This document shows positions 1 through 64,000 of a DNA stretch of 64,000 bases, in pieces. The number at the start of each line of letters is the position of its first letter. The stretch's first letter is position 1. The stretch spans positions 62,001 through 126,000 of the forward strand of contig JARLHL010000062.1 in the NCBI GenBank assembly GCA_031292275.1. The letters run 5' to 3'. The notes below the pieces were generated by a model that made no database searches, had not been told where the DNA came from, and worked only from the letters and a program-made list of their open reading frames with translations. Source of the stretch: Desulfocapsaceae bacterium. Lineage in GTDB: Bacteria; Desulfobacterota; Desulfobulbia; Desulfobulbales; Desulfocapsaceae. Made by a program: the position numbers and the translations under genes.

Positions 1-628
1 GCAGGGACAGGGTAGGCGTCTGGACCCGGCCGCAGGGGGTGAGAAAAAATCCTCCCCGCCGGGAGTTGAATCCGGTAAGCGCCCTGGTGGCATTGATGCC
101 GATGAGCCAGTCGGACTCCGAACGGCAGAGAGCGGTGTCCTCGAGCGGAATCATCTCGGAATTCTTTCGCAGATTGGCAAAGCCGTGTTTGATTGCCTCG
201 TGGGTCATGGACTGCAGCCAGAGCCTTTTAAAGGTCTTTCTGGCCACTGACTGGTTCCAGACATATCTAATAATATACTTGAAGATCAGCTCTCCCTCTC
301 GGCCGGCATCACAGGCATTGATGATCTCCTTCACGTCCTGTCTGCGTATGAGCTTCTCCAGGGCGTTGAGCTGGGTCTTCGTTTCCGGCAGACCCTTGAG
401 AGGAAAGCTCTCCGGCAGTATGGGAAGGGTTCCCATTTCCCATTTTTGGAATTTTTGGTCTATTTCTTCGGGAAAACAAATGGATACAAGATGCCCTATG
501 GCATAGGAAACAATATAGGCATTCCCTTCATAATGGGTCTTCTCCTTCTTGAATGTGTCGGGAAGGACTTTAACGAGATCGGCGGCAACGCTCGGCTTCT
601 CGGCTATAACCAAAATCTTATCACTCAT
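1..628 (-). CDS. topB: DNA topoisomerase, type IA (TopB/topoisomerase III-like), 5' part
   Basis: The gene reads leftward from ATG at 628 and runs off the left edge, so about 209 N-terminal residues are visible. The start MSDKILVIAEKPSVA is the first strand of a TOPRIM fold, with the catalytic Glu in AEK. Near residue 103 the motif DAGREGE supplies the acidic metal-binding residues. Near the left edge TPCGRVQTPTLSL matches the conserved motif after the CAP-like fold in type IA enzymes. The enzyme relaxes or decatenates DNA by single-strand passage. The active-site Tyr and any C-terminal zinc fingers lie outside the window, so topoisomerase III is favoured over topoisomerase I only from the N-terminal motifs. 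A plausible promoter is at 690-718. Confidence 0.85.
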   Translation of the reverse strand, partial: MSDKILVIAEKPSVAADLVKVLPDTFKKEKTHYEGNAYIVSYAIGHLVSICFPEEIDQKFQKWEMGTLPILPESFPLKGLPETKTQLNALEKLIRRQDVKEIINACDAGREGELIFKYIIRYVWNQSVARKTFKRLWLQSMTHEAIKHGFANLRKNSEMIPLEDTALCRSESDWLIGINATRALTGFNSRRGGFFLTPCGRVQTPTLSL

Positions 629-689
629 ATAGTGGCTGAATTTCTAAATTTCTGATCTCTTGAATGCGATAGGCAGGAAATTGCCCGTT

Positions 690-718
690 GTTGTATAGGG
701 CTGTTCCTGGTTTGTCAA
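690..718 (-). promoter_or_regulatory. Putative sigma-70 promoter of topB
   Basis: On the minus strand a perfect TTGACA (713-718) is followed after 17 bases by TACAAC (690-695), giving a leader of about 55 bases before the ATG at 628. This is pattern matching only. Confidence 0.45.
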
Positions 719-938
719 TTGTAATTTTACTGTCTGCCCGACAATTCATATTGCAGCGGTCTTGGTCACAGTTCCTGCTCTGATAAAAAAAGAAGTATGA
801 TTTTCGGCTGATAGAGATAGCTTTTCCTCTTTGTTCGGCCACGAAAATATGCAGGCGGCAGAAAATTGCCACTTTTCCCTCCGGTCCGTCTCCTCCCGGT
901 AGAGAAGAAGTGAGGCCGGGAATTTGCACGCTTCATAC
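719..938. other. Intergenic region without a recognised gene
   Basis: Between the divergent promoters of topB and the tRNA I see only short overlapping frames with no recognisable protein, no SD-like site and no convincing hairpin. Confidence 0.5.
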
Positions 939-966
939 TTGACAAAGTGACGCATCTGTGTTTAGT
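939..966 (+). promoter_or_regulatory. Putative promoter of the tRNA-Gly gene
   Basis: TTGACA at 939-944 and TTTAGT at 961-966 are separated by 16 bases. Transcription would start about 20 bases upstream of the mature tRNA end at 992. Confidence 0.5.
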
Positions 967-991
967 TGTCGCAGTTGTGCTGGGTTTATGA

Positions 992-1067
992 GCGGGCATA
1001 GCTCAGTTGGTAGAGCGCTAGCTTCCCAAGCTTGAAGTCGCGAGTTCGAGTCTCGTTGCCCGCTCCA
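992..1067 (+). tRNA. tRNA-Gly (anticodon CCC)
   Basis: A 76-base cloverleaf. The acceptor arms GCGGGCA (992-998) and TGCCCGC (1057-1063) pair perfectly, the CCA end is encoded (1065-1067), and the D-loop has the usual AGTTGGTAGA and the T-loop TTCGAGT. The anticodon loop TTCCCAA (1023-1029) gives anticodon CCC, reading GGG. The second pair of the anticodon stem (1019 with 1033) is a T-T mismatch, which is unusual. The gene stands alone and is followed by an intrinsic terminator at 1166-1189. Confidence 0.95.
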
Positions 1068-1165
1068 TTCAGCTTTGACTGGATGATTTTTCGGAGAGTG
1101 ATGCGATTTTCGTTATTATTTTCCGGAGTAGCTCCTGTATTTTTTTGTGCGGGCAGGCTTTAGAA

Positions 1166-1189
1166 AGTGGGCTATGCCCGCTTTTTTTT
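1166..1189 (+). terminator. Rho-independent terminator between tRNA-Gly and rimP
   Basis: AGTGGGC (1166-1172) and GCCCGCT (1176-1182) form a seven-pair stem with one G-T pair and loop TAT, followed by a run of eight T. It would end the tRNA transcript, or act as an attenuator ahead of the rimP-nusA operon. The same layout is known upstream of rimP in other proteobacteria. Confidence 0.8.
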
Positions 1190-1288
1190 ATGTCTGTCCG
1201 TATGTCGATATTTTTTTGTAAGGAATTCCATTGGATGAGTGAGCTGATCCTGATGCGTGGCGTCGGCGCAACGCAGGGGAGGTAAGGG

Positions 1289-1747
1289 ATGAGCGGAGTG
1301 GTTGTGGAACGGGTCAGGGATTTTGCCGCCGGGCTTCTTCTTTCCATGGGGCTGGAGCTTGTAGAGGTCCAATTCCGCAGGGAGGGGAGCGGTTGGGTTC
1401 TGCGTCTCTTTATTGATCGGGAAGGCGGTGTGACTCTTGAAGATTGCACGATGGTGAGCAGGGAGTTGAGTGATTATCTTGATGTTGAGGACTTGATTGA
1501 GCAGGCCTATCACCTCGAAGTGTCGTCGCCTGGTCTTGATCGCCCCTTGTACGGCATCGGTGATTTCAAACGTTTCTGCGGCAGGAATGCCCGGGTAAAG
1601 CTCCACGAGCAGATGAATGGGCAGCGTGTATTTGTTGGCAAGATTCATCAGGTTCATGACGATCAGACCATTGAGATGGTCCTTGAGACTGGACAATCGT
1701 TCGTGTTTTCATATGATGCGGTAAATAAGGCCAGGTTATTGATTTGA
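1289..1747 (+). CDS. rimP: Ribosome maturation factor RimP
   Basis: This 152-residue protein has the two-part RimP architecture. An N-terminal alpha/beta domain carries GLELVEVQFRREG and WVLRLFIDREGGV, then the segment DCTMVSRELSDYLD and the family signature LEVSSPGLDRPL near residues 82-93. A small SH3-like C-terminal barrel follows. RimP binds the 30S subunit and helps late assembly of the 3' domain. It opens the rimP-nusA-ylxR-infB-rbfA operon. The ATG at 1289 follows GGGGAGGTAAGGG, a strong ribosome binding site. Confidence 0.97.
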   Translation: MSGVVVERVRDFAAGLLLSMGLELVEVQFRREGSGWVLRLFIDREGGVTLEDCTMVSRELSDYLDVEDLIEQAYHLEVSSPGLDRPLYGIGDFKRFCGRNARVKLHEQMNGQRVFVGKIHQVHDDQTIEMVLETGQSFVFSYDAVNKARLLI

Positions 1748-1753
1748 TTGAGT

Positions 1754-1777
1754 GACAACAGTTTGAAGTCTGTTGTC
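1754..1777 (+). other. Hairpin between rimP and nusA
   Basis: GACAACAG (1754-1761) and CTGTTGTC (1770-1777) are a perfect eight-base inverted repeat with an eight-base loop, placed 6 bases after the rimP stop and 39 before nusA. There is no T-run after it, so it is more likely an mRNA processing or stability element than a terminator. Confidence 0.5.
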
Positions 1778-1816
1778 CGAGCTGCCAAATCGGAGTAATA
1801 AAGGTGGGGTAAGACG

Positions 1817-3196
1817 ATGTTATCAGATCTGAAACGTATAATCGACCAGATCAGCAGGGATCGTGGGTTTGATAAGAAATTGCTGATCGAGGCTATCGAA
1901 GAGGCCGTTGCTTCTGCTGCCAGAAAGAAGTTGGGGAGCCGGCGCGATATTGAGGTCCGCTACAATGAGGAATACGGAGAGGTCGAGGTCTTTCAGTTTC
2001 GCAGTGTAGTTGAAGAGGCTGAAGACGAGCAGACTGAGATTAGTTTTGCCGATGCGACAATTCTTGATCCCGAGGTTCAAGTTGGTGATGAACTTGGCGA
2101 AAAGATGGAGAATATTGAGGATCTTGGCCGGATCGCCGCCCAGTCTGCCAAGCAGGTTATCATCCACAGGATGAAGGATGCAGAACGGGATGTGATCTTC
2201 GGTATGTTCAAGGATAGGCTGGGTGAGGTGGTCAGCGGTATTGTCCAGCGGTTTGAGCGGGGCAACATGATCGTCAACCTGGGCCGGACCGATGCCATTT
2301 TGCCGAAAGATCAGCAGATACCCAAACGGTCATTCAAACAGGGGGATCGGATCAGGGCCTATCTGCTTGAGGTCCGGCAGACCAGCAGGGATTCGCAGCT
2401 TATGCTCTCCAGGACCTGTGATGAATTTTTAGCTAAGCTGTTTCAGCTGGAGGTCCCGGAGATTTCGGAAGGGATCGTTAAGATCATGGGGGTCAGCCGT
2501 GAGCCGGGCTTCAGGGCCAAGATTGCGGTCAGCTCAACGGAGTCCGATGTCGATCCTGTGGGGGCCTGCGTCGGCATGAAGGGTTCCCGGGTGCAGAATG
2601 TGGTGCAGGAGCTGCAGGGAGAGCGGATTGATATCGTCACCTGGAGTCCTGATCCTGCCAAATATGTCTATAATGCCTTGGCCCCGGCCCATGTGAGCAT
2701 GGTTAGGGTTGATGAAGAAAACCGATCGCTTCTGGTTGTTGTACCCAATGATCAGCTCTCGCTTGCCATCGGAAGACAGGGGCAGAATGTGCGCCTGGCC
2801 TCCAAATTGCTCGGATGGCGTATTGATGTGAAGAGTGAGCAGCGCTATGGAAATCTGGAGGATCAGGGCTATCAGTCCCTGCTGGGTCTTGCCGGTGTTG
2901 AAGAGCCATTGGCTGATCAGATTTTTGCGAAAAACATCAAGTCAGCAGAGGATATGGCCTATGCGAAGGTCGAGGATCTGACCATTCTTCGCGCAATTGA
3001 CGATACCTTTGCCACGGCTCTTATAGAAGAGGCCCGGCGGTTGCTGGGAGACAGCTATCAACCGGAGCGGGCTGCTGCAGAAACCCGGGTTGAGGTCGGC
3101 GCTGAGGCGGTGCCGCCGGAAGAGGGACTGGCGCAAGAGGTTGATGGCGGTGCTGAGGAGAAACAACGGGAAGACAGCGAAGGCGATGGGGCCTGA
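1817..3196 (+). CDS. nusA: Transcription termination/antitermination factor NusA
   Basis: NusA binds RNA polymerase and nascent RNA to modulate pausing, termination and antitermination. The 459 residues show, in order, the RNAP-binding N-terminal domain (about 1-125), an S1 domain around residues 135-185 (VSGIVQRFERGNMIVNLG), and two KH domains with signature loops GACVGMKGSRVQ near 249 and AIGRQGQNVR near 316. A helix-hairpin-helix-like repeat follows around 360-420 (GVEEPLADQIF). The tail is acidic and Glu/Ala-rich. It has one clear AR2-like repeat region rather than the long pair in E. coli (495 residues). The stop overlaps the start of ylxR, consistent with coupled translation. Confidence 0.98.
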   Translation: MLSDLKRIIDQISRDRGFDKKLLIEAIEEAVASAARKKLGSRRDIEVRYNEEYGEVEVFQFRSVVEEAEDEQTEISFADATILDPEVQVGDELGEKMENIEDLGRIAAQSAKQVIIHRMKDAERDVIFGMFKDRLGEVVSGIVQRFERGNMIVNLGRTDAILPKDQQIPKRSFKQGDRIRAYLLEVRQTSRDSQLMLSRTCDEFLAKLFQLEVPEISEGIVKIMGVSREPGFRAKIAVSSTESDVDPVGACVGMKGSRVQNVVQELQGERIDIVTWSPDPAKYVYNALAPAHVSMVRVDEENRSLLVVVPNDQLSLAIGRQGQNVRLASKLLGWRIDVKSEQRYGNLEDQGYQSLLGLAGVEEPLADQIFAKNIKSAEDMAYAKVEDLTILRAIDDTFATALIEEARRLLGDSYQPERAAAETRVEVGAEAVPPEEGLAQEVDGGAEEKQREDSEGDGA

Positions 3197-3410
3197 GGGG
3201 TTTTTCCGGGGGCCCGTCAGGACCTGTACGATCTGCGGCTGTAAGGCATCGAAGGAGCTGCTGTGTCGTTTTGTATGGCAGGGGCAGAGGCCTGTCATGG
3301 ATGTCAGGAAGCGGATGATGGGGCGGGGAGCATATTGCTGTGACCGGGAACGGTGTGTGGATGGATTCCTGGCCCGGGAAAAGAAGTGGAAAATTGCCTT
3401 CAGGCTTTGA
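3186..3410 (+). CDS. ylxR: YlxR-family (DUF448) RNA-binding protein
   Basis: A 74-residue protein starting at an ATG inside the last codons of nusA. The motifs RTCTICGCKASKELLCRFV and GRGAYCC are the YlxR signature (RTCxxCR...KxxLxRxV; GRGAYxC). The open frame extends upstream to 3090, but that part is the nusA tail read in another frame, so 3186 is preferred. YlxR proteins are small nucleic-acid-binding proteins found between nusA and infB in many bacteria, with a proposed regulatory or nucleoid role. The precise function here is unknown. Three extra Cys beyond the usual pair are visible. Confidence 0.85.
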   Translation: MGPEGFFRGPVRTCTICGCKASKELLCRFVWQGQRPVMDVRKRMMGRGAYCCDRERCVDGFLAREKKWKIAFRL

Positions 3411-3506
3411 TGATGGATCTGACCATTTTGAGAAGGGTATTTTCTTGAGAGAGTCCGATGGTTCTGATTGGGTATGACTGTGGAGAAGGAAACACGGGAG
3501 CAAGCA

Positions 3507-6248
3507 ATGGGCAGGATTAGGGTGTATGAATTGGCCAAGGAAACCGGAATCAGCAGCAAGGCGTTGGCCACAAAATTGTCGGATATGGGGATTGAGGTTA
3601 AAGGCCCGAGTTCGACGGTTGATGAAGGTGCCGCCGCCAGAATCCGTGCCTCTGTTTTAAAGGGAGGGGAATCCGAAAAGTCGGATGGCCGGGGAGGCGC
3701 CCATGCGTCTCCGGGGCCGACGGTTATTCGCCGCAGGCCGACGATTATCCGCCGCAGACCCCAGGATGAGCCGGAGGGATCCGAGCCTGTTGCGGATGAA
3801 GTGAAAAAAGAGGGTGTCCCGCCTGAATCCCATGTTATCCAGGCTGAAGAAAAAGCCGCCGCAGGCTCGGGAGTCGAGACTGTTCAAGTCCCGAGAGTTG
3901 AAACGCCAACGGTCGCCGAACCTGCTGCCAGTGACGTGCAGTCGGATTCCGCCGGTGCCGAAGCGACTGCGGAAGCTGCCGGGCCCAAAGAGACCGAGGT
4001 ACCTGCGGCTGAACCCGCCCGCGCCAAGGAGTGGACCGAGCGGTTTAAACCGGTGGTCAAAGAGGCTGCAGGAGTTAAAAAGGTCAAGAAGGATTCGGCA
4101 AGAAAAGGTCTGGCGCGGGTTGTCGGCAGTATAGAGATGCCTGTTGAGGAAGAGACCAAAACCCAGCCTCCGCGTCCCCGCAAGAAGGGGAAGCCTCCCG
4201 AGGTCCGTGAATCCGCCGCTTCGGTTGTTCCGGTCGTCGACGACAGCCTTGAAGAGGGTGCCCGGGCCAAAAAGAAAGGCAAGCGGGATCCGGTGGCCGG
4301 AGAAAACGATACCGAGCAGGAAAAAGGCTGGAAAGCGGGAAAATTAGTTAAAAAGGGGAAGAAAAACGTTAAGTTCACCCATTTTAACGATGAGTACCAG
4401 CGGGGATCCGGCAAGCGTGGCAAGAAGGGTCGGGGCCGTGAGAAACAGATCCCGCAGTCGACCATCGAGATGAAGGCGATCAAGAAGCGGATCAGGGTTT
4501 ATGACACCATAACTGTGGGCGACCTTGCCAGCAGGATGAAGGTGAAGGCCAGTGAGGTCATTGCCAAGCTCATGACCCTGGGGGTCATGGCTACCATGAA
4601 TCAGGCTGTTGATGTCGAGACGGCCATGCTGATTGCCACTGATTTCGGTTATGAGGTAGAGCAGGGGATCACCGAGGAGATCGGCATCCTGATGCTGGAG
4701 GAAAAAGAAGAGGGCGGCGATCTGAAGCCCCGATCCCCCGTGGTGACGGTCATGGGGCATGTCGATCACGGCAAGACCTCCATCCTCGATGCGATCAGGA
4801 AAACTGATGTGGCCCTCGGTGAGGCCGGTGGAATCACACAGCACATCGGTGCCTATCATGTCCGGTCTAATGCCGGGGATGTCACCTTTATCGATACCCC
4901 TGGACATGCCGCCTTCACTGAGATGCGGTCGCGTGGCGCCCAAGTTACCGATCTGGTTATCCTGGTTGTCGCGGCAGATGACGGCGTGATGGATCAGACC
5001 CGTGAGGCGATTCACCATGCCCAGGCCGCATCGGTGCCGATCCTGGTTGCAGTCAACAAGATCGACAAGGACAACGCTGATCCGGACCGGGTCAAGCGGG
5101 AGCTGGCTGAGTTCGGCCTCAACCCGGAAGAGTGGGGCGGGCAGACAATCTATTGTCAGGTGTCTGCCAAGAAGAATATCGGCATTGACAATCTGATGGA
5201 AAATATCCAGTTGATGGCCGAGATGCTGGAGTTGAAGGCAGATTCCAGCAGAAAGGCAAAAGGACGGGTTATTGAGGCCCAGTTGGACAAGGGCAGGGGG
5301 CCAGTGGCCACTGTCCTGGTTCAGGAAGGTACGCTCAGGCCAGGAAATTTCTTTGTTGTCGGACAATTCAGCGGCAAGGTCCGGGCCATGCTTGATGATA
5401 AGGGCAGGCCGATCAAGGAGGCCGGTCCTTCCATTCCCGTCGAGGTGCAGGGCCTGTCCGGCGTGCCATCGGCTGGTGATGAGTTTGTCGTCGTTACAGA
5501 TGAAAAAATGGCCAGAAACGTCAGTTATTCCCGGTCGTTGAAGATCCGTGAAACTGAGCTTGGCGCCAGTTCCAAAATCTCGCTGGACAAACTCTTCGAA
5601 AAGATGAGCCAAGGCGACGTCAAGGAACTGCGGGTCGTTCTCCGCGCCGATGTGCAGGGGACGCTGGAGGCCTTTGCCAAGGCAGCCGAAGAACTCTCCA
5701 CCGACCAGATTAAGGTCCGGGTCCTGCATGAGGGGACCGGCACAATCACCGAATCGGATATCCTGCTGGCCTCGGCCTCGGAGGCCATCATCATCGGTTT
5801 CAATGTTCGGCCGGCTGCCAAGGTCAAGGATCTGGCAGTCAAGGAGAATGTGGATGTCCGCGCCTATGACGTGATCTATAACGCCCTGGACGATATCCGT
5901 AAGGCCATGGTCGGCATGCTTGATCCGACCTTCAGAGAGGATGTGATTGGCAATGCAGATGTCAGGGAGACCTTCCATGTGCCGAAGATCGGGACTATCG
6001 CCGGTTGCTCCGTGGCCGAAGGCAAGATCCAGAGAAACGCCAGCGTCCGGGTTGTCCGCGACGGTGTTGTCATCTATACCGGCAAGATCCATTCTCTCAG
6101 GCGGTTCAAGGACGACGTCAAGGAGGTTGCCGCCGGATATGAATGTGGTATCGGAGTAGAGAATTTTAATGATATTAAAGTGGGGGATTCCTTGGAGGCT
6201 TTTGTTATGCTCCAGGTGGAGGCGACACTCACTGGTGATAAAAAGTAG
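3507..6248 (+). CDS. infB: Translation initiation factor IF-2
   Basis: IF-2 is the GTPase that brings fMet-tRNA to the 30S subunit and promotes subunit joining. From the ATG at 3507 the protein has 913 residues and begins [14 protein letters not shown], the expected IF2 N-terminal domain. An in-frame ATG at 3468 lacks a ribosome binding site, while 3507 follows GGGAG. A long low-complexity, charged linker (about 60-320) precedes a second IF2_N domain near 330. The G domain has G1 GHVDHGKTS (about 416-424), G2/G3 DTPGHAAF, and G4 NKID near 516, then domains II, III and IV. It lies between ylxR and rbfA in the standard order. Confidence 0.98.
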
Positions 6249-6250
6249 CT

Positions 6251-6670
6251 ATGGAACACTTTGATCCCAAGGCGACCCTGGATGCCATCGGGCTTGGGAA
6301 AAAACAACAGAAACGTTCGATCCGGGTTGCTGATGCTATCCGAAACGAAGTCTCCATTCTTTTGCTGCAGAAGATCAGGGATCGAAAAATCAGCACGGCT
6401 TCAATTTCACGGGTTGAAGTCAGCGATGATTTGAAATATGCCAAGATTTATTATACAGTTTTTGGAGGGAAGAAGGAGATCAGCGATGCTGAGCAGGGAT
6501 TTCAGCGGGCACAGGGATTCATCCGAAGCCATATCGCCAAGACCTTGAATATGCGGTACACCCCTGAGTTGCAGTTTCGGTACGATGCGGTGGCCGAAAA
6601 GGTTGAAGAAATCGAAAGACTCTTTCAAACAATAGCTGGCGAGAGGGAGAGTGATGAGAAAAATTCCTGA
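6251..6670 (+). CDS. rbfA: 30S ribosome-binding factor RbfA
   Basis: A 139-residue KH-fold protein that helps 16S rRNA 5'-end processing and cold-shock assembly of 30S subunits. SIRVADAIRNEVSILLLQKIRD at the start, then SRVEVSDDLKYAKIYYTVFG and LNMRYTPELQFRYD, match the RbfA signature. The start is 2 bases after the infB stop and the 3' end overlaps the start of the next gene, so it sits in a tightly coupled operon. Confidence 0.95.
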   Translation: MEHFDPKATLDAIGLGKKQQKRSIRVADAIRNEVSILLLQKIRDRKISTASISRVEVSDDLKYAKIYYTVFGGKKEISDAEQGFQRAQGFIRSHIAKTLNMRYTPELQFRYDAVAEKVEEIERLFQTIAGERESDEKNS

Positions 6671-7646
6671 AAATCTCAGCACAATCATTCGGGAAATCAG
6701 TAACTTCGTTCTGGTGACTCATATCCACCCTGATGGCGATGCACTGGGCTCCCTTCTAGGATTTGCCGAAATTCTTGAATCTCTGGGTAAGCGTGTCTTC
6801 TGTTATCTGGAAGAGCCGGTTTCCGGCCTCTATGATTTTTTGCCCAATTGTGGAAATGTCCATACCGAAATTCAGGCTGTTCGGCAGTTTCTCGATGCGG
6901 CGGATGGTCAGGTTGCCGGTGTGTCTCTCGACTGCGGGGACTGCGACCGGCTTGGAGAAAATCAGCTTGAGCTTTTGAAAATCAAGCCTTTTTACGCCAT
7001 TGATCATCATAGAGCCCACAAGGAATATGGCGATTTCAGGTGGATTGAGTCCGACTGCTCATCGACAGGCGAGATGGTCTATGAGCTGGCCCTGGCCCTT
7101 GGGGCGGATGTCTCCAGAAAATGTGCCATCAATCTCTATGTGGCCATTTCTACCGATACGGGGTCGTTCCGCTATGAATCAACCACGTCGAGGACCCACA
7201 TAATTGCTGCTGATCTTGTCGACCGTGGGGTCCGGCCCGATGAAATTGCTGGTCATCTGCATGAGAATTTCACCCTGCCAAGGCTGAAACTGATGGAATT
7301 GGTCCTATCCACGCTGCAGCTTTACGAGTCTGAACAGCTGGCCTTTATCCGCGTTACCAACGATATGTTTGAGAAGAGCGGCGCTGATTTTCAGGATGTT
7401 GAGGGTTTTATCGATTACCCGCGGTCCTTGCGTTCGGTAAAGGTTGCCGCTTTTATTAAGGAGCGAAAAGACAGCCAGATCAGCGTCAGCCTGCGGGCCA
7501 AGGGAGAATGTGATGTTGCAGAGGTGGCGCAGAGTTTCGGCGGCGGCGGTCATCGGAATGCGGCCGGCTTCCGATTTTCCGGGAAGACGGTGGATGATGT
7601 CCATGCAGAGATCCTTGCGGCATTGAGAATGTCATTGTGCCATTGA
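6654..7646 (+). CDS. nrnA: DHH-family phosphoesterase, NrnA-like nanoRNase/pAp phosphatase
   Basis: A 330-residue DHH/DHHA1 protein. Motif I VTHIHPDGDALGS (about residues 23-35), the Asp of DCGDCDRLGE, the DHH motif in IDHHRAHKEYGD and the later STGEMVYEL and DTGSFRYEST segments are all present. The C-terminal DHHA1 domain has GGGGHRNAAGF. These Mn2+-dependent enzymes degrade short RNA oligonucleotides and dephosphorylate 3'-phosphoadenosine 5'-phosphate, which would also serve sulfate assimilation. The ATG at 6654 overlaps rbfA by 17 bases. A GTG at 6651 is also possible. A gene of this family is common between rbfA and truB. Confidence 0.93.
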   Translation: MRKIPENLSTIIREISNFVLVTHIHPDGDALGSLLGFAEILESLGKRVFCYLEEPVSGLYDFLPNCGNVHTEIQAVRQFLDAADGQVAGVSLDCGDCDRLGENQLELLKIKPFYAIDHHRAHKEYGDFRWIESDCSSTGEMVYELALALGADVSRKCAINLYVAISTDTGSFRYESTTSRTHIIAADLVDRGVRPDEIAGHLHENFTLPRLKLMELVLSTLQLYESEQLAFIRVTNDMFEKSGADFQDVEGFIDYPRSLRSVKVAAFIKERKDSQISVSLRAKGECDVAEVAQSFGGGGHRNAAGFRFSGKTVDDVHAEILAALRMSLCH

Positions 7647-7727
7647 ACCCCTCCCGTTCAGACAAGTGGCGGGCCAGTTGTCCGGGCAAGAGGATGCATC
7701 CGGCGGATTTGATTATCTGGAGGCGCA

Positions 7728-8465
7728 ATGCCGGACTGTAATCCCGGGGTTTTCCTGATTGACAAGCCTGAAGGTCCGACCTCATTTATGATGGTGCGGC
7801 GGGTCCGCAGAGCCCTGAGAATAAAGAAAGTAGGGCATGCTGGTACCCTGGATCCCTTTGCCAGCGGTCTTTTGGTGGTCTGCGCGGGGAGGCCTGCAAC
7901 CAGGCTCATCTCAGCCATCATGGAAGGAGAGAAGGAGTATATGGCAACCCTGCATCTCGGTGTAGAGACGGAGACGCTGGACCCCGAGGGAGCGGTCACC
8001 GCCCGTTCGCCCATGGGCCGGCTCAGTCCTGAACGGATTGAGGAGTGTTTGCAGCGATACCGGGGAGAGATTGAACAGGTGCCGCCGAAATATTCGGCCT
8101 TGAAGCATCAGGGAAAGCCGTTGTATTATTATGCTCGCAAAGGGATTGAGGTCACAAAGGAATCCCGGCAGGTTACGATAAGCACGCTGGTGCGGACCGA
8201 TGCCGGTCACGGACTCGAAGGCGACGAGGGGGATCTTCCGCTGCGGATTGTCTGCAGTAAGGGAACCTACATTCGGACCCTGGCCGCAGACATTGGCGCG
8301 TCTCTCGGCTGCGGCGCATATCTGACCCGGTTGCGGAGGACCAGAAGCGGAATTTTTTCCGTAGACGCCGGTTTGCCCGGTGGCGATTTAACCCTTCCGG
8401 ATGCATCAGACCGGCTCCTGGCCGCGGGATTGTCTCTTGAAGATGTATCTAAACTGTTGCAATAA
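7728..8465 (+). CDS. truB: tRNA pseudouridine(55) synthase TruB
   Basis: TruB makes pseudouridine 55 in the T-loop of most tRNAs. The catalytic Asp is in GHAGTLDPFASGLL near residues 36-49. Other family segments are GVFLIDKPEGPTS at the start, EKEYMATLHLGVETETLDPEG, QVPPKYSALKHQGKPLYYYAR and CSKGTYIRTLAADIG. At 245 residues it is clearly shorter than the 314-residue E. coli enzyme and appears to lack most of the C-terminal PUA-like domain. The catalytic domain looks intact. It follows nrnA by 81 bases. Confidence 0.96.
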   Translation: MPDCNPGVFLIDKPEGPTSFMMVRRVRRALRIKKVGHAGTLDPFASGLLVVCAGRPATRLISAIMEGEKEYMATLHLGVETETLDPEGAVTARSPMGRLSPERIEECLQRYRGEIEQVPPKYSALKHQGKPLYYYARKGIEVTKESRQVTISTLVRTDAGHGLEGDEGDLPLRIVCSKGTYIRTLAADIGASLGCGAYLTRLRRTRSGIFSVDAGLPGGDLTLPDASDRLLAAGLSLEDVSKLLQ

Positions 8466-8604
8466 TCCTTTTTAGTCGATAGGGTAATTGTCAGCGTATT
8501 GTGACTTGAGTTCATGACGTCCTTTTGCACTGAAAAGGGGTTTTTTGTTTATTTAAAAGGCCGGATGGCATTGGGAAGAATCGGTTCTTTTAGTCTGTAA
8601 GATA

Positions 8605-8634
8605 CTGAAAGAAAACGGAAATATTTGGTATAGT
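8605..8634 (+). promoter_or_regulatory. Putative promoter ahead of rpsO
   Basis: CTGAAA (8605-8610) and TATAGT (8629-8634) with an 18-base spacer lie about 55 bases before the rpsO start in a 222-base gap after truB. A separate rpsO-pnp promoter is known in E. coli, so this is plausible but unproven. Confidence 0.4.
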
Positions 8635-8687
8635 GGCGTAAATCGAAAGAATGAAATGTTGTTTGAGACAACTTCAGGAGGTTTGTT

Positions 8688-8957
8688 GTGGCACAGTCAG
8701 CAGTGAAAAAAAGCGAAATCATAGAAAAGTTCAAGATCCATGCCTCTGATACCGGTTCTTCGACGGTGCAGATTGCCCTTCTTACAGATCGTATCCAGTA
8801 TCTCACGGAGCATTTCAAGACCCATGTCAAAGATCACCATTCTCGGCAGGGTCTATTGAAGCTTGTTGGTCAGAGAAGGAGTCTGCTTGACTATCTGAAG
8901 AAAAAAGATGTCAATACCTACAGGACCCTTATTCTAGAACTCGGTATCCGTAAATAG
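8688..8957 (+). CDS. rpsO: 30S ribosomal protein S15
   Basis: The 89-residue product matches S15 throughout: a leading helix with [19 protein letters not shown], then [19 protein letters not shown], the rRNA-binding [22 protein letters not shown] and the end LELGIRK. It starts at GTG, 8688, behind the strong site AGGAGG. S15 is a primary binder of the 16S central domain. It precedes pnp as in most proteobacteria. Confidence 0.98.
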
Positions 8958-9016
8958 AGTCTGTTGCAGGGGAAGTCTCATCTCGCCTGGTGTTGTTTAC
9001 GTACGAGCCATTTCTC

Positions 9017-9056
9017 AAAGCGGACTCTTGCGGAGATCTCCGGAGTAGTCCGCTTT
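9017..9056 (+). promoter_or_regulatory. Long hairpin in the rpsO-pnp spacer, possible RNase III processing site
   Basis: AAAGCGGACT (9017-9026) pairs perfectly with AGTCCGCTTT (9047-9056). Inside the loop, CGGAGATCTCCG is itself a palindrome that can extend the stem. There is no T-run after it, so it does not look like a simple terminator. In E. coli a hairpin in this same position is cut by RNase III and mediates PNPase autoregulation; the same role here is inferred from position and structure. Confidence 0.6.
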
Positions 9057-9167
9057 GTTGAGTCCTTTCGCGATCCCGAAAATAATAAGAGCATACGGGG
9101 CTGGTGGATAATCCAGTCAATATAATGGCGCTGGGCATTTCCCTGATGCATAAACTCTGGAGGATAT

Positions 9168-11240
9168 ATGTTTAAAAAAGTGGAAGCCGCAATTGGTGGT
9201 AAGACTATTTCCATCGAAACCGGTAAGTTAGCTAAGCAGGCGTCGGGCTCGGTTGTCATCGCTTGTGGTGAGACCATTGTGCTGGTCACCGCAGTTGGCG
9301 TCAAAGAGAGCAGGGCCGATGTCGATTTTCTGCCGCTGACCATTGAGTATCAGGAGAAACTGGCCTCTGTCGGCAGGATTCCCGGTAATTATTTCAGAAG
9401 GGAAATTGGCCGCCCCAGCGATCATGAGGTCTTGACCTGCCGCATTATTGACCGACCTCTGCGCCCGCTTTTCCCCAAGGGATATTTTTCCGAGACCCAG
9501 GTCATTGCCACAGTTTTATCTGCAGATCTCCAGAATAATCCGGATGTCCTTGCCCTGACCGGCGCTTCCTGTGCCCTGAGCCTTTCTGATATTCCCTTTG
9601 ACGGCCCGGTTGCCGGTGCCCGCGTTGGCTATGTCGATGGCGGATACGTTATCAATCCGACTACGGAAGAGCTGAGTCGATCCAGTATGGATCTTGTGGT
9701 TGCCTGCACCCGCAAGGCTGTGGTCATGGTTGAAGGGCGTGCCGATGCGCTGAGCGAAGATGAGGTCCTGTCGGCGATCTTCTTTGCCTTTGAGCAGGTC
9801 CAGTCCCTGATTGATCTCCAGGAGGACCTCCGTGCCTCCCATGGCAAAGAAAAACGTGCCGTTGCTCCTCTGGTGGTGGATGAGGCCCTGATGGCTCGGG
9901 TTCGCGAGGTTGCCGCTGCCGGTATGGGCAAGGTGGTCTCCACTGCGGACAAGATGGAGCGGAGCCTCCTGTCCGACGCATTGAAACAGACTGTCATGGC
10001 CGAGCTGGATCCTGAAGGCGTCAAAAGCGCTGAGATAGCATCAGCGTTGTCTTCTTACAAAAAATCCTTCATGCGGTCCATGATTGTTGATCAGGAGGTC
10101 CGCATCGACGGCAGGAAATTCGATCAGGTTCGTCCCATAAGCTGCGAGGCGGGATATCTGCCGCGGGCCCATGGATCCGCCCTCTTTACCCGCGGTGAGA
10201 CCCAGGCCCTGGTCACAGCCACGCTGGGCTCAGAACGCGATCAGCAGCGGGTCGAGACCCTGCATGGCGAGGAACATAACCGGTTTATGCTCCATTATAA
10301 TTTCCCTCCCTTCTGTGTCGGCGAGGCCAGGGCCCTGCGCGGGCCTTCGCGCCGCGATGTGGGACACGGCAATCTGGCGATGCGCGGTCTGTCCGCGGTC
10401 CTGCCCAGCGAAGAGGATTTTCCGTACTCTGTCCGGGTCGTCTCCGAGGTCCTTGAGTCCAACGGATCGTCGTCCATGGCCACAGTCTGCGGCGGCAGTA
10501 TGGCGATGATGGATGCCGGGGTTCCCATCAAGAAACCTGTTTCGGGTATTGCCATGGGCCTGATCAAAGAGGGTGACAAGGTCGTCATCCTCTCGGACAT
10601 CCTGGGTGATGAGGATCATCTCGGCGATATGGATTTCAAGGTGGTCGGTACCGACGACGGCATCACCTCTCTGCAGATGGACATCAAGATCGACGGAGTG
10701 GATCGTGAGATCATGGCCAAGGCACTGGCCCAGGCCAATGCCGGACGTATTCATATCCTGGGTGAGATGAGCAAGGGGATTGCCCAGGCTCGTGAAGAGG
10801 TGGCTGAGCACGCCCCCAAATACTTTGTCCATAAGATCAATCCGGAAAAGATTCGTGATATCATTGGCCCCGGCGGCAAGATTATCAAGGAACTGTCCGC
10901 GGAATATGATGCCAAGATTGAGGTGGACGACAGCGGACTGGTCAAGATGTTCACCACCAACGGGCTGATGGCCGAGGCCCTGATTAAACGGGTCAAGGAG
11001 ATCACTGCTGAGGTCGAAGTCGGGCAGGTTTACAAGGGTATTGTCAAGACTATTAAAGATTTCGGCGCCTTTGTCGAAGTTCTCCCCGGAACCGATGGCT
11101 TGGTGCATATCTCTGAACTGGATATCAAAAGGGTGGCCAAGGTCACCGATGTCGTCCAGGAAGGAGATGAGATCGAGGTGAAGGTCCTTGACGTGGACAA
11201 TCGGGGCCGGATTCGTCTGAGCCGTAAGGCCTTGATGTAA
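9168..11240 (+). CDS. pnp: Polyribonucleotide nucleotidyltransferase (PNPase)
   Basis: PNPase degrades RNA 3' to 5' by phosphorolysis and is part of the RNA degradosome. The 690-residue protein has two RNase PH domains. The first has [12 protein letters not shown] and [20 protein letters not shown]. The second carries [22 protein letters not shown] and the catalytic-site segment [19 protein letters not shown] domain is near residue 557 ([15 protein letters not shown]) and an S1 domain near 617 ([18 protein letters not shown]). The start follows GGAGGATAT. An intrinsic terminator lies 28 bases after the stop. Confidence 0.98.
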
Positions 11241-11268
11241 TCCTCATTGCTGGAGATGGTAAAGAAAG

Positions 11269-11297
11269 GCCGGTCCTTCGGGAACCGGCTTTTTTTT
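11269..11297 (+). terminator. Intrinsic terminator after pnp
   Basis: A GC stem GCCGGT...ACCGGC is closed by a C(TTCG)G tetraloop at 11275-11280 region and followed by eight T (11290-11297). This is the likely end of the rimP-to-pnp transcription block. Confidence 0.88.
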
Positions 11298-11344
11298 ATC
11301 CGATTTCTGGGGTACACTGTGTTCCGGCAGAGAGGAGAAACGAT

Positions 11345-11800
11345 ATGGAAGAACGGTTTGTGTATGTGCGCTGGTTGGAGCCTGAGCAGAGCGCCGATCT
11401 GGCCTTGCCCGTCTATCAGTCGGATTCGGCGGCAGGCATGGATGTTGCCGCTGCAGTTTATGTGCCCCTGACCCTGGAGCCGGGGCAGATCAGTCTTATT
11501 CCCACTGGGTTTGCAATAGCGATCCCTGAGGGGTGCGAGTTGCAGATCAGGCCTCGCAGCGGCCTTGCGATAAAGCACGGCATAACCCTCATCAACAGTC
11601 CTGGCACCATCGACGCCGATTATCGGGGAGAAGTGAAGATCGGCTTGATCAACCTGGGCGGTAAGCCCTATACCATAAACCGTGGTGACCGCATCGCCCA
11701 GATGATTCTAGCCCCGGTAATGCGGGCAAGGCTTGTCGTAGTCCGGGAACTTGATGCTACCGGACGCGGCTCTGGCGGCTTTGGCCATACGGGGGTCTGA
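11345..11800 (+). CDS. dut: dUTP diphosphatase (dUTPase)
   Basis: The 151-residue protein contains all five trimeric dUTPase motifs in order: [11 protein letters not shown] (1), [12 protein letters not shown] (2), [22 protein letters not shown] (3), [11 protein letters not shown] (4) and [10 protein letters not shown] (5). It hydrolyses dUTP to dUMP, keeping uracil out of DNA and feeding thymidylate synthesis. The start is preceded by AGAGGAGAAACG. Its stop overlaps the start of the next gene. Confidence 0.97.
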
Positions 11801-12582
11801 TGTTTTTTTCAGTCCTGGGCAGCGGCAGCCGCGGCAACAGCGTCTATATCGAGGCGGGGCGGACCGCGATTCTGATCGATAACGGTTTCTCGGGGAAGGA
11901 ACTCATCGCCCGATTGCAGGCCATCGGCAAGGATGTCGAAGGGCTCGATGCAATTTTTGTCACCCATGAGCACAACGACCATATCGGCGGGGTCGGCGTG
12001 CTGTCCCGGCGCTGCCGTATACCGGTGTATGCCAATGAAGGGACCTTTCGCGGCGGGGACGGGAGGCTGAAGGGACTCTTTCAGCGCAGCGAATTCGAGA
12101 CCGGGGATACCATTGCCTTCCAGGATCTGGAGGTCAGGTCCTTTCGTGTCTCACATGACACGAGCGATCCTGTCGGGTATGTAATAGACACCGGCCGTGT
12201 CCGGCTTGGCTATTGTACCGACACAGGCAAGGTCTCTCACCTGATGAGGCAGCGTCTCCAGAACTGTCATGGTCTGATCTTGGAGTTTAATCATGATCTG
12301 CAGATGTTGGCCCAGGGACCCTATCCTTTGGCACTGCAGCAGCGGGTCAAGTCAAACCAGGGGCATCTCGCCAACCCGGATGCTGCGGCCCTGCTCCGGG
12401 ATCTGCTGCACAATGGCTTGAGCCAGATTGTGCTGGCCCATCTGAGTGAGGTCAACAACCGCCCGGAGCTGGCGATGCAGCAGGCCCGTTCAGTGGTCGC
12501 GCCTGACAGCGGGACCGGTATTGTTCTGGCGGAGCAATATCACCCCACCGGCCTGTTTTCCCTCGGCAGGAGCGCGGGCTAG
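11800..12582 (+). CDS. walJ: MBL-fold hydrolase of the YycJ/WalJ type
   Basis: A 260-residue metallo-beta-lactamase-fold protein. It starts FFSVLGSGSRGNSVYIE, typical of YycJ/WalJ, and carries the metal motif THEHNDHIGG near residues 50-59, the later His of FRVSHDTSDPVGY, the Asp of YCTDTGKV, and HLSEVNNRPE. WalJ-type proteins are proposed 5'-3' DNA exonucleases involved in mismatch repair. That function is inferred from the family. It overlaps dut by one base, and its stop runs into the convergent yhbY. Confidence 0.88.
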   Translation: MFFSVLGSGSRGNSVYIEAGRTAILIDNGFSGKELIARLQAIGKDVEGLDAIFVTHEHNDHIGGVGVLSRRCRIPVYANEGTFRGGDGRLKGLFQRSEFETGDTIAFQDLEVRSFRVSHDTSDPVGYVIDTGRVRLGYCTDTGKVSHLMRQRLQNCHGLILEFNHDLQMLAQGPYPLALQQRVKSNQGHLANPDAAALLRDLLHNGLSQIVLAHLSEVNNRPELAMQQARSVVAPDSGTGIVLAEQYHPTGLFSLGRSAG

Positions 12583-12908
12583 GCCAGGGAGACCCGTTCG
12601 TCTTTCGGTCTTTCCGGGTTTTCCTTATAGAGCAGAAGGGACTTGCCGATCAGTTGGACCAGCTCGCCGCCGGTTGCGGTGGTAAGTGTCTGGACGGCGT
12701 CCTGTTTGGTAACCGTGCTGTTATTTCCGATCTTGATCTTGATCAACTCATGGTTTTTGAGTTCCTGAGCGGTGGCCTCAATGAGCTGCGGACTTATGCC
12801 CTCCTTGCCTATGAGGATCACGGGAGAGAGGTGATGTCCCAGGCCTTTCAGGTATTTTTTTTGTTTTCCGCTGAGCGTTTTTGTCTCTGTTTCTTCTGTA
12901 ACATCCAT
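12579..12908 (-). CDS. yhbY: YhbY-family CRM-domain RNA-binding protein
   Basis: A 109-residue protein with the CRM signature: LSGKQKKYLKGLGHHLSPVILIGKEGIS, then LKNHELIKIKIGNN and GGELVQLIGKSLLLYKEN. YhbY-type proteins bind pre-50S particles and help ribosome assembly. It is convergent with the MBL gene and overlaps its stop by four bases. Confidence 0.93.
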   Translation of the reverse strand: MDVTEETETKTLSGKQKKYLKGLGHHLSPVILIGKEGISPQLIEATAQELKNHELIKIKIGNNSTVTKQDAVQTLTTATGGELVQLIGKSLLLYKENPERPKDERVSLA

Positions 12909-13265
12909 ACAATTCGAGTGTCCTTGTGGGAGGGGGGAAAAAATACCACCTGCTGAGATTCTGGAAAATTGTGATGCCGGGTGCGGCCCGGTTGAAAGCT
13001 GCCCCCATCGCGACTCAGGCTATAATGGCCATAAAAGCATGGATTGTAAAGGGGGGAGACAGCCTGCACTGGAAAAATATGCGGAAACCGGAGCACCTGC
13101 CGTTTCAGGCAGAGGCGTGCGGCAATTGGTGAATCGGGCCTTCCCTTTTTTTGCCGTTGAAGGTATATTTTTTTAAAAACTTACGTATATCCGGGATCTA
13201 TTGTGGGGAGAAAAAAGGTTTTTCACTGGTCTAGCCGGATATCAACCCACCTCTGCGGATGCACT
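12909..13265. other. Intergenic region upstream of the large membrane protein gene
   Basis: About 360 bases between the divergent yhbY and the next rightward gene. Only short frames without family resemblance are visible. An in-frame GTG at 13203 could extend the next protein by 21 residues. Confidence 0.4.
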
Positions 13266-16200
13266 ATGGAGATAACGCCTGTCCCGTCCCGTTTTTTCTT
13301 TGACAGGAATGACCACATCCTGCTGAAAATGGTCAATGATGTGCTGAAGCCCGATGCTGAGGAGCATGACGTCAAAGATCTCCTGGCATCGCATTTGCAC
13401 CCCCATGGCATTAAAGAGATGACGGCCTCAACGGGTCTGCGGATTGCCTATGCGGTTATTCATCTCCTCGGATCGCTGGAAGTGGGAATGGCCAGTGATC
13501 GCAAGAACGCGCTGCGGGCCCTTCGCGATGAGGTCTTCTGCAACGCGCAGAAGGGAAGCCTGCATAAGAACACCGCCCGGGTCCTGATTGAGATAATGAA
13601 GGAGCTTGTCCGCTCCAGGGGTGATTATATCAGGCAGCTTCAGCTTGCCCGCGACTTCCGCATGGCCACTTTCGGCAAACCGCGGTTTATCAGGGGGCAG
13701 TTGGCAAAACACCATCTTGTCGAGATGCCCGAGGACTGGAATCAGATTGCCTTTGATGATCATGTCCACGATGCAAACACCAAAGGAAGGAAATCGCCGA
13801 CTCATATGATCATGGATGCCTGGATTAAAGGCATTCGGAGCCTCAATGTCATATACTATAATTATATTGATATGGAGGTGGCGGAAGAACTCATGGAATC
13901 AGCCGAAATTATGGGGATCTCTGTGAGGGTCGGCATTGAGTACCCCGTCAGGTTCCGCGGCCGGTATATAAAACTCTTTCTGGTTCCGCGCGGGTTTTCT
14001 GATCGACAGTCCTTTGTCGACTTCCTGAACCGGGAGGTCATTCGTGATTTCATGAGAAAGGGACGGCAGGTCTCCGAGTACCAGCAGCGGTATGTGTTTT
14101 CAGCGCTGGAGGCATTTAACTCCAGGCATAGACCTGTGATCAACGAGGCCTACGGGACCAGTCTTGCGCCGATTAGCGGTGAAGAGTTTCTGGCATTTGT
14201 CGGTACCGGCCAGCCCTCTCTTTTGCATCTGGCACGATATATTTATACCCGCCTCTCGCCTGAAATCCAGACAGCTGTCAGCAGGTTGCGCGGGGAGTAT
14301 GACGCAGGCGATGACGAGGAAAGACTGAGGATCAGACATGCCCTTGATGTGATGTACGCCCTTGATGTCGATGCCATCAGCGAGGGCTTTCTGCAGCCTG
14401 CCAAAAATCCTGATATTCATAACCCCTTTGAACCGCAGGATGGCCCCGATATCCCGGAACTGGCCCAGCTTGGCCCCGACGCGCTTTTGGAGCAAATTGC
14501 AGCTCTTAACGCCGGGGTTCGGGTCACCCTGAATCTGACCGGTCTCAGCTCCGCCGATGTGCTTGAAATCCTGTATGACTGTAAAGGCAGGATTACCCAC
14601 CTCGAGATCTTTAATTTGAAGGATCACACATCGGGAGAGGGTACCCATAACGCCGAGATCAACAGGCTGCAGCTGGCCATCAACCAGGGGAACATGATCA
14701 AGCTGAAGCGTATTATTAACAAGATTATACTGGATACAGAGACCGGTGCCGATCCGGCCGAGGTTGCCGGAAGACTGTCAAAACTCACGGGCATCCTCCA
14801 CGATATGCCGACCCTGCAGGGATATTACCGGCACTCGCCTCTGATGTCCAGGTTCGGTACCGACTCCACAGGGAGTTCACGGAATCATTTCGGAATGGGT
14901 TTTGTCATCAAGGATACCCTGCCCCTTCGCTCGCGCAGGATCCTTGATGCGGATCCCCTGCAGGAGCGGGTGCGGATCCCTGTCAAGATGACTGCAATGC
15001 TGCGGGTTACCTATATTCCGAGGAAGCTGGGACATCACCTCGGGGCCTTCGAAAATCTTCAACCGGGACCCGCCAACGCCCTGCCTCCTTCCTCCGGGAC
15101 AACAGGCTATGGCTACGAAGTGCAGAGGGACTGGGTCGTCCATTCCTATTCGGCGCATATGGGACCCCGTGGAAATCTGGCCCTTCTGGGCGGGATCCAG
15201 ACGGGCCGTGAAGTCCGGTCACTGGCCCCTGAGGGAGATAGCGGTGCGGGTTGCAGGATTCCCCTGCGATATTTGAATACCCATCTAAAAAATGCCCTCA
15301 AGATCCTTGTGGGGTTCATTCCTGCCTTCGCCACCTTCTTCCTGACGAAAGATTGGTGGTTTCTGGCCTATTTCGGGGCCTTTATCTGGTTCGGCATTAC
15401 CGGTGCCAGAAATATCCTGCAGTCGGTACTTGGCGGTGGCGGCATCAGGAGATCCCCCCTTCTACGCTGGAATGACTATATCAGTTGGGACAGATTGGCC
15501 GAATCCCTGCTGTATACCGGTTTTTCGGTTCCCCTTCTTGATTTCCTTGTTAAAACGATGCTCATGGACAGGATGTTCGGGGTAACTACCCGTAACAGCC
15601 CGCTCATCCTTTATGCAGTGATGGCCCTGGCCAACGGCATCTATATTTCCACCCATAATTTTTTCAGGGGATTGCCGCGACAGGTGGTCTTTGGTAATTT
15701 TTTCCGATCAGTGCTCTCCATTCCACTGGCTGTCATCCTCAATGCGGGGATCGGTCTGCTGCTGGGGATGGCAGGTACGGCTGCGGTGCAGCCCGTACTG
15801 CAGAAATGGGCGGCGGTCATCTCCAAGCTTGCCTCCGATTGCGTCGCAGCAATAATTGAAGGACTGGCAGATCGCCTGACCAATATCAGGATGCGATTTA
15901 TGGATTATTCCACCAAGATTGCCCAGGTCTTTGATGTCTTCTCCAGGCTTGAGGTCCTCTTTCCTGAAGCCGATGTGATTGCCCTGCTGGAGTCTCCGCA
16001 GGATTTTCTGAGGGTGGTCGGCGAGAAACAGCCGGATCTTGGCAAGATCGTTATCATCAACGCCCTGGATCTTCTCTATATCTGGATGTATCAGCCGCGG
16101 GCGGGGAGCAGTCTGGACACAATTATGCGGTCCATGAACCAGGATGAGCGCAGAATCCTGATAGCCTCCCAGTATATCCTGACGCAGCAGCGGCAGATCA

Positions 16201-16352
16201 GCCAGCTCTTCGTTGACGAGGTCTTTGGCAAGAAATTTTCCCGGGCTCTCTCCTTTTATCTTGAGCGGTCAGAGGACTACCTCTCTGCACTGGAGACCAT
16301 GTACGCCCGCTATCAAATTCATGAAGCAAGAGAGAATTTTCGAAAACAATAA
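13266..16352 (+). CDS. Large membrane protein of unknown function with a PHP-like segment
   Basis: From ATG 13266 the product has 1028 residues. I do not recognise a named family. Near residues 161-205 the segment DDHVHDANTKGRKSP followed by MDAWIKGIRSLNVIYYN resembles the start of PHP phosphoesterase domains (DxHxHT...S...A...G). The next stretch, up to about residue 240, has alternating strands and helices. Around 420 is an Asn/Leu-rich NAGVRVTLNLTGLSS region. About residues 676-850 hold several hydrophobic segments (for example FIPAFATFFLTKDWW and FGAFIWFGITGARNI), so the C-terminal third is membrane-bound, followed by a soluble helical tail. It stands alone between yhbY and the redox genes, with weak ribosome binding sites at both 13203 and 13266. 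A membrane-anchored phosphoesterase is a hypothesis only. Confidence 0.75.
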   Translation: MEITPVPSRFFFDRNDHILLKMVNDVLKPDAEEHDVKDLLASHLHPHGIKEMTASTGLRIAYAVIHLLGSLEVGMASDRKNALRALRDEVFCNAQKGSLHKNTARVLIEIMKELVRSRGDYIRQLQLARDFRMATFGKPRFIRGQLAKHHLVEMPEDWNQIAFDDHVHDANTKGRKSPTHMIMDAWIKGIRSLNVIYYNYIDMEVAEELMESAEIMGISVRVGIEYPVRFRGRYIKLFLVPRGFSDRQSFVDFLNREVIRDFMRKGRQVSEYQQRYVFSALEAFNSRHRPVINEAYGTSLAPISGEEFLAFVGTGQPSLLHLARYIYTRLSPEIQTAVSRLRGEYDAGDDEERLRIRHALDVMYALDVDAISEGFLQPAKNPDIHNPFEPQDGPDIPELAQLGPDALLEQIAALNAGVRVTLNLTGLSSADVLEILYDCKGRITHLEIFNLKDHTSGEGTHNAEINRLQLAINQGNMIKLKRIINKIILDTETGADPAEVAGRLSKLTGILHDMPTLQGYYRHSPLMSRFGTDSTGSSRNHFGMGFVIKDTLPLRSRRILDADPLQERVRIPVKMTAMLRVTYIPRKLGHHLGAFENLQPGPANALPPSSGTTGYGYEVQRDWVVHSYSAHMGPRGNLALLGGIQTGREVRSLAPEGDSGAGCRIPLRYLNTHLKNALKILVGFIPAFATFFLTKDWWFLAYFGAFIWFGITGARNILQSVLGGGGIRRSPLLRWNDYISWDRLAESLLYTGFSVPLLDFLVKTMLMDRMFGVTTRNSPLILYAVMALANGIYISTHNFFRGLPRQVVFGNFFRSVLSIPLAVILNAGIGLLLGMAGTAAVQPVLQKWAAVISKLASDCVAAIIEGLADRLTNIRMRFMDYSTKIAQVFDVFSRLEVLFPEADVIALLESPQDFLRVVGEKQPDLGKIVIINALDLLYIWMYQPRAGSSLDTIMRSMNQDERRILIASQYILTQQRQISQLFVDEVFGKKFSRALSFYLERSEDYLSALETMYARYQIHEARENFRKQ

Positions 16353-16388
16353 AATATAAAGCTATCACCACTTCTCACAGGAGCTCCT

Positions 16389-16970
16389 ATGGACCAGCAG
16401 AAAATACGGCTCTACGCATTGACAACATGTGAATACTGCCAATCTTTGAAAAGAATGCTTGCCGAAATTGCCCCCTGGTTCGAGGCAGTCGAGGTTGATG
16501 TGCTCTCCAGAGACGATCGGAAAAAAACCATTGAAGAACTCAAAAAAGTCAATGCCGCCTGCTCTTTTCCCACCACCGTCATCGGTGATCTGACCATTAT
16601 CGGTTATAAGGTTCAGGAGATAAAGGAAGCTCTGGGCATCAGAACCGAAGTCGATGATTTGTATGAAAAACTCAAGGGTATTAACGAAAAGAAAGGCTTT
16701 TATTTCAATGCGAACAGAGAAAAGACATTTGAGCTGCTTCGAGGCTTGCTGGTCAATAAAGACCGCTACGGATATATGGCGTGTCCGTGCAGGCTGGCAT
16801 TGGGAGATCGGGATATCGACAGAGATATTATCTGTCCCTGCGCCTATCGGGAGCCGGACGTCAGGGAGTTCGGTGCCTGCTATTGCGGCCTCTATGTGAC
16901 TGCCGATTGGAATGCAGGCAGGGTTGAACGAGTCGTTGTTCCGGAAAGAAGGTCTGCCGATATGTATTGA
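16389..16970 (+). CDS. Glutaredoxin/ferredoxin:thioredoxin reductase beta-like fusion protein
   Basis: A 193-residue two-domain redox protein. Residues about 5-85 are glutaredoxin-like, with the dithiol active site CEYC (C14, C17) and the cis-Pro in CSFPTTVIG. Residues about 115-180 resemble the catalytic subunit of ferredoxin:thioredoxin reductase, with three CxC motifs: CPC at 132-134, CPC at 149-151 and CYC at 164-166. That gives four ligands for a [4Fe-4S] cluster plus a redox pair. The spacing (14 and 12 residues) differs from the plant/cyanobacterial 16 and 8. The likely role is passing electrons between an Fe-S donor and thiols. The gene lies 151 bases upstream of thioredoxin reductase and follows AGGAGCTCCT. 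The fusion is seen directly; the electron donor is unknown. Confidence 0.85.
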   Translation: MDQQKIRLYALTTCEYCQSLKRMLAEIAPWFEAVEVDVLSRDDRKKTIEELKKVNAACSFPTTVIGDLTIIGYKVQEIKEALGIRTEVDDLYEKLKGINEKKGFYFNANREKTFELLRGLLVNKDRYGYMACPCRLALGDRDIDRDIICPCAYREPDVREFGACYCGLYVTADWNAGRVERVVVPERRSADMY

Positions 16971-17121
16971 CAGGGGGCGCCCGCAGATCCTCGGGAGGCA
17001 GGCATGCAGAGGTCTGCAGTGTAATCACATGAAGGGGACATCCTTCCGGCAATCATTTGAATTAAGGTCTATGCAGAAGAACAGACCTTGCAAATATTAA
17101 ATTCAACAAAAGGTACGAAAT

Positions 17122-18105
17122 ATGGACACTTCAGCTCCTCCTGCCGAAAATACCGGCGCAACCGATATTGAAAAAATCCGGTGCCTGATCATCGGTTCCG
17201 GTCCTGCCGGCTGTACTGCGGCCATCTATGCCTCGCGGGCCAACCTGGCCCCGGTTCTTTACGAAGGTCTGCAGCCTGGCGGACAGTTAACCACAACTAC
17301 AGAGGTCGAAAATTTCCCGGGCTATCCCGAAGGGGCAACCGGACCCGATATCATGGAGCAGCTAAAAAAGCAGGCGATTCGTTTCGGCGCGGATTTTCGC
17401 TGGGGAGAGGCTACGGAAGCCGATCTCAGTTCCAGACCTTTCAGGATTACCATTGACAATTCCAAGATTATCCTGGCCGATACTCTGATTATCTCTACCG
17501 GTGCATCTGCCAAGTATCTGGGGCTTGAGGATGAGAAAAAATACGCTGGGGGCGGTGTCTCGGCCTGCGCGACCTGTGATGGGTTCTTTTTTCGGGGCAG
17601 GGACGTGGCTGTGGTCGGAGGCGGAGATACGGCAGCGGAAGAGGCTCTCTATCTCAGTAATTTTTGTAGAAAAGTTTATCTTATTGTCAGAAGACATCAG
17701 CTGCGGGCGTCGCAGGTGATGCAGGACAGGGTGATAAAATCACAGAAGATCGAGGTCCTGTGGGAGCATCAGACCAAGGGGCTCTTCGGCGACAAGGTCG
17801 TGGAGGGGGCTGTGCTCTGGCATAAAAAGGGGACGCCGGAGGAAACAGAGGTGACCATAAAGATCGACGGATTTTTCCTCGCCATCGGCCATCGTCCTAA
17901 TTCGGAAATTTTCAAAAAGTATATCGATACAGATGAGGTCGGGTATATCAAGACCGTTCACGGTACGCCGAAAACAAATATCGCCGGCGTTTTTGCCTGC
18001 GGAGACGTCCAGGACAAGGTCTATCGACAGGCTATCACCGCAGCAGGAACGGGGTGCATGGCGGCAATCGAGGCAGAACGATTTCTGGCAGAGCAGGAAG
18101 GTTGA
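17122..18105 (+). CDS. trxB: Thioredoxin reductase (NADPH-type flavoprotein)
   Basis: A 327-residue FAD enzyme. The N-terminal FAD motif is IIGSGPAGCTAAIYASRA. The redox-active CATC sits in SACATCDGFFFRG, followed by the nucleotide motif VVGGGDTAAEEALYL and the C-terminal FAD segment GVFACGDVQDKVYRQAITAAGTG. It normally reduces thioredoxin with NADPH. Directly upstream lies the Grx-FTR fusion gene, so the two probably form one thiol-reduction module. A roughly 13-residue N-terminal extension precedes the FAD domain. Confidence 0.95.
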   Translation: MDTSAPPAENTGATDIEKIRCLIIGSGPAGCTAAIYASRANLAPVLYEGLQPGGQLTTTTEVENFPGYPEGATGPDIMEQLKKQAIRFGADFRWGEATEADLSSRPFRITIDNSKIILADTLIISTGASAKYLGLEDEKKYAGGGVSACATCDGFFFRGRDVAVVGGGDTAAEEALYLSNFCRKVYLIVRRHQLRASQVMQDRVIKSQKIEVLWEHQTKGLFGDKVVEGAVLWHKKGTPEETEVTIKIDGFFLAIGHRPNSEIFKKYIDTDEVGYIKTVHGTPKTNIAGVFACGDVQDKVYRQAITAAGTGCMAAIEAERFLAEQEG

Positions 18106-18121
18106 AGACGTGAAGATGAGA

Positions 18122-18155
18122 GGACCGGGGGGGACTCATTGCTGCCCCCCGGTCC
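18122..18155. terminator. Strong GC hairpin between convergent trxB and mltD
   Basis: GGACCGGGGGG (18122-18132) pairs with CCCCCCGGTCC (18145-18155), an 11-pair stem with a 12-base loop. There is no long T-run, but its place between two convergent stops suggests a bidirectional terminator or 3'-end stabiliser. Confidence 0.6.
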
Positions 18156-18173
18156 GGCAGGGGCAATGAAATT

Positions 18174-19808
18174 TTAGAGAACCTTATTCCCGTTTCGCTC
18201 TGCGACAATGGAATTAGGTTCTTTCACGCGGAGCTTGTCGCCTGGATAGATTGCATTGGATTTCATGTTGTTCCAACCCTTAATCTCGTCAGGTGAAGTC
18301 TTGAATTTCTGGGAGATTGTCCAGAGGGTGTCTCCGTCCGCTATCTTATACCACTTGAATTCATCCCGGATTATTCGAGCAGGGACTTTTTTCTGGGCGG
18401 CCACGTTTATTGAACTTTCAACACGGCTTTCAGCGCCTTTGGCCAAAACCGCACCCTTGGCCTGTCGAGGAACACTGACTACAGCCGGCTTCTCATCCTT
18501 TCTCTGGACAACCTGCTCCTTCACTGCCGGAAGAGGAGTCGTCTGGGCTATGACCTCATTTTTGTCACGAGCCAGTTGATAGCGCGACACATAAACAGGT
18601 ATCTGTACACGCTGGCCGGTAGCAAGATGCTGTTTCTTTAAGTGATTTGCTTTGATCAGGGCCACCTCGGGGACGTTGTATTTCCTGCTGATGGTGGCAA
18701 GAGTCTCCTTGCGGGCGGCGATATGAGTTTTGTACTCTGTACTGACTACAGTGCGCAGCCGGGGAAGATTGTTGAGGGTGATGCTGCGGGTACCCGCAGG
18801 GATCTTGACCTGATATTTGCGGTCCAATGGGGTCTTGCTGGCAATCAATTCCGGATTCAGCGCCTGAAGCTCTTCCTTGCTGCTGTTGGTGACAAGGGCA
18901 AGCCCTTCAAAGCCCAGCCCCGGACCAACCTCCACGGTATCATAAGACGGGAGTGCAGTATACTGGATATCGGTGAAGCCGTAACGCGCGGGGTCCTTCG
19001 CAATGATTATCGCCGCCATGAGCTGAGGTACATAACGAATCGTCTCAAGACTGAGGTATTGCTTACTGGCAAGATCCCAAAAATTATTGACATTATACTT
19101 CTTCAGCCCGGTGCCGATCTTGCCTGCACCGGCATTATAGGATGCCACAGCCAGGTTCCAGTCACCAAACTGACGATAGAGATCGCCAAGCATCGTTACC
19201 GCTGCCTTGGTTGATTTTTCCGCATCCCGACGTTCATCAACGTAGCCATCGATCCTGAGGTCGTACTGGCGACCTGTCTCGGACATGAATTGCCAGAGGC
19301 CGATAGCTTGGGCGCTGGAGCATGCCCTCTGATTATATCCGCTTTCAATCATTGCCAGATAAGCAAGATCGAGAGGCAGCCCGGCTGATTTCAGCTCACG
19401 CTGCATCATGGGCAGATACCGTTTTGATCTGCTGAGCCAGGAGGCAAAAACCTTTCTCTGCTCATTCTGAAAAAAATCGATGTACATCTGGACCTGTCTG
19501 TTCATCGTCAACGGAAAATCAGAATGGACAGTATATCCGTTTGCGTCTGAAAGAAGCTGTCTCCCGTTCTCCCAGACGCCGGTCCGGCGCAGGGCATCCA
19601 ACTCCTGATTGAGGCCTGCCTCAGATTCAGTGGTTGCGGAAAGATCAGGAGAATCATCAGACGAACTGATAGAAGAATTGACGCCTCCTGCCTCATACGC
19701 GGAGGAGGAAAGAGAAGTTGGCGATTGAATATCAGAGCATGCCGAAAGAAAAGAGGAGCCGACAATTACTGCTAGGAGGACAGAAAATCTCTTATGTAGT
19801 TGAATCAT
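18174..19808 (-). CDS. mltD: Membrane-bound lytic murein transglycosylase D (MltD-like, LysM)
   Basis: A 544-residue lipoprotein with signal FSVLLAVIVGSSFLSAC and the lipid Cys near residue 24. The SLT domain (about 130-270) shows the catalytic-Glu region LAYLAMIESGYNQRACSSAQ, then AIGLWQFMSETGRQYDL and AVASYNAGAGKIG. Two LysM repeats follow: one near 370-410 (ATISRKYNVPEVALIKANHL) and one at the C-terminus (IADGDTLWTISQKF). It cleaves peptidoglycan to 1,6-anhydro products in the periplasm. It is convergent with trxB and divergent from the PBP gene. Confidence 0.95.
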   Translation of the reverse strand: MIQLHKRFSVLLAVIVGSSFLSACSDIQSPTSLSSSAYEAGGVNSSISSSDDSPDLSATTESEAGLNQELDALRRTGVWENGRQLLSDANGYTVHSDFPLTMNRQVQMYIDFFQNEQRKVFASWLSRSKRYLPMMQRELKSAGLPLDLAYLAMIESGYNQRACSSAQAIGLWQFMSETGRQYDLRIDGYVDERRDAEKSTKAAVTMLGDLYRQFGDWNLAVASYNAGAGKIGTGLKKYNVNNFWDLASKQYLSLETIRYVPQLMAAIIIAKDPARYGFTDIQYTALPSYDTVEVGPGLGFEGLALVTNSSKEELQALNPELIASKTPLDRKYQVKIPAGTRSITLNNLPRLRTVVSTEYKTHIAARKETLATISRKYNVPEVALIKANHLKKQHLATGQRVQIPVYVSRYQLARDKNEVIAQTTPLPAVKEQVVQRKDEKPAVVSVPRQAKGAVLAKGAESRVESSINVAAQKKVPARIIRDEFKWYKIADGDTLWTISQKFKTSPDEIKGWNNMKSNAIYPGDKLRVKEPNSIVAERNGNKVL

Positions 19809-20063
19809 TAGGCTCTTTTGCGTTTAGAGTTGAGTTTCCTTATAATAAATGAAAACAGAAGAAATTGTTACAGATGCCTGTTGAGATATCTTAAGTAACA
19901 AGGTACATTCACCATTATTGAAATGAATTCAAAAAACATATAATATTTAGACCAGAACGAAGTCTGAATTGCAAGGAAAAATGAACTGCGTTCATCCCTT
20001 TCTCTAAATTATCGAGCAGAACTAGATTCTTGCATCCATTTTCAAAGAATTTTACCGTAGACG
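19809..20063. promoter_or_regulatory. AT-rich divergent spacer between mltD and the PBP gene
   Basis: This 255-base AT-rich gap must hold the promoters of both cell-wall genes. ATGAAC-TGC-GTTCAT (19981-19995) is a perfect inverted repeat and could be an operator. I cannot assign -10/-35 elements with confidence. Confidence 0.35.
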
Positions 20064-23000
20064 ATGAAAAATTTTTTTTATTTTCTCCTTACGACAGGCC
20101 TTTTAGCCTGTGCCGGCGGGGCAGTGGTATTCTATTGGTTGGTCGTCCTTCATCCTGGTCAGGAAATCGATCAGGACAATATCCATCGCATTCTGGGAAT
20201 AGAGAGCCCTGTACTCTACAGTGACGGAGAAACGCGGCTGGGGGTTTTTTTTGACGAGGCCCACCGTCAGTACATTCCCTTTAACCGGATTCCGAAGGAC
20301 TTTGTCAACGCCTTGGTTGCCTCAGAGGATGAGAAATTCTTCAGTCATTTCGGTTTTGATCCTCTAGGCATCATCAGGGCGGCGATAAACAATCTGCTTG
20401 CGGGCCGGACAGTGCAGGGCGGAAGTACCCTGACCCAGCAGACTGCCAAGAACCTTTTCAAGCGTACAGACCGTTCCCTGACTGCCAAATTAAAGGAGCT
20501 GGTTTTTGCCTTGCGGTTGGAGCATCGCTATTCCAAGGAGAAGATCTTTGAGTTCTATGCCAATCAGTTCTTCGTGAGCGGCAATGCCGTCGGATTGGGG
20601 GTTGCGGCCCGTTACTATTTTAACAAGCTTCCCGAAGAGCTTACCCTGGTTGAATGCGCCTTCATTGCCGGCAGCGTCAAACGGCCCAATTTTTATAATC
20701 CCTTTGTGCAGAAGAACGACTTGGCCGCTGAAACCGCCAGAAAGAGGGCCAAAGCTCGGACCGGCTATGTCCTTGATCGGATGTTCGACCTGGGGATGAT
20801 TACCAAGGAACAGGTTGATGCGGCCAAAAGCCAGGAGATTGATTTCGATAAGGGTAAGGTTGGATATTCCCTCGATTATGTTATGGAATTAGTCAGAGAG
20901 GCCGTTTCCACAACGGAGGTCCTCGATGCGCTTGCTGCTCACGATATCACCAATCTGGCCACTTCGGGGGTGCGGATCATTACCACTGTGGATAAGAACC
21001 TCCAAGGAAAAACCCTGTCGGCGTTGAGGCATGAGCTCTCGCAGCTGGATGTGCGCCTCCGGGGGTATGATCGGGACGAGGTCCAGACGGAGCTGAAAAA
21101 AATAGACTATGACGGTGATGCAACGCTGCAGGAGGGGGCCTTCCTCCCCGGGGTTATCACCAAGGTCACTCCCGGCAATTTTCCTTCGGTCGAAGTGAGT
21201 CTTGACGGCAAGCTGGGGAACGGGATCATTGATCGGGAAGGGCTGAAAAATCTTGCTGTGGCCTTGGGAAAACGGCCGCGGCAGCCTTCGGCGGATGCCT
21301 CGAATAGGGAGTACGCTGCCCTCCTCGGACAGCTGAAGGAGCAGGACCGTGTCTGGGTGAGCGTCAGGCTCCTGGAGCCGGAAGGGAAGATCCTTCTTAA
21401 CCTGGAACGGTATCCCGAAGTGGAAGGAGGGGCGCTGGTATTGCAGGACGGCCGTATCAAAGCTGTAGCCGGCGGTGTTGAGAACAGATTCTTTAATCGG
21501 GCCATCTATGCCAAACGGACCATGGGCTCTTCCTTCAAGCCCTTCGTCTTCACCGCCGCCCTGCAACTGGGATGGAATGCTGCCGATGCCCTGTCCAATG
21601 TCCGTGATATCTTTGTCTACCAGAATCAATCCTATTTCCCGAGGCCGGACCACATATCGCCTTATGACAGCGTGTCGATGAGCTGGGCCGGGGTGGAATC
21701 GGAAAACATTGCCGCTGTCTGGCTCACCTATCATCTCTGCGATAAACTCAACGAGGCTCAGTTCAAGGAGGTCGCCGCCCATGTCGGTCTGGCTCCTCGG
21801 GTTTCAGCCAGCGGAGAGACGGAATCCTATAATAGTTACAAGGCCCGGATCAGAGACACCTACGGGATACTTATTGACGATAAGGCCCTGGCTGCTGCTG
21901 CCTACAACAGCGCGATTGCCAACAGCGAGACGGATTTTATCTTTGACAACAAGCTGGATGAATACAAACTGCTCAAGAAATTATATTATGGTCAGGGACT
22001 TGAGGGCGTTAGAGAGCAGACGGGGGACGGAGACAGTGACGGCGCAGACTCGGGGCGGCAGGAAATGGGGCTCAGGGAGAAAGCGGTCAGTGGAGGCTTT
22101 TTGTCCCTGCAATCCTTGAAAAAAGAACTGGACGCATACAGGAAGGGGATCGAGGGGAACCTCTTCGACCCTGGGTCCGGATCAGGCCTCTCCGATGAGC
22201 CTTTGGCCTTTGATGCGGAGCCGCCGCGCGGTGTCCTTTGCTATGACAGTTTCCAGGATCGTTACAGTTATGAAAGGAGAAGCGAGTTACCTGGCAATAT
22301 GGTGCCGGTGAGCCGGGCCCACCTGCAGGAGTTGCTCCTGGGGATGGACCAGGCCGGCAGAAAAGGATTCTGGGATAAAGTCTTTATTAAATCTACCGTG
22401 AGCCTGGCAGGATTTGAAATCCTGGAAAACCAGATAAATCTGGAGTTCGCGCGCCTGCGGCAATTGCCGGCCTACAATCTGGATGTCCTCTCCTCGGTCA
22501 GGGATTTCAGGATACTGGTCGGTCTCGAGTATCTCGTTGAACTCGGGCGGCAGATGGGGATAAGGAGCAAAATGGATCCGGTCCTTTCGTTCCCCCTGGG
22601 CTCCAATGTCGTTACCCTGCTGGAGGCAACGAGGATGTATGAGGGGATGGTGACCGGGGCTGTTTCCATCTATGGTGAGCAGGGGCAGGAGAATGGGGAT
22701 GTGCTGGCCGTGATTGACCGGATCGAGTCGGCCACCGGAGAGGTCCTGTATCGCCCTAAGAAGACCACCACCCATCCGGTAGCGCCTCAAACCTCCCTGG
22801 CCGTCGGCCATATCCTGGAAAATGTCGTCAAATACGGGACGGGGCGCTATGCCGATAAAAATGTCAGGATGATAGGAAAAGACGGGAAAACTCTGAATAT
22901 TCCTGTACCCCTGCTGGGAAAGACCGGAACAGCCAACAACTATACCAACGCCTCCTTCTTGGGGTATCTCCCGGGGCCGGTCGAGCAGGCCGGAGCTATG

Positions 23001-23417
23001 CCAATAGGCGGAGGTTTTGCCGTCGGGGCCTATGTGGGGTATGACGACAATAAGCCGATGAAGCAGGGAGCGCTGCGGGTGACCGGGGCGGTGGGGGCGC
23101 TGCCGACTTGGACGGAGGTGGTCAATACCATTTTGTGGGAGGAAGGATACGGGCAGCGCCTCAACCAAGCTGACATTCCCCGCACAGGCCTGATGGTTAA
23201 GCGCGACGATCTGCAGCAGGTGAATGTGGCGGTACGTACCGAAAATGGCGGCCTTCCGGCCAGGCCCGTTTATTTTGTGGATGAACATGACCGCTATAAA
23301 CCGTCGATTATGACCTTTGCGGCATTTGACGAAACAGGGGATATGGAACCGGCAAGAGAGTTTAAGCCTTTCTGGAAGACCACTCCGCAGGAGAATCCGG
23401 AGGCGATTCAGCAGTAG
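20064..23417 (+). CDS. Class A penicillin-binding protein with large insertions
   Basis: A bifunctional peptidoglycan glycosyltransferase/transpeptidase of 1117 residues, anchored by one N-terminal membrane segment. The GT51 domain shows ASEDEKFFSHFGFDPLG near residue 86 and GGSTLTQQTAKNL near 118. The transpeptidase has SxxK in GSSFKPFV (about 488), a likely SxN in VESENIA (about 545) and KTGT in LGKTGTANNY (about 952). The distance between SxN and KTG is more than 400 residues, far longer than in E. coli PBP1a or 1b, because of charged inserts around 640-740. It belongs to the PBP1 group but is not a clear orthologue of either. Confidence 0.93.
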   Translation: MKNFFYFLLTTGLLACAGGAVVFYWLVVLHPGQEIDQDNIHRILGIESPVLYSDGETRLGVFFDEAHRQYIPFNRIPKDFVNALVASEDEKFFSHFGFDPLGIIRAAINNLLAGRTVQGGSTLTQQTAKNLFKRTDRSLTAKLKELVFALRLEHRYSKEKIFEFYANQFFVSGNAVGLGVAARYYFNKLPEELTLVECAFIAGSVKRPNFYNPFVQKNDLAAETARKRAKARTGYVLDRMFDLGMITKEQVDAAKSQEIDFDKGKVGYSLDYVMELVREAVSTTEVLDALAAHDITNLATSGVRIITTVDKNLQGKTLSALRHELSQLDVRLRGYDRDEVQTELKKIDYDGDATLQEGAFLPGVITKVTPGNFPSVEVSLDGKLGNGIIDREGLKNLAVALGKRPRQPSADASNREYAALLGQLKEQDRVWVSVRLLEPEGKILLNLERYPEVEGGALVLQDGRIKAVAGGVENRFFNRAIYAKRTMGSSFKPFVFTAALQLGWNAADALSNVRDIFVYQNQSYFPRPDHISPYDSVSMSWAGVESENIAAVWLTYHLCDKLNEAQFKEVAAHVGLAPRVSASGETESYNSYKARIRDTYGILIDDKALAAAAYNSAIANSETDFIFDNKLDEYKLLKKLYYGQGLEGVREQTGDGDSDGADSGRQEMGLREKAVSGGFLSLQSLKKELDAYRKGIEGNLFDPGSGSGLSDEPLAFDAEPPRGVLCYDSFQDRYSYERRSELPGNMVPVSRAHLQELLLGMDQAGRKGFWDKVFIKSTVSLAGFEILENQINLEFARLRQLPAYNLDVLSSVRDFRILVGLEYLVELGRQMGIRSKMDPVLSFPLGSNVVTLLEATRMYEGMVTGAVSIYGEQGQENGDVLAVIDRIESATGEVLYRPKKTTTHPVAPQTSLAVGHILENVVKYGTGRYADKNVRMIGKDGKTLNIPVPLLGKTGTANNYTNASFLGYLPGPVEQAGAMPIGGGFAVGAYVGYDDNKPMKQGALRVTGAVGALPTWTEVVNTILWEEGYGQRLNQADIPRTGLMVKRDDLQQVNVAVRTENGGLPARPVYFVDEHDRYKPSIMTFAAFDETGDMEPAREFKPFWKTTPQENPEAIQQ

Positions 23418-23614
23418 GGGAAGGGAGACCTTCCATAGTTCGCAGGTGGTCCTGCCCCAGGATATCCGGTCTGGTTCAGGTCACCTGAACACAGCTCAGA
23501 GAGAAATGATTATTTTCTCCCAGTCCTTGTGCGGCATGGCAGATCAGAATCCGGTATCGTGTTCGGAGACAGGCTCTATCCATTATAAGAAAGTCTCGTT
23601 TGAGCCCGGTCAAG

Positions 23615-23679
23615 CCATGTTAAAATGACGAGCGTGCATATTTCATTGTGGCTGGCCGGTCCGGTCAGGCTATGCCGGC
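23615..23679 (+). repeat. Dispersed intergenic repeat, copy A
   Basis: The last 55 bases match copy B (53501-53565) at about 42 of 55 positions without gaps; the first 10 have diverged. An AAGTCTCGT block about 25 bases upstream is also shared with copy B. It lies between the PBP and PilZ genes. Confidence 0.65.
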
Positions 23680-23722
23680 TGGTGGCAGCGGATCAACGGA
23701 CGAACGTGCAGGGGAGACAGAG

Positions 23723-24070
23723 GTGGGAAAAGACGACAGACGGCAGTTTACCAGACGAAACAAACAGAGCATTGTCCATTTTCAGGTTATCGAATCCCCT
23801 GACAGCATGGGTGCCGACAAGGAAGCAGTGGTCAAAGACTACAGCGCCGGGGGAATTCGTTTTTCAGCCAGGGAGCCCCTGGGAAAAAATACCAGAATCT
23901 CCATCAGGTTTGAATCCGAGGAGTGGGGGAAGGACCTGACAGCGGTTTACAAGGATCCGAAACACAGCCTGATGGATGTGATCGGGTCCGTGATGTGGTG
24001 TCTGGAAAGCCGGGAAATCCCTGGTGAATATGAAATCGGCACCCAGTTTATCGATGAAATAGAGCAGTGA
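23723..24070 (+). CDS. PilZ-domain protein
   Basis: A 115-residue single-domain protein. DDRRQFTRRNKQSIVHFQV contains the RxxxR c-di-GMP-binding motif of PilZ domains, and KDYSAGGIRFSARE is the matching D/NxSxxG motif. It probably senses cyclic di-GMP and passes the signal to a partner protein by contact. I chose GTG at 23723 because it follows GGGGAGACAGAG. A longer frame reaches back to 23648 but overlaps repeat copy A. No enzymatic domain is attached. Confidence 0.82.
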   Translation: MGKDDRRQFTRRNKQSIVHFQVIESPDSMGADKEAVVKDYSAGGIRFSAREPLGKNTRISIRFESEEWGKDLTAVYKDPKHSLMDVIGSVMWCLESREIPGEYEIGTQFIDEIEQ

Positions 24071-24241
24071 GTTCCCTCGCCGCTGTCCTGGCGTATCCCT
24101 GCACGATTCCTTTTCTTGCGGGTATTGTATGCACTTCGTTGCTTTTCCTCCTTTCAAAGTCTGCTTGAATTTTTTTTAAATAGGGGTAGTGTAGGCGGGA
24201 AAGACGTATGACCTTTTTGTTAATCTTTTATGGGAAATATC

Positions 24242-26038
24242 ATGATTTCATGTAAATACCTCCTCGCTGCAGGTATGGCCGCACTCCTCATTACGGGCTG
24301 TATGCCTTCTCTGAGAAGTCCTGTTTCTTCGAGACCGGATATGACGGATATGCAACGGGAGGGGCAAACACCCGGTACCTTCGATTCTTCAGTGCCTGAT
24401 AAGCGGGGTCGAAGGCCTCCTGTCAAACCGGAGCCGGATGAGGTCTCGGCGGACCAGCCGGTGCAGTCCATGGATGATAAGGTCCGGCTCTTGATCCCGT
24501 CGACCAAGTTTATCAATAATCGAACCATTGAGTATCAGAAAAAACTTGATCGCTGGAAGGAGATTGACAGTCAGGCAGCAACGCTGAATCTCAGTCGGGA
24601 AGATACTGAAAAAATGGCGCGATGTTTTGGGGATATTCAGAAAATAATGAATGGATATAACCATATGCATGACTTGATTCAGCAGATTGATACAATCAAT
24701 CCGGCTATGATCAATGAGGGTGAGATTTTGGAACTCCAAAAGGCCGACATTGCCTTCATGGAGGGGGAGTGCAACCGGATTCTGACCGCCGCCCCTCAGG
24801 AAAAAAGCCAGGTTCAGGCAAAGCCCCCACAAAAACCCTCGGGCAGTCTTGCCCCGATGGAAGCCCTGATCAATCAGCATTCCGACAAGGGTGAATATGA
24901 AGAGGTGGTGCAGACCTGGAGCAAGATACCCGACAACCAGCTGGGTGATGTGTCGTTGAAGACCAAGATTGCCTATGGCAACGCACTGATGTTCCTGCAT
25001 CAGGAAGAGAAGGCTGCAGAGGTCTACCAGCAGATTGTCGACCAGATTGCAAACTCCAATGAGCAGAAAACGGATCTTCTGTCTCTGCGCAAAATCCTTG
25101 CCGATTTATATACCGCCTCCGGGAATTACCCTGCCGCCCGCAAGCAGTATCAGAACATAGAAAAAGAATATCAGGATCTTGGTAAGGCGGATGAGTGGTC
25201 AAAGACGCATTTGAATATTCTTGAACACAATGACAAGAACAGCCCGGAGCTGGCGCAGTATTCAGGGATCTTAAGAAATTACATGGGATTCATCCCGGAG
25301 CAGGATGGGTATAAGATTGTCTGGCAGGCCGATAAATTTTTGAAGGCCTATCCGAACTCTGCTGTCGCTGCCAATGTCGAAATGATCAAGGCAGGGGCCG
25401 GGCAGCGTGCGGATACATGGTTTAACGGGATTTTTGTCGATGCCGACAAGCTGGGAGCAGACAAGCACTATGCCGAGGCCATTAAAAAACTGCAGGCAAT
25501 CCCTGAAGATATACTCAGCCCTGAACAGAGGTTAAAGGTCAGAGATAAAATTGACGCTCTGACCCTTGCCAATGCAGTTGAGCGGGAGACGGTCAAGATC
25601 GGGAAGAGCCAGAATCTCCAGCGACGATGGAATGAGGGGATGGGGCTGGTTGATGCGGGGAAATATGATGAGGCCGTGAAGGTCTTCAGTGAGATGCAGG
25701 ACACGGAATATGCATCCAAGGCCATAGACGAAATTAAAGAAATTTCATCGCTTGCCGCCAAGGCCCAGAGGCGGAAGGCTGCGGAACTCTTCATCCGCTA
25801 TACCAAGACCACCGATCCGGACAGCAAGATGAAGCTTCTGATCGAATCGCGGGACACCCTGGCCGATATCCTCGTCAAATACCCGAATATTGATTTCACC
25901 GACAAGGTTGCGGACAACCTGAAGAGGGTTGAGGCCGAAATACGGGCACAGGGGCAGAAGTCTGCTGCAGACAGCCAGAGTTCTGCCTCCGCACCGGTGA
26001 GCCTGCCTGATGTCTCTGCTGATAAAAAGACCCCGTAA
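24242..26038 (+). CDS. Outer-membrane-type lipoprotein with TPR-like repeats
   Basis: From ATG 24242 the protein has 598 residues. The signal MISCKYLLAAGMAALLITG ends at a lipobox Cys, so it is a lipoprotein. The mature part is helical. A Pro-rich linker follows about residue 180, then TPR-like helix pairs (NALMFLHQEEKAAEVYQQIV, LADLYTASGNYPAARKQY, MGLVDAGKYDEAVKVFSEM) over residues about 210-560. The tail is Ser/Ala-rich and flexible. Such proteins often scaffold envelope complexes; no specific family is recognised. An ATG at 24230 is possible, but TGGGAA favours 24242. It is followed by a bidirectional terminator. Confidence 0.82.
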   Translation: MISCKYLLAAGMAALLITGCMPSLRSPVSSRPDMTDMQREGQTPGTFDSSVPDKRGRRPPVKPEPDEVSADQPVQSMDDKVRLLIPSTKFINNRTIEYQKKLDRWKEIDSQAATLNLSREDTEKMARCFGDIQKIMNGYNHMHDLIQQIDTINPAMINEGEILELQKADIAFMEGECNRILTAAPQEKSQVQAKPPQKPSGSLAPMEALINQHSDKGEYEEVVQTWSKIPDNQLGDVSLKTKIAYGNALMFLHQEEKAAEVYQQIVDQIANSNEQKTDLLSLRKILADLYTASGNYPAARKQYQNIEKEYQDLGKADEWSKTHLNILEHNDKNSPELAQYSGILRNYMGFIPEQDGYKIVWQADKFLKAYPNSAVAANVEMIKAGAGQRADTWFNGIFVDADKLGADKHYAEAIKKLQAIPEDILSPEQRLKVRDKIDALTLANAVERETVKIGKSQNLQRRWNEGMGLVDAGKYDEAVKVFSEMQDTEYASKAIDEIKEISSLAAKAQRRKAAELFIRYTKTTDPDSKMKLLIESRDTLADILVKYPNIDFTDKVADNLKRVEAEIRAQGQKSAADSQSSASAPVSLPDVSADKKTP

Positions 26039-26040
26039 GA

Positions 26041-26070
26041 AAAAAGGCCCGCGCTGGCAGCAGGCCTTTT
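26041..26070. terminator. Bidirectional terminator between the TPR lipoprotein and RND pump genes
   Basis: AAAAAGGCC...GGCCTTTT forms a symmetric stem with A- and T-runs on both sides, between convergent stops at 26038 and 26080. Confidence 0.8.
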
Positions 26071-26079
26071 CCTTATCTT

Positions 26080-29000
26080 TTAGGCAGACGCTCCGCCCCA
26101 GCGGCTTTTGACCATGAAGTAGAGTACCGGAACGGCCATTCTGCTGACCAGAAGCGATGCTATTTCTCCGAACATCAAGGAGATGGCCAGTCCCTGAAAA
26201 ATCGGATCTGCCAGGATCACCGAGGCGCCGACCACCACTGCCAGGGCCGTCAGCAACATGGGGCGGAAACGGACTGCGCCGGCCTCTGTAACGGCCTTGG
26301 CCAGGGGCAGACCATGCTGCAGGCGCAGTTCGATGAAGTCCACCAGGATGATGGAATTCCGGACGACGATCCCCGCCCCGGCCATGAAGCCTATCATGGA
26401 GGTGGCCGTAAAGAAGGCGTGCAGTCCCCAGTGGGCAGGCAGGATGCCGATAAGCGAGAAGGGGATGGCTGCCATGACCACCAGCGGGGTGATATAGTCC
26501 TTGAACCAGCCCACCATCAGCATGTAGATCAGGATCATGACAACGCAGAAGGCCAGGCCCAGGTCGCGGAAGACCTCCAGAGTAATATGCCATTCTCCGT
26601 CCCATTTGATTCCCGGCTCTCGATCCGTGAAGGGCTGATTCAGGTTGTACACTGTCATCGCCTCCCCGGTCCCGCCAAAGTCTTTGCCGTTTAATGCGGC
26701 CAGCTGCCTGTTCATCTTCAGGATCGCATAGACCGGACTCTCGATGCTCCCGGAGACATCGCCGGTGACATAGATCACAGCTTTGAGATTCTTCCGGTAG
26801 ATGGGCTGTTCAACGGCCTCTTCGCCGACATGGGTCAGCTCCCGGAGAGGCACCAGGGCCGTTCGCTGTCCCGATTCCGGTCGCAGGGAGATGTCCAGCA
26901 GTGAATCGATCCTGGCCTGCAGGGCCCGGGGCAGTTCGAGTATCATGTTAATCTCTTCCTTATCGGCTGGTTGATGAAAAAGGTCGATGGTCCTTCCCTC
27001 CATGGCCATCCGAATAGTCCGGGTGATCTGTTCTTCGGATATTCCGTTCAGGGCCGCCTTTTCCTTATCCACACTGATGGTTTTCCGCATGCGGTCGATC
27101 TGCCGGTACCAGTCCACATCGACGACCCCTTCGGTGCTCGAAAAGATCTGCTTTACCCGAGAGGCCAGCCTGACCCGGTCCGCATCGGTGGGACCATAGA
27201 TTTCGGCCACCAGGGTCTGCAGGACGGGAGGTCCCGGCGGGACCTCCGCCACCGCCACGGCGGCCCCGTATTTTTTGGCAATCTGGGCCAGGCCTGGCCG
27301 GATGCGTTTGGCTATGTCATGACTTTGGACGTCCCGTTCATGTTTCGGGAGCAGATTGATCTGAATATCGGCCACGGCAGGGCCGCTGCGGAGAAAATAG
27401 TGGCGGACCAGACCGTTGAAATTATAGGGGGATGCGGTGCCGGCGTAGATCTGATAATTCAATACCGTCGGGTCCTTGCCGGCTTGTTCGGCCATTTCCA
27501 TGGCGACGTTTGCGGTCTGCTCCAGGGTCGAGCCCTCGGGCATGTTGAGAACAATTTGGAATTCACTTTTATTATCGAAGGGGAGCATCTTCACTTTGAC
27601 CAGGCCGAGACCGACCAGGGCGCAGCTGGCCAGTAGCAGGGAAATTATGACGGCAAAGAAGATGATCCGCGATCTGCCTCGGGACAGGAGAGGATCCATG
27701 ACCCGGTGGTAGAGCCTGGTGAAAAAGTCATCGGGCACGGTCTCTTCGCTCCCCAGAGGCTGGAAATGGCCCCGCTTCAGGATGTGTGTGGCTGCGAAGG
27801 GGGTCACTGTGAAGGCGATGAAGAGGGAAAAAAGCATGGCCGCCGAGGCGCCGATGGGAATGGGGCGCATATAAGGGCCCATGAGGCCGCCGACAAAGGC
27901 CATGGGCAGGATGGCGGCAATGACCGCCCAGGTGGCCAGAATGGTGGGGTTGCCTACCTCGGCGACCGCATCCACCGCCACCTGGGCAATTGATCGCCCG
28001 GCATTCTCCGGCAGACGGAGGTGACGGACAATGTTTTCGACCACGACGATGGCGTCATCCACCAGGATGCCGATGGAAAAGATCAGGGCGAACAGGGTGA
28101 TGCGATTCAGGGTATAGCCGTAGAGGTAAAAGATCAGCAGGGTCAGGGCCAGGGTAGAGGGAATGGCCAGCATCACGACCAGGGATTCCCGCCATCCCAA
28201 AAAGACCAGGATCAGGAGGGCCACCCCAAAGACGGCGATCCCCATATGCAGCAGCAGTTCGTTGGATTTGTCGGCCGCTGTCGCCCCGTAGTTCCTGCTC
28301 ACGGTGATGGTGAGATCCGGGGGGATGAGACTGCCCTTCAGACTCTCCACCTTTTCCAGGACCGCCTGCACCACCTGCACTGCATTGGCCCCCGGCCGTT
28401 TGGCGATGGACAGCGTTACCGCCGCCTCTTTGGCGTTCTGATCCGGGCTGCCGAAGAGGACGTAGCTGTCAGGTTCTGCCGGTCCGTCGATGATCCTGGC
28501 CACCTCGCTCAGGTAGACGGGCCTCCCGTCCGAGACCCCGACGACGATTCGTCCGATCTCGTCCGCACTGGTCAGAAAACCTCCGGTCCTAATCAGGACT
28601 TCGCGGTTCACGGACTCCAGCCTGCCCGGGTAGGACTGGAGATTGGCGCCGCGCAGGCGTGCAGCCAGGTCGTCCACAGTCAGGTTCCGTGCTGCCAGAA
28701 GCAGCGGGTCAAAGAGGATCCTGACCTCCCGGCGGACGCCGCCGATCAGCTTGGTCTCCGCCACATCATGGATATTCTTGACCGCATCGTCGACCTGGGT
28801 TGCCAGGCGTCGCAGCATGAAATGATCATAGACCGGGCTGTGGAAGGTCAGCGCCAGAACCGGCACATCGTCGATGGTGTGCGGTTTAATCAGGGGGCGT
28901 GAGACCGAAGGAGGGATGCGATCGAAATTCATGGCCAGCTTCTGGTTCAGGCGGACGATGGAGTTCTCCAGGTCGGCCCCGACGAAAAATCTGACCACCA

Positions 29001-29304
29001 GAAGGCTCTGGCCGGGCATGGAGGTCGAATAGATATATTCCACCCCCGGCAGTTCGTAGAGGAGCTTCTCCATGGGTATGGAGAGACGCTCCTCTACTTC
29101 TTTGGGGGTGGCGCCGGGCATGGATACCATCACGTCGATCATCGGCACCCTGATCTGCGGCTCCTCCTCCCTGGGCAGGATGATGACGGCTAGCAGGCCC
29201 AGCAGAAGAGAGGCGATGATGGCTAGTGGGGTGAGCTTCGAGGTAATGAACATCGAGGCAATCCGGCCGGCGAAGCCGGTCTTTGTAGGGGTATCGGTAT
29301 TCAT
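26080..29304 (-). CDS. RND-family efflux pump, inner-membrane permease
   Basis: A 1074-residue transporter of the AcrB/HAE1 superfamily. Two six-helix halves are separated by large periplasmic loops. The proton-relay segment [17 protein letters not shown] in TM4 has both Asp residues. The N-terminus reads [15 protein letters not shown] and then [21 protein letters not shown], typical of the family. It is driven by proton influx and exports substrates through the adaptor and TolC encoded just upstream. Substrate cannot be told from sequence. It is the last gene of the leftward kinase-regulator-TolC-adaptor-pump group. Confidence 0.95.
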
Positions 29305-29376
29305 CGTTTATATTTCATCAGATGATGTCCTCTCTCTGGAATCTGTTGTCCTGTTCACTCTCTTGCCGGGCAGGAA

Positions 29377-30426
29377 TCAATGGCTCGGGCTGTCTGCCTG
29401 TCTGGTGATGGCCTGCCCGTCTTCAAGCAGCCGGCCCCCGGCGATCACGATCTCATCACCGGGAGAAAGACCAGCCAGGATCTCTACCCGGCCGTTTAGA
29501 TCCGAACCGGTCCGGACCAGGCGGAGCCTCGCTTTGTCTGCCTGAATGACAAAGATCCTTTCCATCTGCCCGAAAGGTATGATTGCCGATGCAGGGACAA
29601 AGAGCGCACTCTCCGTTCCATGGGGAAGGAGGAGCCTGGCGAACTGGCCCGATCTGATGTCCGGAAGATTCGGCAGGGAAAGCTTGATGGGTACCGTTCG
29701 GGAGAGGGGATCGGCAGCGGGAGAGATCTCGACAACCCTGCCGGTGCCGGACAGCCCTGCCGATGGGATGGAGATCGGGATCTCCTCTCCGATCCGCATT
29801 CTTAAGACTATGGATTCCGGGATATTGGCGACGACCTGGAGGGCTTGCTGCCCTTCGATTTCCAGCAGGGGACTGCCGGGCATGGCCAGATCTCCGGGGC
29901 TGACATTTTTTTTGGTGATGACGCCCGAGAAGGGAGCGGTAATGGTGGCATAGTCAAGCATGGTCTGGGCCTCCTGCACAGAGGCCAGCGCAATGCGGCG
30001 GTTTTCTTCCAGGGTCTTGACCGTCTCGGGGGTGGAGGCGTCTTTTGCCAGCAGCCTCTTTTCCCTCTCATAATTCCGCTGCACCTGGTCCAGGCGGGTC
30101 CTGGCCTGCTGCAGCTGCATGGAAATTTCAGCGGCGTTTATTCTGATCAGGAGATCGCCCGTCCTTACCTTCGAGCCGGGGATGACCGGAATTTGGGTGA
30201 TATGACCGCTTATTCTGGCTGCGATCACTGCCCTTTCTGCAGCCTGCACCGTTGCCGCAATCTCCATGGAGGAGGCGGACTCCTCCGCCTGGACAATATA
30301 CGTCTGCACGGGGACAAGAGCCTGAATTTGGCTATCAGCCTTTCTCTTCTCCTTGCAGCCGGTCAGGGCCAGAAGACAGAAAAGGAAAACGAGCAGCCGG
30401 TCTTGGCGTCGGAGTTGCTGAATCAT
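29377..30426 (-). CDS. RND efflux periplasmic adaptor (membrane fusion protein)
   Basis: A 349-residue lipoprotein. The signal has lipobox FCLLALTGC. The order of domains is standard: lipoyl half (ARISGHITQIPVIPGSKVRTGDLLI), a short coiled-coil hairpin (about 95-150), second lipoyl half (ITAPFSGVITKKNVSPGDLA), beta-barrel and membrane-proximal domain. It links the RND permease to the TolC channel. Its ATG overlaps the stop of the TolC gene (ATGA), so translation is probably coupled. Confidence 0.95.
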   Translation of the reverse strand: MIQQLRRQDRLLVFLFCLLALTGCKEKRKADSQIQALVPVQTYIVQAEESASSMEIAATVQAAERAVIAARISGHITQIPVIPGSKVRTGDLLIRINAAEISMQLQQARTRLDQVQRNYEREKRLLAKDASTPETVKTLEENRRIALASVQEAQTMLDYATITAPFSGVITKKNVSPGDLAMPGSPLLEIEGQQALQVVANIPESIVLRMRIGEEIPISIPSAGLSGTGRVVEISPAADPLSRTVPIKLSLPNLPDIRSGQFARLLLPHGTESALFVPASAIIPFGQMERIFVIQADKARLRLVRTGSDLNGRVEILAGLSPGDEIVIAGGRLLEDGQAITRQADSPSH

Positions 30427-31766
30427 TGTTGTCTCTCCTGTGAGGCTGATGCGATGGGGTCGAATTGCCGGATGCCTGAGGCCCTCCGGAGATTTGCCAG
30501 AGCTGCTTGACGCATAAATCGGGCCGTTGCCTGCCGGACCAGGGCGTCGGTCAGACGTTTCTCGGCCTCAATCAGCTCCGATGAGAGAATCAGGCCACCC
30601 TGAAAACGATTCCTGGTCAGTCGGGCACTTTCCCGGGCCGCTGTTACCATTGTTTGGGTCACTGTAAGCCGCTGCCCAGCTTCCTTATAAGCGAGATCTG
30701 CCTGTTGCAGTTCAAGATTCAGCGCCAGTTCCGTCTTCACTTTCCGGTCCTTCAGTTCCAGGAGTCGGGACTTGGCGGCAGCAATCCCGGCTTCGGCGCG
30801 ATCTCCGTCAAAAAAGGTGTAGTTGATTCGGATTCCTGCCATCCATGACTCGCCCGAACCGGCAAAGACAGTACCGCGATCGCCCTGATAGCTGGCAAAA
30901 CCGTCCAGGGTTGGCCGTTTTCCTCCCTGGGCCTTCCTGATATCGGCCTCCGCCGCCTTGATCGCATTGTCCAACACCTGGAGCTCGGGACGACGGGAGG
31001 AATCCAGGGTCCCGGGAGGGGCCTGGTCCGCCTGGTCGCGGGGATCGATAGCGACATTGCCTGCTGGGAGGCCGAGAATATTAAGGAATTCTCGTTTGGA
31101 GAGTTCCAGCCCGTTTTGGGCCCGGATCAGGTCCTCGTCGGCGGCGGCCTCCTGGGCTTCAAGATTCAACATGTCGGCCTTCAGTACCTCTCCGGCCTGA
31201 TAACGGGCCCTCGCCACGGCCAGGGACGCCCTGATGGCCGCAAGCGAGGATTCCCGGGCGGTGAGGATTTCCTGGCCCTGGGCGATGGCCAGGAAGAGAC
31301 GCACCACCTCGAACCCCAGCTGCTGGTGAACGGCCTCCAGATTGGCTGAGGCCCCAGTTTTTCCGGCCTGGACGGCTTCGACGGCTGCCTGATCGCTGCC
31401 GCCATTGTAGAGACGGTACTGGGCTTGGATCTTGAAATTGAGATTATCCGTCCGCCCGGGATCGTTGAAATTCAGGTTATTATTGAACTTGCCCTGATTC
31501 AGGATATTACCGAAAGAATACATCGGGTTATTGGTCTGGGCATACTCGGAGCTGAGTTTGAGTTCCGGAGAAAATCGGGATTCCGCCTCGGCCATCGCTG
31601 CCGCAGCCGCGATGATTCTCTGTCGGGCGATTGAGCTGTCCGGGCTGTTTTGCAGGGCATAGCTGACAGCTTCCTCGGCGGTCCAGAGGGCCGGGATCTG
31701 CTGTTCCGCAGCTCCTGCCGGCAGGGCTGTAAGAAGAAGAAGGAGAGACAGGATGAGTTTATGCAT
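30423..31766 (-). CDS. TolC-family outer-membrane efflux protein
   Basis: From ATG 31766 the protein has 447 residues with signal peptide MHKLILSLLLLLTALPAGAA. Two OEP repeats of long helices and beta-strands are visible, for example AVSYALQNSPDSSIARQRI, SSEYAQTNNPMYSFG and WMAGIRINYTFFDG. A frame open back to 31856 would add 30 residues without a signal. 31766 is preceded by AAGGAAAAG and is preferred. It forms the outer-membrane exit duct of the adjacent RND pump. Confidence 0.93.
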   Translation of the reverse strand: MHKLILSLLLLLTALPAGAAEQQIPALWTAEEAVSYALQNSPDSSIARQRIIAAAAAMAEAESRFSPELKLSSEYAQTNNPMYSFGNILNQGKFNNNLNFNDPGRTDNLNFKIQAQYRLYNGGSDQAAVEAVQAGKTGASANLEAVHQQLGFEVVRLFLAIAQGQEILTARESSLAAIRASLAVARARYQAGEVLKADMLNLEAQEAAADEDLIRAQNGLELSKREFLNILGLPAGNVAIDPRDQADQAPPGTLDSSRRPELQVLDNAIKAAEADIRKAQGGKRPTLDGFASYQGDRGTVFAGSGESWMAGIRINYTFFDGDRAEAGIAAAKSRLLELKDRKVKTELALNLELQQADLAYKEAGQRLTVTQTMVTAARESARLTRNRFQGGLILSSELIEAEKRLTDALVRQATARFMRQAALANLRRASGIRQFDPIASASQERQQ

Positions 31767-31935
31767 ACGCTTTTCCTTTTTAGGCTGCAAAGGATGAGAC
31801 TTGACGGCTATCAATTTAATTAAATCATTAAATATTGGTAGTTCCTTTATAGGCAAATGTCAAAATAATTTTTCGCTGTATCTTCCTGGCAGGAGGGAGT
31901 TCGGGCCAGGACACCTCCGTCATGTGCTGACCCTG
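31767..31935 (-). promoter_or_regulatory. Spacer upstream of the tolC-adaptor-RND genes with palindrome
   Basis: This AT-rich gap lies between the response regulator gene and tolC. ATTTAATTAAAT (31814-31825) is a perfect 12-base palindrome, and a TTGACA lies upstream on the minus strand. It is a candidate operator/promoter for the efflux genes, perhaps bound by the neighbouring regulator. Confidence 0.35.
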
Positions 31936-33273
31936 TTACTGCCTCTGGACTTTTTTGAGTTTCCGCCACAGGGAGACGCGGTCGATGCCCAGGAGTTTCG
32001 CGGCCTTTGTCTTGTTTCCGGCAACGGAATCCAGCACCGAGAGGATGTGTTCCCTCTCATTTTTTTCAAGTGTGTGCCTGTTGACATCGTCGTCGGCAAG
32101 AGTGGCTGCCGGGAAGGTCTTCAGCACCGAGGGCAGATGTTCCCGACGAATCACCGGGCTGCCGCTGATTGCCTGGGCATACTCAATAATGTTCATGAGT
32201 TCTCTGACATTTCCAGGATATTCGTAAGCCTGCAGGAGAGCTAAGGCCTCCGCGTCAACTGATTTCACCCTGCCGCTCCCGTCCGGCAGTCTGTCCAGAA
32301 AGTGACGGACCAGCAGTGGAATATCCTCCTTTCTGTGACGGAGCGGCGGAATGTGTAAGGCAATAACATTCAGGCGGTAATAGAGATCCTGGCGGAACTG
32401 GCCGGAGCGCGCCTCCTCCTGGAGGTCATGGTCGGTGGAGGCGAGAATGCGGATATCGATTGCCGTTCCCTGTCCGCCGACGCTGCGCAGCTTTTTCTCC
32501 TGCAGGACCCGCAGGAGTTTGATCTGGGCGCTCATGGGCATTTCTCCTATTTCATCGAACAGGACGATCCCTTCGTCGGCCGATTTCAGAAGGCCCTGCC
32601 ATGACCTGCCCTCGCCGGCATCATGACCGAAGACCTCACTTGCGATCTGTTCTTCATTGAGGGATGCGCAGCTGATGGGGAGAAAACGCTTGTGCGCCCG
32701 GGGCCCGAATTCGTGAATAAGCCGGGCAACCAGATCCTTGCCAGTCCCTGTTTCGCCGGTGATGACGACATTGCTGTGCAGTTGGGCAATTTGGAAGATG
32801 GTGTCCTTGAGTCTGACGATGGCCGGGGCCTGGCCGATGAACTGGGAGACCCCTTTTTTAACCTCGATCTCCTGCCGCAGCCGCAGGATCTCATTTTTTA
32901 ACGAGCTCTTCTCCAAGGCCTTTCTGACCAGCTGCAGCAGCTCGTTGAGTTTGATGGGTTTTGAGAGAAAATAGAAGGCCCCGTTGGCCATGATCTCCAC
33001 TGCATCGTTGACGGTTGCATAACCGGTGATCACGATGACCTCCGCATCCGGCATCCGGCTTTTGGCCGCTCTCATGACCTGGACGCCGTCCACATCCGCC
33101 ATTTTCAGGTCGGTTATGATCAGATCAAAATGATCCTGCTCCAGAACATCGATGGCGGTTCGGCCGTCATCGGCAGTGGTGATATCATATCCCTCCAGGC
33201 GAAGGATGTGGCTGATGTTTTCCAGGTTGATCCTTTCATCATCCACTATCAGGATGCGATTGTTCTTCTCCAT
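31936..33273 (-). CDS. NtrC-type response regulator lacking the GAFTGA loop
   Basis: A 445-residue regulator from ATG 33273 (preceded by AAGGATG). The receiver domain (about 1-120) has the acidic pair VDDE, phospho-Asp in IITDLKMADVDG and Lys in FLSKPIKL. The AAA+ domain has Walker A GETGTGKD, Walker B GIVLFDEIGE and the arginine region FRQDLYYRLNVI. A Fis-type helix-turn-helix ends the protein (NKTKAAKLLGIDRVSLWRKL). Between FGH and the Walker B Asp, where sigma-54 activators have GAFTGA, this protein reads DAGEGRSWQGLLKS and is about four residues shorter. It may therefore not activate sigma-54 polymerase. It is paired with the kinase gene 28 bases upstream. Confidence 0.92.
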   Translation of the reverse strand: MEKNNRILIVDDERINLENISHILRLEGYDITTADDGRTAIDVLEQDHFDLIITDLKMADVDGVQVMRAAKSRMPDAEVIVITGYATVNDAVEIMANGAFYFLSKPIKLNELLQLVRKALEKSSLKNEILRLRQEIEVKKGVSQFIGQAPAIVRLKDTIFQIAQLHSNVVITGETGTGKDLVARLIHEFGPRAHKRFLPISCASLNEEQIASEVFGHDAGEGRSWQGLLKSADEGIVLFDEIGEMPMSAQIKLLRVLQEKKLRSVGGQGTAIDIRILASTDHDLQEEARSGQFRQDLYYRLNVIALHIPPLRHRKEDIPLLVRHFLDRLPDGSGRVKSVDAEALALLQAYEYPGNVRELMNIIEYAQAISGSPVIRREHLPSVLKTFPAATLADDDVNRHTLEKNEREHILSVLDSVAGNKTKAAKLLGIDRVSLWRKLKKVQRQ

Positions 33274-33301
33274 TATTATAACATCCTTTCTTTTTGAATC
33301 A

Positions 33302-34738
33302 TTATGGAAGAATGGAGCCCGATCCCGCATGCAGGGGCAGGGCGATGATAAACCTGCTTCCCTGGCCGGGTGTGCTCTTGACCCGTATATTTCCATGATG
33401 CTTTTTGATAATCCCGTAGACAACCGAGAGCCCCAGCCCGGTGCCCTTGCCTCTTTCCTTGGTAGTAAAGAAGGGCTCGAAGATCTTCTGCTGATGTTCC
33501 TGCGGAATCCCCCGGCCGGTGTCGGCCACGACGATGGTGGCTTCGGACGTGAGCAGGTCAACGGAAGCAGACAGCGAAATCATGCCTCCCGGTGGGACGG
33601 AGATTGCCTGAATGGCGTTGATGACGAGATTCAATAGGGCCTCGACCATCTTCTGGGGGTCGATGTCAAGGACGAGCTCGGGGGGGATTTCTTTGGTAAT
33701 AGTGATACCCGCCGGTCTGATCGCCAGATTCAGGACTTGGTCGACCACGGCAGCAAAATTTGTCGGACGGATAAGAAAATTAATTTCTCGTGAAAATTCA
33801 AGAAGATCTTTGACAATCTCAGCGGCGCGCTGAGTCTCCTGGCCGATATTTTCCAGCATCTTTCTGATCCCTGAGGAGTCTTGACTGTCCAGTCCGGCAA
33901 GGGCAATCTGGCAGGAGGTGGAGATGTTGTTCAGCGGGTTATTGAGCTGATGGGCCACCCCTGAAGTCAGAGTGCCGATGGAGGAGAGTTTCTGGGCCTG
34001 AATCAGGTGCTGCTGCCGCTGCTCAAGCTCCTCGACCATCATATTGAAGGCCTTCCGCACGCCGTAGATCTCATCCTTTTGTTTCGGCAGTGAAAGGGGA
34101 AGAAATGTCCCCCGGGCCACCGTATCAGCCGCCTGCTGCAGGGAGTCAAGAGAGTCAAAAAGTTTTTTGGAGATAAAGATCGCCAGGACGGAGGTAAATA
34201 CGAGCAAGAAGAAAAGGGCTATGATGATGGGGTATTTTGCCTCGGAGATGAATCTCTTCAGGGCCTCCTGTTCATAGGCGATGAGGTCGTTGCTGATATC
34301 GATAAGTTCCTTCCCCTGCTGACGGAGGCCGGTCCGCGACTGATCCCGGATATCTCTGGGCAGAGCTTGAGGTATTTCAGTATGAAAATCTGAGAAAAGC
34401 TGGTTGTACTCTTCCAGTCTGGTCTGGAGCCTGTGCAGGAGGATGGGGGGGGCGGTTTCCTTGAGGTCGGAAAGCAGGGTGTTTACATAGTCCAGTCCTT
34501 CAATGATGTATTTTTTTGTTATCTGATAATCTGTAGGATCCCCGCTCATTATATAATTTTTTTCGTACCTGCGGATCTCAAGGCAGATATTTCCCAGTTT
34601 AACGGATCTGATCAGGATGAGGACATCCTCATTGAATCTCGTGAAATCCGCAAATACCGCACAACCAAAAATAAGGTATATGATCAGATAACTGAAGAGA
34701 CCTGCAATGACCTTTTCTCGTAAATTTAATGAAAACAT
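33302..34738 (-). CDS. Sensor histidine kinase (HAMP, NtrB-like catalytic core)
   Basis: A 478-residue membrane kinase. TM1 is near residues 10-30 and TM2 near 168-190. The roughly 135-residue periplasmic helical region between them begins with RYEKNYIMSGD, reminiscent of four-helix-bundle sensors. HAMP follows TM2, then the H-box SGVAHQLNNPLNNIS with the phospho-acceptor His, N-box NLVINAIQAI, G1 ADTGRGIP and G2 GTGLGLSVVYG. It should phosphorylate the adjacent response regulator, and by position control the tolC-adaptor-RND efflux genes. The stimulus is unknown. Confidence 0.94.
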   Translation of the reverse strand: MFSLNLREKVIAGLFSYLIIYLIFGCAVFADFTRFNEDVLILIRSVKLGNICLEIRRYEKNYIMSGDPTDYQITKKYIIEGLDYVNTLLSDLKETAPPILLHRLQTRLEEYNQLFSDFHTEIPQALPRDIRDQSRTGLRQQGKELIDISNDLIAYEQEALKRFISEAKYPIIIALFFLLVFTSVLAIFISKKLFDSLDSLQQAADTVARGTFLPLSLPKQKDEIYGVRKAFNMMVEELEQRQQHLIQAQKLSSIGTLTSGVAHQLNNPLNNISTSCQIALAGLDSQDSSGIRKMLENIGQETQRAAEIVKDLLEFSREINFLIRPTNFAAVVDQVLNLAIRPAGITITKEIPPELVLDIDPQKMVEALLNLVINAIQAISVPPGGMISLSASVDLLTSEATIVVADTGRGIPQEHQQKIFEPFFTTKERGKGTGLGLSVVYGIIKKHHGNIRVKSTPGQGSRFIIALPLHAGSGSILP

Positions 34739-35069
34739 AAAGATATTGCCTAGATGTTAGATGATGGCTGAAGCTGGCGGCAAAACCGGGCCGTTGTGCG
34801 GCCTGGTCCGTAATGTTGCATTCTGTAACAGCTGATTGCAGAGGGTCCGCTCTCGACAACAGGGCTTGTGATGCCATCGGAAAAGGCGGCAATGTCCTGA
34901 GATATTGACGCCCTGATGATGTCTGTTTCGTGTACGGATTCCATCGGGCCGCGGGTTTTGATGCCTGACATGTTAATGAATCATATCGGAAAATCATGCT
35001 CCCTTTTCCCGATGATCTCTCAATAAATCATAAAAAAAAAGAGAGGGACTTAAATAGTATTTCATTATT

Positions 35070-35083
35070 GCAACAATTGTTGC
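35070..35083. promoter_or_regulatory. 14-base perfect palindrome, possible operator
   Basis: GCAACAATTGTTGC is a perfect palindrome about 330 bases upstream of the histidine kinase start in AT-rich DNA. It has the form of a dimeric-repressor site; the binder is unknown. Confidence 0.3.
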
Positions 35084-35264
35084 GTTTTGTCCATCTCTTT
35101 TCCTTTGTTGAATTCGGGGTGGATTTGTGGATAATTTTGTCTATCTTTATAATAATACATCGAATATGATGGATTTTACCCATTGTGAGGACTTCTGGTT
35201 TTGGGAGTTGTCGGAGAGGACTGTTGCATATTGTACCATTTTTTACCTGTTACTCAATTTCTGG

Positions 35265-35429
35265 TTAGATCGATCCGCCTTTGAACACGTGTAATATTAT
35301 GAAATTATATGATTTTATTAGCTTTGGCAATGCATCTTGCTCGAAGGGCTTGGCGGTGTTGGGGGAAAGCGAATCGGGACGTCTACCGTTGCCCGTCAGT
35401 AAAATATTGATTGTTCTTCTGCTTATCAT
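35265..35429 (-). pseudogene. Possible remnant of a response-regulator receiver domain
   Basis: A 54-codon leftward frame reads MISRRTINILLTGNGRRPD..., then NTAKPFEQDALPKLIKSYN. NILLTG resembles beta-4 and KPFEQDAL the conserved Lys-Pro-Phe of beta-5 plus helix 5 of receiver domains. The frame upstream is broken by stops, and no phospho-Asp region is intact. I read it as the decayed 3' part of a two-component gene; chance resemblance cannot be excluded. Confidence 0.35.
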
Positions 35430-35530
35430 AAAAGGTTCTGTTGTATCGGATTCTTCAGAAGACCTCCTTCAAGCCTTATGACTGTTTCCTCTTGACATAT
35501 CCGTAAAAAAAGTGCACATCTGCCACGTTG

Positions 35531-35555
35531 AAAAAAATCTGAAGGATGCCTTCAG
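35531..35555 (-). terminator. Orphan intrinsic terminator on the minus strand
   Basis: CTGAAGG (35539-35545) and CCTTCAG (35549-35555) form a perfect seven-pair stem with a three-base loop. On the minus strand it is followed by AT and seven further T (35531-35537). No recognisable gene ends here, so it may close a small RNA or a lost gene. Confidence 0.6.
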
Positions 35556-36064
35556 GCTATTCCCCAGATACTCACTAACAAACCAATATTAAATATAATT
35601 TTTAGTTTTCTTTACACTTTGTGATGCAGTCTGAGCAGATTCAAGGCCGATACCTTCACGGAAAGATTGATTCGGCACTGCACTCGCTCTTCTTTTTGTT
35701 CTGAGGAGCGTGCAGACTTGGCTCCGCTTTGCTGGAATTTTATGCAGTTTTGTGAAGTTGCGATTTGAGAGATGATGATCCGGGTGATTTTTCCCGAAGA
35801 GGGTCCTGTTTTCCACTGTCCGGCTCTAAAAGTGAAGCCGGAAAGGGGTGGGGTGGAAAAATGTTGTGCCGTGATCACAGGAGACAGGTTTGTCCGCAGC
35901 CTCTTTTTCTGCGGGGCGCATGTCTTCATGATCGCCGCTGTACGGTGTTGACGCTAAAATTTATTACGCCGGTCTCTGAGCGTGGGGGAGCCCCGATGAT
36001 CTGTCTTTCCGACTTGAAGACAGGCGTACAAGTATATTTTAAAAATTTGACCTGAGGTGTCTGT

Positions 36065-38230
36065 ATGATTTATCATATTTTTCCTTTTCTTGCCTGGTTC
36101 AAGGACTACGATCTCGGTAAATTCAGGATAGATTTCCTGGCTGGTATCACTGTGGCTCTGGTTTTGATTCCTCAATCCATGGCCTATGCCCAGCTGGCTG
36201 GACTTCCGGCCTATTACGGCCTGTATGCAGCTTTCCTTCCTCCGATCATCGCTTCACTCTTCGGTTCCAGCAGGCAGCTCGCCACCGGTCCCGTGGCCGT
36301 AGTTTCCCTGATGACCTCTGCCACCCTCTCGCCCATGGCGACCGCAGGGTCATCTGAATTTATTGTCTATGCCATTGTCCTGGCCTGCATTGTCGGGGTC
36401 TTTCAGCTGTCACTTGGGATATTGCGTCTCGGGCTGGTGGTGAATTTTCTCTCTCATCCCGTGGTAAACGGTTTTACCAACGCCGCCGCCATTATCATTG
36501 CCACCTCGCAGTTGTCCAAGTTCTTCGGCGACGATGTCACCGAGGCTGAGCATCATTATGAGACCATGGTCCGTGTCTTCAAGGCGGCGATGGATTATAC
36601 GCATTATCCTACTTTATGTTATGGGGTGGGGGCCGTGCTGATCATGGTCGTCTTAAAAAAAATCGACAGGCGCATACCGAATGTCCTGGTTGCAGTTGTC
36701 ATCACCACTCTTATCTCGTATTTCACCGGCTATAACAAGGATGTCCAGGTTGATGTCTCAGCCGTAAAGGTTCCCGAAGTCCATGAACAACTCGATGCAT
36801 TCAACACCGTCGTCAAAACCATCGCCTCTCTGAGCGAGGAGAGGAGGAATGTGTCGCTCAAACTCGATGAAGAACTCAGCGCTCTGAAGGCCGCCCATGT
36901 CCATGGCAGGAAATCGGTCGAAACCATAAATCTCCAGGGACAGATCGAGGCGCTGAGCATGAAGATGGACGAGCAGAAGGGCATTCTGGTCGGAATGCAG
37001 ACTTCTCTTCGTACCCTGAAGTTCGAGGGGGTCAAAAACGACGATAAGACCTACACCTTCTACAGTAAAGGTGCTGCGCCTTCCGGATCTGTCCTCAGTA
37101 CGAGGACCTGGAGGCTGAAGATCGGTAATTCTCCGCTCAATCTGAGCAAATTACGGATTATGGGCGGCGGCGCTGTTGTCGGCAAGATTCCTGAGGGCTT
37201 GCCGAAATTTACCATTCCAGCTCTTTCCATGAAGGTGATAATGAAACTGCTGCCCACCGCAGTCATTATCACACTGCTGGGTTTCATGGAGGCCATTGCC
37301 ATTGCCAAGGCCATTGCCGCCCAGACAGGCCAGACCCTGAATCCGAATCAGGAGCTGATAGGTCAGGGGCTTGCCAACCTGCTTGGCTCTTTCTCTTCCA
37401 GCTATCCGGTTTCCGGTTCCTTTTCACGCTCTGCCGTCAACTTCCAGGCCGGTGCGGTTTCAGGAATATCTTCTGTAGTCACTTCCATTGTGGTGATCGC
37501 CACCCTCCTGTTCTTTACCCCCTTGCTCTATCATCTTCCCCAGGCGGTGCTGGCTGCCATCATTATGATGGCCGTTATTGGTCTGATCAACGTTAAAGGC
37601 TTCCTGCATGCCTGGAAGGCCCAGTGGTATGACGGGGCCATCTCCATACTGACCTTTTTGGTGACCCTCTATTTTGCGCCCCATCTGGACAACGGGATAT
37701 TCCTTGGTGTCCTCCTCTCCATGACCGTCTTTCTGTACAAGTCCATGCGCCCGGTTGTGGCCAGTCTGTCTCTCAATGAGGAAAATGTCCTCAGCTGTGC
37801 CGAGCTTGATCGCCTGAAAGGCTGCCGTCATATTTGCGTGATGCGTTTCGACGGGGCGATCTTTTTCGCCAACGCCAGTTATCTCGACGAGCAGGCCCTG
37901 AAGTTCAGGAGTGAACGGCCTGATCTGCGCTATGTCCTTCTCGATGCACGGGGTATCAATGATGTGGATGCCTCAGGTGAAGAGGCCTTGGATCTGCTTT
38001 GTAAACGGATGCGCAGCGCCGGGCTTGGCTTTGCCATGTGCGGTGTGAAGGGGCAGGTCATGAAGGTGATGAACAGAACTGGTCTTATCAATAAAATAGG
38101 TAAGACTAATATATATGCCGACAGTAGAGCAGCCGTTGCCGCTCTGACGAAAAAGGTTCACGAGGAGACTGACCTCGCTCAGGGTTGCGACAATTGTCCA
38201 TTGACAAAGTATTTGCCGTCTGATAAGTGA
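36065..38230 (+). CDS. SulP-family anion transporter with STAS domain and large insertion
   Basis: A 721-residue member of the SLC26/SulP family, which moves sulfate, bicarbonate or other anions. The start FRIDFLAGITVALVLIPQSMAYAQLAGLPAYYGLYA and GSSRQLATGPVAVVSLM are the family signature. The second half has NQELIGQGLANLLGSFSSSYPVSGSFSRSAVN. A STAS domain lies at about 580-690 (MRFDGAIFFANASYLDE; LLDARGINDVDASG). Between residues about 232 and 366 there is an insertion of about 135 residues, with heptad-like helices (LDEELSALKAAHVHG; INLQGQIEALSMKMDEQKG) and a short beta-rich part. Ordinary SulP proteins have a short link here. The gene precedes the Ehr-like complex genes, so Na+/H+-coupled anion transport linked to that complex is possible. 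Confidence 0.93.
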   Translation: MIYHIFPFLAWFKDYDLGKFRIDFLAGITVALVLIPQSMAYAQLAGLPAYYGLYAAFLPPIIASLFGSSRQLATGPVAVVSLMTSATLSPMATAGSSEFIVYAIVLACIVGVFQLSLGILRLGLVVNFLSHPVVNGFTNAAAIIIATSQLSKFFGDDVTEAEHHYETMVRVFKAAMDYTHYPTLCYGVGAVLIMVVLKKIDRRIPNVLVAVVITTLISYFTGYNKDVQVDVSAVKVPEVHEQLDAFNTVVKTIASLSEERRNVSLKLDEELSALKAAHVHGRKSVETINLQGQIEALSMKMDEQKGILVGMQTSLRTLKFEGVKNDDKTYTFYSKGAAPSGSVLSTRTWRLKIGNSPLNLSKLRIMGGGAVVGKIPEGLPKFTIPALSMKVIMKLLPTAVIITLLGFMEAIAIAKAIAAQTGQTLNPNQELIGQGLANLLGSFSSSYPVSGSFSRSAVNFQAGAVSGISSVVTSIVVIATLLFFTPLLYHLPQAVLAAIIMMAVIGLINVKGFLHAWKAQWYDGAISILTFLVTLYFAPHLDNGIFLGVLLSMTVFLYKSMRPVVASLSLNEENVLSCAELDRLKGCRHICVMRFDGAIFFANASYLDEQALKFRSERPDLRYVLLDARGINDVDASGEEALDLLCKRMRSAGLGFAMCGVKGQVMKVMNRTGLINKIGKTNIYADSRAAVAALTKKVHEETDLAQGCDNCPLTKYLPSDK

Positions 38231-38314
38231 TAGCAGTTTGCGTTGGCTCTTTGGTAACTAATCGTTTCAACTCGAAGATATTTGAGGTTGAATAAGGGTG
38301 CAGGAAGAGCTGTG

Positions 38315-38347
38315 AGGCACGGTGATCCTTTCTCGGGCACCGTGCCT
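38315..38347 (+). other. Perfect inverted repeat between sulP and the Ehr genes
   Basis: AGGCACGGTG (38315-38324) and CACCGTGCCT (38338-38347) are a ten-base perfect inverted repeat with a 13-base loop, followed by no T-run. It is 68 bases before the next start and could be a terminator-like attenuator, a processing site or an operator. Confidence 0.5.
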
Positions 38348-38414
38348 GTGATTATGAGTGCCCACCATGTTTCGGAAATGCGGCCACTCAGGTTAATACT
38401 TTGCTGGTGAACCG

Positions 38415-40370
38415 ATGGAAACCTTTCTTTTGGCTCTTGGAGTCCTGCTTGCCGGCGGGGTTTTCCCTCTGCTGACCCACAGGCTGTTCAATTTCATGAA
38501 GGCCGTCTATATCGGCGCAACCGTCTGCGGTTGCGGGATCGGTCTGTATGCAGCCGGGATTTCCCTCAGGAGTTCGGAAATAGTCTCCATCTCCTGGCCC
38601 TGGCTGCACATCTTTATGCTCTCTTTTTCTCTGGATTCACTCTCAGCCTTTTTCCTGATACCGATATTCTCCATCTGTCCGTTGGCGGCACTCTACAGCT
38701 TCCATTATATGAATAAAGGGCAGCAGTCGGGAAGGACCGCGATCAATCTGTTTTTTTTCACTGTGCTGATTATCTCCATGGCCCTGGTGACCACAGCCGG
38801 GAATATCATCTCCTTCGCGCTGGCCTGGGAGGTGATGTCGGTTTCCTCATTTTTCCTGGTCATGTACGAGTATCAGCGGGAGGCAACACGGCAGGCCGGC
38901 TATCTGTATTTTATCTTCGCGCAGGCCGGAGCGATGTTTATATTCGCCGCCTTTGCGGTGGCATACAGTCATACCGGCAGTTTCTCCTTTGCCCAGTTCG
39001 CCGGGATTCCCGCTCAGGTGAAGGTGCTCATCTTCTTCCTGGCCCTGATCGGTTTCGGCTCAAAGGCGGGCATCTTTCCGGTTCATATCTGGCTCCCCCA
39101 TGCCCATCCGGCGGCCCCTTCGCATATCTCTGCGGTGATGTCCGGTGTGATGATCAAGATGGGGATCTACGGGATCATCAGGATCTACAGCCTGCTTGAG
39201 GTGAAGGATTTGATTTTCGGTCAGTCCGTTTTAGTTTTCGGAATGATTTCCGGGCTATTGGGGATCGTCTATGCCCTTGGCAAGCGTGATATCAAAAAGC
39301 TGCTGGCTTACTCCAGTGTTGAGAATATCGGCATTATTCTGATCGGCGCCGGCACCGGTATGATAGGAGTCTATTCAAACAACGCCATTATGGCCGGCTT
39401 CGGTTTTGCCGGAAGCCTGCTTCATGTCCTGAATCATTCCATCTTCAAATCCTTGATGTTCATGGGGGCCGGAGCGATTCTGCAGAAGACCAAAACCCGC
39501 CATATTGATCAGATGGGCGGCCTGATCAAAAGGATGCCCCTCACCGGGAAATCCTGTGTCATCGGGGCGGTGTCCATTTCCGGCCTGCCGCCGTTCAATG
39601 GCTTCATCGGTGAGTTCATGATCTATTTCGCGGCCTTTGAAGGACTCGGGGTGAAAGGTCCGACAGCGATCCTGATGATGCTTGCGATCATATCGTTGGC
39701 CCTGATCGGCGGGCTTGCCGTGACCTGCTTTACCAAGGTCATCGGGGTCGCCTTTCTTGGAGAACCGAGATCAGACAAGGCTGCCTCCGCCTCTGAATGC
39801 GGCTTTGCCATGACCGCACCGATGGTCGTTATGGCCGCTGCATGCGTTATAATCGGTATCATTCCGGAACCATTCATTAATCTTGTTTTTCTCAGCCTGC
39901 GTGATATTCACGGATTCTCTGCGGTTCCCCCCGATGTCATCGCTGGTCTCGCCCGGAATTTGGGCCTTGCCGCCCGCCTCATACTGGCTCTTCTAGCCCT
40001 CAGTCTGATCCTGCAGAGGATCTGTTATCTTGGAAAGGAAGTGGCAAAAGGGCCGACTTGGGGCTGCGGTTTTACCCGGCCTACAGCCCGAATGCAGTAT
40101 ACCGGAACCTCTTACGCCATGAGTGTGGCTGATTTTTTCAGGCCCTTTGTCAAGGTGAATACCGTCTACTCCGGCATAAAGAAGATCTTCCCCCGGGGAA
40201 CGACTTATACAACCAGGGTCGACGATATTGCCGAAATCACCATGAACCAGGGCATGGTCGGGCCGCTCTTGAAGGTGCTCGGCAAGTTGCGCTGGATACA
40301 GCACGGCAATATCCAGCTGTATTTTGGCTACATTATTCTGACCATCGTTGTCATGCTCTTTTTTATCTGA
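38415..40370 (+). CDS. Ehr/Hyf complex antiporter-like membrane subunit (HyfB/NuoL type)
   Basis: A 651-residue integral membrane protein with about 16 hydrophobic segments. It belongs to the Mrp-antiporter-like subunits of complex I and group 4 hydrogenases. The charged residues thought to move protons are present: Glu in FALAWEVMSVSSFFL and Lys in GFGSKAGIFPVHIWLPHAHPA, with further Lys/His in MIKMGIYG and LLHVLNHSIFKSLMFMGAG. It closest resembles HyfB/HycC, with an extended C-terminal part (WGCGFTRPTARMQYTGTSYA). It opens the six-gene complex operon. Confidence 0.92.
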   Translation: METFLLALGVLLAGGVFPLLTHRLFNFMKAVYIGATVCGCGIGLYAAGISLRSSEIVSISWPWLHIFMLSFSLDSLSAFFLIPIFSICPLAALYSFHYMNKGQQSGRTAINLFFFTVLIISMALVTTAGNIISFALAWEVMSVSSFFLVMYEYQREATRQAGYLYFIFAQAGAMFIFAAFAVAYSHTGSFSFAQFAGIPAQVKVLIFFLALIGFGSKAGIFPVHIWLPHAHPAAPSHISAVMSGVMIKMGIYGIIRIYSLLEVKDLIFGQSVLVFGMISGLLGIVYALGKRDIKKLLAYSSVENIGIILIGAGTGMIGVYSNNAIMAGFGFAGSLLHVLNHSIFKSLMFMGAGAILQKTKTRHIDQMGGLIKRMPLTGKSCVIGAVSISGLPPFNGFIGEFMIYFAAFEGLGVKGPTAILMMLAIISLALIGGLAVTCFTKVIGVAFLGEPRSDKAASASECGFAMTAPMVVMAAACVIIGIIPEPFINLVFLSLRDIHGFSAVPPDVIAGLARNLGLAARLILALLALSLILQRICYLGKEVAKGPTWGCGFTRPTARMQYTGTSYAMSVADFFRPFVKVNTVYSGIKKIFPRGTTYTTRVDDIAEITMNQGMVGPLLKVLGKLRWIQHGNIQLYFGYIILTIVVMLFFI

Positions 40371-40398
40371 AAGTAAACAGGTTCTCCTGAGGTTGTGT

Positions 40399-41316
40399 AT
40401 GGAATCAATTCTCGCCTACGCCATAGCAATACTTGCGGCGCCGCTTTTTCCCGGCATTATTCTGAAGGTCAAGGCCTTCGTTGCCGGTAAAAAAGGACCG
40501 CCTCTCCTGATCAAATACTACACCCTGGCCAAACTGTTTCGAAAGGGATCGGTGTACAGCACCAGTACAAGCTTTCTCTTCAGGATGGGACCCGCCGTGT
40601 CGATGGCGGCTGCGGTTATGGCTCTTCTGTTCTGCCCCCTGGCCGGGATGATACCGGTCCTTTCGTTTCAGGGAGACGTCATCGTCGTCTTCTACATCAT
40701 GGGACTGGGCAGGTTCTTCACCATTCTGGCAGCCTTAGACACGGCCTCTCCTTTTGAAGGGATGGGATCTGCCCGCGAGGCCTTCTTCTCGATGCTGGCT
40801 GAGGCCACCGTCTTCATGGTCCTGATCCTTTTTTACAGGCTGAATGGCTCATTAAGTTTTTCCGGTTATTTCTCAGGAGATAATCCGATAACATTAACGG
40901 GCCCCAACGGTTCGCTGCTGCTGCTGGTCATCGTCTCCATGTTCATGATCCTGCTCACGGAGAATTCCAGGGTCCCTGTCGATGATCCGATGACCCATTT
41001 GGAACTGACGATGATTCATGAGGTCATGATCCTTGACCACAGCGGTCCGGATCTGGCTCTCATAGAACTGGGGGCCTTCTGTAAGCTCATATTTTACTCG
41101 GTTTTTATCGCCCATCTGCTGGTTCCGGCCAAAGCGTTGGAAGGCCCCCTGTATGATGTGGTCTTCGTCGTCGCGGTCGGGGCGATATATGTGGCGATCG
41201 GCATAACTGAATCTATTATGGCCCGGCTCAAGATGAATCTGGTTCCCAAATTTATCTTAACCTCCTTTGCCTTGGTCTCCTTTGCCGCAATTCTGACCAC
41301 CATGGGGTTTATTTGA
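40399..41316 (+). CDS. Ehr/Hyf complex membrane subunit (HyfC/NuoH type)
   Basis: A 305-residue membrane protein with about eight hydrophobic segments, similar to NuoH/HycD. Recognisable parts are AGKKGPPLLIKYYTLAKLFRKG, DTASPFEGMGSAREAFFSMLAE and ENSRVPVDDPMTHLELTMIHE, which form the quinone/E-channel side of complex I-like enzymes. An open frame starts at 40348, but ATG 40399 with GAGG seven bases upstream fits the family N-terminus. It joins the soluble arm to the antiporter subunits. Confidence 0.93.
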   Translation: MESILAYAIAILAAPLFPGIILKVKAFVAGKKGPPLLIKYYTLAKLFRKGSVYSTSTSFLFRMGPAVSMAAAVMALLFCPLAGMIPVLSFQGDVIVVFYIMGLGRFFTILAALDTASPFEGMGSAREAFFSMLAEATVFMVLILFYRLNGSLSFSGYFSGDNPITLTGPNGSLLLLVIVSMFMILLTENSRVPVDDPMTHLELTMIHEVMILDHSGPDLALIELGAFCKLIFYSVFIAHLLVPAKALEGPLYDVVFVVAVGAIYVAIGITESIMARLKMNLVPKFILTSFALVSFAAILTTMGFI

Positions 41317-41972
41317 TGACACATACGACGGATACAGTTCTAGTGATAATCCTGCTTTCGGTCCTGCTTTCCCTGGGCTCCAGCCGGCTGAAGGCCCTGG
41401 TCGAGACCATGGCCCTGCAGGGTATCATGGTCTCTTTGGTCCCGATCCTGCTGGATTATGGCGCGGACGGTCATGTCGGAGGCAGCCTTATCTTTGTGCA
41501 GATAATGATTGTGATTAAAGGTGTCCTCATCCCCGGCCTGCTTTTTACCGCCGCTCGAAGGATGACCATCAAACGGGAAATCGAGCCCATCATCGGGTAT
41601 CACGCCTCTCTGCTGGCTGGTCTGATTATGATTATGGTCTCGACCCTGGTTACCCAGAGGATGCATCTCACTCTGCCGGTCGGTCGTGAGATGCTGCTGA
41701 CCACTGCCATTACTACCCTGGCGGCCGGGCTTTTCCTGATGATGAGCCGGAGAAAGGCCATCACCCAGGTCATCGGTTATCTGATGCTGGAGAACGGGAT
41801 CTATCTCGTCGGCACGGCCCTGACCAAACAGTCGCACACCCTTTATGTCATCGAATTCGGCGTCCTGCTCGATCTGCTTGTCGGCGTCATGATCATGGGA
41901 ATCATCCTGAACAACATCAATCATGCCTTCGATGATGTCGACACCACCTATCTTGGAAGTTTAAAGGACTGA
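41316..41972 (+). CDS. Ehr/Hyf complex membrane subunit (HyfE type)
   Basis: A 218-residue protein with about six or seven membrane segments, like HyfE, a NuoK-like subunit. SSRLKALVETMALQGIMVSLVPILLDYG and MLENGIYLVGTAL carry the conserved Glu residues in membrane helices, and VIEFGVLLDLLVGVMIMGI follows. The ATG shares a base with the previous stop (TGATG), so translation is coupled. Confidence 0.9.
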   Translation: MTHTTDTVLVIILLSVLLSLGSSRLKALVETMALQGIMVSLVPILLDYGADGHVGGSLIFVQIMIVIKGVLIPGLLFTAARRMTIKREIEPIIGYHASLLAGLIMIMVSTLVTQRMHLTLPVGREMLLTTAITTLAAGLFLMMSRRKAITQVIGYLMLENGIYLVGTALTKQSHTLYVIEFGVLLDLLVGVMIMGIILNNINHAFDDVDTTYLGSLKD

Positions 41973-41976
41973 GAAT

Positions 41977-43404
41977 ATGATAGAATACGTATTTATTCTC
42001 CCAATAATCGGGGGGCTTCTGGCCCTGTTTGTGCCCGTGGTCATGGCCAGGGGGTTGCTGATCCTGGCCGCCCTTTTCCATTTGTCCCTGACCGTTCTGG
42101 GGTGGATGGGAAAACTTGCCCCGGTCTATGTCAATTATTTCAGGGTCACCCCGGAGGGGATGCTGGTCCTCATGGTGACCTCCTTTATCTTCGTGTTCAT
42201 CTCCATCTATGCCGTCTCCTACGCGTACGAGACGAATCTGCAGAACGAGCGGATCTTCGTCAGCTGCATGCTGCTCTTTCTGGGGACCATGAGCATGGTG
42301 GCCCTGTCCGATCATCCGATCATGCTGTGGATTGCCGTTGAGGCCACCACCCTGGTCAGCGCCCCTCTGATCTTTATCAAGAGGTCCAAGGAGGCGCTGG
42401 AGGCCACCTGGAAATATGTGATGATCTGCTCCGTCGGCATTGCCCTGGCGCTGCTTGGCTGCTTCTTCATCACCTTGTCTATGGATATCGGCAATATCGA
42501 TGTGGCCCTGTCGTTTTCCTCGCTGAATCTGGTTGCAAAACAGCTGGACCCACTCTGGTTGAAGACCGGCTTTGTTTTCATCGTTATCGGGTTCGGGACG
42601 AAGATGGGATTGGCTCCCATGCATACCTGGTTGCCCGATGCCCATAGCCAGGCCCCCAGTGCCGCCTCGGCACTCCTGTCCGGAGCCCTGTTGAACTGCG
42701 CTTTTCTCGGGATCTTCAAGGTCAATGCCCTGATGCATGTGGCCGGTCTCGGGGGATTTTCCAGCAATGTGCTGGTGGCCTTCGGCCTCCTGTCGGTGCT
42801 GGTCGCCGGAATCTTCATTCTCAATCAGCCTGATTACAAGAGGATGCTGGCCTACTCCAGTATCGAGAATATGGGGGTTATCGCCTTCGGCATCGGCGTT
42901 GGGGGGATAGCGAGCTTTGGCGCAATCATTCATCTGATCCACCACTCGCTGCTGAAATCGTCGCTGTTTTTGTCTGCGGGCAATCTCCTGCTGGGCTTCG
43001 GGACCAAACTTGTTCCCAAGGTCGGCAATATCGCCAAGCTCTTTCCCGCGACTTTCGTCTCGTTTTTTGCAGGATTTGCCGGCATCTCCGGATTTCCTCC
43101 CTTCGGCGTCTTCATCAGTGAAATCCTGATCATCATCGGCGCCTTTCAGGCCGGCCGATACGGAAGCGTAGGTATCCTGATCTTTGGTCTGCTCCTGGTC
43201 TTTGCCGGTGCGGCCCGGATCGTCATGGATATTTCCTTCGGGGAGACTTCTCAGGAAGTGCTGGTCAAGGAGAAATTTTTCAGGGTCATGCCGTCCTTTG
43301 TCCTGCTGTTGACATCCATCGGGCTCTGTCTCTGGCTTCCCAACAGCATCTATCAGAAAATCCTTCATACCATCGAGATAATAGGAGGTGGATTCCATGG
43401 CTGA
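41977..43404 (+). CDS. Ehr/Hyf complex second antiporter-like subunit (HyfF/NuoN-like)
   Basis: A 475-residue membrane protein, the second antiporter-like subunit of this operon. Proton-path residues are visible: Glu in MLWIAVEATTLVSAPLIF, Lys in GFGTKMGLAPMHTWLPDAHSQAPS, and the His/Lys helix of IHLIHHSLLKSSLFLSAG. It resembles HyfF. Two such subunits would let the complex move more than one ion per cycle. The start is 5 bases after the previous stop. Confidence 0.92.
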   Translation: MIEYVFILPIIGGLLALFVPVVMARGLLILAALFHLSLTVLGWMGKLAPVYVNYFRVTPEGMLVLMVTSFIFVFISIYAVSYAYETNLQNERIFVSCMLLFLGTMSMVALSDHPIMLWIAVEATTLVSAPLIFIKRSKEALEATWKYVMICSVGIALALLGCFFITLSMDIGNIDVALSFSSLNLVAKQLDPLWLKTGFVFIVIGFGTKMGLAPMHTWLPDAHSQAPSAASALLSGALLNCAFLGIFKVNALMHVAGLGGFSSNVLVAFGLLSVLVAGIFILNQPDYKRMLAYSSIENMGVIAFGIGVGGIASFGAIIHLIHHSLLKSSLFLSAGNLLLGFGTKLVPKVGNIAKLFPATFVSFFAGFAGISGFPPFGVFISEILIIIGAFQAGRYGSVGILIFGLLLVFAGAARIVMDISFGETSQEVLVKEKFFRVMPSFVLLLTSIGLCLWLPNSIYQKILHTIEIIGGGFHG

Positions 43405-44908
43405 CCTCCTGCGGATCACCAATGGTGAACGTATACCTCGCGCCGCAATCCCCAGCCTGGCCCTGGAGGAGTTTCTGCAGGCCCTGTCCGACTTCGTCAA
43501 GGCGGATGGCTACATCGTCCAGCTCTTTGCCTACCGGGATGGTGCGAGCAACAGGCTGCTGGCTGTCCTGCGCAATGAAGCACTCTACGTGGCAGGTACC
43601 GAGGTGGGGGATAGCTTTCCCTCGCTGACGAAGACGGCCAGCAAAAAGTTCCATATGTTCGAGCGGGAAATTGCCGAGCAGTACGGAATCAGGCCTGAAG
43701 GGCATCCCTGGCTGAAACCGGTCCGCTATCATGCCAACTACGCCGGCCGTCCCGATGTCTTCGGAAATGATTATTCAGTTGATATTCCCGGGAATTATGA
43801 TTACTTCACCGTGGAAGGCGAGCCCATTCATGAGGTGGCGGTGGGGCCGGTGCATGCGGGCATCATCGAACCCGGCCATTTTCGGTTCCAGTGCGCCGGA
43901 GAGGAGGTCCTGCATCTCGAGATCCAGCTGGGATACCAGCATCGCGGCATCGAAAAAATGCTCACCCAGGTGCCCCAGAAGCGTCTTCCCATTATCTGCG
44001 AGGGGATTGCCGGGGATACCAGCATAGGCCATAATCTCTGCTGCTGCCAGGCCATAGAGGCCTTGGCCGGTCTGCAGGTGGAGAAGGGGGCCAGCATGGT
44101 CCGGGTGATTGGCCTGGAGCTGGAGCGGATCGCCAACCACATAGGCGATCTCGGGGCCCTGAGCGGGGATGTGGCCTTTAATCCCCCGGCCGCCTATTTC
44201 GGCAGGATGCGGGGGGAGTTTCTGAACCTTCTCCAGGTCCTCTGCGGCAACCGCTTTGGCAAGGGACTCGTCCGTCCCGGCGGTGTCGCCCATATAATGG
44301 GGGCCGAACAGCACGGCTTGATCGCAAAGAAACTCGTCGAGATCACTCCTGAAATAAAAAATGTCTGCGATCTTCTCTTTTCAGCCCACACCGTGCAGGC
44401 CAGGTTTGACAATACAGGACCTGTGCCGCTTGAGCTTGCAAAAGAGCTGGGGCTGGTCGGCTATGCGGGGCGTGCCTGCGGTCTGCCCTACGACGTACGG
44501 ACCGCATTTCCCACCGAACGGTATACCGACCTGCCAGGCAACACCAATGCGACTACCCTTGGTGATGTCAACAGCCGTGCTGCAGTGCGGCGCGAAGAGA
44601 TCATGCATTCTCTGTCCCTGATCGAGATGATGCTGGGGCAGCATAAGGGGGAACACAAGTCGGTGCAGATGCAGCAGTACCAGCTCGCCCCCTCGTCGCT
44701 GGTGGTGACCCTCAATGAGGGATGGCGCGGTGAGGTTTCCCACTGCGTTCTCACCGACGATGCCGGCCGTATTCAGCGGTATAAGATTAAAGACCCGTCG
44801 TTTCATAATTGGACAGGCCTGGCGATGTCGCTCAGAAATCAGGAGATATCGGATTTTCCCCTCTGCAATAAGAGTTATAATCTGTCGTACTGCGGTTTCG
44901 ATCTGTGA
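43397..44908 (+). CDS. Ehr/Hyf complex large subunit, NuoCD/HyfG-like, without NiFe cysteines
   Basis: A 503-residue fusion of a NuoC-like domain (about 1-130, FEREIAEQYGIRPEGHPWLKP) and a NuoD/hydrogenase-large-subunit domain. The family is clear from LGYQHRGIEKMLTQVPQKR, MVRVIGLELERIANHIGDLG and KDPSFHNWTGLAMSLRNQE. In real [NiFe] hydrogenases, CxxC pairs near the start of the large-subunit domain and in DPCxxC at the end bind nickel. Here the first position reads EGIAGDTSIGHNLCCC and the second KDPSFHN, so both CxxC pairs are missing. It therefore cannot bind a standard NiFe site and belongs with hydrogenase-related (Ehr) complexes. Start chosen at 43397 behind ATAGGAGGTGG. Confidence 0.92.
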   Translation: MADLLRITNGERIPRAAIPSLALEEFLQALSDFVKADGYIVQLFAYRDGASNRLLAVLRNEALYVAGTEVGDSFPSLTKTASKKFHMFEREIAEQYGIRPEGHPWLKPVRYHANYAGRPDVFGNDYSVDIPGNYDYFTVEGEPIHEVAVGPVHAGIIEPGHFRFQCAGEEVLHLEIQLGYQHRGIEKMLTQVPQKRLPIICEGIAGDTSIGHNLCCCQAIEALAGLQVEKGASMVRVIGLELERIANHIGDLGALSGDVAFNPPAAYFGRMRGEFLNLLQVLCGNRFGKGLVRPGGVAHIMGAEQHGLIAKKLVEITPEIKNVCDLLFSAHTVQARFDNTGPVPLELAKELGLVGYAGRACGLPYDVRTAFPTERYTDLPGNTNATTLGDVNSRAAVRREEIMHSLSLIEMMLGQHKGEHKSVQMQQYQLAPSSLVVTLNEGWRGEVSHCVLTDDAGRIQRYKIKDPSFHNWTGLAMSLRNQEISDFPLCNKSYNLSYCGFDL

Positions 44909-44983
44909 TGAGATGATCTGCCACATGCCTCCCCCCAAGGGGAGAGAGGCCGGCTTTCAGATACTTTATGGAAGGTTTTTGCC

Positions 44984-45727
44984 ATGTTGAAGGTAATTAA
45001 GAACAGATTTGAGCAGGGCTGCAGGACGTCGTCTTATCCCAAAGAGCCCATAAAACTGTACTCTCGGTTCAGGGGACGCCCAGTGGTGAACAGGAATTGC
45101 GACAGGGCTGTTGCCCTGCAATGCGCGCAGATCTGCCCGCAGGAGGCGATTGATCCGGAGAAGATGACGATCGATCTGGGGCGATGTACCTTCTGCGGTC
45201 AGTGTGAAACCGTGAGCGGGGGTGCATTTGTCCGGTTTAGCCAGGATTTCGAACTCGGAGCGGCCAACCGGCAGGATCTGATAACCGATGGTGAACTCCC
45301 GGATCTTGCCGTCCAGGCCAAGGCCCATTTTAAAAAGCTCTTCGGCCGTTCGCTGCAGCTGCGCCAGGTCTCTGCAGCAGGATGCAATGCCTGCGAGGCC
45401 GATACCAATGTCCTGAACACCCCTTTTTTTGACCTCTCCCGTTTTGGTATAGACTTTGTGGCTTCGCCCAGGCATGCTGACGGTATTCATGTCACCGGCC
45501 CCGTCTCCGTCAATATGAAGACCGCCTTGCTGACCACCTACGAGGCCGTGCCGTCACCAAAGGTGGTGATCGCCAGCGGCTGCTGTTCAATTTCCGGCGG
45601 GCCTTTCTACGGCAGCGAGGAGATAGTAGGTGATCTGAACAGTATCCTGCCGGTGGATCTCTATATCCCAGGCTGTCCGCCCCATCCTCTGACAACCCTG
45701 CATGCGCTGTTGAAATTTTTTAAATAA
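44984..45727 (+). CDS. Ehr/Hyf complex small subunit (NuoB/HyfI-like) with N-terminal ferredoxin domain
   Basis: A 247-residue protein. The N-terminal part (about 35-80) is a degenerate ferredoxin domain: C39, C47, C51 before Pro, then CTFCGQC at 68-74, enough for at least one [4Fe-4S] cluster. The C-terminal part is NuoB-like, with CNAC at 134-137, GCCSISGG and PGCPPHP, retaining the four ligands of the proximal (N2-type) cluster. It probably carries electrons to the large subunit site. No separate NuoI/HyfH-like gene follows, so the fused domain may replace it. It ends the operon, convergent with the next gene. Confidence 0.9.
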   Translation: MLKVIKNRFEQGCRTSSYPKEPIKLYSRFRGRPVVNRNCDRAVALQCAQICPQEAIDPEKMTIDLGRCTFCGQCETVSGGAFVRFSQDFELGAANRQDLITDGELPDLAVQAKAHFKKLFGRSLQLRQVSAAGCNACEADTNVLNTPFFDLSRFGIDFVASPRHADGIHVTGPVSVNMKTALLTTYEAVPSPKVVIASGCCSISGGPFYGSEEIVGDLNSILPVDLYIPGCPPHPLTTLHALLKFFK

Positions 45728-45744
45728 ACCGGTGCCGGCAGGTC

Positions 45745-46227
45745 CTATTGGTGGATCAAAGCCGCCTTTTCCGGGGTGTCTGAGAAGCCGTCCACGGGGA
45801 TCAGCCAGTAGCCGTCCGGCTGGGCCGCAATCGCCTGCCGGGTCTGATCGGTCAGCCAGTGACTGTCGTCGACCAGATTATAGAAGGCGCTGTCAATTCC
45901 GATAAAACCGTCGAGAAAATGGGTGACTATATGCAGGATCTTGCTGGGATAGCCCTGAGGCAGGCTTAGAAGGTCCGAGGTCCGTCTGGTTCCGGTATTC
46001 TCCAGGTCTGTGACTAGGCCCTTCAGAATGTGCCGGTTTTTTTCAATCGCAGCTGCCATGCAGGCATTGAATCGGGGATGACTGCCCGGCTTTGAGCCCC
46101 TTTCGTCGATGCTGAAGAGATCATAGCGGACCAGCTGGGTCCGCTGGAAAAAATCCATGACCTGCTTCCTGCAGCTTTCATAAGAATCTCCTGCAACAAG
46201 CATGTCATGGTGGGCGATTATCTGCAT
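45745..46227 (-). CDS. Conserved-looking protein of unknown function, near flavodiiron gene
   Basis: A 160-residue soluble protein that I do not recognise. It begins MQIIAHHDMLVAGDSYESCRKQV and contains aromatic-rich stretches such as SKILHIVTHFLDGFIGIDSAFYNLVDDSHWL and DGYWLIPVDGFSDTPE. There is no signal peptide or membrane segment. It is 45 bases downstream of the flavodiiron gene on the same strand with a hairpin between, so co-transcription is possible. Confidence 0.7.
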   Translation of the reverse strand: MQIIAHHDMLVAGDSYESCRKQVMDFFQRTQLVRYDLFSIDERGSKPGSHPRFNACMAAAIEKNRHILKGLVTDLENTGTRRTSDLLSLPQGYPSKILHIVTHFLDGFIGIDSAFYNLVDDSHWLTDQTRQAIAAQPDGYWLIPVDGFSDTPEKAALIHQ

Positions 46228-46237
46228 AATAATCCAT

Positions 46238-46259
46238 CGAGCGGGCAGGAGCCCGCTCG
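46238..46259 (-). other. Hairpin between the flavodiiron gene and the downstream unknown gene
   Basis: CGAGCGGGC (46238-46246) and GCCCGCTCG (46251-46259) form a nine-pair perfect stem with a four-base loop. It has no T-run on the minus strand, so partial termination or 3'-end stabilisation of the flavodiiron mRNA is more likely than full termination. Confidence 0.6.
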
Positions 46260-46272
46260 GAAAGCTGGGCGT

Positions 46273-47466
46273 TTATTTCTTTTCCTTCAAGGCCTTGCCG
46301 ATGGCATGCCCCATGTCAACACATCGCGAAAGGTCTGATGCTTCCGGGACGTATTTGACCCGGAAGCCCTCGTCGATGATATCCAGTTTCATCTCGGTCA
46401 TGGCCTCGTTCAAAAGCCGTACCGATTCGCCGGACCAGCCGTAGGATCCGAAGGCGGCGCCGATCTTATTGGTCGGACGCAGACCGCGCATGTACATCAA
46501 AAAGTCTGCCATGCGGGGCAGCAGACCATTGTTCAGCGTCGGAGAGCCCAGGATGAGGGCGCTGGCGTTCAAGACCTCCTGCATGACATCGCTGCGATGG
46601 ATGTAGCGGAGATTCATAAGTTTGTGAGAGATCCCCTCGTCTTGCAGGCCGGTGGAGATAGCCTTGGCCATCATCTCCGTGGAATGCCACATTGTGTCGT
46701 AAATGATCAGCGCGTTCCCGTCACCAATATTGTTGCACCATTTCGAATAGGACTTGATCGCCTTGGTCGGGTCGGCGCGCCAGATGACGCCGTGATCCGG
46801 ACAGATCATATCGATCTCAAGCTTCATTTCAGCAACTTTTTCCAGCAGCTTTTTGACGTTGGGCGAATAAAGGGTCAGGATGTTTGCGTAGTACTTGGTC
46901 AGCTCTTCCAGCAGAACGGCCTGGTCGACCTGGTCGTCAAACCGCTCACTGGTGGCGAGATGCTGGCCGAAGGCGTCGCTGGAGAAGAGCAGCTTGTCCT
47001 CTTTGACGTAGGTGAACATGGAATCGGGCCAGTGCAGCATCCGGGTCTCCAGGAAAGACAGCGACCGTTTGCCCAGGCAGATCTCGTCGCCCGACTTGAC
47101 GACCTCATAGGGCCAGTCTTGATGATGGAAGTGCTGCAGCAGGGCCTGGTGGCCCATCTTTGAACAGAAGATCTTTTCCGGCTTGATCAGATTCACCATC
47201 TCGGGCAGGCAGCCGGAGTGGTCCATTTCCACATGGTTGACAACGATATAGTCGATCTTTTCCGGATCGATGATCTCTTTGATGCGGCTGATCAGGTCGC
47301 TGGTCAATGATCGTTTGACCGTATCAACCAGGGTCACCTTCTCATCTATGATCAGAAAGGCGTTGTAGGTTGTTCCTCTGTTGGTCGAGTATCCATGAAA
47401 ATCACGAACGTCCCAGTCGATTGCTCCGACCCAGTATATATTATCCTTCACTGTAATAGGGTTCAA
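46273..47466 (-). CDS. Flavodiiron protein (A-type, rubredoxin:oxygen oxidoreductase-like)
   Basis: A 397-residue enzyme that reduces O2 to water (or NO to N2O) to protect anaerobes. The N-terminal metallo-beta-lactamase domain has the diiron ligands in VNHVEMDHSG, the later His in MLHWPDSM, Asp in SSDAFGQH and His in CPDHGVIWR. The C-terminal flavodoxin domain has the FMN-binding loop IIYDTMWHSTEMMA and FGSYGWSGES. I place the start at TTG 47466, giving MNPITVKDNIYWVGAIDWD, because GGAGG lies eight bases upstream. A longer frame from 47505 has no such site. Electron donors would be rubredoxin or a small ferredoxin. Confidence 0.95.
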   Translation of the reverse strand: MNPITVKDNIYWVGAIDWDVRDFHGYSTNRGTTYNAFLIIDEKVTLVDTVKRSLTSDLISRIKEIIDPEKIDYIVVNHVEMDHSGCLPEMVNLIKPEKIFCSKMGHQALLQHFHHQDWPYEVVKSGDEICLGKRSLSFLETRMLHWPDSMFTYVKEDKLLFSSDAFGQHLATSERFDDQVDQAVLLEELTKYYANILTLYSPNVKKLLEKVAEMKLEIDMICPDHGVIWRADPTKAIKSYSKWCNNIGDGNALIIYDTMWHSTEMMAKAISTGLQDEGISHKLMNLRYIHRSDVMQEVLNASALILGSPTLNNGLLPRMADFLMYMRGLRPTNKIGAAFGSYGWSGESVRLLNEAMTEMKLDIIDEGFRVKYVPEASDLSRCVDMGHAIGKALKEKK

Positions 47467-47528
47467 TGTTGCATCCTCCAATAATTTATAAGTTTTTAAA
47501 TGCAAAAATATGTTTTATTTTAGAAACT

Positions 47529-47552
47529 GAACGGTTTATAAAAAAACCATTC
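47529..47552 (-). promoter_or_regulatory. Hairpin in the flavodiiron leader
   Basis: On the minus strand GAATGGTTT and AAACCGTTC form a nine-pair stem (one G-T pair) just after the predicted start of transcription. It could be an operator or an mRNA structure; no known riboswitch is recognised. Confidence 0.4.
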
Positions 47553-47561
47553 ACTTCTGTG

Positions 47562-47589
47562 ATTGTACATATCTTGTCTTTTTAGGCAA
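47562..47589 (-). promoter_or_regulatory. Putative promoter of the flavodiiron gene
   Basis: TTGCCT (47584-47589) and TACAAT (47562-47567) on the minus strand with a 16-base spacer. The leader would be about 90 bases. The remaining spacer up to the divergent ferredoxin gene at 47803 shows no other clear element. Confidence 0.45.
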
Positions 47590-47802
47590 CGTTTTCTTTG
47601 CCGGTTGGATGGTAGGTGGTGGACTTTTCCCGCTATGCAAATTATTCTTAAAAGAGAATGAATACTATTAATTTCTTAGGGGCTTGTCAAGCATGACGGA
47701 AGGAAATTTGGCCCGGGGACCGGAATGGAGCTGTTGGGTAAGACTTGCCGATGCTGGTGAAATGGCTGTTCCGGGAGGCCCGGGCAAAGGTGGACGCATA
47801 CT

Positions 47803-48033
47803 ATGAAAACTGATGGCAGGCAGCAGAAGGAGACCGGGCCTCGGATGATCCCTGTGGTTGACCTGGGCCGGTGCAGCCGTTGCGAAGGCTGTATTGAGAT
47901 TGCTCCCGAGGTCTTTCGCGTCAATACGGATACAGCTTGCATTGAGGTCATAGACCTGCCTGAGTATCCGATTGATAAAGTCAATGAAACCATTACGTAT
48001 TGTCCTGAGGATTGCATCTCGTGGGAGCATTGA
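47803..48033 (+). CDS. Ferredoxin, single [4Fe-4S] type
   Basis: A 76-residue ferredoxin. CSRCEGC in VDLGRCSRCEGCIEIAPEVF and CPEDCISWE near the end supply a CxxCxxC plus CPxxC set typical of monocluster [4Fe-4S] ferredoxins. The second domain half carries no cluster motif. An internal ATG at 47845 (MIPVVDLGRC) is an alternative start. It is divergent from the flavodiiron gene and could be one of its electron donors; that link is inferred from position only. Confidence 0.88.
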   Translation: MKTDGRQQKETGPRMIPVVDLGRCSRCEGCIEIAPEVFRVNTDTACIEVIDLPEYPIDKVNETITYCPEDCISWEH

Positions 48034-48060
48034 GGGGGATATTTCCTGTGTTTATACGTT

Positions 48061-50151
48061 ATGATGAGAGAAGACTGCAATCCTGCCGTCCGTATCCGCT
48101 GTTCTCCGCTTATGGACGAATTCTTACCTGTTATGGCTGACCGGCGATTCCAGCTTGTGGCCCCTTACCAGGCCTCCGGAGACCAGCCTGAGGCCATAGA
48201 TAAACTGGTCAGAGGCGTTGAACATGGAGAAAAAAGTCAGGTTCTTCTGGGAGTTACCGGCTCCGGAAAGACCTACACCATGGCTGGTGTCATTGCCAGG
48301 GTCCAGCGTCCGGCCCTTGTCATTGCACCAAACAAGACCCTGGCGGCCCAGCTCTTCGCCGAATTCAAGGAGCTTTTTCCACATAATGCCGTCGAGTACT
48401 TCGTCTCGTATTATGATTACTATCAGCCGGAGGCCTACATTCCCCAGTCCGATACCTATATTGAAAAGGACTCGGCCATCAATGACGCCATCGACAAGAT
48501 GCGCCACTCGGCCACCCGGTCCCTGCTGATCCGGCGGGATGTCCTGATCGTCGCTTCGGTGTCCTGTATCTACGGTCTCGGTTCCCCCGAAGAATATAAA
48601 AATATGCATCTTTTTCTGCAGACGGGCCTGGATTTCCCGCCGGAGGAGGTGCAGCGGCGCCTGGTCTTTATGCTCTATGAGCGCAACGACATCTCTTTCC
48701 ACCGGGGCACCTTCCGGGTCAGGGGCGACGTCATCGATATCTTTCCGGTGCATGAGGAGGAGCGGGCTGTCCGGATCGAATTTTTTGGCGATACCATTGA
48801 CTCCGTCAGCATCATCGATCCCCTACGGGGCAAGGTCCTGGAGCGCCTGGCCGAATACACCGTTTTTCCCGGCAGTCATTTCGTCACCTCCAAGGACCGT
48901 CTCCAGATCGCGATGGAGACCATCAAGGCGGAGTTGAAGGAGAGGCTTGCGGCCTTTCAGCGGCAGAACAGACTGGTTGAGGCCCAGCGCCTGGAGCAGC
49001 GGACCATGTTTGATCTGGAGATGATCCAGGAACTGGGGTATTGTAACGGCATCGAGAATTACAGCAGGCATCTGACCGGCAAAGAGCCCGATGCGCCGCC
49101 GCCCAACCTCCTGGATTATTTTCCCGAGGATTACCTGCTCTTCATCGATGAGTCGCATATCGGTGTGCCCCAGCTGAACGGGATGTATAACGGCGACCGG
49201 TCCCGGAAGCAGACCCTGGTGGATTTCGGTTTCCGGCTGCCTTCGGCCCTTGATAACCGGCCGTTACGGTTTGAAGAGTTTTCCCGCCGGATCAATCAGG
49301 TGGTCTATGTCTCGGCCACCCCCGGCGCCTATGAGCTGGAGCAGGCTCAGGGGAGGCTGGTGGATCAGATTATCAGGCCGACGGGGCTCATGGACCCGCG
49401 CATCGAGGTGAGACCGGCTGTCAGCCAGGTAGACGATCTGTTGGACGAAATCCGGCTCCGGGCCGCGAAGAACGAGGCGGTGCTGGTCACCACGCTTACG
49501 AAACGCATGGCCGAGGACCTGACGGAATACTACGAGAAACTGGATGTGAAGGTGCGTTATCTGCATTCCGATATTAAGACTCTGGAGAGGGTGGAGTTGA
49601 TCCGCGACCTCAGAAACCGCGAATATGATGTCCTCATCGGCATCAACCTGCTGCGGGAGGGGCTGGATATCCCGGAGGTCTCCCTGGTGGCCATCCTCGA
49701 TGCCGACAAGGAGGGTTTCCTGCGCTCCGACCGCTCGCTGATCCAGACCTGCGGCCGGGCCGCGAGAAACGAAAACGGGCTGGTCATCATGTATGCCGAC
49801 GAGATCACCGGCTCGATGCAGCGTACCATAGACGAGACCGAGAGGCGGCGGCGGATCCAGGCGGCCCACAACATCGCCCACGGCATTATCCCCCAGACCA
49901 TTCAATCCGAGGTCAAGGATTCCCTGCATCAGCATCTGAAGAATGCGGGTTATGAGGCCGATGGTCGCGGAACCGAAGTACAGGCGGCGGAGACAGGGGC
50001 CTTCTACGGCTCGGTTAAGGAGCTGGAAAAGGAGATCAAACGACTTGAGCAGGAGATGCACCGGGCCGCGAAGGAACTGGCCTTCGAAGAGGCGGCACAG
50101 CTGCGGGATCGGGTCAAGGCATTGAGAATGCTGGAGATTGAGATAGGATGA
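48061..50151 (+). CDS. uvrB: UvrABC excinuclease subunit B
   Basis: UvrB verifies DNA damage and guides incision in nucleotide excision repair. Helicase motifs are [14 protein letters not shown] (Walker A), the beta-hairpin segment [34 protein letters not shown] (Walker B) and [24 protein letters not shown]. The C-terminal UVR motif lies in [24 protein letters not shown]. The family N-terminus fits ATG 48133 ([19 protein letters not shown]); the upstream ATGs at 48061 and 48112 add up to 24 residues, and none has a good ribosome binding site. The stop overlaps the next start (ATGA). Confidence 0.97.
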
Positions 50152-50822
50152 AAGAAGGCAGCCTCTTCCACCGGATCTCCCTGGCGCTGGTCCCCCGGCT
50201 CGCCTCCTGGTTGATCAGGGCCTGGTTTACAACCTGTCGCATCACCGAACACGACGTCCATTTCCGGCAGCAGTGCCGGGAACATGACAATCCCCTCATC
50301 GCGACCTTCTGGCATTACGCCATCCTCTACAATTTTTACCATATGCGCAACGAGTCGGGGGTGGCCATGGTCAGTGCCAGCAAGGACGGGGAATATATCG
50401 CCAGGCTGGCGAGGCTGTTCAACTTCGCCCCTGTTCGGGGCTCCAGCCACAAGAAGGGAATGCGGGCCCTGATAGAGATGATGCGGTTGGTGACGGCGGG
50501 TCGGCATGCCGCCATTGTGGCTGACGGATCGCAGGGGCCGCCCATGGTGGTCCAGGCCGGCTCGATCCTGCTGGCCTCGAAAACGGGAGCGCCCATTCTG
50601 CCCATGCTCTGGTCTGCCTCGCGCTATTATGCTGTCGGCTCCTGGGACCGGATGGCCATCCCAAAGCCCTTTTCACGGATCGATTTCTATTATGGAGAAC
50701 CTTTGTTTGTCCCTGAAGGACTGGATGCGGAGGGGATTGAACGATACCGGGTGCAGTTGGAGGAAAATCTGCATGCCGTGTATAAGAAGGCCTGGGCCTT
50801 ATACGGCAGGACAGCGCACTGA
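50148..50822 (+). CDS. DUF374 lysophospholipid acyltransferase-family protein
   Basis: A 224-residue protein. [48 protein letters not shown] and [10 protein letters not shown] match the DUF374 family, which is related to the LPLAT/LpxL acyltransferases. The Ser/Asp-rich SKDGE and the GSQGP loop are its usual conserved sites. A role in transferring an acyl chain to lipid A or a phospholipid is likely but not specific. It overlaps uvrB by four bases. Confidence 0.85.
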
Positions 50823-50859
50823 TGACGCTGTGTGAGGCAGGGATGGACAGAGACAGGTG

Positions 50860-52239
50860 ATGATGCAGACAAAAGGACTCGTTGTAGCCGGCCTTGCCGG
50901 CGGCTCAGGAAAGAGCGTGGTAACGGTGGGACTGATCGCATCCCTGGTCGATCAGGGAAAGACGGTTGTCCCTTTCAAGAAGGGGCCGGACTATATCGAT
51001 GCCGGCTGGCTGAAACTGGCGGCAGGCCGGAGCTGCTATAACCTCGATCCCTACCTGATGAGCGAAGAGACCATCCTGCAGTCATTTTTCAGGCGGGCCG
51101 GGGAAGGTGAGCTGGCGGTGGTTGAGGGAAACCGGGGACTCTACGACGGGGTCAATTCCCAGGGTGCATATTCGACCGCAGAGCTTGCCCTGCTGCTGCG
51201 GCTCCCCCTGCTGCTGGTCGTCAACTGTACCAAGATCACCCGCACTGCGTCAGCCCTGGTCCTTGGTTGCCTGAAGCTTGACGAACGGGTGGATATCCGC
51301 GGGGTGATTCTGAACCAGATCGCCACTGAACGGCAGCGCTCCCTCATCAGCCGGGCCGTTGAGCATGACACCGGGGTCCCGGTTTTGGGGGCCTTTCCCC
51401 GTCTTGAAAGGGATATCTTCCCCATGCGCCATCTGGGGATGATCCCGCACCAGGAATACGAAGGGAGTCGCCAGGCCCTGGCCCTGCTGGCCCGGACGGT
51501 TTCCCTGAGCTGTGATCTGGACCGCATTCAGGAGATCGCGGCTCCTTTGAGCGGTCCCGCCGCCGGTGAACAATCCCCATCCCCTCTGCCGGGGAAGCGA
51601 GTGCGGATCGGGGTCCTGCAGGATGCGGCTTTCCAGTTCTACTATCCGGAAAATTTAGAGGCTCTGGCACGGGCGGGGGCGGAGATTATTCCGATCAATG
51701 CCTTGCGCGACCCTGCCTTGCCGGAGTTGGACGGGCTTTATATCGGGGGCGGCTTTCCTGAAACCAGTGCCAGGCAGCTGGCCGAAAATGCAGGCTTTCG
51801 CCGTTCGGTGCGGCAGGCGGCAGAGGCGGGGTTGCCCATCTATGCCGAATGCGGAGGGCTGATCTATCTGGGTTCATCCATTGTCATGAACGGCAGGGAA
51901 TATCCCCTGGCCGGGGTCTTTCCCATTCGGTTCGGCATGTCCGATAAACCCCAGGCCCATGGTTATTCCATCTTCACGGTGGACGGCCCCAATCCCTTCT
52001 ATGAGAAGGGGGTCAAGATAAAGGGTCATGAATTCCGGTATTCGACGATCCTGGAATGGCAGGGAGAAGCTGGTGAGCTGGCCTTGAAGATGGAACGGGG
52101 CAAGGGTTTTATGGGGGGCCGTGACGGGCTTACGAAAAACAATGTCCTGGCCCTCTACACCCATGTCCATGCGGAGGGGACTCCCCAGTGGGCGACAGGA
52201 CTGCTGCAGAGGTGCCGGGCACGGATGCATGCGTCTTAG
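50860..52239 (+). CDS. cbiA: Cobyrinate a,c-diamide synthase (CbiA/CobB)
   Basis: A 459-residue enzyme that amidates the a and c carboxylates of cobyrinate (or hydrogenobyrinate) using ATP and glutamine in corrinoid synthesis. The N-terminal P-loop is GLAGGSGKSVVTVGL, followed by PFKKGPDYIDAGWL. The C-terminal class I-like glutamine amidotransferase has the nucleophile in IYAECGGLIYL and the His in ALYTHVHAEGTPQWA. GTG 50857 and ATG 50863 are alternative starts. No other cobalamin gene is in the window, so the rest of the pathway lies elsewhere or it was placed here alone. Confidence 0.93.
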   Translation: MMQTKGLVVAGLAGGSGKSVVTVGLIASLVDQGKTVVPFKKGPDYIDAGWLKLAAGRSCYNLDPYLMSEETILQSFFRRAGEGELAVVEGNRGLYDGVNSQGAYSTAELALLLRLPLLLVVNCTKITRTASALVLGCLKLDERVDIRGVILNQIATERQRSLISRAVEHDTGVPVLGAFPRLERDIFPMRHLGMIPHQEYEGSRQALALLARTVSLSCDLDRIQEIAAPLSGPAAGEQSPSPLPGKRVRIGVLQDAAFQFYYPENLEALARAGAEIIPINALRDPALPELDGLYIGGGFPETSARQLAENAGFRRSVRQAAEAGLPIYAECGGLIYLGSSIVMNGREYPLAGVFPIRFGMSDKPQAHGYSIFTVDGPNPFYEKGVKIKGHEFRYSTILEWQGEAGELALKMERGKGFMGGRDGLTKNNVLALYTHVHAEGTPQWATGLLQRCRARMHAS

Positions 52240-52381
52240 AACCTGTTCCTCTTCTCCTTGGGTCTGCCCCGGGCTTCCGGCTGCTACGATCGCTCTTCCG
52301 CCACACGATCAGGCGTGATCTCCCCTTTAAGCTTTTCTACGACAGGCCCCTGACGACCGCTGCCGTCCTGAGTCTGCGGGC

Positions 52382-52726
52382 TCAGTGCGGGGACGTGCCG
52401 AGAACCTTGACGGCGATCATCTCCTTCTGCTCCTCGGGCGGGGCCGGTTCGACCCAGTGGATGAAGGATTCGATGACCCGCATGAAATCTCCGTTGTCCT
52501 CCTTGCATTTGGCGCAGATGGATTCGGCCAGGTCCCTGTACATGATGACCTTGGATGCCGGCTCGCCGTCTGCCGCCACCGCTGCCATCTTCCGGCAGCC
52601 GCAGTCCAGGCGGACCACCACAACGCCTATCCCATTCGGGCTGCCCTCGAGGATTCCTTCAATCATCGCCAGTTCCCGTTTTTCCGCCTGCAGTTCCTTT
52701 TTCTTTTTTTCTGTCTTTTTTGCCAT
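52382..52726 (-). CDS. Small cysteine-containing protein of unknown function
   Basis: A 114-residue protein from ATG 52726. A lysine-rich coiled start (KKTEKKKKELQAEKRELAM) precedes a compact region with CGC and ESICAKCKEDNGDF. The CxC and CxxC pairs suggest a metal site, perhaps zinc. The rest has GIGVVVVRLDCGCRKMAAV and a C-terminal IHWVEPAPPEEQKEMIAVKV. I do not recognise the family. The upstream 33 residues of the open frame, back to 52825, look non-coding. Confidence 0.65.
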   Translation of the reverse strand: MAKKTEKKKKELQAEKRELAMIEGILEGSPNGIGVVVVRLDCGCRKMAAVAADGEPASKVIMYRDLAESICAKCKEDNGDFMRVIESFIHWVEPAPPEEQKEMIAVKVLGTSPH

Positions 52727-53138
52727 TGTATCGTCAACGTTCCTGAAATGGTTTTTGTGAATATCTTTTTCTGCCCCGCCACGGCTTCGTTTCATGCAGC
52801 CGGCTGATAAGGCCGTCGGCAGCAAGCCCTGCGGGGATCAATGCGGCAAGACCTGCATCTTCAACGCATGCGGCGGACTATACGGTATTTCCGGTAATTT
52901 GGAAAGGATTAGCCGCGCCTGCCCGTCGTTGTCCGCTTTCAGACCGGGAGAAAACAGTGATATGTTTTTTTAAAGACCATAATAGAGTGATTACCGTGCA
53001 CCGGGGCTTTTTTCTCTTTACTGTCCTTATACCTTGTGGTAGTTTTTGCTGGGTTTTGTTGCATGGCAAGTGCAATTTTCAGCCCTTCTTCAGGGGAATT
53101 GCGGACTCATCATCGGACGTTTTACGGAGGTACTTTGT
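52727..53138. other. Spacer between the Cys protein and tatA; possible tiny ORF
   Basis: About 410 bases. A rightward frame 52794-52973 (59 residues) contains PCGDQCGKTCIFNACGG, with five closely spaced Cys counting the later one, but no ribosome binding site is visible. Nothing else is recognised. tatA has a good ribosome binding site at its right end. Confidence 0.35.
52794..52973 (+). CDS. Doubtful small cysteine-rich ORF
   Basis: A 59-codon frame ATG to TAA. It reads MQPADKAVGSKPCGDQCGKT and continues CIFNACGGLYGISG, with a C-x3-C-x3-C-x4-C spacing that could hold a metal. There is no Shine-Dalgarno site, and the ATG lies among the leader of the opposite gene. I report it as a candidate only; it may be a chance frame. 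Confidence 0.2.
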   Translation: MQPADKAVGSKPCGDQCGKTCIFNACGGLYGISGNLERISRACPSLSAFRPGENSDMFF

Positions 53139-53330
53139 ATGTTTGAAGGTCTTTTTCAGCCATTGCATCTTCTGATAATCATGGGCATTGTCTTGATTAT
53201 TTGCGGACCGGGCAAGCTTCCCGAACTGGGAGGATCGCTTGGCAGGGGCATACGGGATTTCAAAAAGGCAATGTCGGAGCACGATGAGAAGCCGGTTGAG
53301 GCCTCCGAGGTCAAAAAACTCGAATCCTGA
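53139..53330 (+). CDS. tatA: Sec-independent protein translocase TatA/E
   Basis: A 63-residue protein with the TatA layout: a short periplasmic N-terminus MFEGLFQPLH, one membrane helix LLIIMGIVLIICG, the hinge PGKLPELGGSLGRG, an amphipathic helix IRDFKKAMSEH and a charged tail. TatA oligomerises to move folded proteins across the inner membrane with TatB/TatC, which are not in the window. The ATG at 53139 follows CGGAGGTACTTTGT. The longer frame from 53046 is not needed. Confidence 0.92.
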   Translation: MFEGLFQPLHLLIIMGIVLIICGPGKLPELGGSLGRGIRDFKKAMSEHDEKPVEASEVKKLES

Positions 53331-53500
53331 CGGCTCCGGTCTGCTCTGTCGTCATCATGCGGAAGTCGGAAGTGCATGGTGACGGCCTTTCTGCGTCTTG
53401 CTGGTGTATCCACTCCGGATTGCATCCGGCTCCTGTCGTTATTGCAAATCTGTTATTGTTCACGATTTTATATGGAAGTCTCGTCAAAGCGGCGGCATTG

Positions 53501-53565
53501 CCTTGCCGGAGTGACGAGCTTTCATGATGCATTGTGGCCGGCCGGTCTGATCCTGCCATGCCGGT
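53501..53565 (+). repeat. Dispersed intergenic repeat, copy B
   Basis: This 65-base element aligns without gaps to copy C (58524-58588, opposite strand) at 54 of 65 positions. It lies at the convergent 3' ends of tatA and the exchanger gene. CTCGTCA (53480-53486) and TGACGAG (53512-53518) form a short inverted repeat at its left side. Confidence 0.75.
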
Positions 53566-54572
53566 CAGAGTCTTCCTGTCAGGATCAGGACAATGAATAC
53601 AAAATAGAAGGACCCGCCGGCCAGGAGTGTTCCCGGGGTCAGATGCTTGCGCAGACGGATCTGGCAGTAGGCCAGCCCTACCGAGGCAAAGGTAAGGGCG
53701 ACGGTGCTCAGGGCCGCCGTGTCGAGATGCCACGGGGTCATCAGAATCCCGATGGCTGTGATTACGGAGCCCTGAAAGACCATGGCGCCGGTTATATTGC
53801 CTATAGCCAAGGTATCCTTACCCTTTCGTATCCAGATCACGCTGTTGAACTTCTCCGGCAGTTCCGTGGCGATGGGCGCGATAATCATGGCCATAATGAA
53901 AGGAGATACCCCCATCCTGGCGGAGAGGGTCTGGACCTCCTGCACAAACATATACGATCCGAGGACAATCAGGAAGAGTGAACTGATCACCTGGATACTG
54001 ATAATGGAGAGGGCAGGATCCTTGGAGTGAAATGCGAAATAGCAGGGGTCGAGGTCCGATTCCGTCACCTCCAGGCTGTTTTTGCTGCGCAGTGTCTGCA
54101 GCATATAGTTGCCGTATAGAAGACAGAGCAGCAGGGCGATAAAAATCTTGATTACCGGATAGGCAGGCAGGAATGCCGCCCCGATGGCCACTGAATACAG
54201 GATCAGGAAGTACCTCATATCCCGTTCCATGACTTGGGTGTCGACCCGCATGATGGGGTAGTCGTCACGTTTGCGCCTGTTGAGCATCACGGCCAGACCG
54301 GTGATGAACATGGCCAGGGTTCCCAGCATGAAGGGGGCGCCAATAATGGCCCCTACGCCGATCTGGTGACCGGCCGTTTCAGAGCCGAAAAGAAAGGATA
54401 TGATGGGGATCAGCGTCTCGGGCAGGGCTGTGCCGACGGCGGCAAAGATACTGCCGACAGCGCCGTCGGAAAGATTCATCCTCTTTCCGAACCACTCCAG
54501 ACCGTTGGTGAAAACCGTGGCTCCCAAGAGGATCACGGCAAGGGCTGCGAGGATCAGCATCCAGTCAAGCAT
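53565..54572 (-). CDS. Sodium/calcium exchanger-family membrane protein
   Basis: A 335-residue protein with about ten hydrophobic segments. The two alpha-repeats of the CaCA family are present: GSIFAAVGTALPETLIPIIS and APIATELPEKFNSVIWIRKG, each with the Glu that binds Ca2+/Na+. It exchanges Ca2+ (or other cations) for Na+ or H+ across the inner membrane. The open frame reaches 54884, but family homology starts at ATG 54572, MLDWMLILAALAV, with GGAAA before it. Confidence 0.9.
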   Translation of the reverse strand: MLDWMLILAALAVILLGATVFTNGLEWFGKRMNLSDGAVGSIFAAVGTALPETLIPIISFLFGSETAGHQIGVGAIIGAPFMLGTLAMFITGLAVMLNRRKRDDYPIMRVDTQVMERDMRYFLILYSVAIGAAFLPAYPVIKIFIALLLCLLYGNYMLQTLRSKNSLEVTESDLDPCYFAFHSKDPALSIISIQVISSLFLIVLGSYMFVQEVQTLSARMGVSPFIMAMIIAPIATELPEKFNSVIWIRKGKDTLAIGNITGAMVFQGSVITAIGILMTPWHLDTAALSTVALTFASVGLAYCQIRLRKHLTPGTLLAGGSFYFVFIVLILTGRL

Positions 54573-55000
54573 AATCAAATTTCCATTCGGGTGAGACGCC
54601 TTGGGTGGTTCAGCGGAGCGCTTGGGAATGAAACAGCGGCGGGGCAGTTTTTCCAAAACCGACAGGACTTCCTGACAGTTCCTCCGTATGGTACTTCCTT
54701 TGGAGAACTTGTCAAGATCTGTCGAAAGGCCGGCGGCCGATGGCTCGATGAGGCTGTTGCCGCCGGTACAGGTCAGGTTTGTCTCGCTTCTTGCATAGAG
54801 GGTGAATCTCCTCTTTAAGGCCTGTAGCCTGCTGGTCGATGGGGCGGATGCGTGATGTTTTTGGGGGAGAATTTTTCTTGACAAAAATCTGGTCCTGAAT
54901 TAATGGAACCTAATGCAAAATAATGGATTCGCGCCAGCAGATTTTTTGCTTTCAAGAATATTCGAAATGTTTTTTAATTCTATTACCCTGGAGGTGTATC
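54573..55000. other. Spacer between the exchanger and ferredoxin genes
   Basis: 428 bases between divergent genes. It holds the exchanger's upstream region and the predicted ferredoxin promoter at 54878-54906. No additional gene is recognised. Confidence 0.4.
54878..54906 (+). promoter_or_regulatory. Putative promoter of the 2[4Fe-4S] ferredoxin gene
   Basis: A perfect TTGACA (54878-54883) and TAATGG (54901-54906) with a 17-base spacer, about 95 bases before the ferredoxin start. Confidence 0.45.
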
Positions 55001-55186
55001 ATGTTTGAAGTTGTTGTAGATAAAGACAAATGTACCGGTTGTGAAGAGTGTGTAAATGCCTGTCCCGCTCAGGTCTTCGAGATTGAAGACGGCAAGTCTG
55101 AACCTGTTGAGGTTGATGAATGCCTTGGTTGCGAAACCTGTGTTGAGGTCTGCCCGGAATCTGCAATCACCGTGACAGAAATGTAA
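55001..55186 (+). CDS. 2[4Fe-4S] ferredoxin
   Basis: A 61-residue clostridial-type ferredoxin with two full motifs: [12 protein letters not shown] and [12 protein letters not shown], each CxxCxxCxxxCP, related by the usual internal symmetry. It is a low-potential electron carrier for anaerobic metabolism. The start follows CTGGAGGTGTATC. It has its own promoter-like site and terminator, so it is probably made as a monocistronic, abundant message. Confidence 0.96.
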
Positions 55187-55210
55187 ACACCGCGGTATTC
55201 GGTTGTCCAT

Positions 55211-55250
55211 AAGCCCATCTCCCTGAAGGGGGGTGGGCTTATTTTATTTT
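55211..55250 (+). terminator. Intrinsic terminator after the ferredoxin gene
   Basis: AAGCCCA (55211-55217) pairs with TGGGCTT (55234-55240), with an inner CCC/GGG stem, followed by ATTTTATTTT. Confidence 0.8.
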
Positions 55251-55267
55251 CAGTTGATGATACAGAA

Positions 55268-55699
55268 ATGTTGAGGAAGACACTGACCCGATTGAAGCCG
55301 GGAGCACCGCAGCGTGTGCATATACTGCTTGCAGCATCGCTCTGGACAGGTATCGGTATTATGCTCATGACCCGAGGACTGCATTGGCTGGCCGGTTCCG
55401 GTCGGCTCTGGCTGGCCCTGCCCGCTTTTTTCCTGGGAACCCTGAAGTCGGTTCTGGTCCTTGATCGGGCGGCGAGAAAGAGCCTGAACAGGATACTGCG
55501 CCTGGCGGACGGGACATGTCTGGGGGCGGTCTATTCGATCAAAACCTGGATACTGGTCCTGTTGATGATGCTTTCAGGTTATGCTCTGCGCCAGTCTTCC
55601 CTGTCCCATTCTCTGCTGGGTCTGCTCTATGCGACTATTGGCTGGGCCCTGTTTTTCTCAAGCAGACATGCCTGGTACACCTGGTATTGCGGGGTGTGA
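55268..55699 (+). CDS. Small membrane protein of unknown function
   Basis: A 143-residue protein with about four membrane segments (LLAASLWTGIGIMLM, LALPAFFLGTLKSVLVL, WILVLLMMLSGYAL, LLGLLYATIGWALFF). A conserved-looking soluble loop reads ADGTCLGAVYSIKTW, and the end has SSRHAWYTWY. I do not recognise a named family. It is 23 bases upstream of alr on the same strand, so co-expression is likely. Confidence 0.7.
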   Translation: MLRKTLTRLKPGAPQRVHILLAASLWTGIGIMLMTRGLHWLAGSGRLWLALPAFFLGTLKSVLVLDRAARKSLNRILRLADGTCLGAVYSIKTWILVLLMMLSGYALRQSSLSHSLLGLLYATIGWALFFSSRHAWYTWYCGV

Positions 55700-55721
55700 T
55701 CTTTCGAATTATGGCCATTTT

Positions 55722-56858
55722 ATGACGATGCATTCCTATAACCGGGTCACCGTCGATCCTCGGGCTCTGCGGCAGAATTTCAGGATAATCCAGCAGCGGG
55801 CGGGAGCCGGTGTGAAGATACTTGCCATGGTCAAAGCCGACGGGTATGGACATGGCATGATTGAGGCTGCAAGGGTCTTCGCCTCAGCCGGCTGCCGGGT
55901 CTTCGGCGTAGCCGAGACTCGTGAGGCGGTGAGGATGCGTGAGGCGGGGATTGAAGGCGAGATCCTCATCATGCTTGGCATTAGCCGAGAGCATGTCGAT
56001 CTGGTCCTCCGCCATGATCTGAGCCCCCTTGTCTGCCGGATTGAGACGGTGGAGCAGCTGTCCGACGCTGCCGCGCGCCTGGGGCGGAAAGTCGGCGTCC
56101 ATCTGAAGGTGGATTCCGGGATGAGCAGATTTGGCCTGCTGCCGGATCAGGTGGATCCCTTCCTGGACCGGATGAGCACATTGCCTGCCGTGTACATAGC
56201 AGGTATAGTGAGTCATTTCTCGCAGGCGGATGATCCGGATTCGGATAATACCCGGGAAAGTTATGCCAGGTATGCGGCGATGTGCGACAGGATCAACGGC
56301 CGCAGCCCCGGAATCCGGCATATCGCCAACTCCGGAGGAATTTTTTATTTTCCCGCGACCTGTGGTGACATGGTGAGACCGGGGATCTCCCTCTACGGCT
56401 ATTATCCTGATGGCAAGGCGGGAGCGGGCCGCGCGCGCGGCGACCGTCTCATTCCGGCCATGACCTTCACCTCGCAGGTCCTGCAGGTGAAGACGGTTCC
56501 GGCGGGGACTGGCGTGAGTTACGGGCATACCTACATTACTCCGCGCCAAGCCCGCCTGGCCATAATCCCGGTGGGCTATGAGGACGGGTATTTCCGCAGT
56601 CTTTCCAACCGCGGCGAGGTCCTGATCAGGGGGTGTCGCGCCCCGATCCGCGGCCGGGTCTGCATGAACATCTGCATAGCGGATATCACCGATATCCAGG
56701 GTGTGACGGCCGGGGACGAAGTGGTGCTCATGGGCAGGCAGGGCCGGGAGTCCATAACAGCTGACGAGATAGCCGACTGGGTTGGTACCATCAGTTATGA
56801 GGTCCTGTGCCTGATTGGCAATAACAATGAAAGAATCTATATAAACGAAGACATATGA
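55722..56858 (+). CDS. alr: Alanine racemase
   Basis: A 378-residue PLP enzyme converting L- to D-alanine for peptidoglycan. The PLP-binding Lys is in LAMVKADGYGHG near residue 38, the second catalytic Tyr in GVSYGHTY, and other signatures are KVDSGMSRFGL, SHFSQADDPDS, GDMVRPGISLYGYYP and GRVCMNICIADIT. In alanine racemases the last of these is usually GRVCMDQ; here Asn follows Met. An open frame reaches back to 55581, but ATG 55722 fits the family. The last codon overlaps the argS start. Confidence 0.95.
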   Translation: MTMHSYNRVTVDPRALRQNFRIIQQRAGAGVKILAMVKADGYGHGMIEAARVFASAGCRVFGVAETREAVRMREAGIEGEILIMLGISREHVDLVLRHDLSPLVCRIETVEQLSDAAARLGRKVGVHLKVDSGMSRFGLLPDQVDPFLDRMSTLPAVYIAGIVSHFSQADDPDSDNTRESYARYAAMCDRINGRSPGIRHIANSGGIFYFPATCGDMVRPGISLYGYYPDGKAGAGRARGDRLIPAMTFTSQVLQVKTVPAGTGVSYGHTYITPRQARLAIIPVGYEDGYFRSLSNRGEVLIRGCRAPIRGRVCMNICIADITDIQGVTAGDEVVLMGRQGRESITADEIADWVGTISYEVLCLIGNNNERIYINEDI

Positions 56859-58513
56859 TCCGTTCACAGCTGAAGATTGTTCTCGATGCCTGCTTTGCGC
56901 AGGGTGTTGCAGACGGCGCCTGGTCAGACCGGGGTGCCGGGAAGTTTACCCTTGAGGTGCCCAGGCACGAGGGGCAGGGGGATTTTTCCACCAATATGGC
57001 CCTGGTTTTGGCTGGTATTGAAAAGAAAAAGCCCCGTGATATCGCCGCAATCCTGATGCAGTTGCTGGAGATGAAGAAGGATTTTATCGATGCCCTCGAG
57101 GTTGCGGGCCCCGGTTTTGTCAATATCCATATCAAGGCCGATGTCTGGCAGAGGCTGGTTCCTGAGGTCCTGGCCGCCGGTGAGAATTTCGGCCGCTCCG
57201 CAGTCGGCTGCGGTCGGCGGGTGATGGTGGAGTTTGTCAGCGCCAACCCCACCGGGCCTCTCAGCATCGGACATGGCCGCCAGGCGATTCTGGGCGACGC
57301 CATTGCGCGGCTGCTCGAGGCCACCGGCCATGATGTCTACCGGGAATACTATTACAATAATGCCGGCCGGCAGATGCGGGTCCTGGGGGAATCCACCCGG
57401 GCCCGCTATCTGGAATTGCTGGGCATAGCCCATCCCTTTCCCGAGGACGGATATCAAGGGGATTATATCCGGGAGATCGCCCAGGCCCTGGTTGACGAGG
57501 CCGGTGATTCCCTCAAGGACCATCAGGATGTGACGCCCTTCAAGGCTAAAGCCGAGGAATTCATATTCAGGGACATCTCAGCCACCCTGGCCCGGATGGG
57601 GATCCACTTCGACAACTACTATAACGAACAGTCCTTATACGAGGACGGTCATATCGATTCGGTAGTGGCCGAGCTTCGCAGCAAAGGACTGGTCTATGAG
57701 CAGGATGGTGCCGTCTGGTTCAAGACCACCGAGTTCGGTCACGAAAAGGACAGGGTCATTATCAAGAGTTCCGGCGAGCCGACGTACAGGCTGCCGGACA
57801 TAGCCTATCATCGCGAGAAGTTCCGCCGTAATTTCGATTGGCTGGTTGATATCTTCGGCTCCGACCATATCGCCACCGTCCCGGATGTTCTGGCCGGGGT
57901 GCAGGCACTTGGCTATGACGCCTCCAAGGTGACGGTGGTCCTGCACCAGTTCGTGACCCTGACCCGTGACGGCAAGCAGGTAAAGATGTCCACCAGGAAG
58001 GCCACCTTCGTGACTGTGGACGAGTTGCTTGATCTGGTGGGCGTTGATGTGGCCCGGTTCTTCTTCATGATGCGCAAGGCCGACAGCCAGTTGGAATTCG
58101 ACCTGGGGCTGGCGACCAAAGAAGGCCAGGAGAACCCGGTCTACTATGTCCAGTACGGGCACGCCCGGCTCTGTTCGATCCTGCGCCAGGCAGAGGAAAA
58201 AGGCGTGGTGCGTCTGCCGGCAGCCGAGGTCGATCCGACTCTCCTCGGTGAGGCCGAGGAGTTGAAGCTGCTGAAGAGCATGGCCGCCTTCCCCGGGATG
58301 ATCGAGAGCGCAGCGCTTGAGCTTGCGCCGCATCGGGTGATTTTCTTTCTGATGGAGCTTGCCGGCCTGTTCCACAGTTACTATAACAAGCACAAGGTCC
58401 TCACCGAGGACACCGGCCTGAGCCAGGCCCGTCTGTATCTGGTGGATGCCCTGCGGCTTGTTTTCAGTAATGGCCTGCGGATAGTCGGGCTGACAGCCCC
58501 AGAGAGGATGTGA
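56855..58513 (+). CDS. argS: Arginyl-tRNA synthetase
   Basis: A 552-residue class I synthetase. The N-terminal Add1 domain (about 1-110) is followed by VEFVSANPTGPLSIGHGRQ (HIGH-type motif, HGR end), YYYNNAGRQMRVLGES, IKSSGEPTYRLPDIAYHREKF and the KMSKS equivalent KMSTRKATFVT. The C-terminal DALR domain has FLMELAGLFHSYYNKHKVL. It charges tRNA-Arg. It is translationally coupled to alr by ATGA. Confidence 0.97.
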   Translation: MIRSQLKIVLDACFAQGVADGAWSDRGAGKFTLEVPRHEGQGDFSTNMALVLAGIEKKKPRDIAAILMQLLEMKKDFIDALEVAGPGFVNIHIKADVWQRLVPEVLAAGENFGRSAVGCGRRVMVEFVSANPTGPLSIGHGRQAILGDAIARLLEATGHDVYREYYYNNAGRQMRVLGESTRARYLELLGIAHPFPEDGYQGDYIREIAQALVDEAGDSLKDHQDVTPFKAKAEEFIFRDISATLARMGIHFDNYYNEQSLYEDGHIDSVVAELRSKGLVYEQDGAVWFKTTEFGHEKDRVIIKSSGEPTYRLPDIAYHREKFRRNFDWLVDIFGSDHIATVPDVLAGVQALGYDASKVTVVLHQFVTLTRDGKQVKMSTRKATFVTVDELLDLVGVDVARFFFMMRKADSQLEFDLGLATKEGQENPVYYVQYGHARLCSILRQAEEKGVVRLPAAEVDPTLLGEAEELKLLKSMAAFPGMIESAALELAPHRVIFFLMELAGLFHSYYNKHKVLTEDTGLSQARLYLVDALRLVFSNGLRIVGLTAPERM

Positions 58514-58523
58514 TACCCTTAAA

Positions 58524-58588
58524 ACCAGCATGGCTGGGCCAGACGGGCCGGCCACAGTGAAACATGAAAACGCATCACTCCGGCAAGG
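58524..58588 (-). repeat. Dispersed intergenic repeat, copy C
   Basis: The reverse complement matches copy B at 54 of 65 bases with no gaps. It begins 11 bases after the argS stop. The remaining spacer to 58796 has no recognised gene. Confidence 0.75.
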
Positions 58589-58796
58589 GCGAGGTCGCCG
58601 CTGTTCAGGAGCTTGCTTAGAAACAGGATGCGGCAGGATTCCTGAGGTCCAGGCCTTTTGGAGAAGCCGGGCGCATGTCAGGAGTACTCCGCTACAGCAG
58701 CGGGCAGGTGATGGAATATCGAGATGAGACGTCCGGGGTGAGAATGCCGGGCGTGAAGAAGCAGTCAGGTCAGGAAGTGAGAGGAGAGCAAAGGTG

Positions 58797-59252
58797 ATGA
58801 TACGCAATGCAACAATCAGGGACGTGAAGGAGATACACTCCCTCCTGAAACATTTTGCCGGCCAGGGCCTGCTGCTCGCCCGTTCTATCAGCTCACTCTA
58901 TGACCAGCTGCGGGATTTTATCGTCTATGTCGATGATGCGAATACGATCCTTGGCGTCTGCGCTTTTCACATCATCTGGGAGGATCTGGCTGAAATTCGG
59001 TCTCTGGCCGTGAAGGAGGAGGCGCATGGACGGGGCATCGGGGCGCAGCTGGTCGGCAGCTGCCTGCAGGAGGCTGAGCGTTTCGGCATCAGAAAGACTT
59101 TTGTCCTGACCTATCAGGCCGGTTTTTTCAAGAAACAGGGATTTGTCGATATCGATAAAAAGGAGCTTCCGCACAAGATCTGGGGAGACTGTATTCACTG
59201 TCCGATGTTCCCGGATTGCGATGAAGAGGCCCTGATCTTTATCCGGGATTAG
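58797..59252 (+). CDS. GNAT acetyltransferase, ArgA-like short N-acetylglutamate synthase candidate
   Basis: A 151-residue single-domain N-acetyltransferase. The acetyl-CoA binding loop is in LAVKEEAHGRGIGAQLVGSCL, and the start RNATIRDVKEIHSLLKHFAGQG and end DCIHCPMFPDCDEEALIF match short ArgA-like proteins of deltaproteobacteria. The Cys residues in CIHC and the following C look like a possible metal or structural site. It may make N-acetylglutamate for arginine synthesis without the amino-acid-kinase domain of E. coli ArgA; that is inferred. GTG 58794 is an alternative start. Confidence 0.78.
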   Translation: MIRNATIRDVKEIHSLLKHFAGQGLLLARSISSLYDQLRDFIVYVDDANTILGVCAFHIIWEDLAEIRSLAVKEEAHGRGIGAQLVGSCLQEAERFGIRKTFVLTYQAGFFKKQGFVDIDKKELPHKIWGDCIHCPMFPDCDEEALIFIRD

Positions 59253-59430
59253 GGGAATATCGCTGAAATATCCGAATAAGCAGATTTTTTTTATTGTATG
59301 TTTTTCGGTTAATGCTTACTTTCGGGCTGCGGTCTTGCTGAAGGAAAATCCGAATCCTTCTGGAAAAATGAAGAAGACAGACTGCGGTTCACGGTAACCA
59401 TTCTCCCCAACATAGAAAGAAGATACAGAC

Positions 59431-61983
<2,553 letters not shown>

Positions 61984-62099
61984 GCTGATTTTTCGGTAAA
62001 GGAGCCAGGCTTCAACTTGGCCGCAGACCTGCTTCAGAGTCTTCCTGTCGCCTGTGAACGGAGAGCGGGTAACGGGGCAGTGCGGTGGTATGCGGGTGA

Positions 62100-62675
62100 T
62101 TAATCCTTAAGGTCTGCGATTGTATCAAGGGCCTGAATGATGCGTGTTTCTTCAGAATACCGTGTGTTTCTAAGAATATTCTCAACTTCATCCAGTTTTC
62201 CCTGGAGTTCGGCCGATTTCATTTCCAGGGCCTGAATGGTTTCAGATGCTGCATGTTCGGTCACATCCATGGCATTTTGCAGGTCCTGTGCGCTTCTGAA
62301 AATCGTCTGGACATTTGCAATCTTATCAAGGCGCAGGAAAAGTTCGTCGAAATTAATCGGTTTCTCCAGGTAGTCTGAGGCTCCTTTCTTCATCGCCTCC
62401 ACCGCTGTGTCGACGGAGGAGTGCGCCGTGATCAGGATGACATCAATGTCGCTGTTAATTTTTTTGGCAATTTCAAGCACCTCTATTCCGCCAATATCGC
62501 CCGGCATCATCAGGTCCGTGAGGACGACGTCGACATGTTTGTCCAGGAGGATAACCTCCGCCTTATACCCGTCGGGCGCGACAAAGACCTCATAGTTTGC
62601 TTTGAGGAGACGTTGCTGGAGAAGCCGCCTGATGACCGGGTCATCGTCCACGACAAGAATTGTAAGATTTTTCAT
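62100..62675 (-). CDS. CheY-like response regulator with C-terminal coiled coil
   Basis: A 191-residue protein. The receiver domain (about 1-125) has the acidic triad in VVDDDP, phospho-Asp in VVLTDLMMPGDIGG, Thr/Ser in LITAHS and Lys in YLEKPINF. About 65 further residues form a Glu-rich coiled coil (QALEMKSAELQGKLDEVENILRN). No output domain is recognisable, so it may act by protein contact, like CheY variants. It follows cheR on the same strand 9 bases after its stop. Confidence 0.9.
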   Translation of the reverse strand: MKNLTILVVDDDPVIRRLLQQRLLKANYEVFVAPDGYKAEVILLDKHVDVVLTDLMMPGDIGGIEVLEIAKKINSDIDVILITAHSSVDTAVEAMKKGASDYLEKPINFDELFLRLDKIANVQTIFRSAQDLQNAMDVTEHAASETIQALEMKSAELQGKLDEVENILRNTRYSEETRIIQALDTIADLKD

Positions 62676-62684
62676 TTTTCCCTC

Positions 62685-63524
62685 TTACAGTTTCTTTTGA
62701 TAGAATAATGATTTTAAGTGCTTCTTGGGTACAAATCGAGAGCATACCCCGGTAAGTGATTCCGTGGAACCAATAACCAGAAATCCATCATCAGCTAAAC
62801 TGTCTGCAATTTTGTTAAAGAGTTTTTTCCGGTCAGGAAGGGTGAAGTAAATCGCCACATTTCTGCAGAAGATAATATCGAATTTTCCCAGGGCAGTGAA
62901 AGGAAGCATGAGGTTCAGCTTTTTGAAATTGACCATGGCCCTGATCTCATCCTTGATTTTCCAGGAGTCCCCGAAGAGGGTGAAATACCGTTGAAGCTGT
63001 TTTTGGGGAAGTCCGCGTTCGATTTCGAATTTGTTGTATTTCCCGTAGCTTGCTTGAGAAATTGCCGTGTCGGAGATGTCTGTTCCGAGCAGGGAAATAT
63101 TGTATCGGGCAAGATCGGGAATAAGCTCCTTGATGATAATGGCGATTGAATACAGTTCCTGTCCTGTTGAGGCGGCGGCACTCCAAATCTTAATATTTGT
63201 TTTCAGAATTGGAGAACTTGGCGTCCTTTTGTCGATGACCTCCGGCAGAATTTTATGCTGCAGGAGCTCAAACGGACCTTTATCCCGGAAGAACAGGGTT
63301 TCGTTGGTTGAGATAGCATCAATTATTTGTCGTTCAATGGCCTTTTTCGGATCTCTTTTGGCCTTATTGTAGAGATCCTGGTACGTGGTGCATCCCAGTC
63401 CTTCAGCAATGGAGCTTAAACGGGTCTCAAAGAGATACGACTTGCTCTCATCTAGGAATATCCCAGAGATATCATAGATGTACTGAGCAATTAATTTGAG
63501 TTCACTGGGGAGTATTTTCAGCAT
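62685..63524 (-). CDS. cheR: Chemotaxis protein methyltransferase CheR
   Basis: A 279-residue SAM-dependent glutamate methyltransferase acting on chemoreceptors. The N-terminal all-helical domain is followed by the methyltransferase domain with STNETLFFRDKGPFE, the SAM-binding loop WSAAASTGQELYSIA, LGTDISDTAISQA and FDIIFCRNVAIYF. No TPR or pentapeptide-binding extension is present. It is leftward between cheB and a response regulator. Confidence 0.95.
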   Translation of the reverse strand: MLKILPSELKLIAQYIYDISGIFLDESKSYLFETRLSSIAEGLGCTTYQDLYNKAKRDPKKAIERQIIDAISTNETLFFRDKGPFELLQHKILPEVIDKRTPSSPILKTNIKIWSAAASTGQELYSIAIIIKELIPDLARYNISLLGTDISDTAISQASYGKYNKFEIERGLPQKQLQRYFTLFGDSWKIKDEIRAMVNFKKLNLMLPFTALGKFDIIFCRNVAIYFTLPDRKKLFNKIADSLADDGFLVIGSTESLTGVCSRFVPKKHLKSLFYQKKL

Positions 63525-63581
63525 TATTTTAACGGGTGGTCATTTTCATAAAAGGAGTTGTCCCGGGGTCCAGTCGGAGTA

Positions 63582-64000
63582 TTAGAAAAATCGAACGCTC
63601 TTTGTGATTTCATCTGCAATCTTATTCAAAGGTGCAATAACATCAACCAGACCAGCTTCGATGGGCGCTTTCGGCATACCGTAGACAATACATGTATCTT
63701 CACTTTGGGCGATAATATATGAACCCTTATTCTTCAATACTTCAAGACCTTTGGTTCCGTCTGATCCCATTCCGGTCATGATGACGGCCGTTGTCCGTCC
63801 CACATAATAGTCTCCCACCGACCTGAAAAGATAATCCACGGAGGGTTTACAGGAATTCTCAGGCGGATCGTTGGTGATTTTGATGAGCCTGTTTTTGCCA
63901 TCATTACTGGCAATGAGCTTCATTTGCTTTCCGCCGGGTGCAATGTAGACGATGTTGTTTTTCAGGGATTCCCCATCTTCAGCTTCTTTTACTGAAAGCG
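63582..64000 (-). CDS. cheB: Protein-glutamate methylesterase CheB, C-terminal part
   Basis: The gene is leftward and its 5' part lies beyond the right edge; the frame stays open to 64000, giving about 139 visible residues. VYIAPGGKQMKLIAS and VIMTGMGSDGTKGLEVLKNKG match the CheB methylesterase domain, with its catalytic Asp in GMGSDG. CheB removes methyl groups or deamidates receptors in opposition to CheR. The receiver domain expected upstream is not visible here. Confidence 0.9.
   Translation of the reverse strand, partial: LSVKEAEDGESLKNNIVYIAPGGKQMKLIASNDGKNRLIKITNDPPENSCKPSVDYLFRSVGDYYVGRTTAVIMTGMGSDGTKGLEVLKNKGSYIIAQSEDTCIVYGMPKAPIEAGLVDVIAPLNKIADEITKSVRFF

Follow-up and report, generated by a model that had tools for sequence, protein, structure and literature searches.

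A hydrogenase-related (Ehr) complex without NiFe ligands in a Desulfocapsaceae bacterium, and a possible link to inorganic-carbon or anion handling in its relatives

A 64,000-nucleotide stretch of DNA from a Desulfocapsaceae bacterium, hereafter the window, encodes an Ehr complex that is very probably a complex I-like, redox-driven ion pump devoid of NiFe, and not a hydrogenase. A coupling of this complex to CO2/HCO3− is far less certain, with the case for it and the case against it of about equal weight in our judgement, and we hold the same evenly balanced view of the joint reading, in which a non-hydrogenase redox-driven ion pump works together with bicarbonate or anion handling. Ehr is an already published kind of complex, and it is the gene neighbourhood that is new here. 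Recent papers call the function of Ehr unknown (PMC10284858, PMC10432482), and the initial annotation's statement that the substrate is unknown still holds; the neighbourhood of relatives, with its LCIB-like carbonic anhydrase and SulP transporter, offers a lead.

Results

The Ehr operon

Six intact, co-directional and partly overlapping open reading frames occupy positions 38415–45727 of the forward strand in the order hyfB-C-E-F-G-I (Table 1), which bears out the earlier reading of the gene order and membrane subunits as those of group 4 hydrogenases. Both features that define an Ehr are found, namely a group 4-like BCEFGI set within one cluster and a large subunit without NiFe CxxC pairs. 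In the HyfC-like gene, translation more likely begins with the ATG at 40399 than with the TTG. A quick tree put the large subunit among those of other Ehr complexes and away from NiFe hydrogenases and Nuo, a placement that is rough because the three outgroup branches are long; in quick-tree analysis the window's Ehr also formed a clade separate from published Ehr (96% SH-aLRT).

No electron-donor gene lies adjacent to the operon. The strong RNA hairpin between the SulP and hyfB-like genes, in which a clear T-run was not seen, may be an attenuator or nothing, and no match to the −24/−12 promoter consensus was found near SulP/hyfB. An upstream histidine kinase/NtrC pair was rejected as a co-travelling regulator, its identity to the pairs beside other Ehr loci (~33–40%) being too low to support orthology.

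Table 1 Features of the Ehr locus in the window (positions are those of the window)
Feature	Position	Strand	Evidence or remark
SulP-family anion transporter, 721 aa, directly upstream of Ehr	36065..38230	+	Pfam Sulfate_transp 1e-104, STAS 1.5e-15
Strong RNA hairpin between SulP and hyfB-like genes, GGCACGGTG...CACCGTGCC	38314..38347	+	stem in MFE fold, region z = -2.07
HyfB-like/NuoL-like antiporter subunit, 651 aa	38415..40370	+	
HyfC-like/NuoH-like membrane anchor, 322 aa from TTG	40348..41316	+	Pfam NADHdh 8e-28
HyfE-like membrane subunit, 219 aa	41313..41972	+	NCBIfam hydrogenase 4 membrane subunit 3e-23, below cutoff
HyfF-like/NuoN-like antiporter subunit, 475 aa	41977..43404	+	
Large subunit, HyfG-like NuoC-NuoD fusion, 506 aa, GTG start	43388..44908	+	without NiFe cysteines
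L1 position, A208-G209-D210-T211	44009..44020	+	replaces CxxC
CCC, C218-C220	44039..44047	+	not conserved
L2 position, S500-Y501-C502-G503, at C-terminus	44885..44896	+	replaces CxxC
Small subunit, NuoI-NuoB fusion, 247 aa	44984..45727	+	

Loss of the NiFe site

The large subunit was aligned with E. coli HycE, P. furiosus MbhL and an authentic Ech-type hydrogenase encoded within this bacterial family, a check of the kind that the initial annotation had proposed, and all four NiFe cysteines proved to be absent, as it had claimed. The L1 and L2 CxxC ligands of group 4 [NiFe] hydrogenases correspond here to A208/T211 and S500/G503; the Ech-type control from within the family keeps all four cysteines (CSLC and DPCISC). 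Among 75 relatives, position 208 is Ala in 71 and Cys in one, position 211 is Thr or Ser in 74, and positions 500 and 503 are Ser and Gly throughout. The motif KDPSFHN (residues 468–474), previously taken for the second site, was ruled out as L2 since it aligns with a stretch conserved in NuoD; L2 lies at the C-terminus. The CCC cluster reported near residue 215 does exist, at residues 218–220, but the metal-binding or redox role suggested for it is unsupported because these residues vary freely among close relatives (C218 in 15/75, C219 in 5/75 and C220 in 46/75), and we reject it as a metal site of the family. The conserved cysteines of the large subunit are C169 (74/75 relatives), C493 (67/75) and C502 (71/75).

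The structural model of the large subunit (pLDDT 92.6) has HycE as its best match (7z0s_E; Z 40.0, 486 residues aligned, 2.8 Å), and its residue 505 aligns with HycE 537, the end of mature HycE. Because the NiFe ligands are missing and the chain ends at the same point as mature HycE, we agree with the earlier assignment to Ehr rather than to the hydrogenases. Two residues are kept in all 75 relatives, H156, which corresponds to the quinone-site His of Nqo4, and E161, the counterpart of MbhL E21; G209 sits at the counterpart of quinone-site Tyr87.

Clusters and proton-path residues

Cysteine spacing in the small subunit suggests one NuoI-type [4Fe-4S] cluster (C51, C68, C71, C74) and one N2-type cluster with hydrogenase spacing (C134xxC137, C201, C231). 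The four cysteines of the latter, already described as kept in the initial annotation, are conserved at ≥90% across 44 relatives, and so, among 36–44 relatives, are the Glu and Lys residues that it had recognised in both antiporter-like subunits (E139, K217, K248, K345 and E400 in the HyfB-like protein, 36 relatives; E122, E142, K209, K327 and E382 in the HyfF-like protein, 40 relatives). Complex I is marked by an adjacent Cys-Cys at N2 and by a quinone-site His and Tyr, whereas the N2 pair here is CxxC, with the His kept and the Tyr replaced by G209. MBS is marked by a proximal [4Fe-4S] cluster with three Cys ligands, whereas all four are kept here in 44 relatives.

Gene neighbourhood in the window and in relatives

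The SulP gene just 5′ of the hyfB-like gene did not figure in the initial annotation. Its product carries a STAS domain and a ~115-aa insert (residues ~250–364), and it scores 152.7 of the 880 bits of the BicA NCBIfam equivalog cutoff, which leaves room for other kinds of SulP bicarbonate transporter. An ortholog lies within 26 kb of Ehr in 17 of the 59 genomes that have both, and within 26 kb of a gene that we call c7 in 17 of 44; in some other genomes it adjoins c7. SulP is no universal partner of Ehr, being near it in those 17/59 genomes within the order and absent near it outside the order.

The c7 gene (~393 aa) lies within 12 kb of an Ehr in 42 of its 77 copies across the order, always on the same strand, 38 times upstream and 4 times downstream, and mostly directly before hyfB with gaps of 36–563 nt. 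Close-clade Ehr occurs in 55 of 67 genomes with c7 and in 31 of 176 without it (Fisher p = 9e-21, uncorrected for kinship); 31 of the 86 genomes with close-clade Ehr have no c7. In a quick tree, adjacency of c7 to Ehr changes at least 10 times, partly owing to contig ends. Outside the class, c7 stands beside an Ehr clade of 48–49% identity in two genomes and beside a different SulP in another. As read from these sequences, the c7–Ehr link appears to have formed repeatedly, and its occurrence outside the class to be independent.

By homology and zinc ligands, c7 is an LCIB-like putative carbonic anhydrase. An LCIB-type family was the sole Pfam match in 6 of 8 copies scanned (E 4e-5 to 1e-3; 18.6–23.5 bits, under the curated cutoff of 25), with none in two divergent copies, and a profile comparison with LCIB in hhalign gave 93.5% (E 2.4e-7). 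C54, D56, H106 and C133 of c7 align on the LCIB invariants C46, D48, H105 and C128. A fold model built from four sequences reached a pLDDT of 37.6. A small protein linked to Ehr in relatives, c8, received no family assignment. Searches of the window's own genome for c7, c8 and a Pro_CA-type beta-carbonic anhydrase found none of the three, and the Ehr complex is thus independent of them. A canonical beta-carbonic anhydrase follows the operon in two relatives; distant c7-like genes stand beside DASS sulfate/dicarboxylate symporters at two loci, and c7 itself does so at another.

Discussion

The missing NiFe ligands, the intact four-Cys proximal cluster, the single NuoI-type cluster and the charged antiporter residues, taken from sequence and model, together point to an ion pump and not a hydrogenase. 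The small subunit would take up electrons from a donor of low potential, probably ferredoxin, and hand them on to the metal-free pocket of the large subunit; there they would reduce a diffusible acceptor, most likely of quinone type, and this reduction would drive export of H+ or Na+. For the order, we propose a role of the pump in inorganic-carbon (CO2/HCO3−) or anion handling because the LCIB-like carbonic anhydrase and SulP are encoded beside Ehr in relatives; the pump could export the proton that CO2 hydration sets free, or could supply the gradient for SulP. The window holds Ehr and SulP only, and it is relatives that supply the basis for including the carbonic anhydrase.

Alternatively, the complex may be no more than a reduced complex I that conserves energy as a ferredoxin (or formate-linked):menaquinone oxidoreductase, with c7 and SulP as neighbours through shared regulation only, a reading that we consider possible but somewhat doubtful. 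The general similarity to Nuo and Hyf, the invariant H156 and the finding that a Geobacter Ehr of another clade was most abundant on formate (PMC7894505) are all consistent with it; G209 in place of Tyr87 and the two Nuo-type complexes already in the genome count against it, however, and c7 joined Ehr more than once, a different clade included, a pattern that co-regulation alone predicts poorly. The module might also power the uptake of sulfate or another anion instead of bicarbonate, with Ehr providing the gradient, SulP importing sulfate and the carbonic anhydrase buffering pH. That SulP may carry sulfate counts against the reading preferred here: dsrA is present in the genome, c7 and c7-like genes occur near DASS symporters, and SulP scores well under the BicA cutoff. 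Yet SulP orthologs occur also in genomes without Ehr, and a carbonic anhydrase is not known as a partner of sulfate import; this version appears unlikely.

Two further alternatives can be named. Sulfane-sulfur (polysulfide) reduction in the manner of Pyrococcus MBS would suit a lineage that metabolises sulfur, and MBS is the sole Ehr-like complex for which a structure has been solved and a reaction assayed (PMC7684303), but its catalysis requires a three-Cys proximal cluster where the window's complex has four cysteines in CxxC spacing, and E161, whose MbhL counterpart E21 is missing in MBS, is retained throughout; we therefore regard it as very improbable. A metalloenzyme in which C169, C493 and C502 form a new site within the former NiFe pocket is slightly harder still to credit: these cysteines are kept in 67–74 of 75 relatives and C502 is one residue off an L2 position, but C502 is Ser in a sister Ehr clade and 8/75 relatives have Asn at 493.

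The preferred reading, a non-hydrogenase pump tied to bicarbonate or anion handling, can be set against known systems. Published Ehr complexes (Geobacter EhrA-L/S, comammox Nitrospira, Saganbacteria) have the same Hyf-like set and a large subunit without NiFe CxxC (PMC10284858, PMC6349859, PMC7894505), whereas the clade described here is separate, has a linked LCIB-like carbonic anhydrase, c8 and SulP, and lacks formate dehydrogenase and NuoEF genes in its vicinity. HycE and Hyf of formate hydrogenlyase are alike in fold and architecture; here, by contrast, the four NiFe cysteines are lost, there is no C-terminal extension, and the small subunit is a NuoI-NuoB fusion. Pyrococcus MBS is likewise complex I-like with NiFe lost, differing in the ligands of its proximal cluster. 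Compared with LCIB/LCIC, c7 has the CxD...H...CG zinc motif in register but is longer and aligns over ~107–120 residues only.

Closest in principle are the vectorial carbonic anhydrases, cyanobacterial NDH-1MS and chemolithoautotroph DAB2, which pair complex I-type proton subunits with a beta-carbonic anhydrase-like protein (PMC13144422). In contrast to these, the present complex has a full hydrogenase-like redox arm, the putative partner is of LCIB type and is tied to Ehr by gene linkage in relatives, and the anhydrase gene is missing from the window's genome. Ehr with c7 (and SulP) could conceivably represent a third type among the vectorial carbonic anhydrases, in which a redox-driven pump of hydrogenase descent, working in anaerobes, takes away the CO2-hydration proton as a non-photosynthetic counterpart of NDH-1MS, with the window's lineage having kept pump and SulP and lost the anhydrase; we offer this as a speculation that is probably wrong in at least some part. 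In a literature search, with most subscription journals outside its reach, no Ehr–LCIB or Ehr–SulP link was described.

Ehr complexes occur across many phyla, with at least 569 relatives matched, and their neighbourhood gives a first clue to the role of a widespread orphan machine. The conserved and recurrent link to a carbonic anhydrase-like gene and an anion transporter yields predictions that experiments can test on how Desulfobulbales-type bacteria handle CO2/bicarbonate or anions and, if the proposal is true, redox-driven CO2 hydration would exist beyond photosynthetic organisms.

Loss of the NiFe ligands in a known kind of complex

Ehr itself is an already known kind of complex, to which the literature assigns no function (PMC10284858, PMC10432482); formate links have been suggested for Ehr of other clades (PMC6349859, PMC7894505), and HyfBCEFGI of Desulfobacterium autotrophicum has been described as a hydrogenase (PMC2702500). 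We confirmed at least 569 relatives in a scan of GTDB species genomes, and the matches listed include Desulfobacterota, Planctomycetes, Verrucomicrobia, Acidobacteria, Spirochaetes, and others. In a quick tree with long outgroup branches, the Ehr of the window groups within a clade (38 sampled rows, 96% SH-aLRT) that is separate from other Ehr, Nuo, and true hydrogenase. The assembly (4.14 Mb, completeness 99.98%, contig C114) has Desulfobulbaceae as its closest named relatives among the matches listed, and additionally encodes two Nuo-type complexes (L113, L114). Checking of the ORFs bore out the six group 4-like genes of the initial annotation (Table).

Features of the window and of loci in relatives
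Feature	Location	Strand	Remark
SulP	36065-38230	+	
HyfB-, HyfC-, HyfE-, HyfF-, HyfG-, HyfI-like ORFs	38415-45727	+	six, co-directional
160-aa protein	45745-46227	-	adjoins operon; no Pfam or NCBIfam match
Flavodiiron protein (FprA-like)	46273-47505	-	just downstream of operon
Single-cluster ferredoxin	47803-48033	+	just downstream of operon
Divergent c7	L131:2759-3871		all predicted zinc ligands lost
Divergent c7	L134:16094-17248		all predicted zinc ligands lost
c7 or c7-like gene	L209:1854-4698		next to DASS sodium:sulfate/dicarboxylate symporter
c7 or c7-like gene	L210:8352-11276		next to DASS sodium:sulfate/dicarboxylate symporter
c7 or c7-like gene	L200:6055-10354		next to DASS sodium:sulfate/dicarboxylate symporter

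The large subunit, a 506-aa NuoC-NuoD fusion, had been described as devoid of NiFe cysteines, and all four are indeed absent in alignments to E. coli HycE and P. furiosus MbhL, its best phmmer alignments, and to a control, the true Ech-type hydrogenase L122 of the same bacterial family, which retains CSLC and DPCISC. The CGIC of L1, the first NiFe-binding CxxC position, aligns onto A208-G-D-T211 by phmmer; in the joint alignment with L122, CSLC falls on AGDT and DPCISC (L2) on S500-Y-C-G503. All 75 relatives examined share S500 and G503, 71 have A208, and at position 211, 69 have Thr and 5 have Ser; given these alignments and this conservation, we conclude that all four ligands have been lost. 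KDPSFHN, earlier taken for the L2 site, is ruled out because NuoD has the same stretch, and the proposed metal or redox role of the CCC cluster did not hold up, as C218-C220 varies freely among relatives; the conserved cysteines are C169, C493, and C502. The C-terminus coincides with the end of mature HycE, with no C-terminal extension; such extensions are cleaved during Ni insertion. A further Ehr clade (L119, L120, L121; 33-36% identical) has SYSG at L2 and SGDS or SGDT at L1.

The structure closest to the large-subunit model (pLDDT 92.6) is HycE (Z 40.0, 486 residues, 2.8 A). H156 and E161, counterparts of Nqo4 H38 and MbhL E21, are invariant in the 75 relatives, and MBS lacks counterparts of both (PMC7684303); G209 stands where the quinone-site Tyr would be. 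The small subunit, a 247-aa NuoI-NuoB fusion, keeps, as originally noted, all four N2-type cysteines; their spacing is that of hydrogenases (C134xxC137, C201, C231). Its NuoI part keeps C47, C51, C68, C71, and C74, a spacing that suggests one [4Fe-4S] cluster, whereas NuoI has two. The complex is very probably a pump and not a hydrogenase: electrons would come from a ferredoxin-type donor and reach a metal-free acceptor site, with ion pumping. The downstream ferredoxin could be a donor, though it is not conserved as a neighbour.

A predicted carbonic anhydrase encoded beside Ehr in relatives

Upstream of hyfB, the place that SulP holds in the window is occupied in relatives by c8 (76-96 aa) and c7 (~393 aa), in the order c8-c7-B-C-E-F-G-I. 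LCIB_C_CA was the sole Pfam match in six of eight scanned c7 copies (E 4e-5 to 1e-3, just below the curated cutoff), and the two others, which are divergent, had no such match. We also compared c7 with a profile built from bacterial LCIB proteins of the same phylum, a profile whose own matches to LCIC and LCIB structures reach e-54 or better. The alignment (probability 93.5%, E 2.4e-7) places C54, D56, H106, and C133 of c7 onto the invariant LCIB residues C46, D48, H105, and C128. By sequence, c7 matches LCIB and is a predicted carbonic anhydrase. Divergent copies preceding Ehr in one genus (L131, L134) lack all these residues, and a canonical beta-CA gene lies 3' of the operon at two loci (L039, L138).

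Within the class, 67 of 243 genomes carry c7; a close-clade Ehr occurs in 55 of these and in 31 of the 176 others (Fisher p 9e-21, not tree-corrected), as well as in 40 of the 44 genomes with c8. Forty-two of 77 c7 copies lie within 12 kb of an Ehr large-subunit gene, all on its strand (38 upstream, 4 downstream). Among the class genomes examined, c7 was not found with the Ehr clade that has an upstream HTH/PTS-IIA regulator. Outside the class, G288 and G430 have c7 immediately 5' of an Ehr from a different clade (48-49% identity), in G380 and G604 it precedes Ehr genes of the close type, and in G251 it adjoins a different SulP (23% identical). At L205 and L206, c7 precedes a different Ehr clade bearing several HyfB-like pieces.

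SulP and the link to inorganic carbon

In the window, SulP lies 184 nt upstream of hyfB on the same strand, with a strong hairpin between them. Of 59 genomes that encode both Ehr and an ortholog of this SulP (at least 61% identity), 17 have the two no more than 26 kb apart; for the ortholog and c7 the figure is 17 of 44. Chance placement would give ~1.3% per genome, with shared ancestry still in the comparison. SulP adjoins c7 in G146 and G192, where Ehr sits on another contig. A ~115-aa coiled-coil-like insert (residues ~250-364) interrupts the membrane domain of the protein midway, and a CDNC motif lies close to the C-terminus. At L202 an ortholog beside c7 and Ehr is in two pieces with an internal stop, and is probably a decaying gene.

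Sulfate is a live option as the SulP cargo, favoured by dsrA in the window's genome and by the DASS sulfate/dicarboxylate symporter genes that adjoin distant c7-like genes (Table). Since a search of that genome found no c7, c8, or Pro_CA, the CO2 reading for the window's copy rests on the relatives and on SulP. We found no description of a CA/SulP-linked form of Ehr in the literature, as far as it is searchable. Coupling of the complex to inorganic carbon has, in our estimate, about an even chance of being correct; NDH-1MS and DAB2 are precedents for such coupling in principle (PMC13144422).
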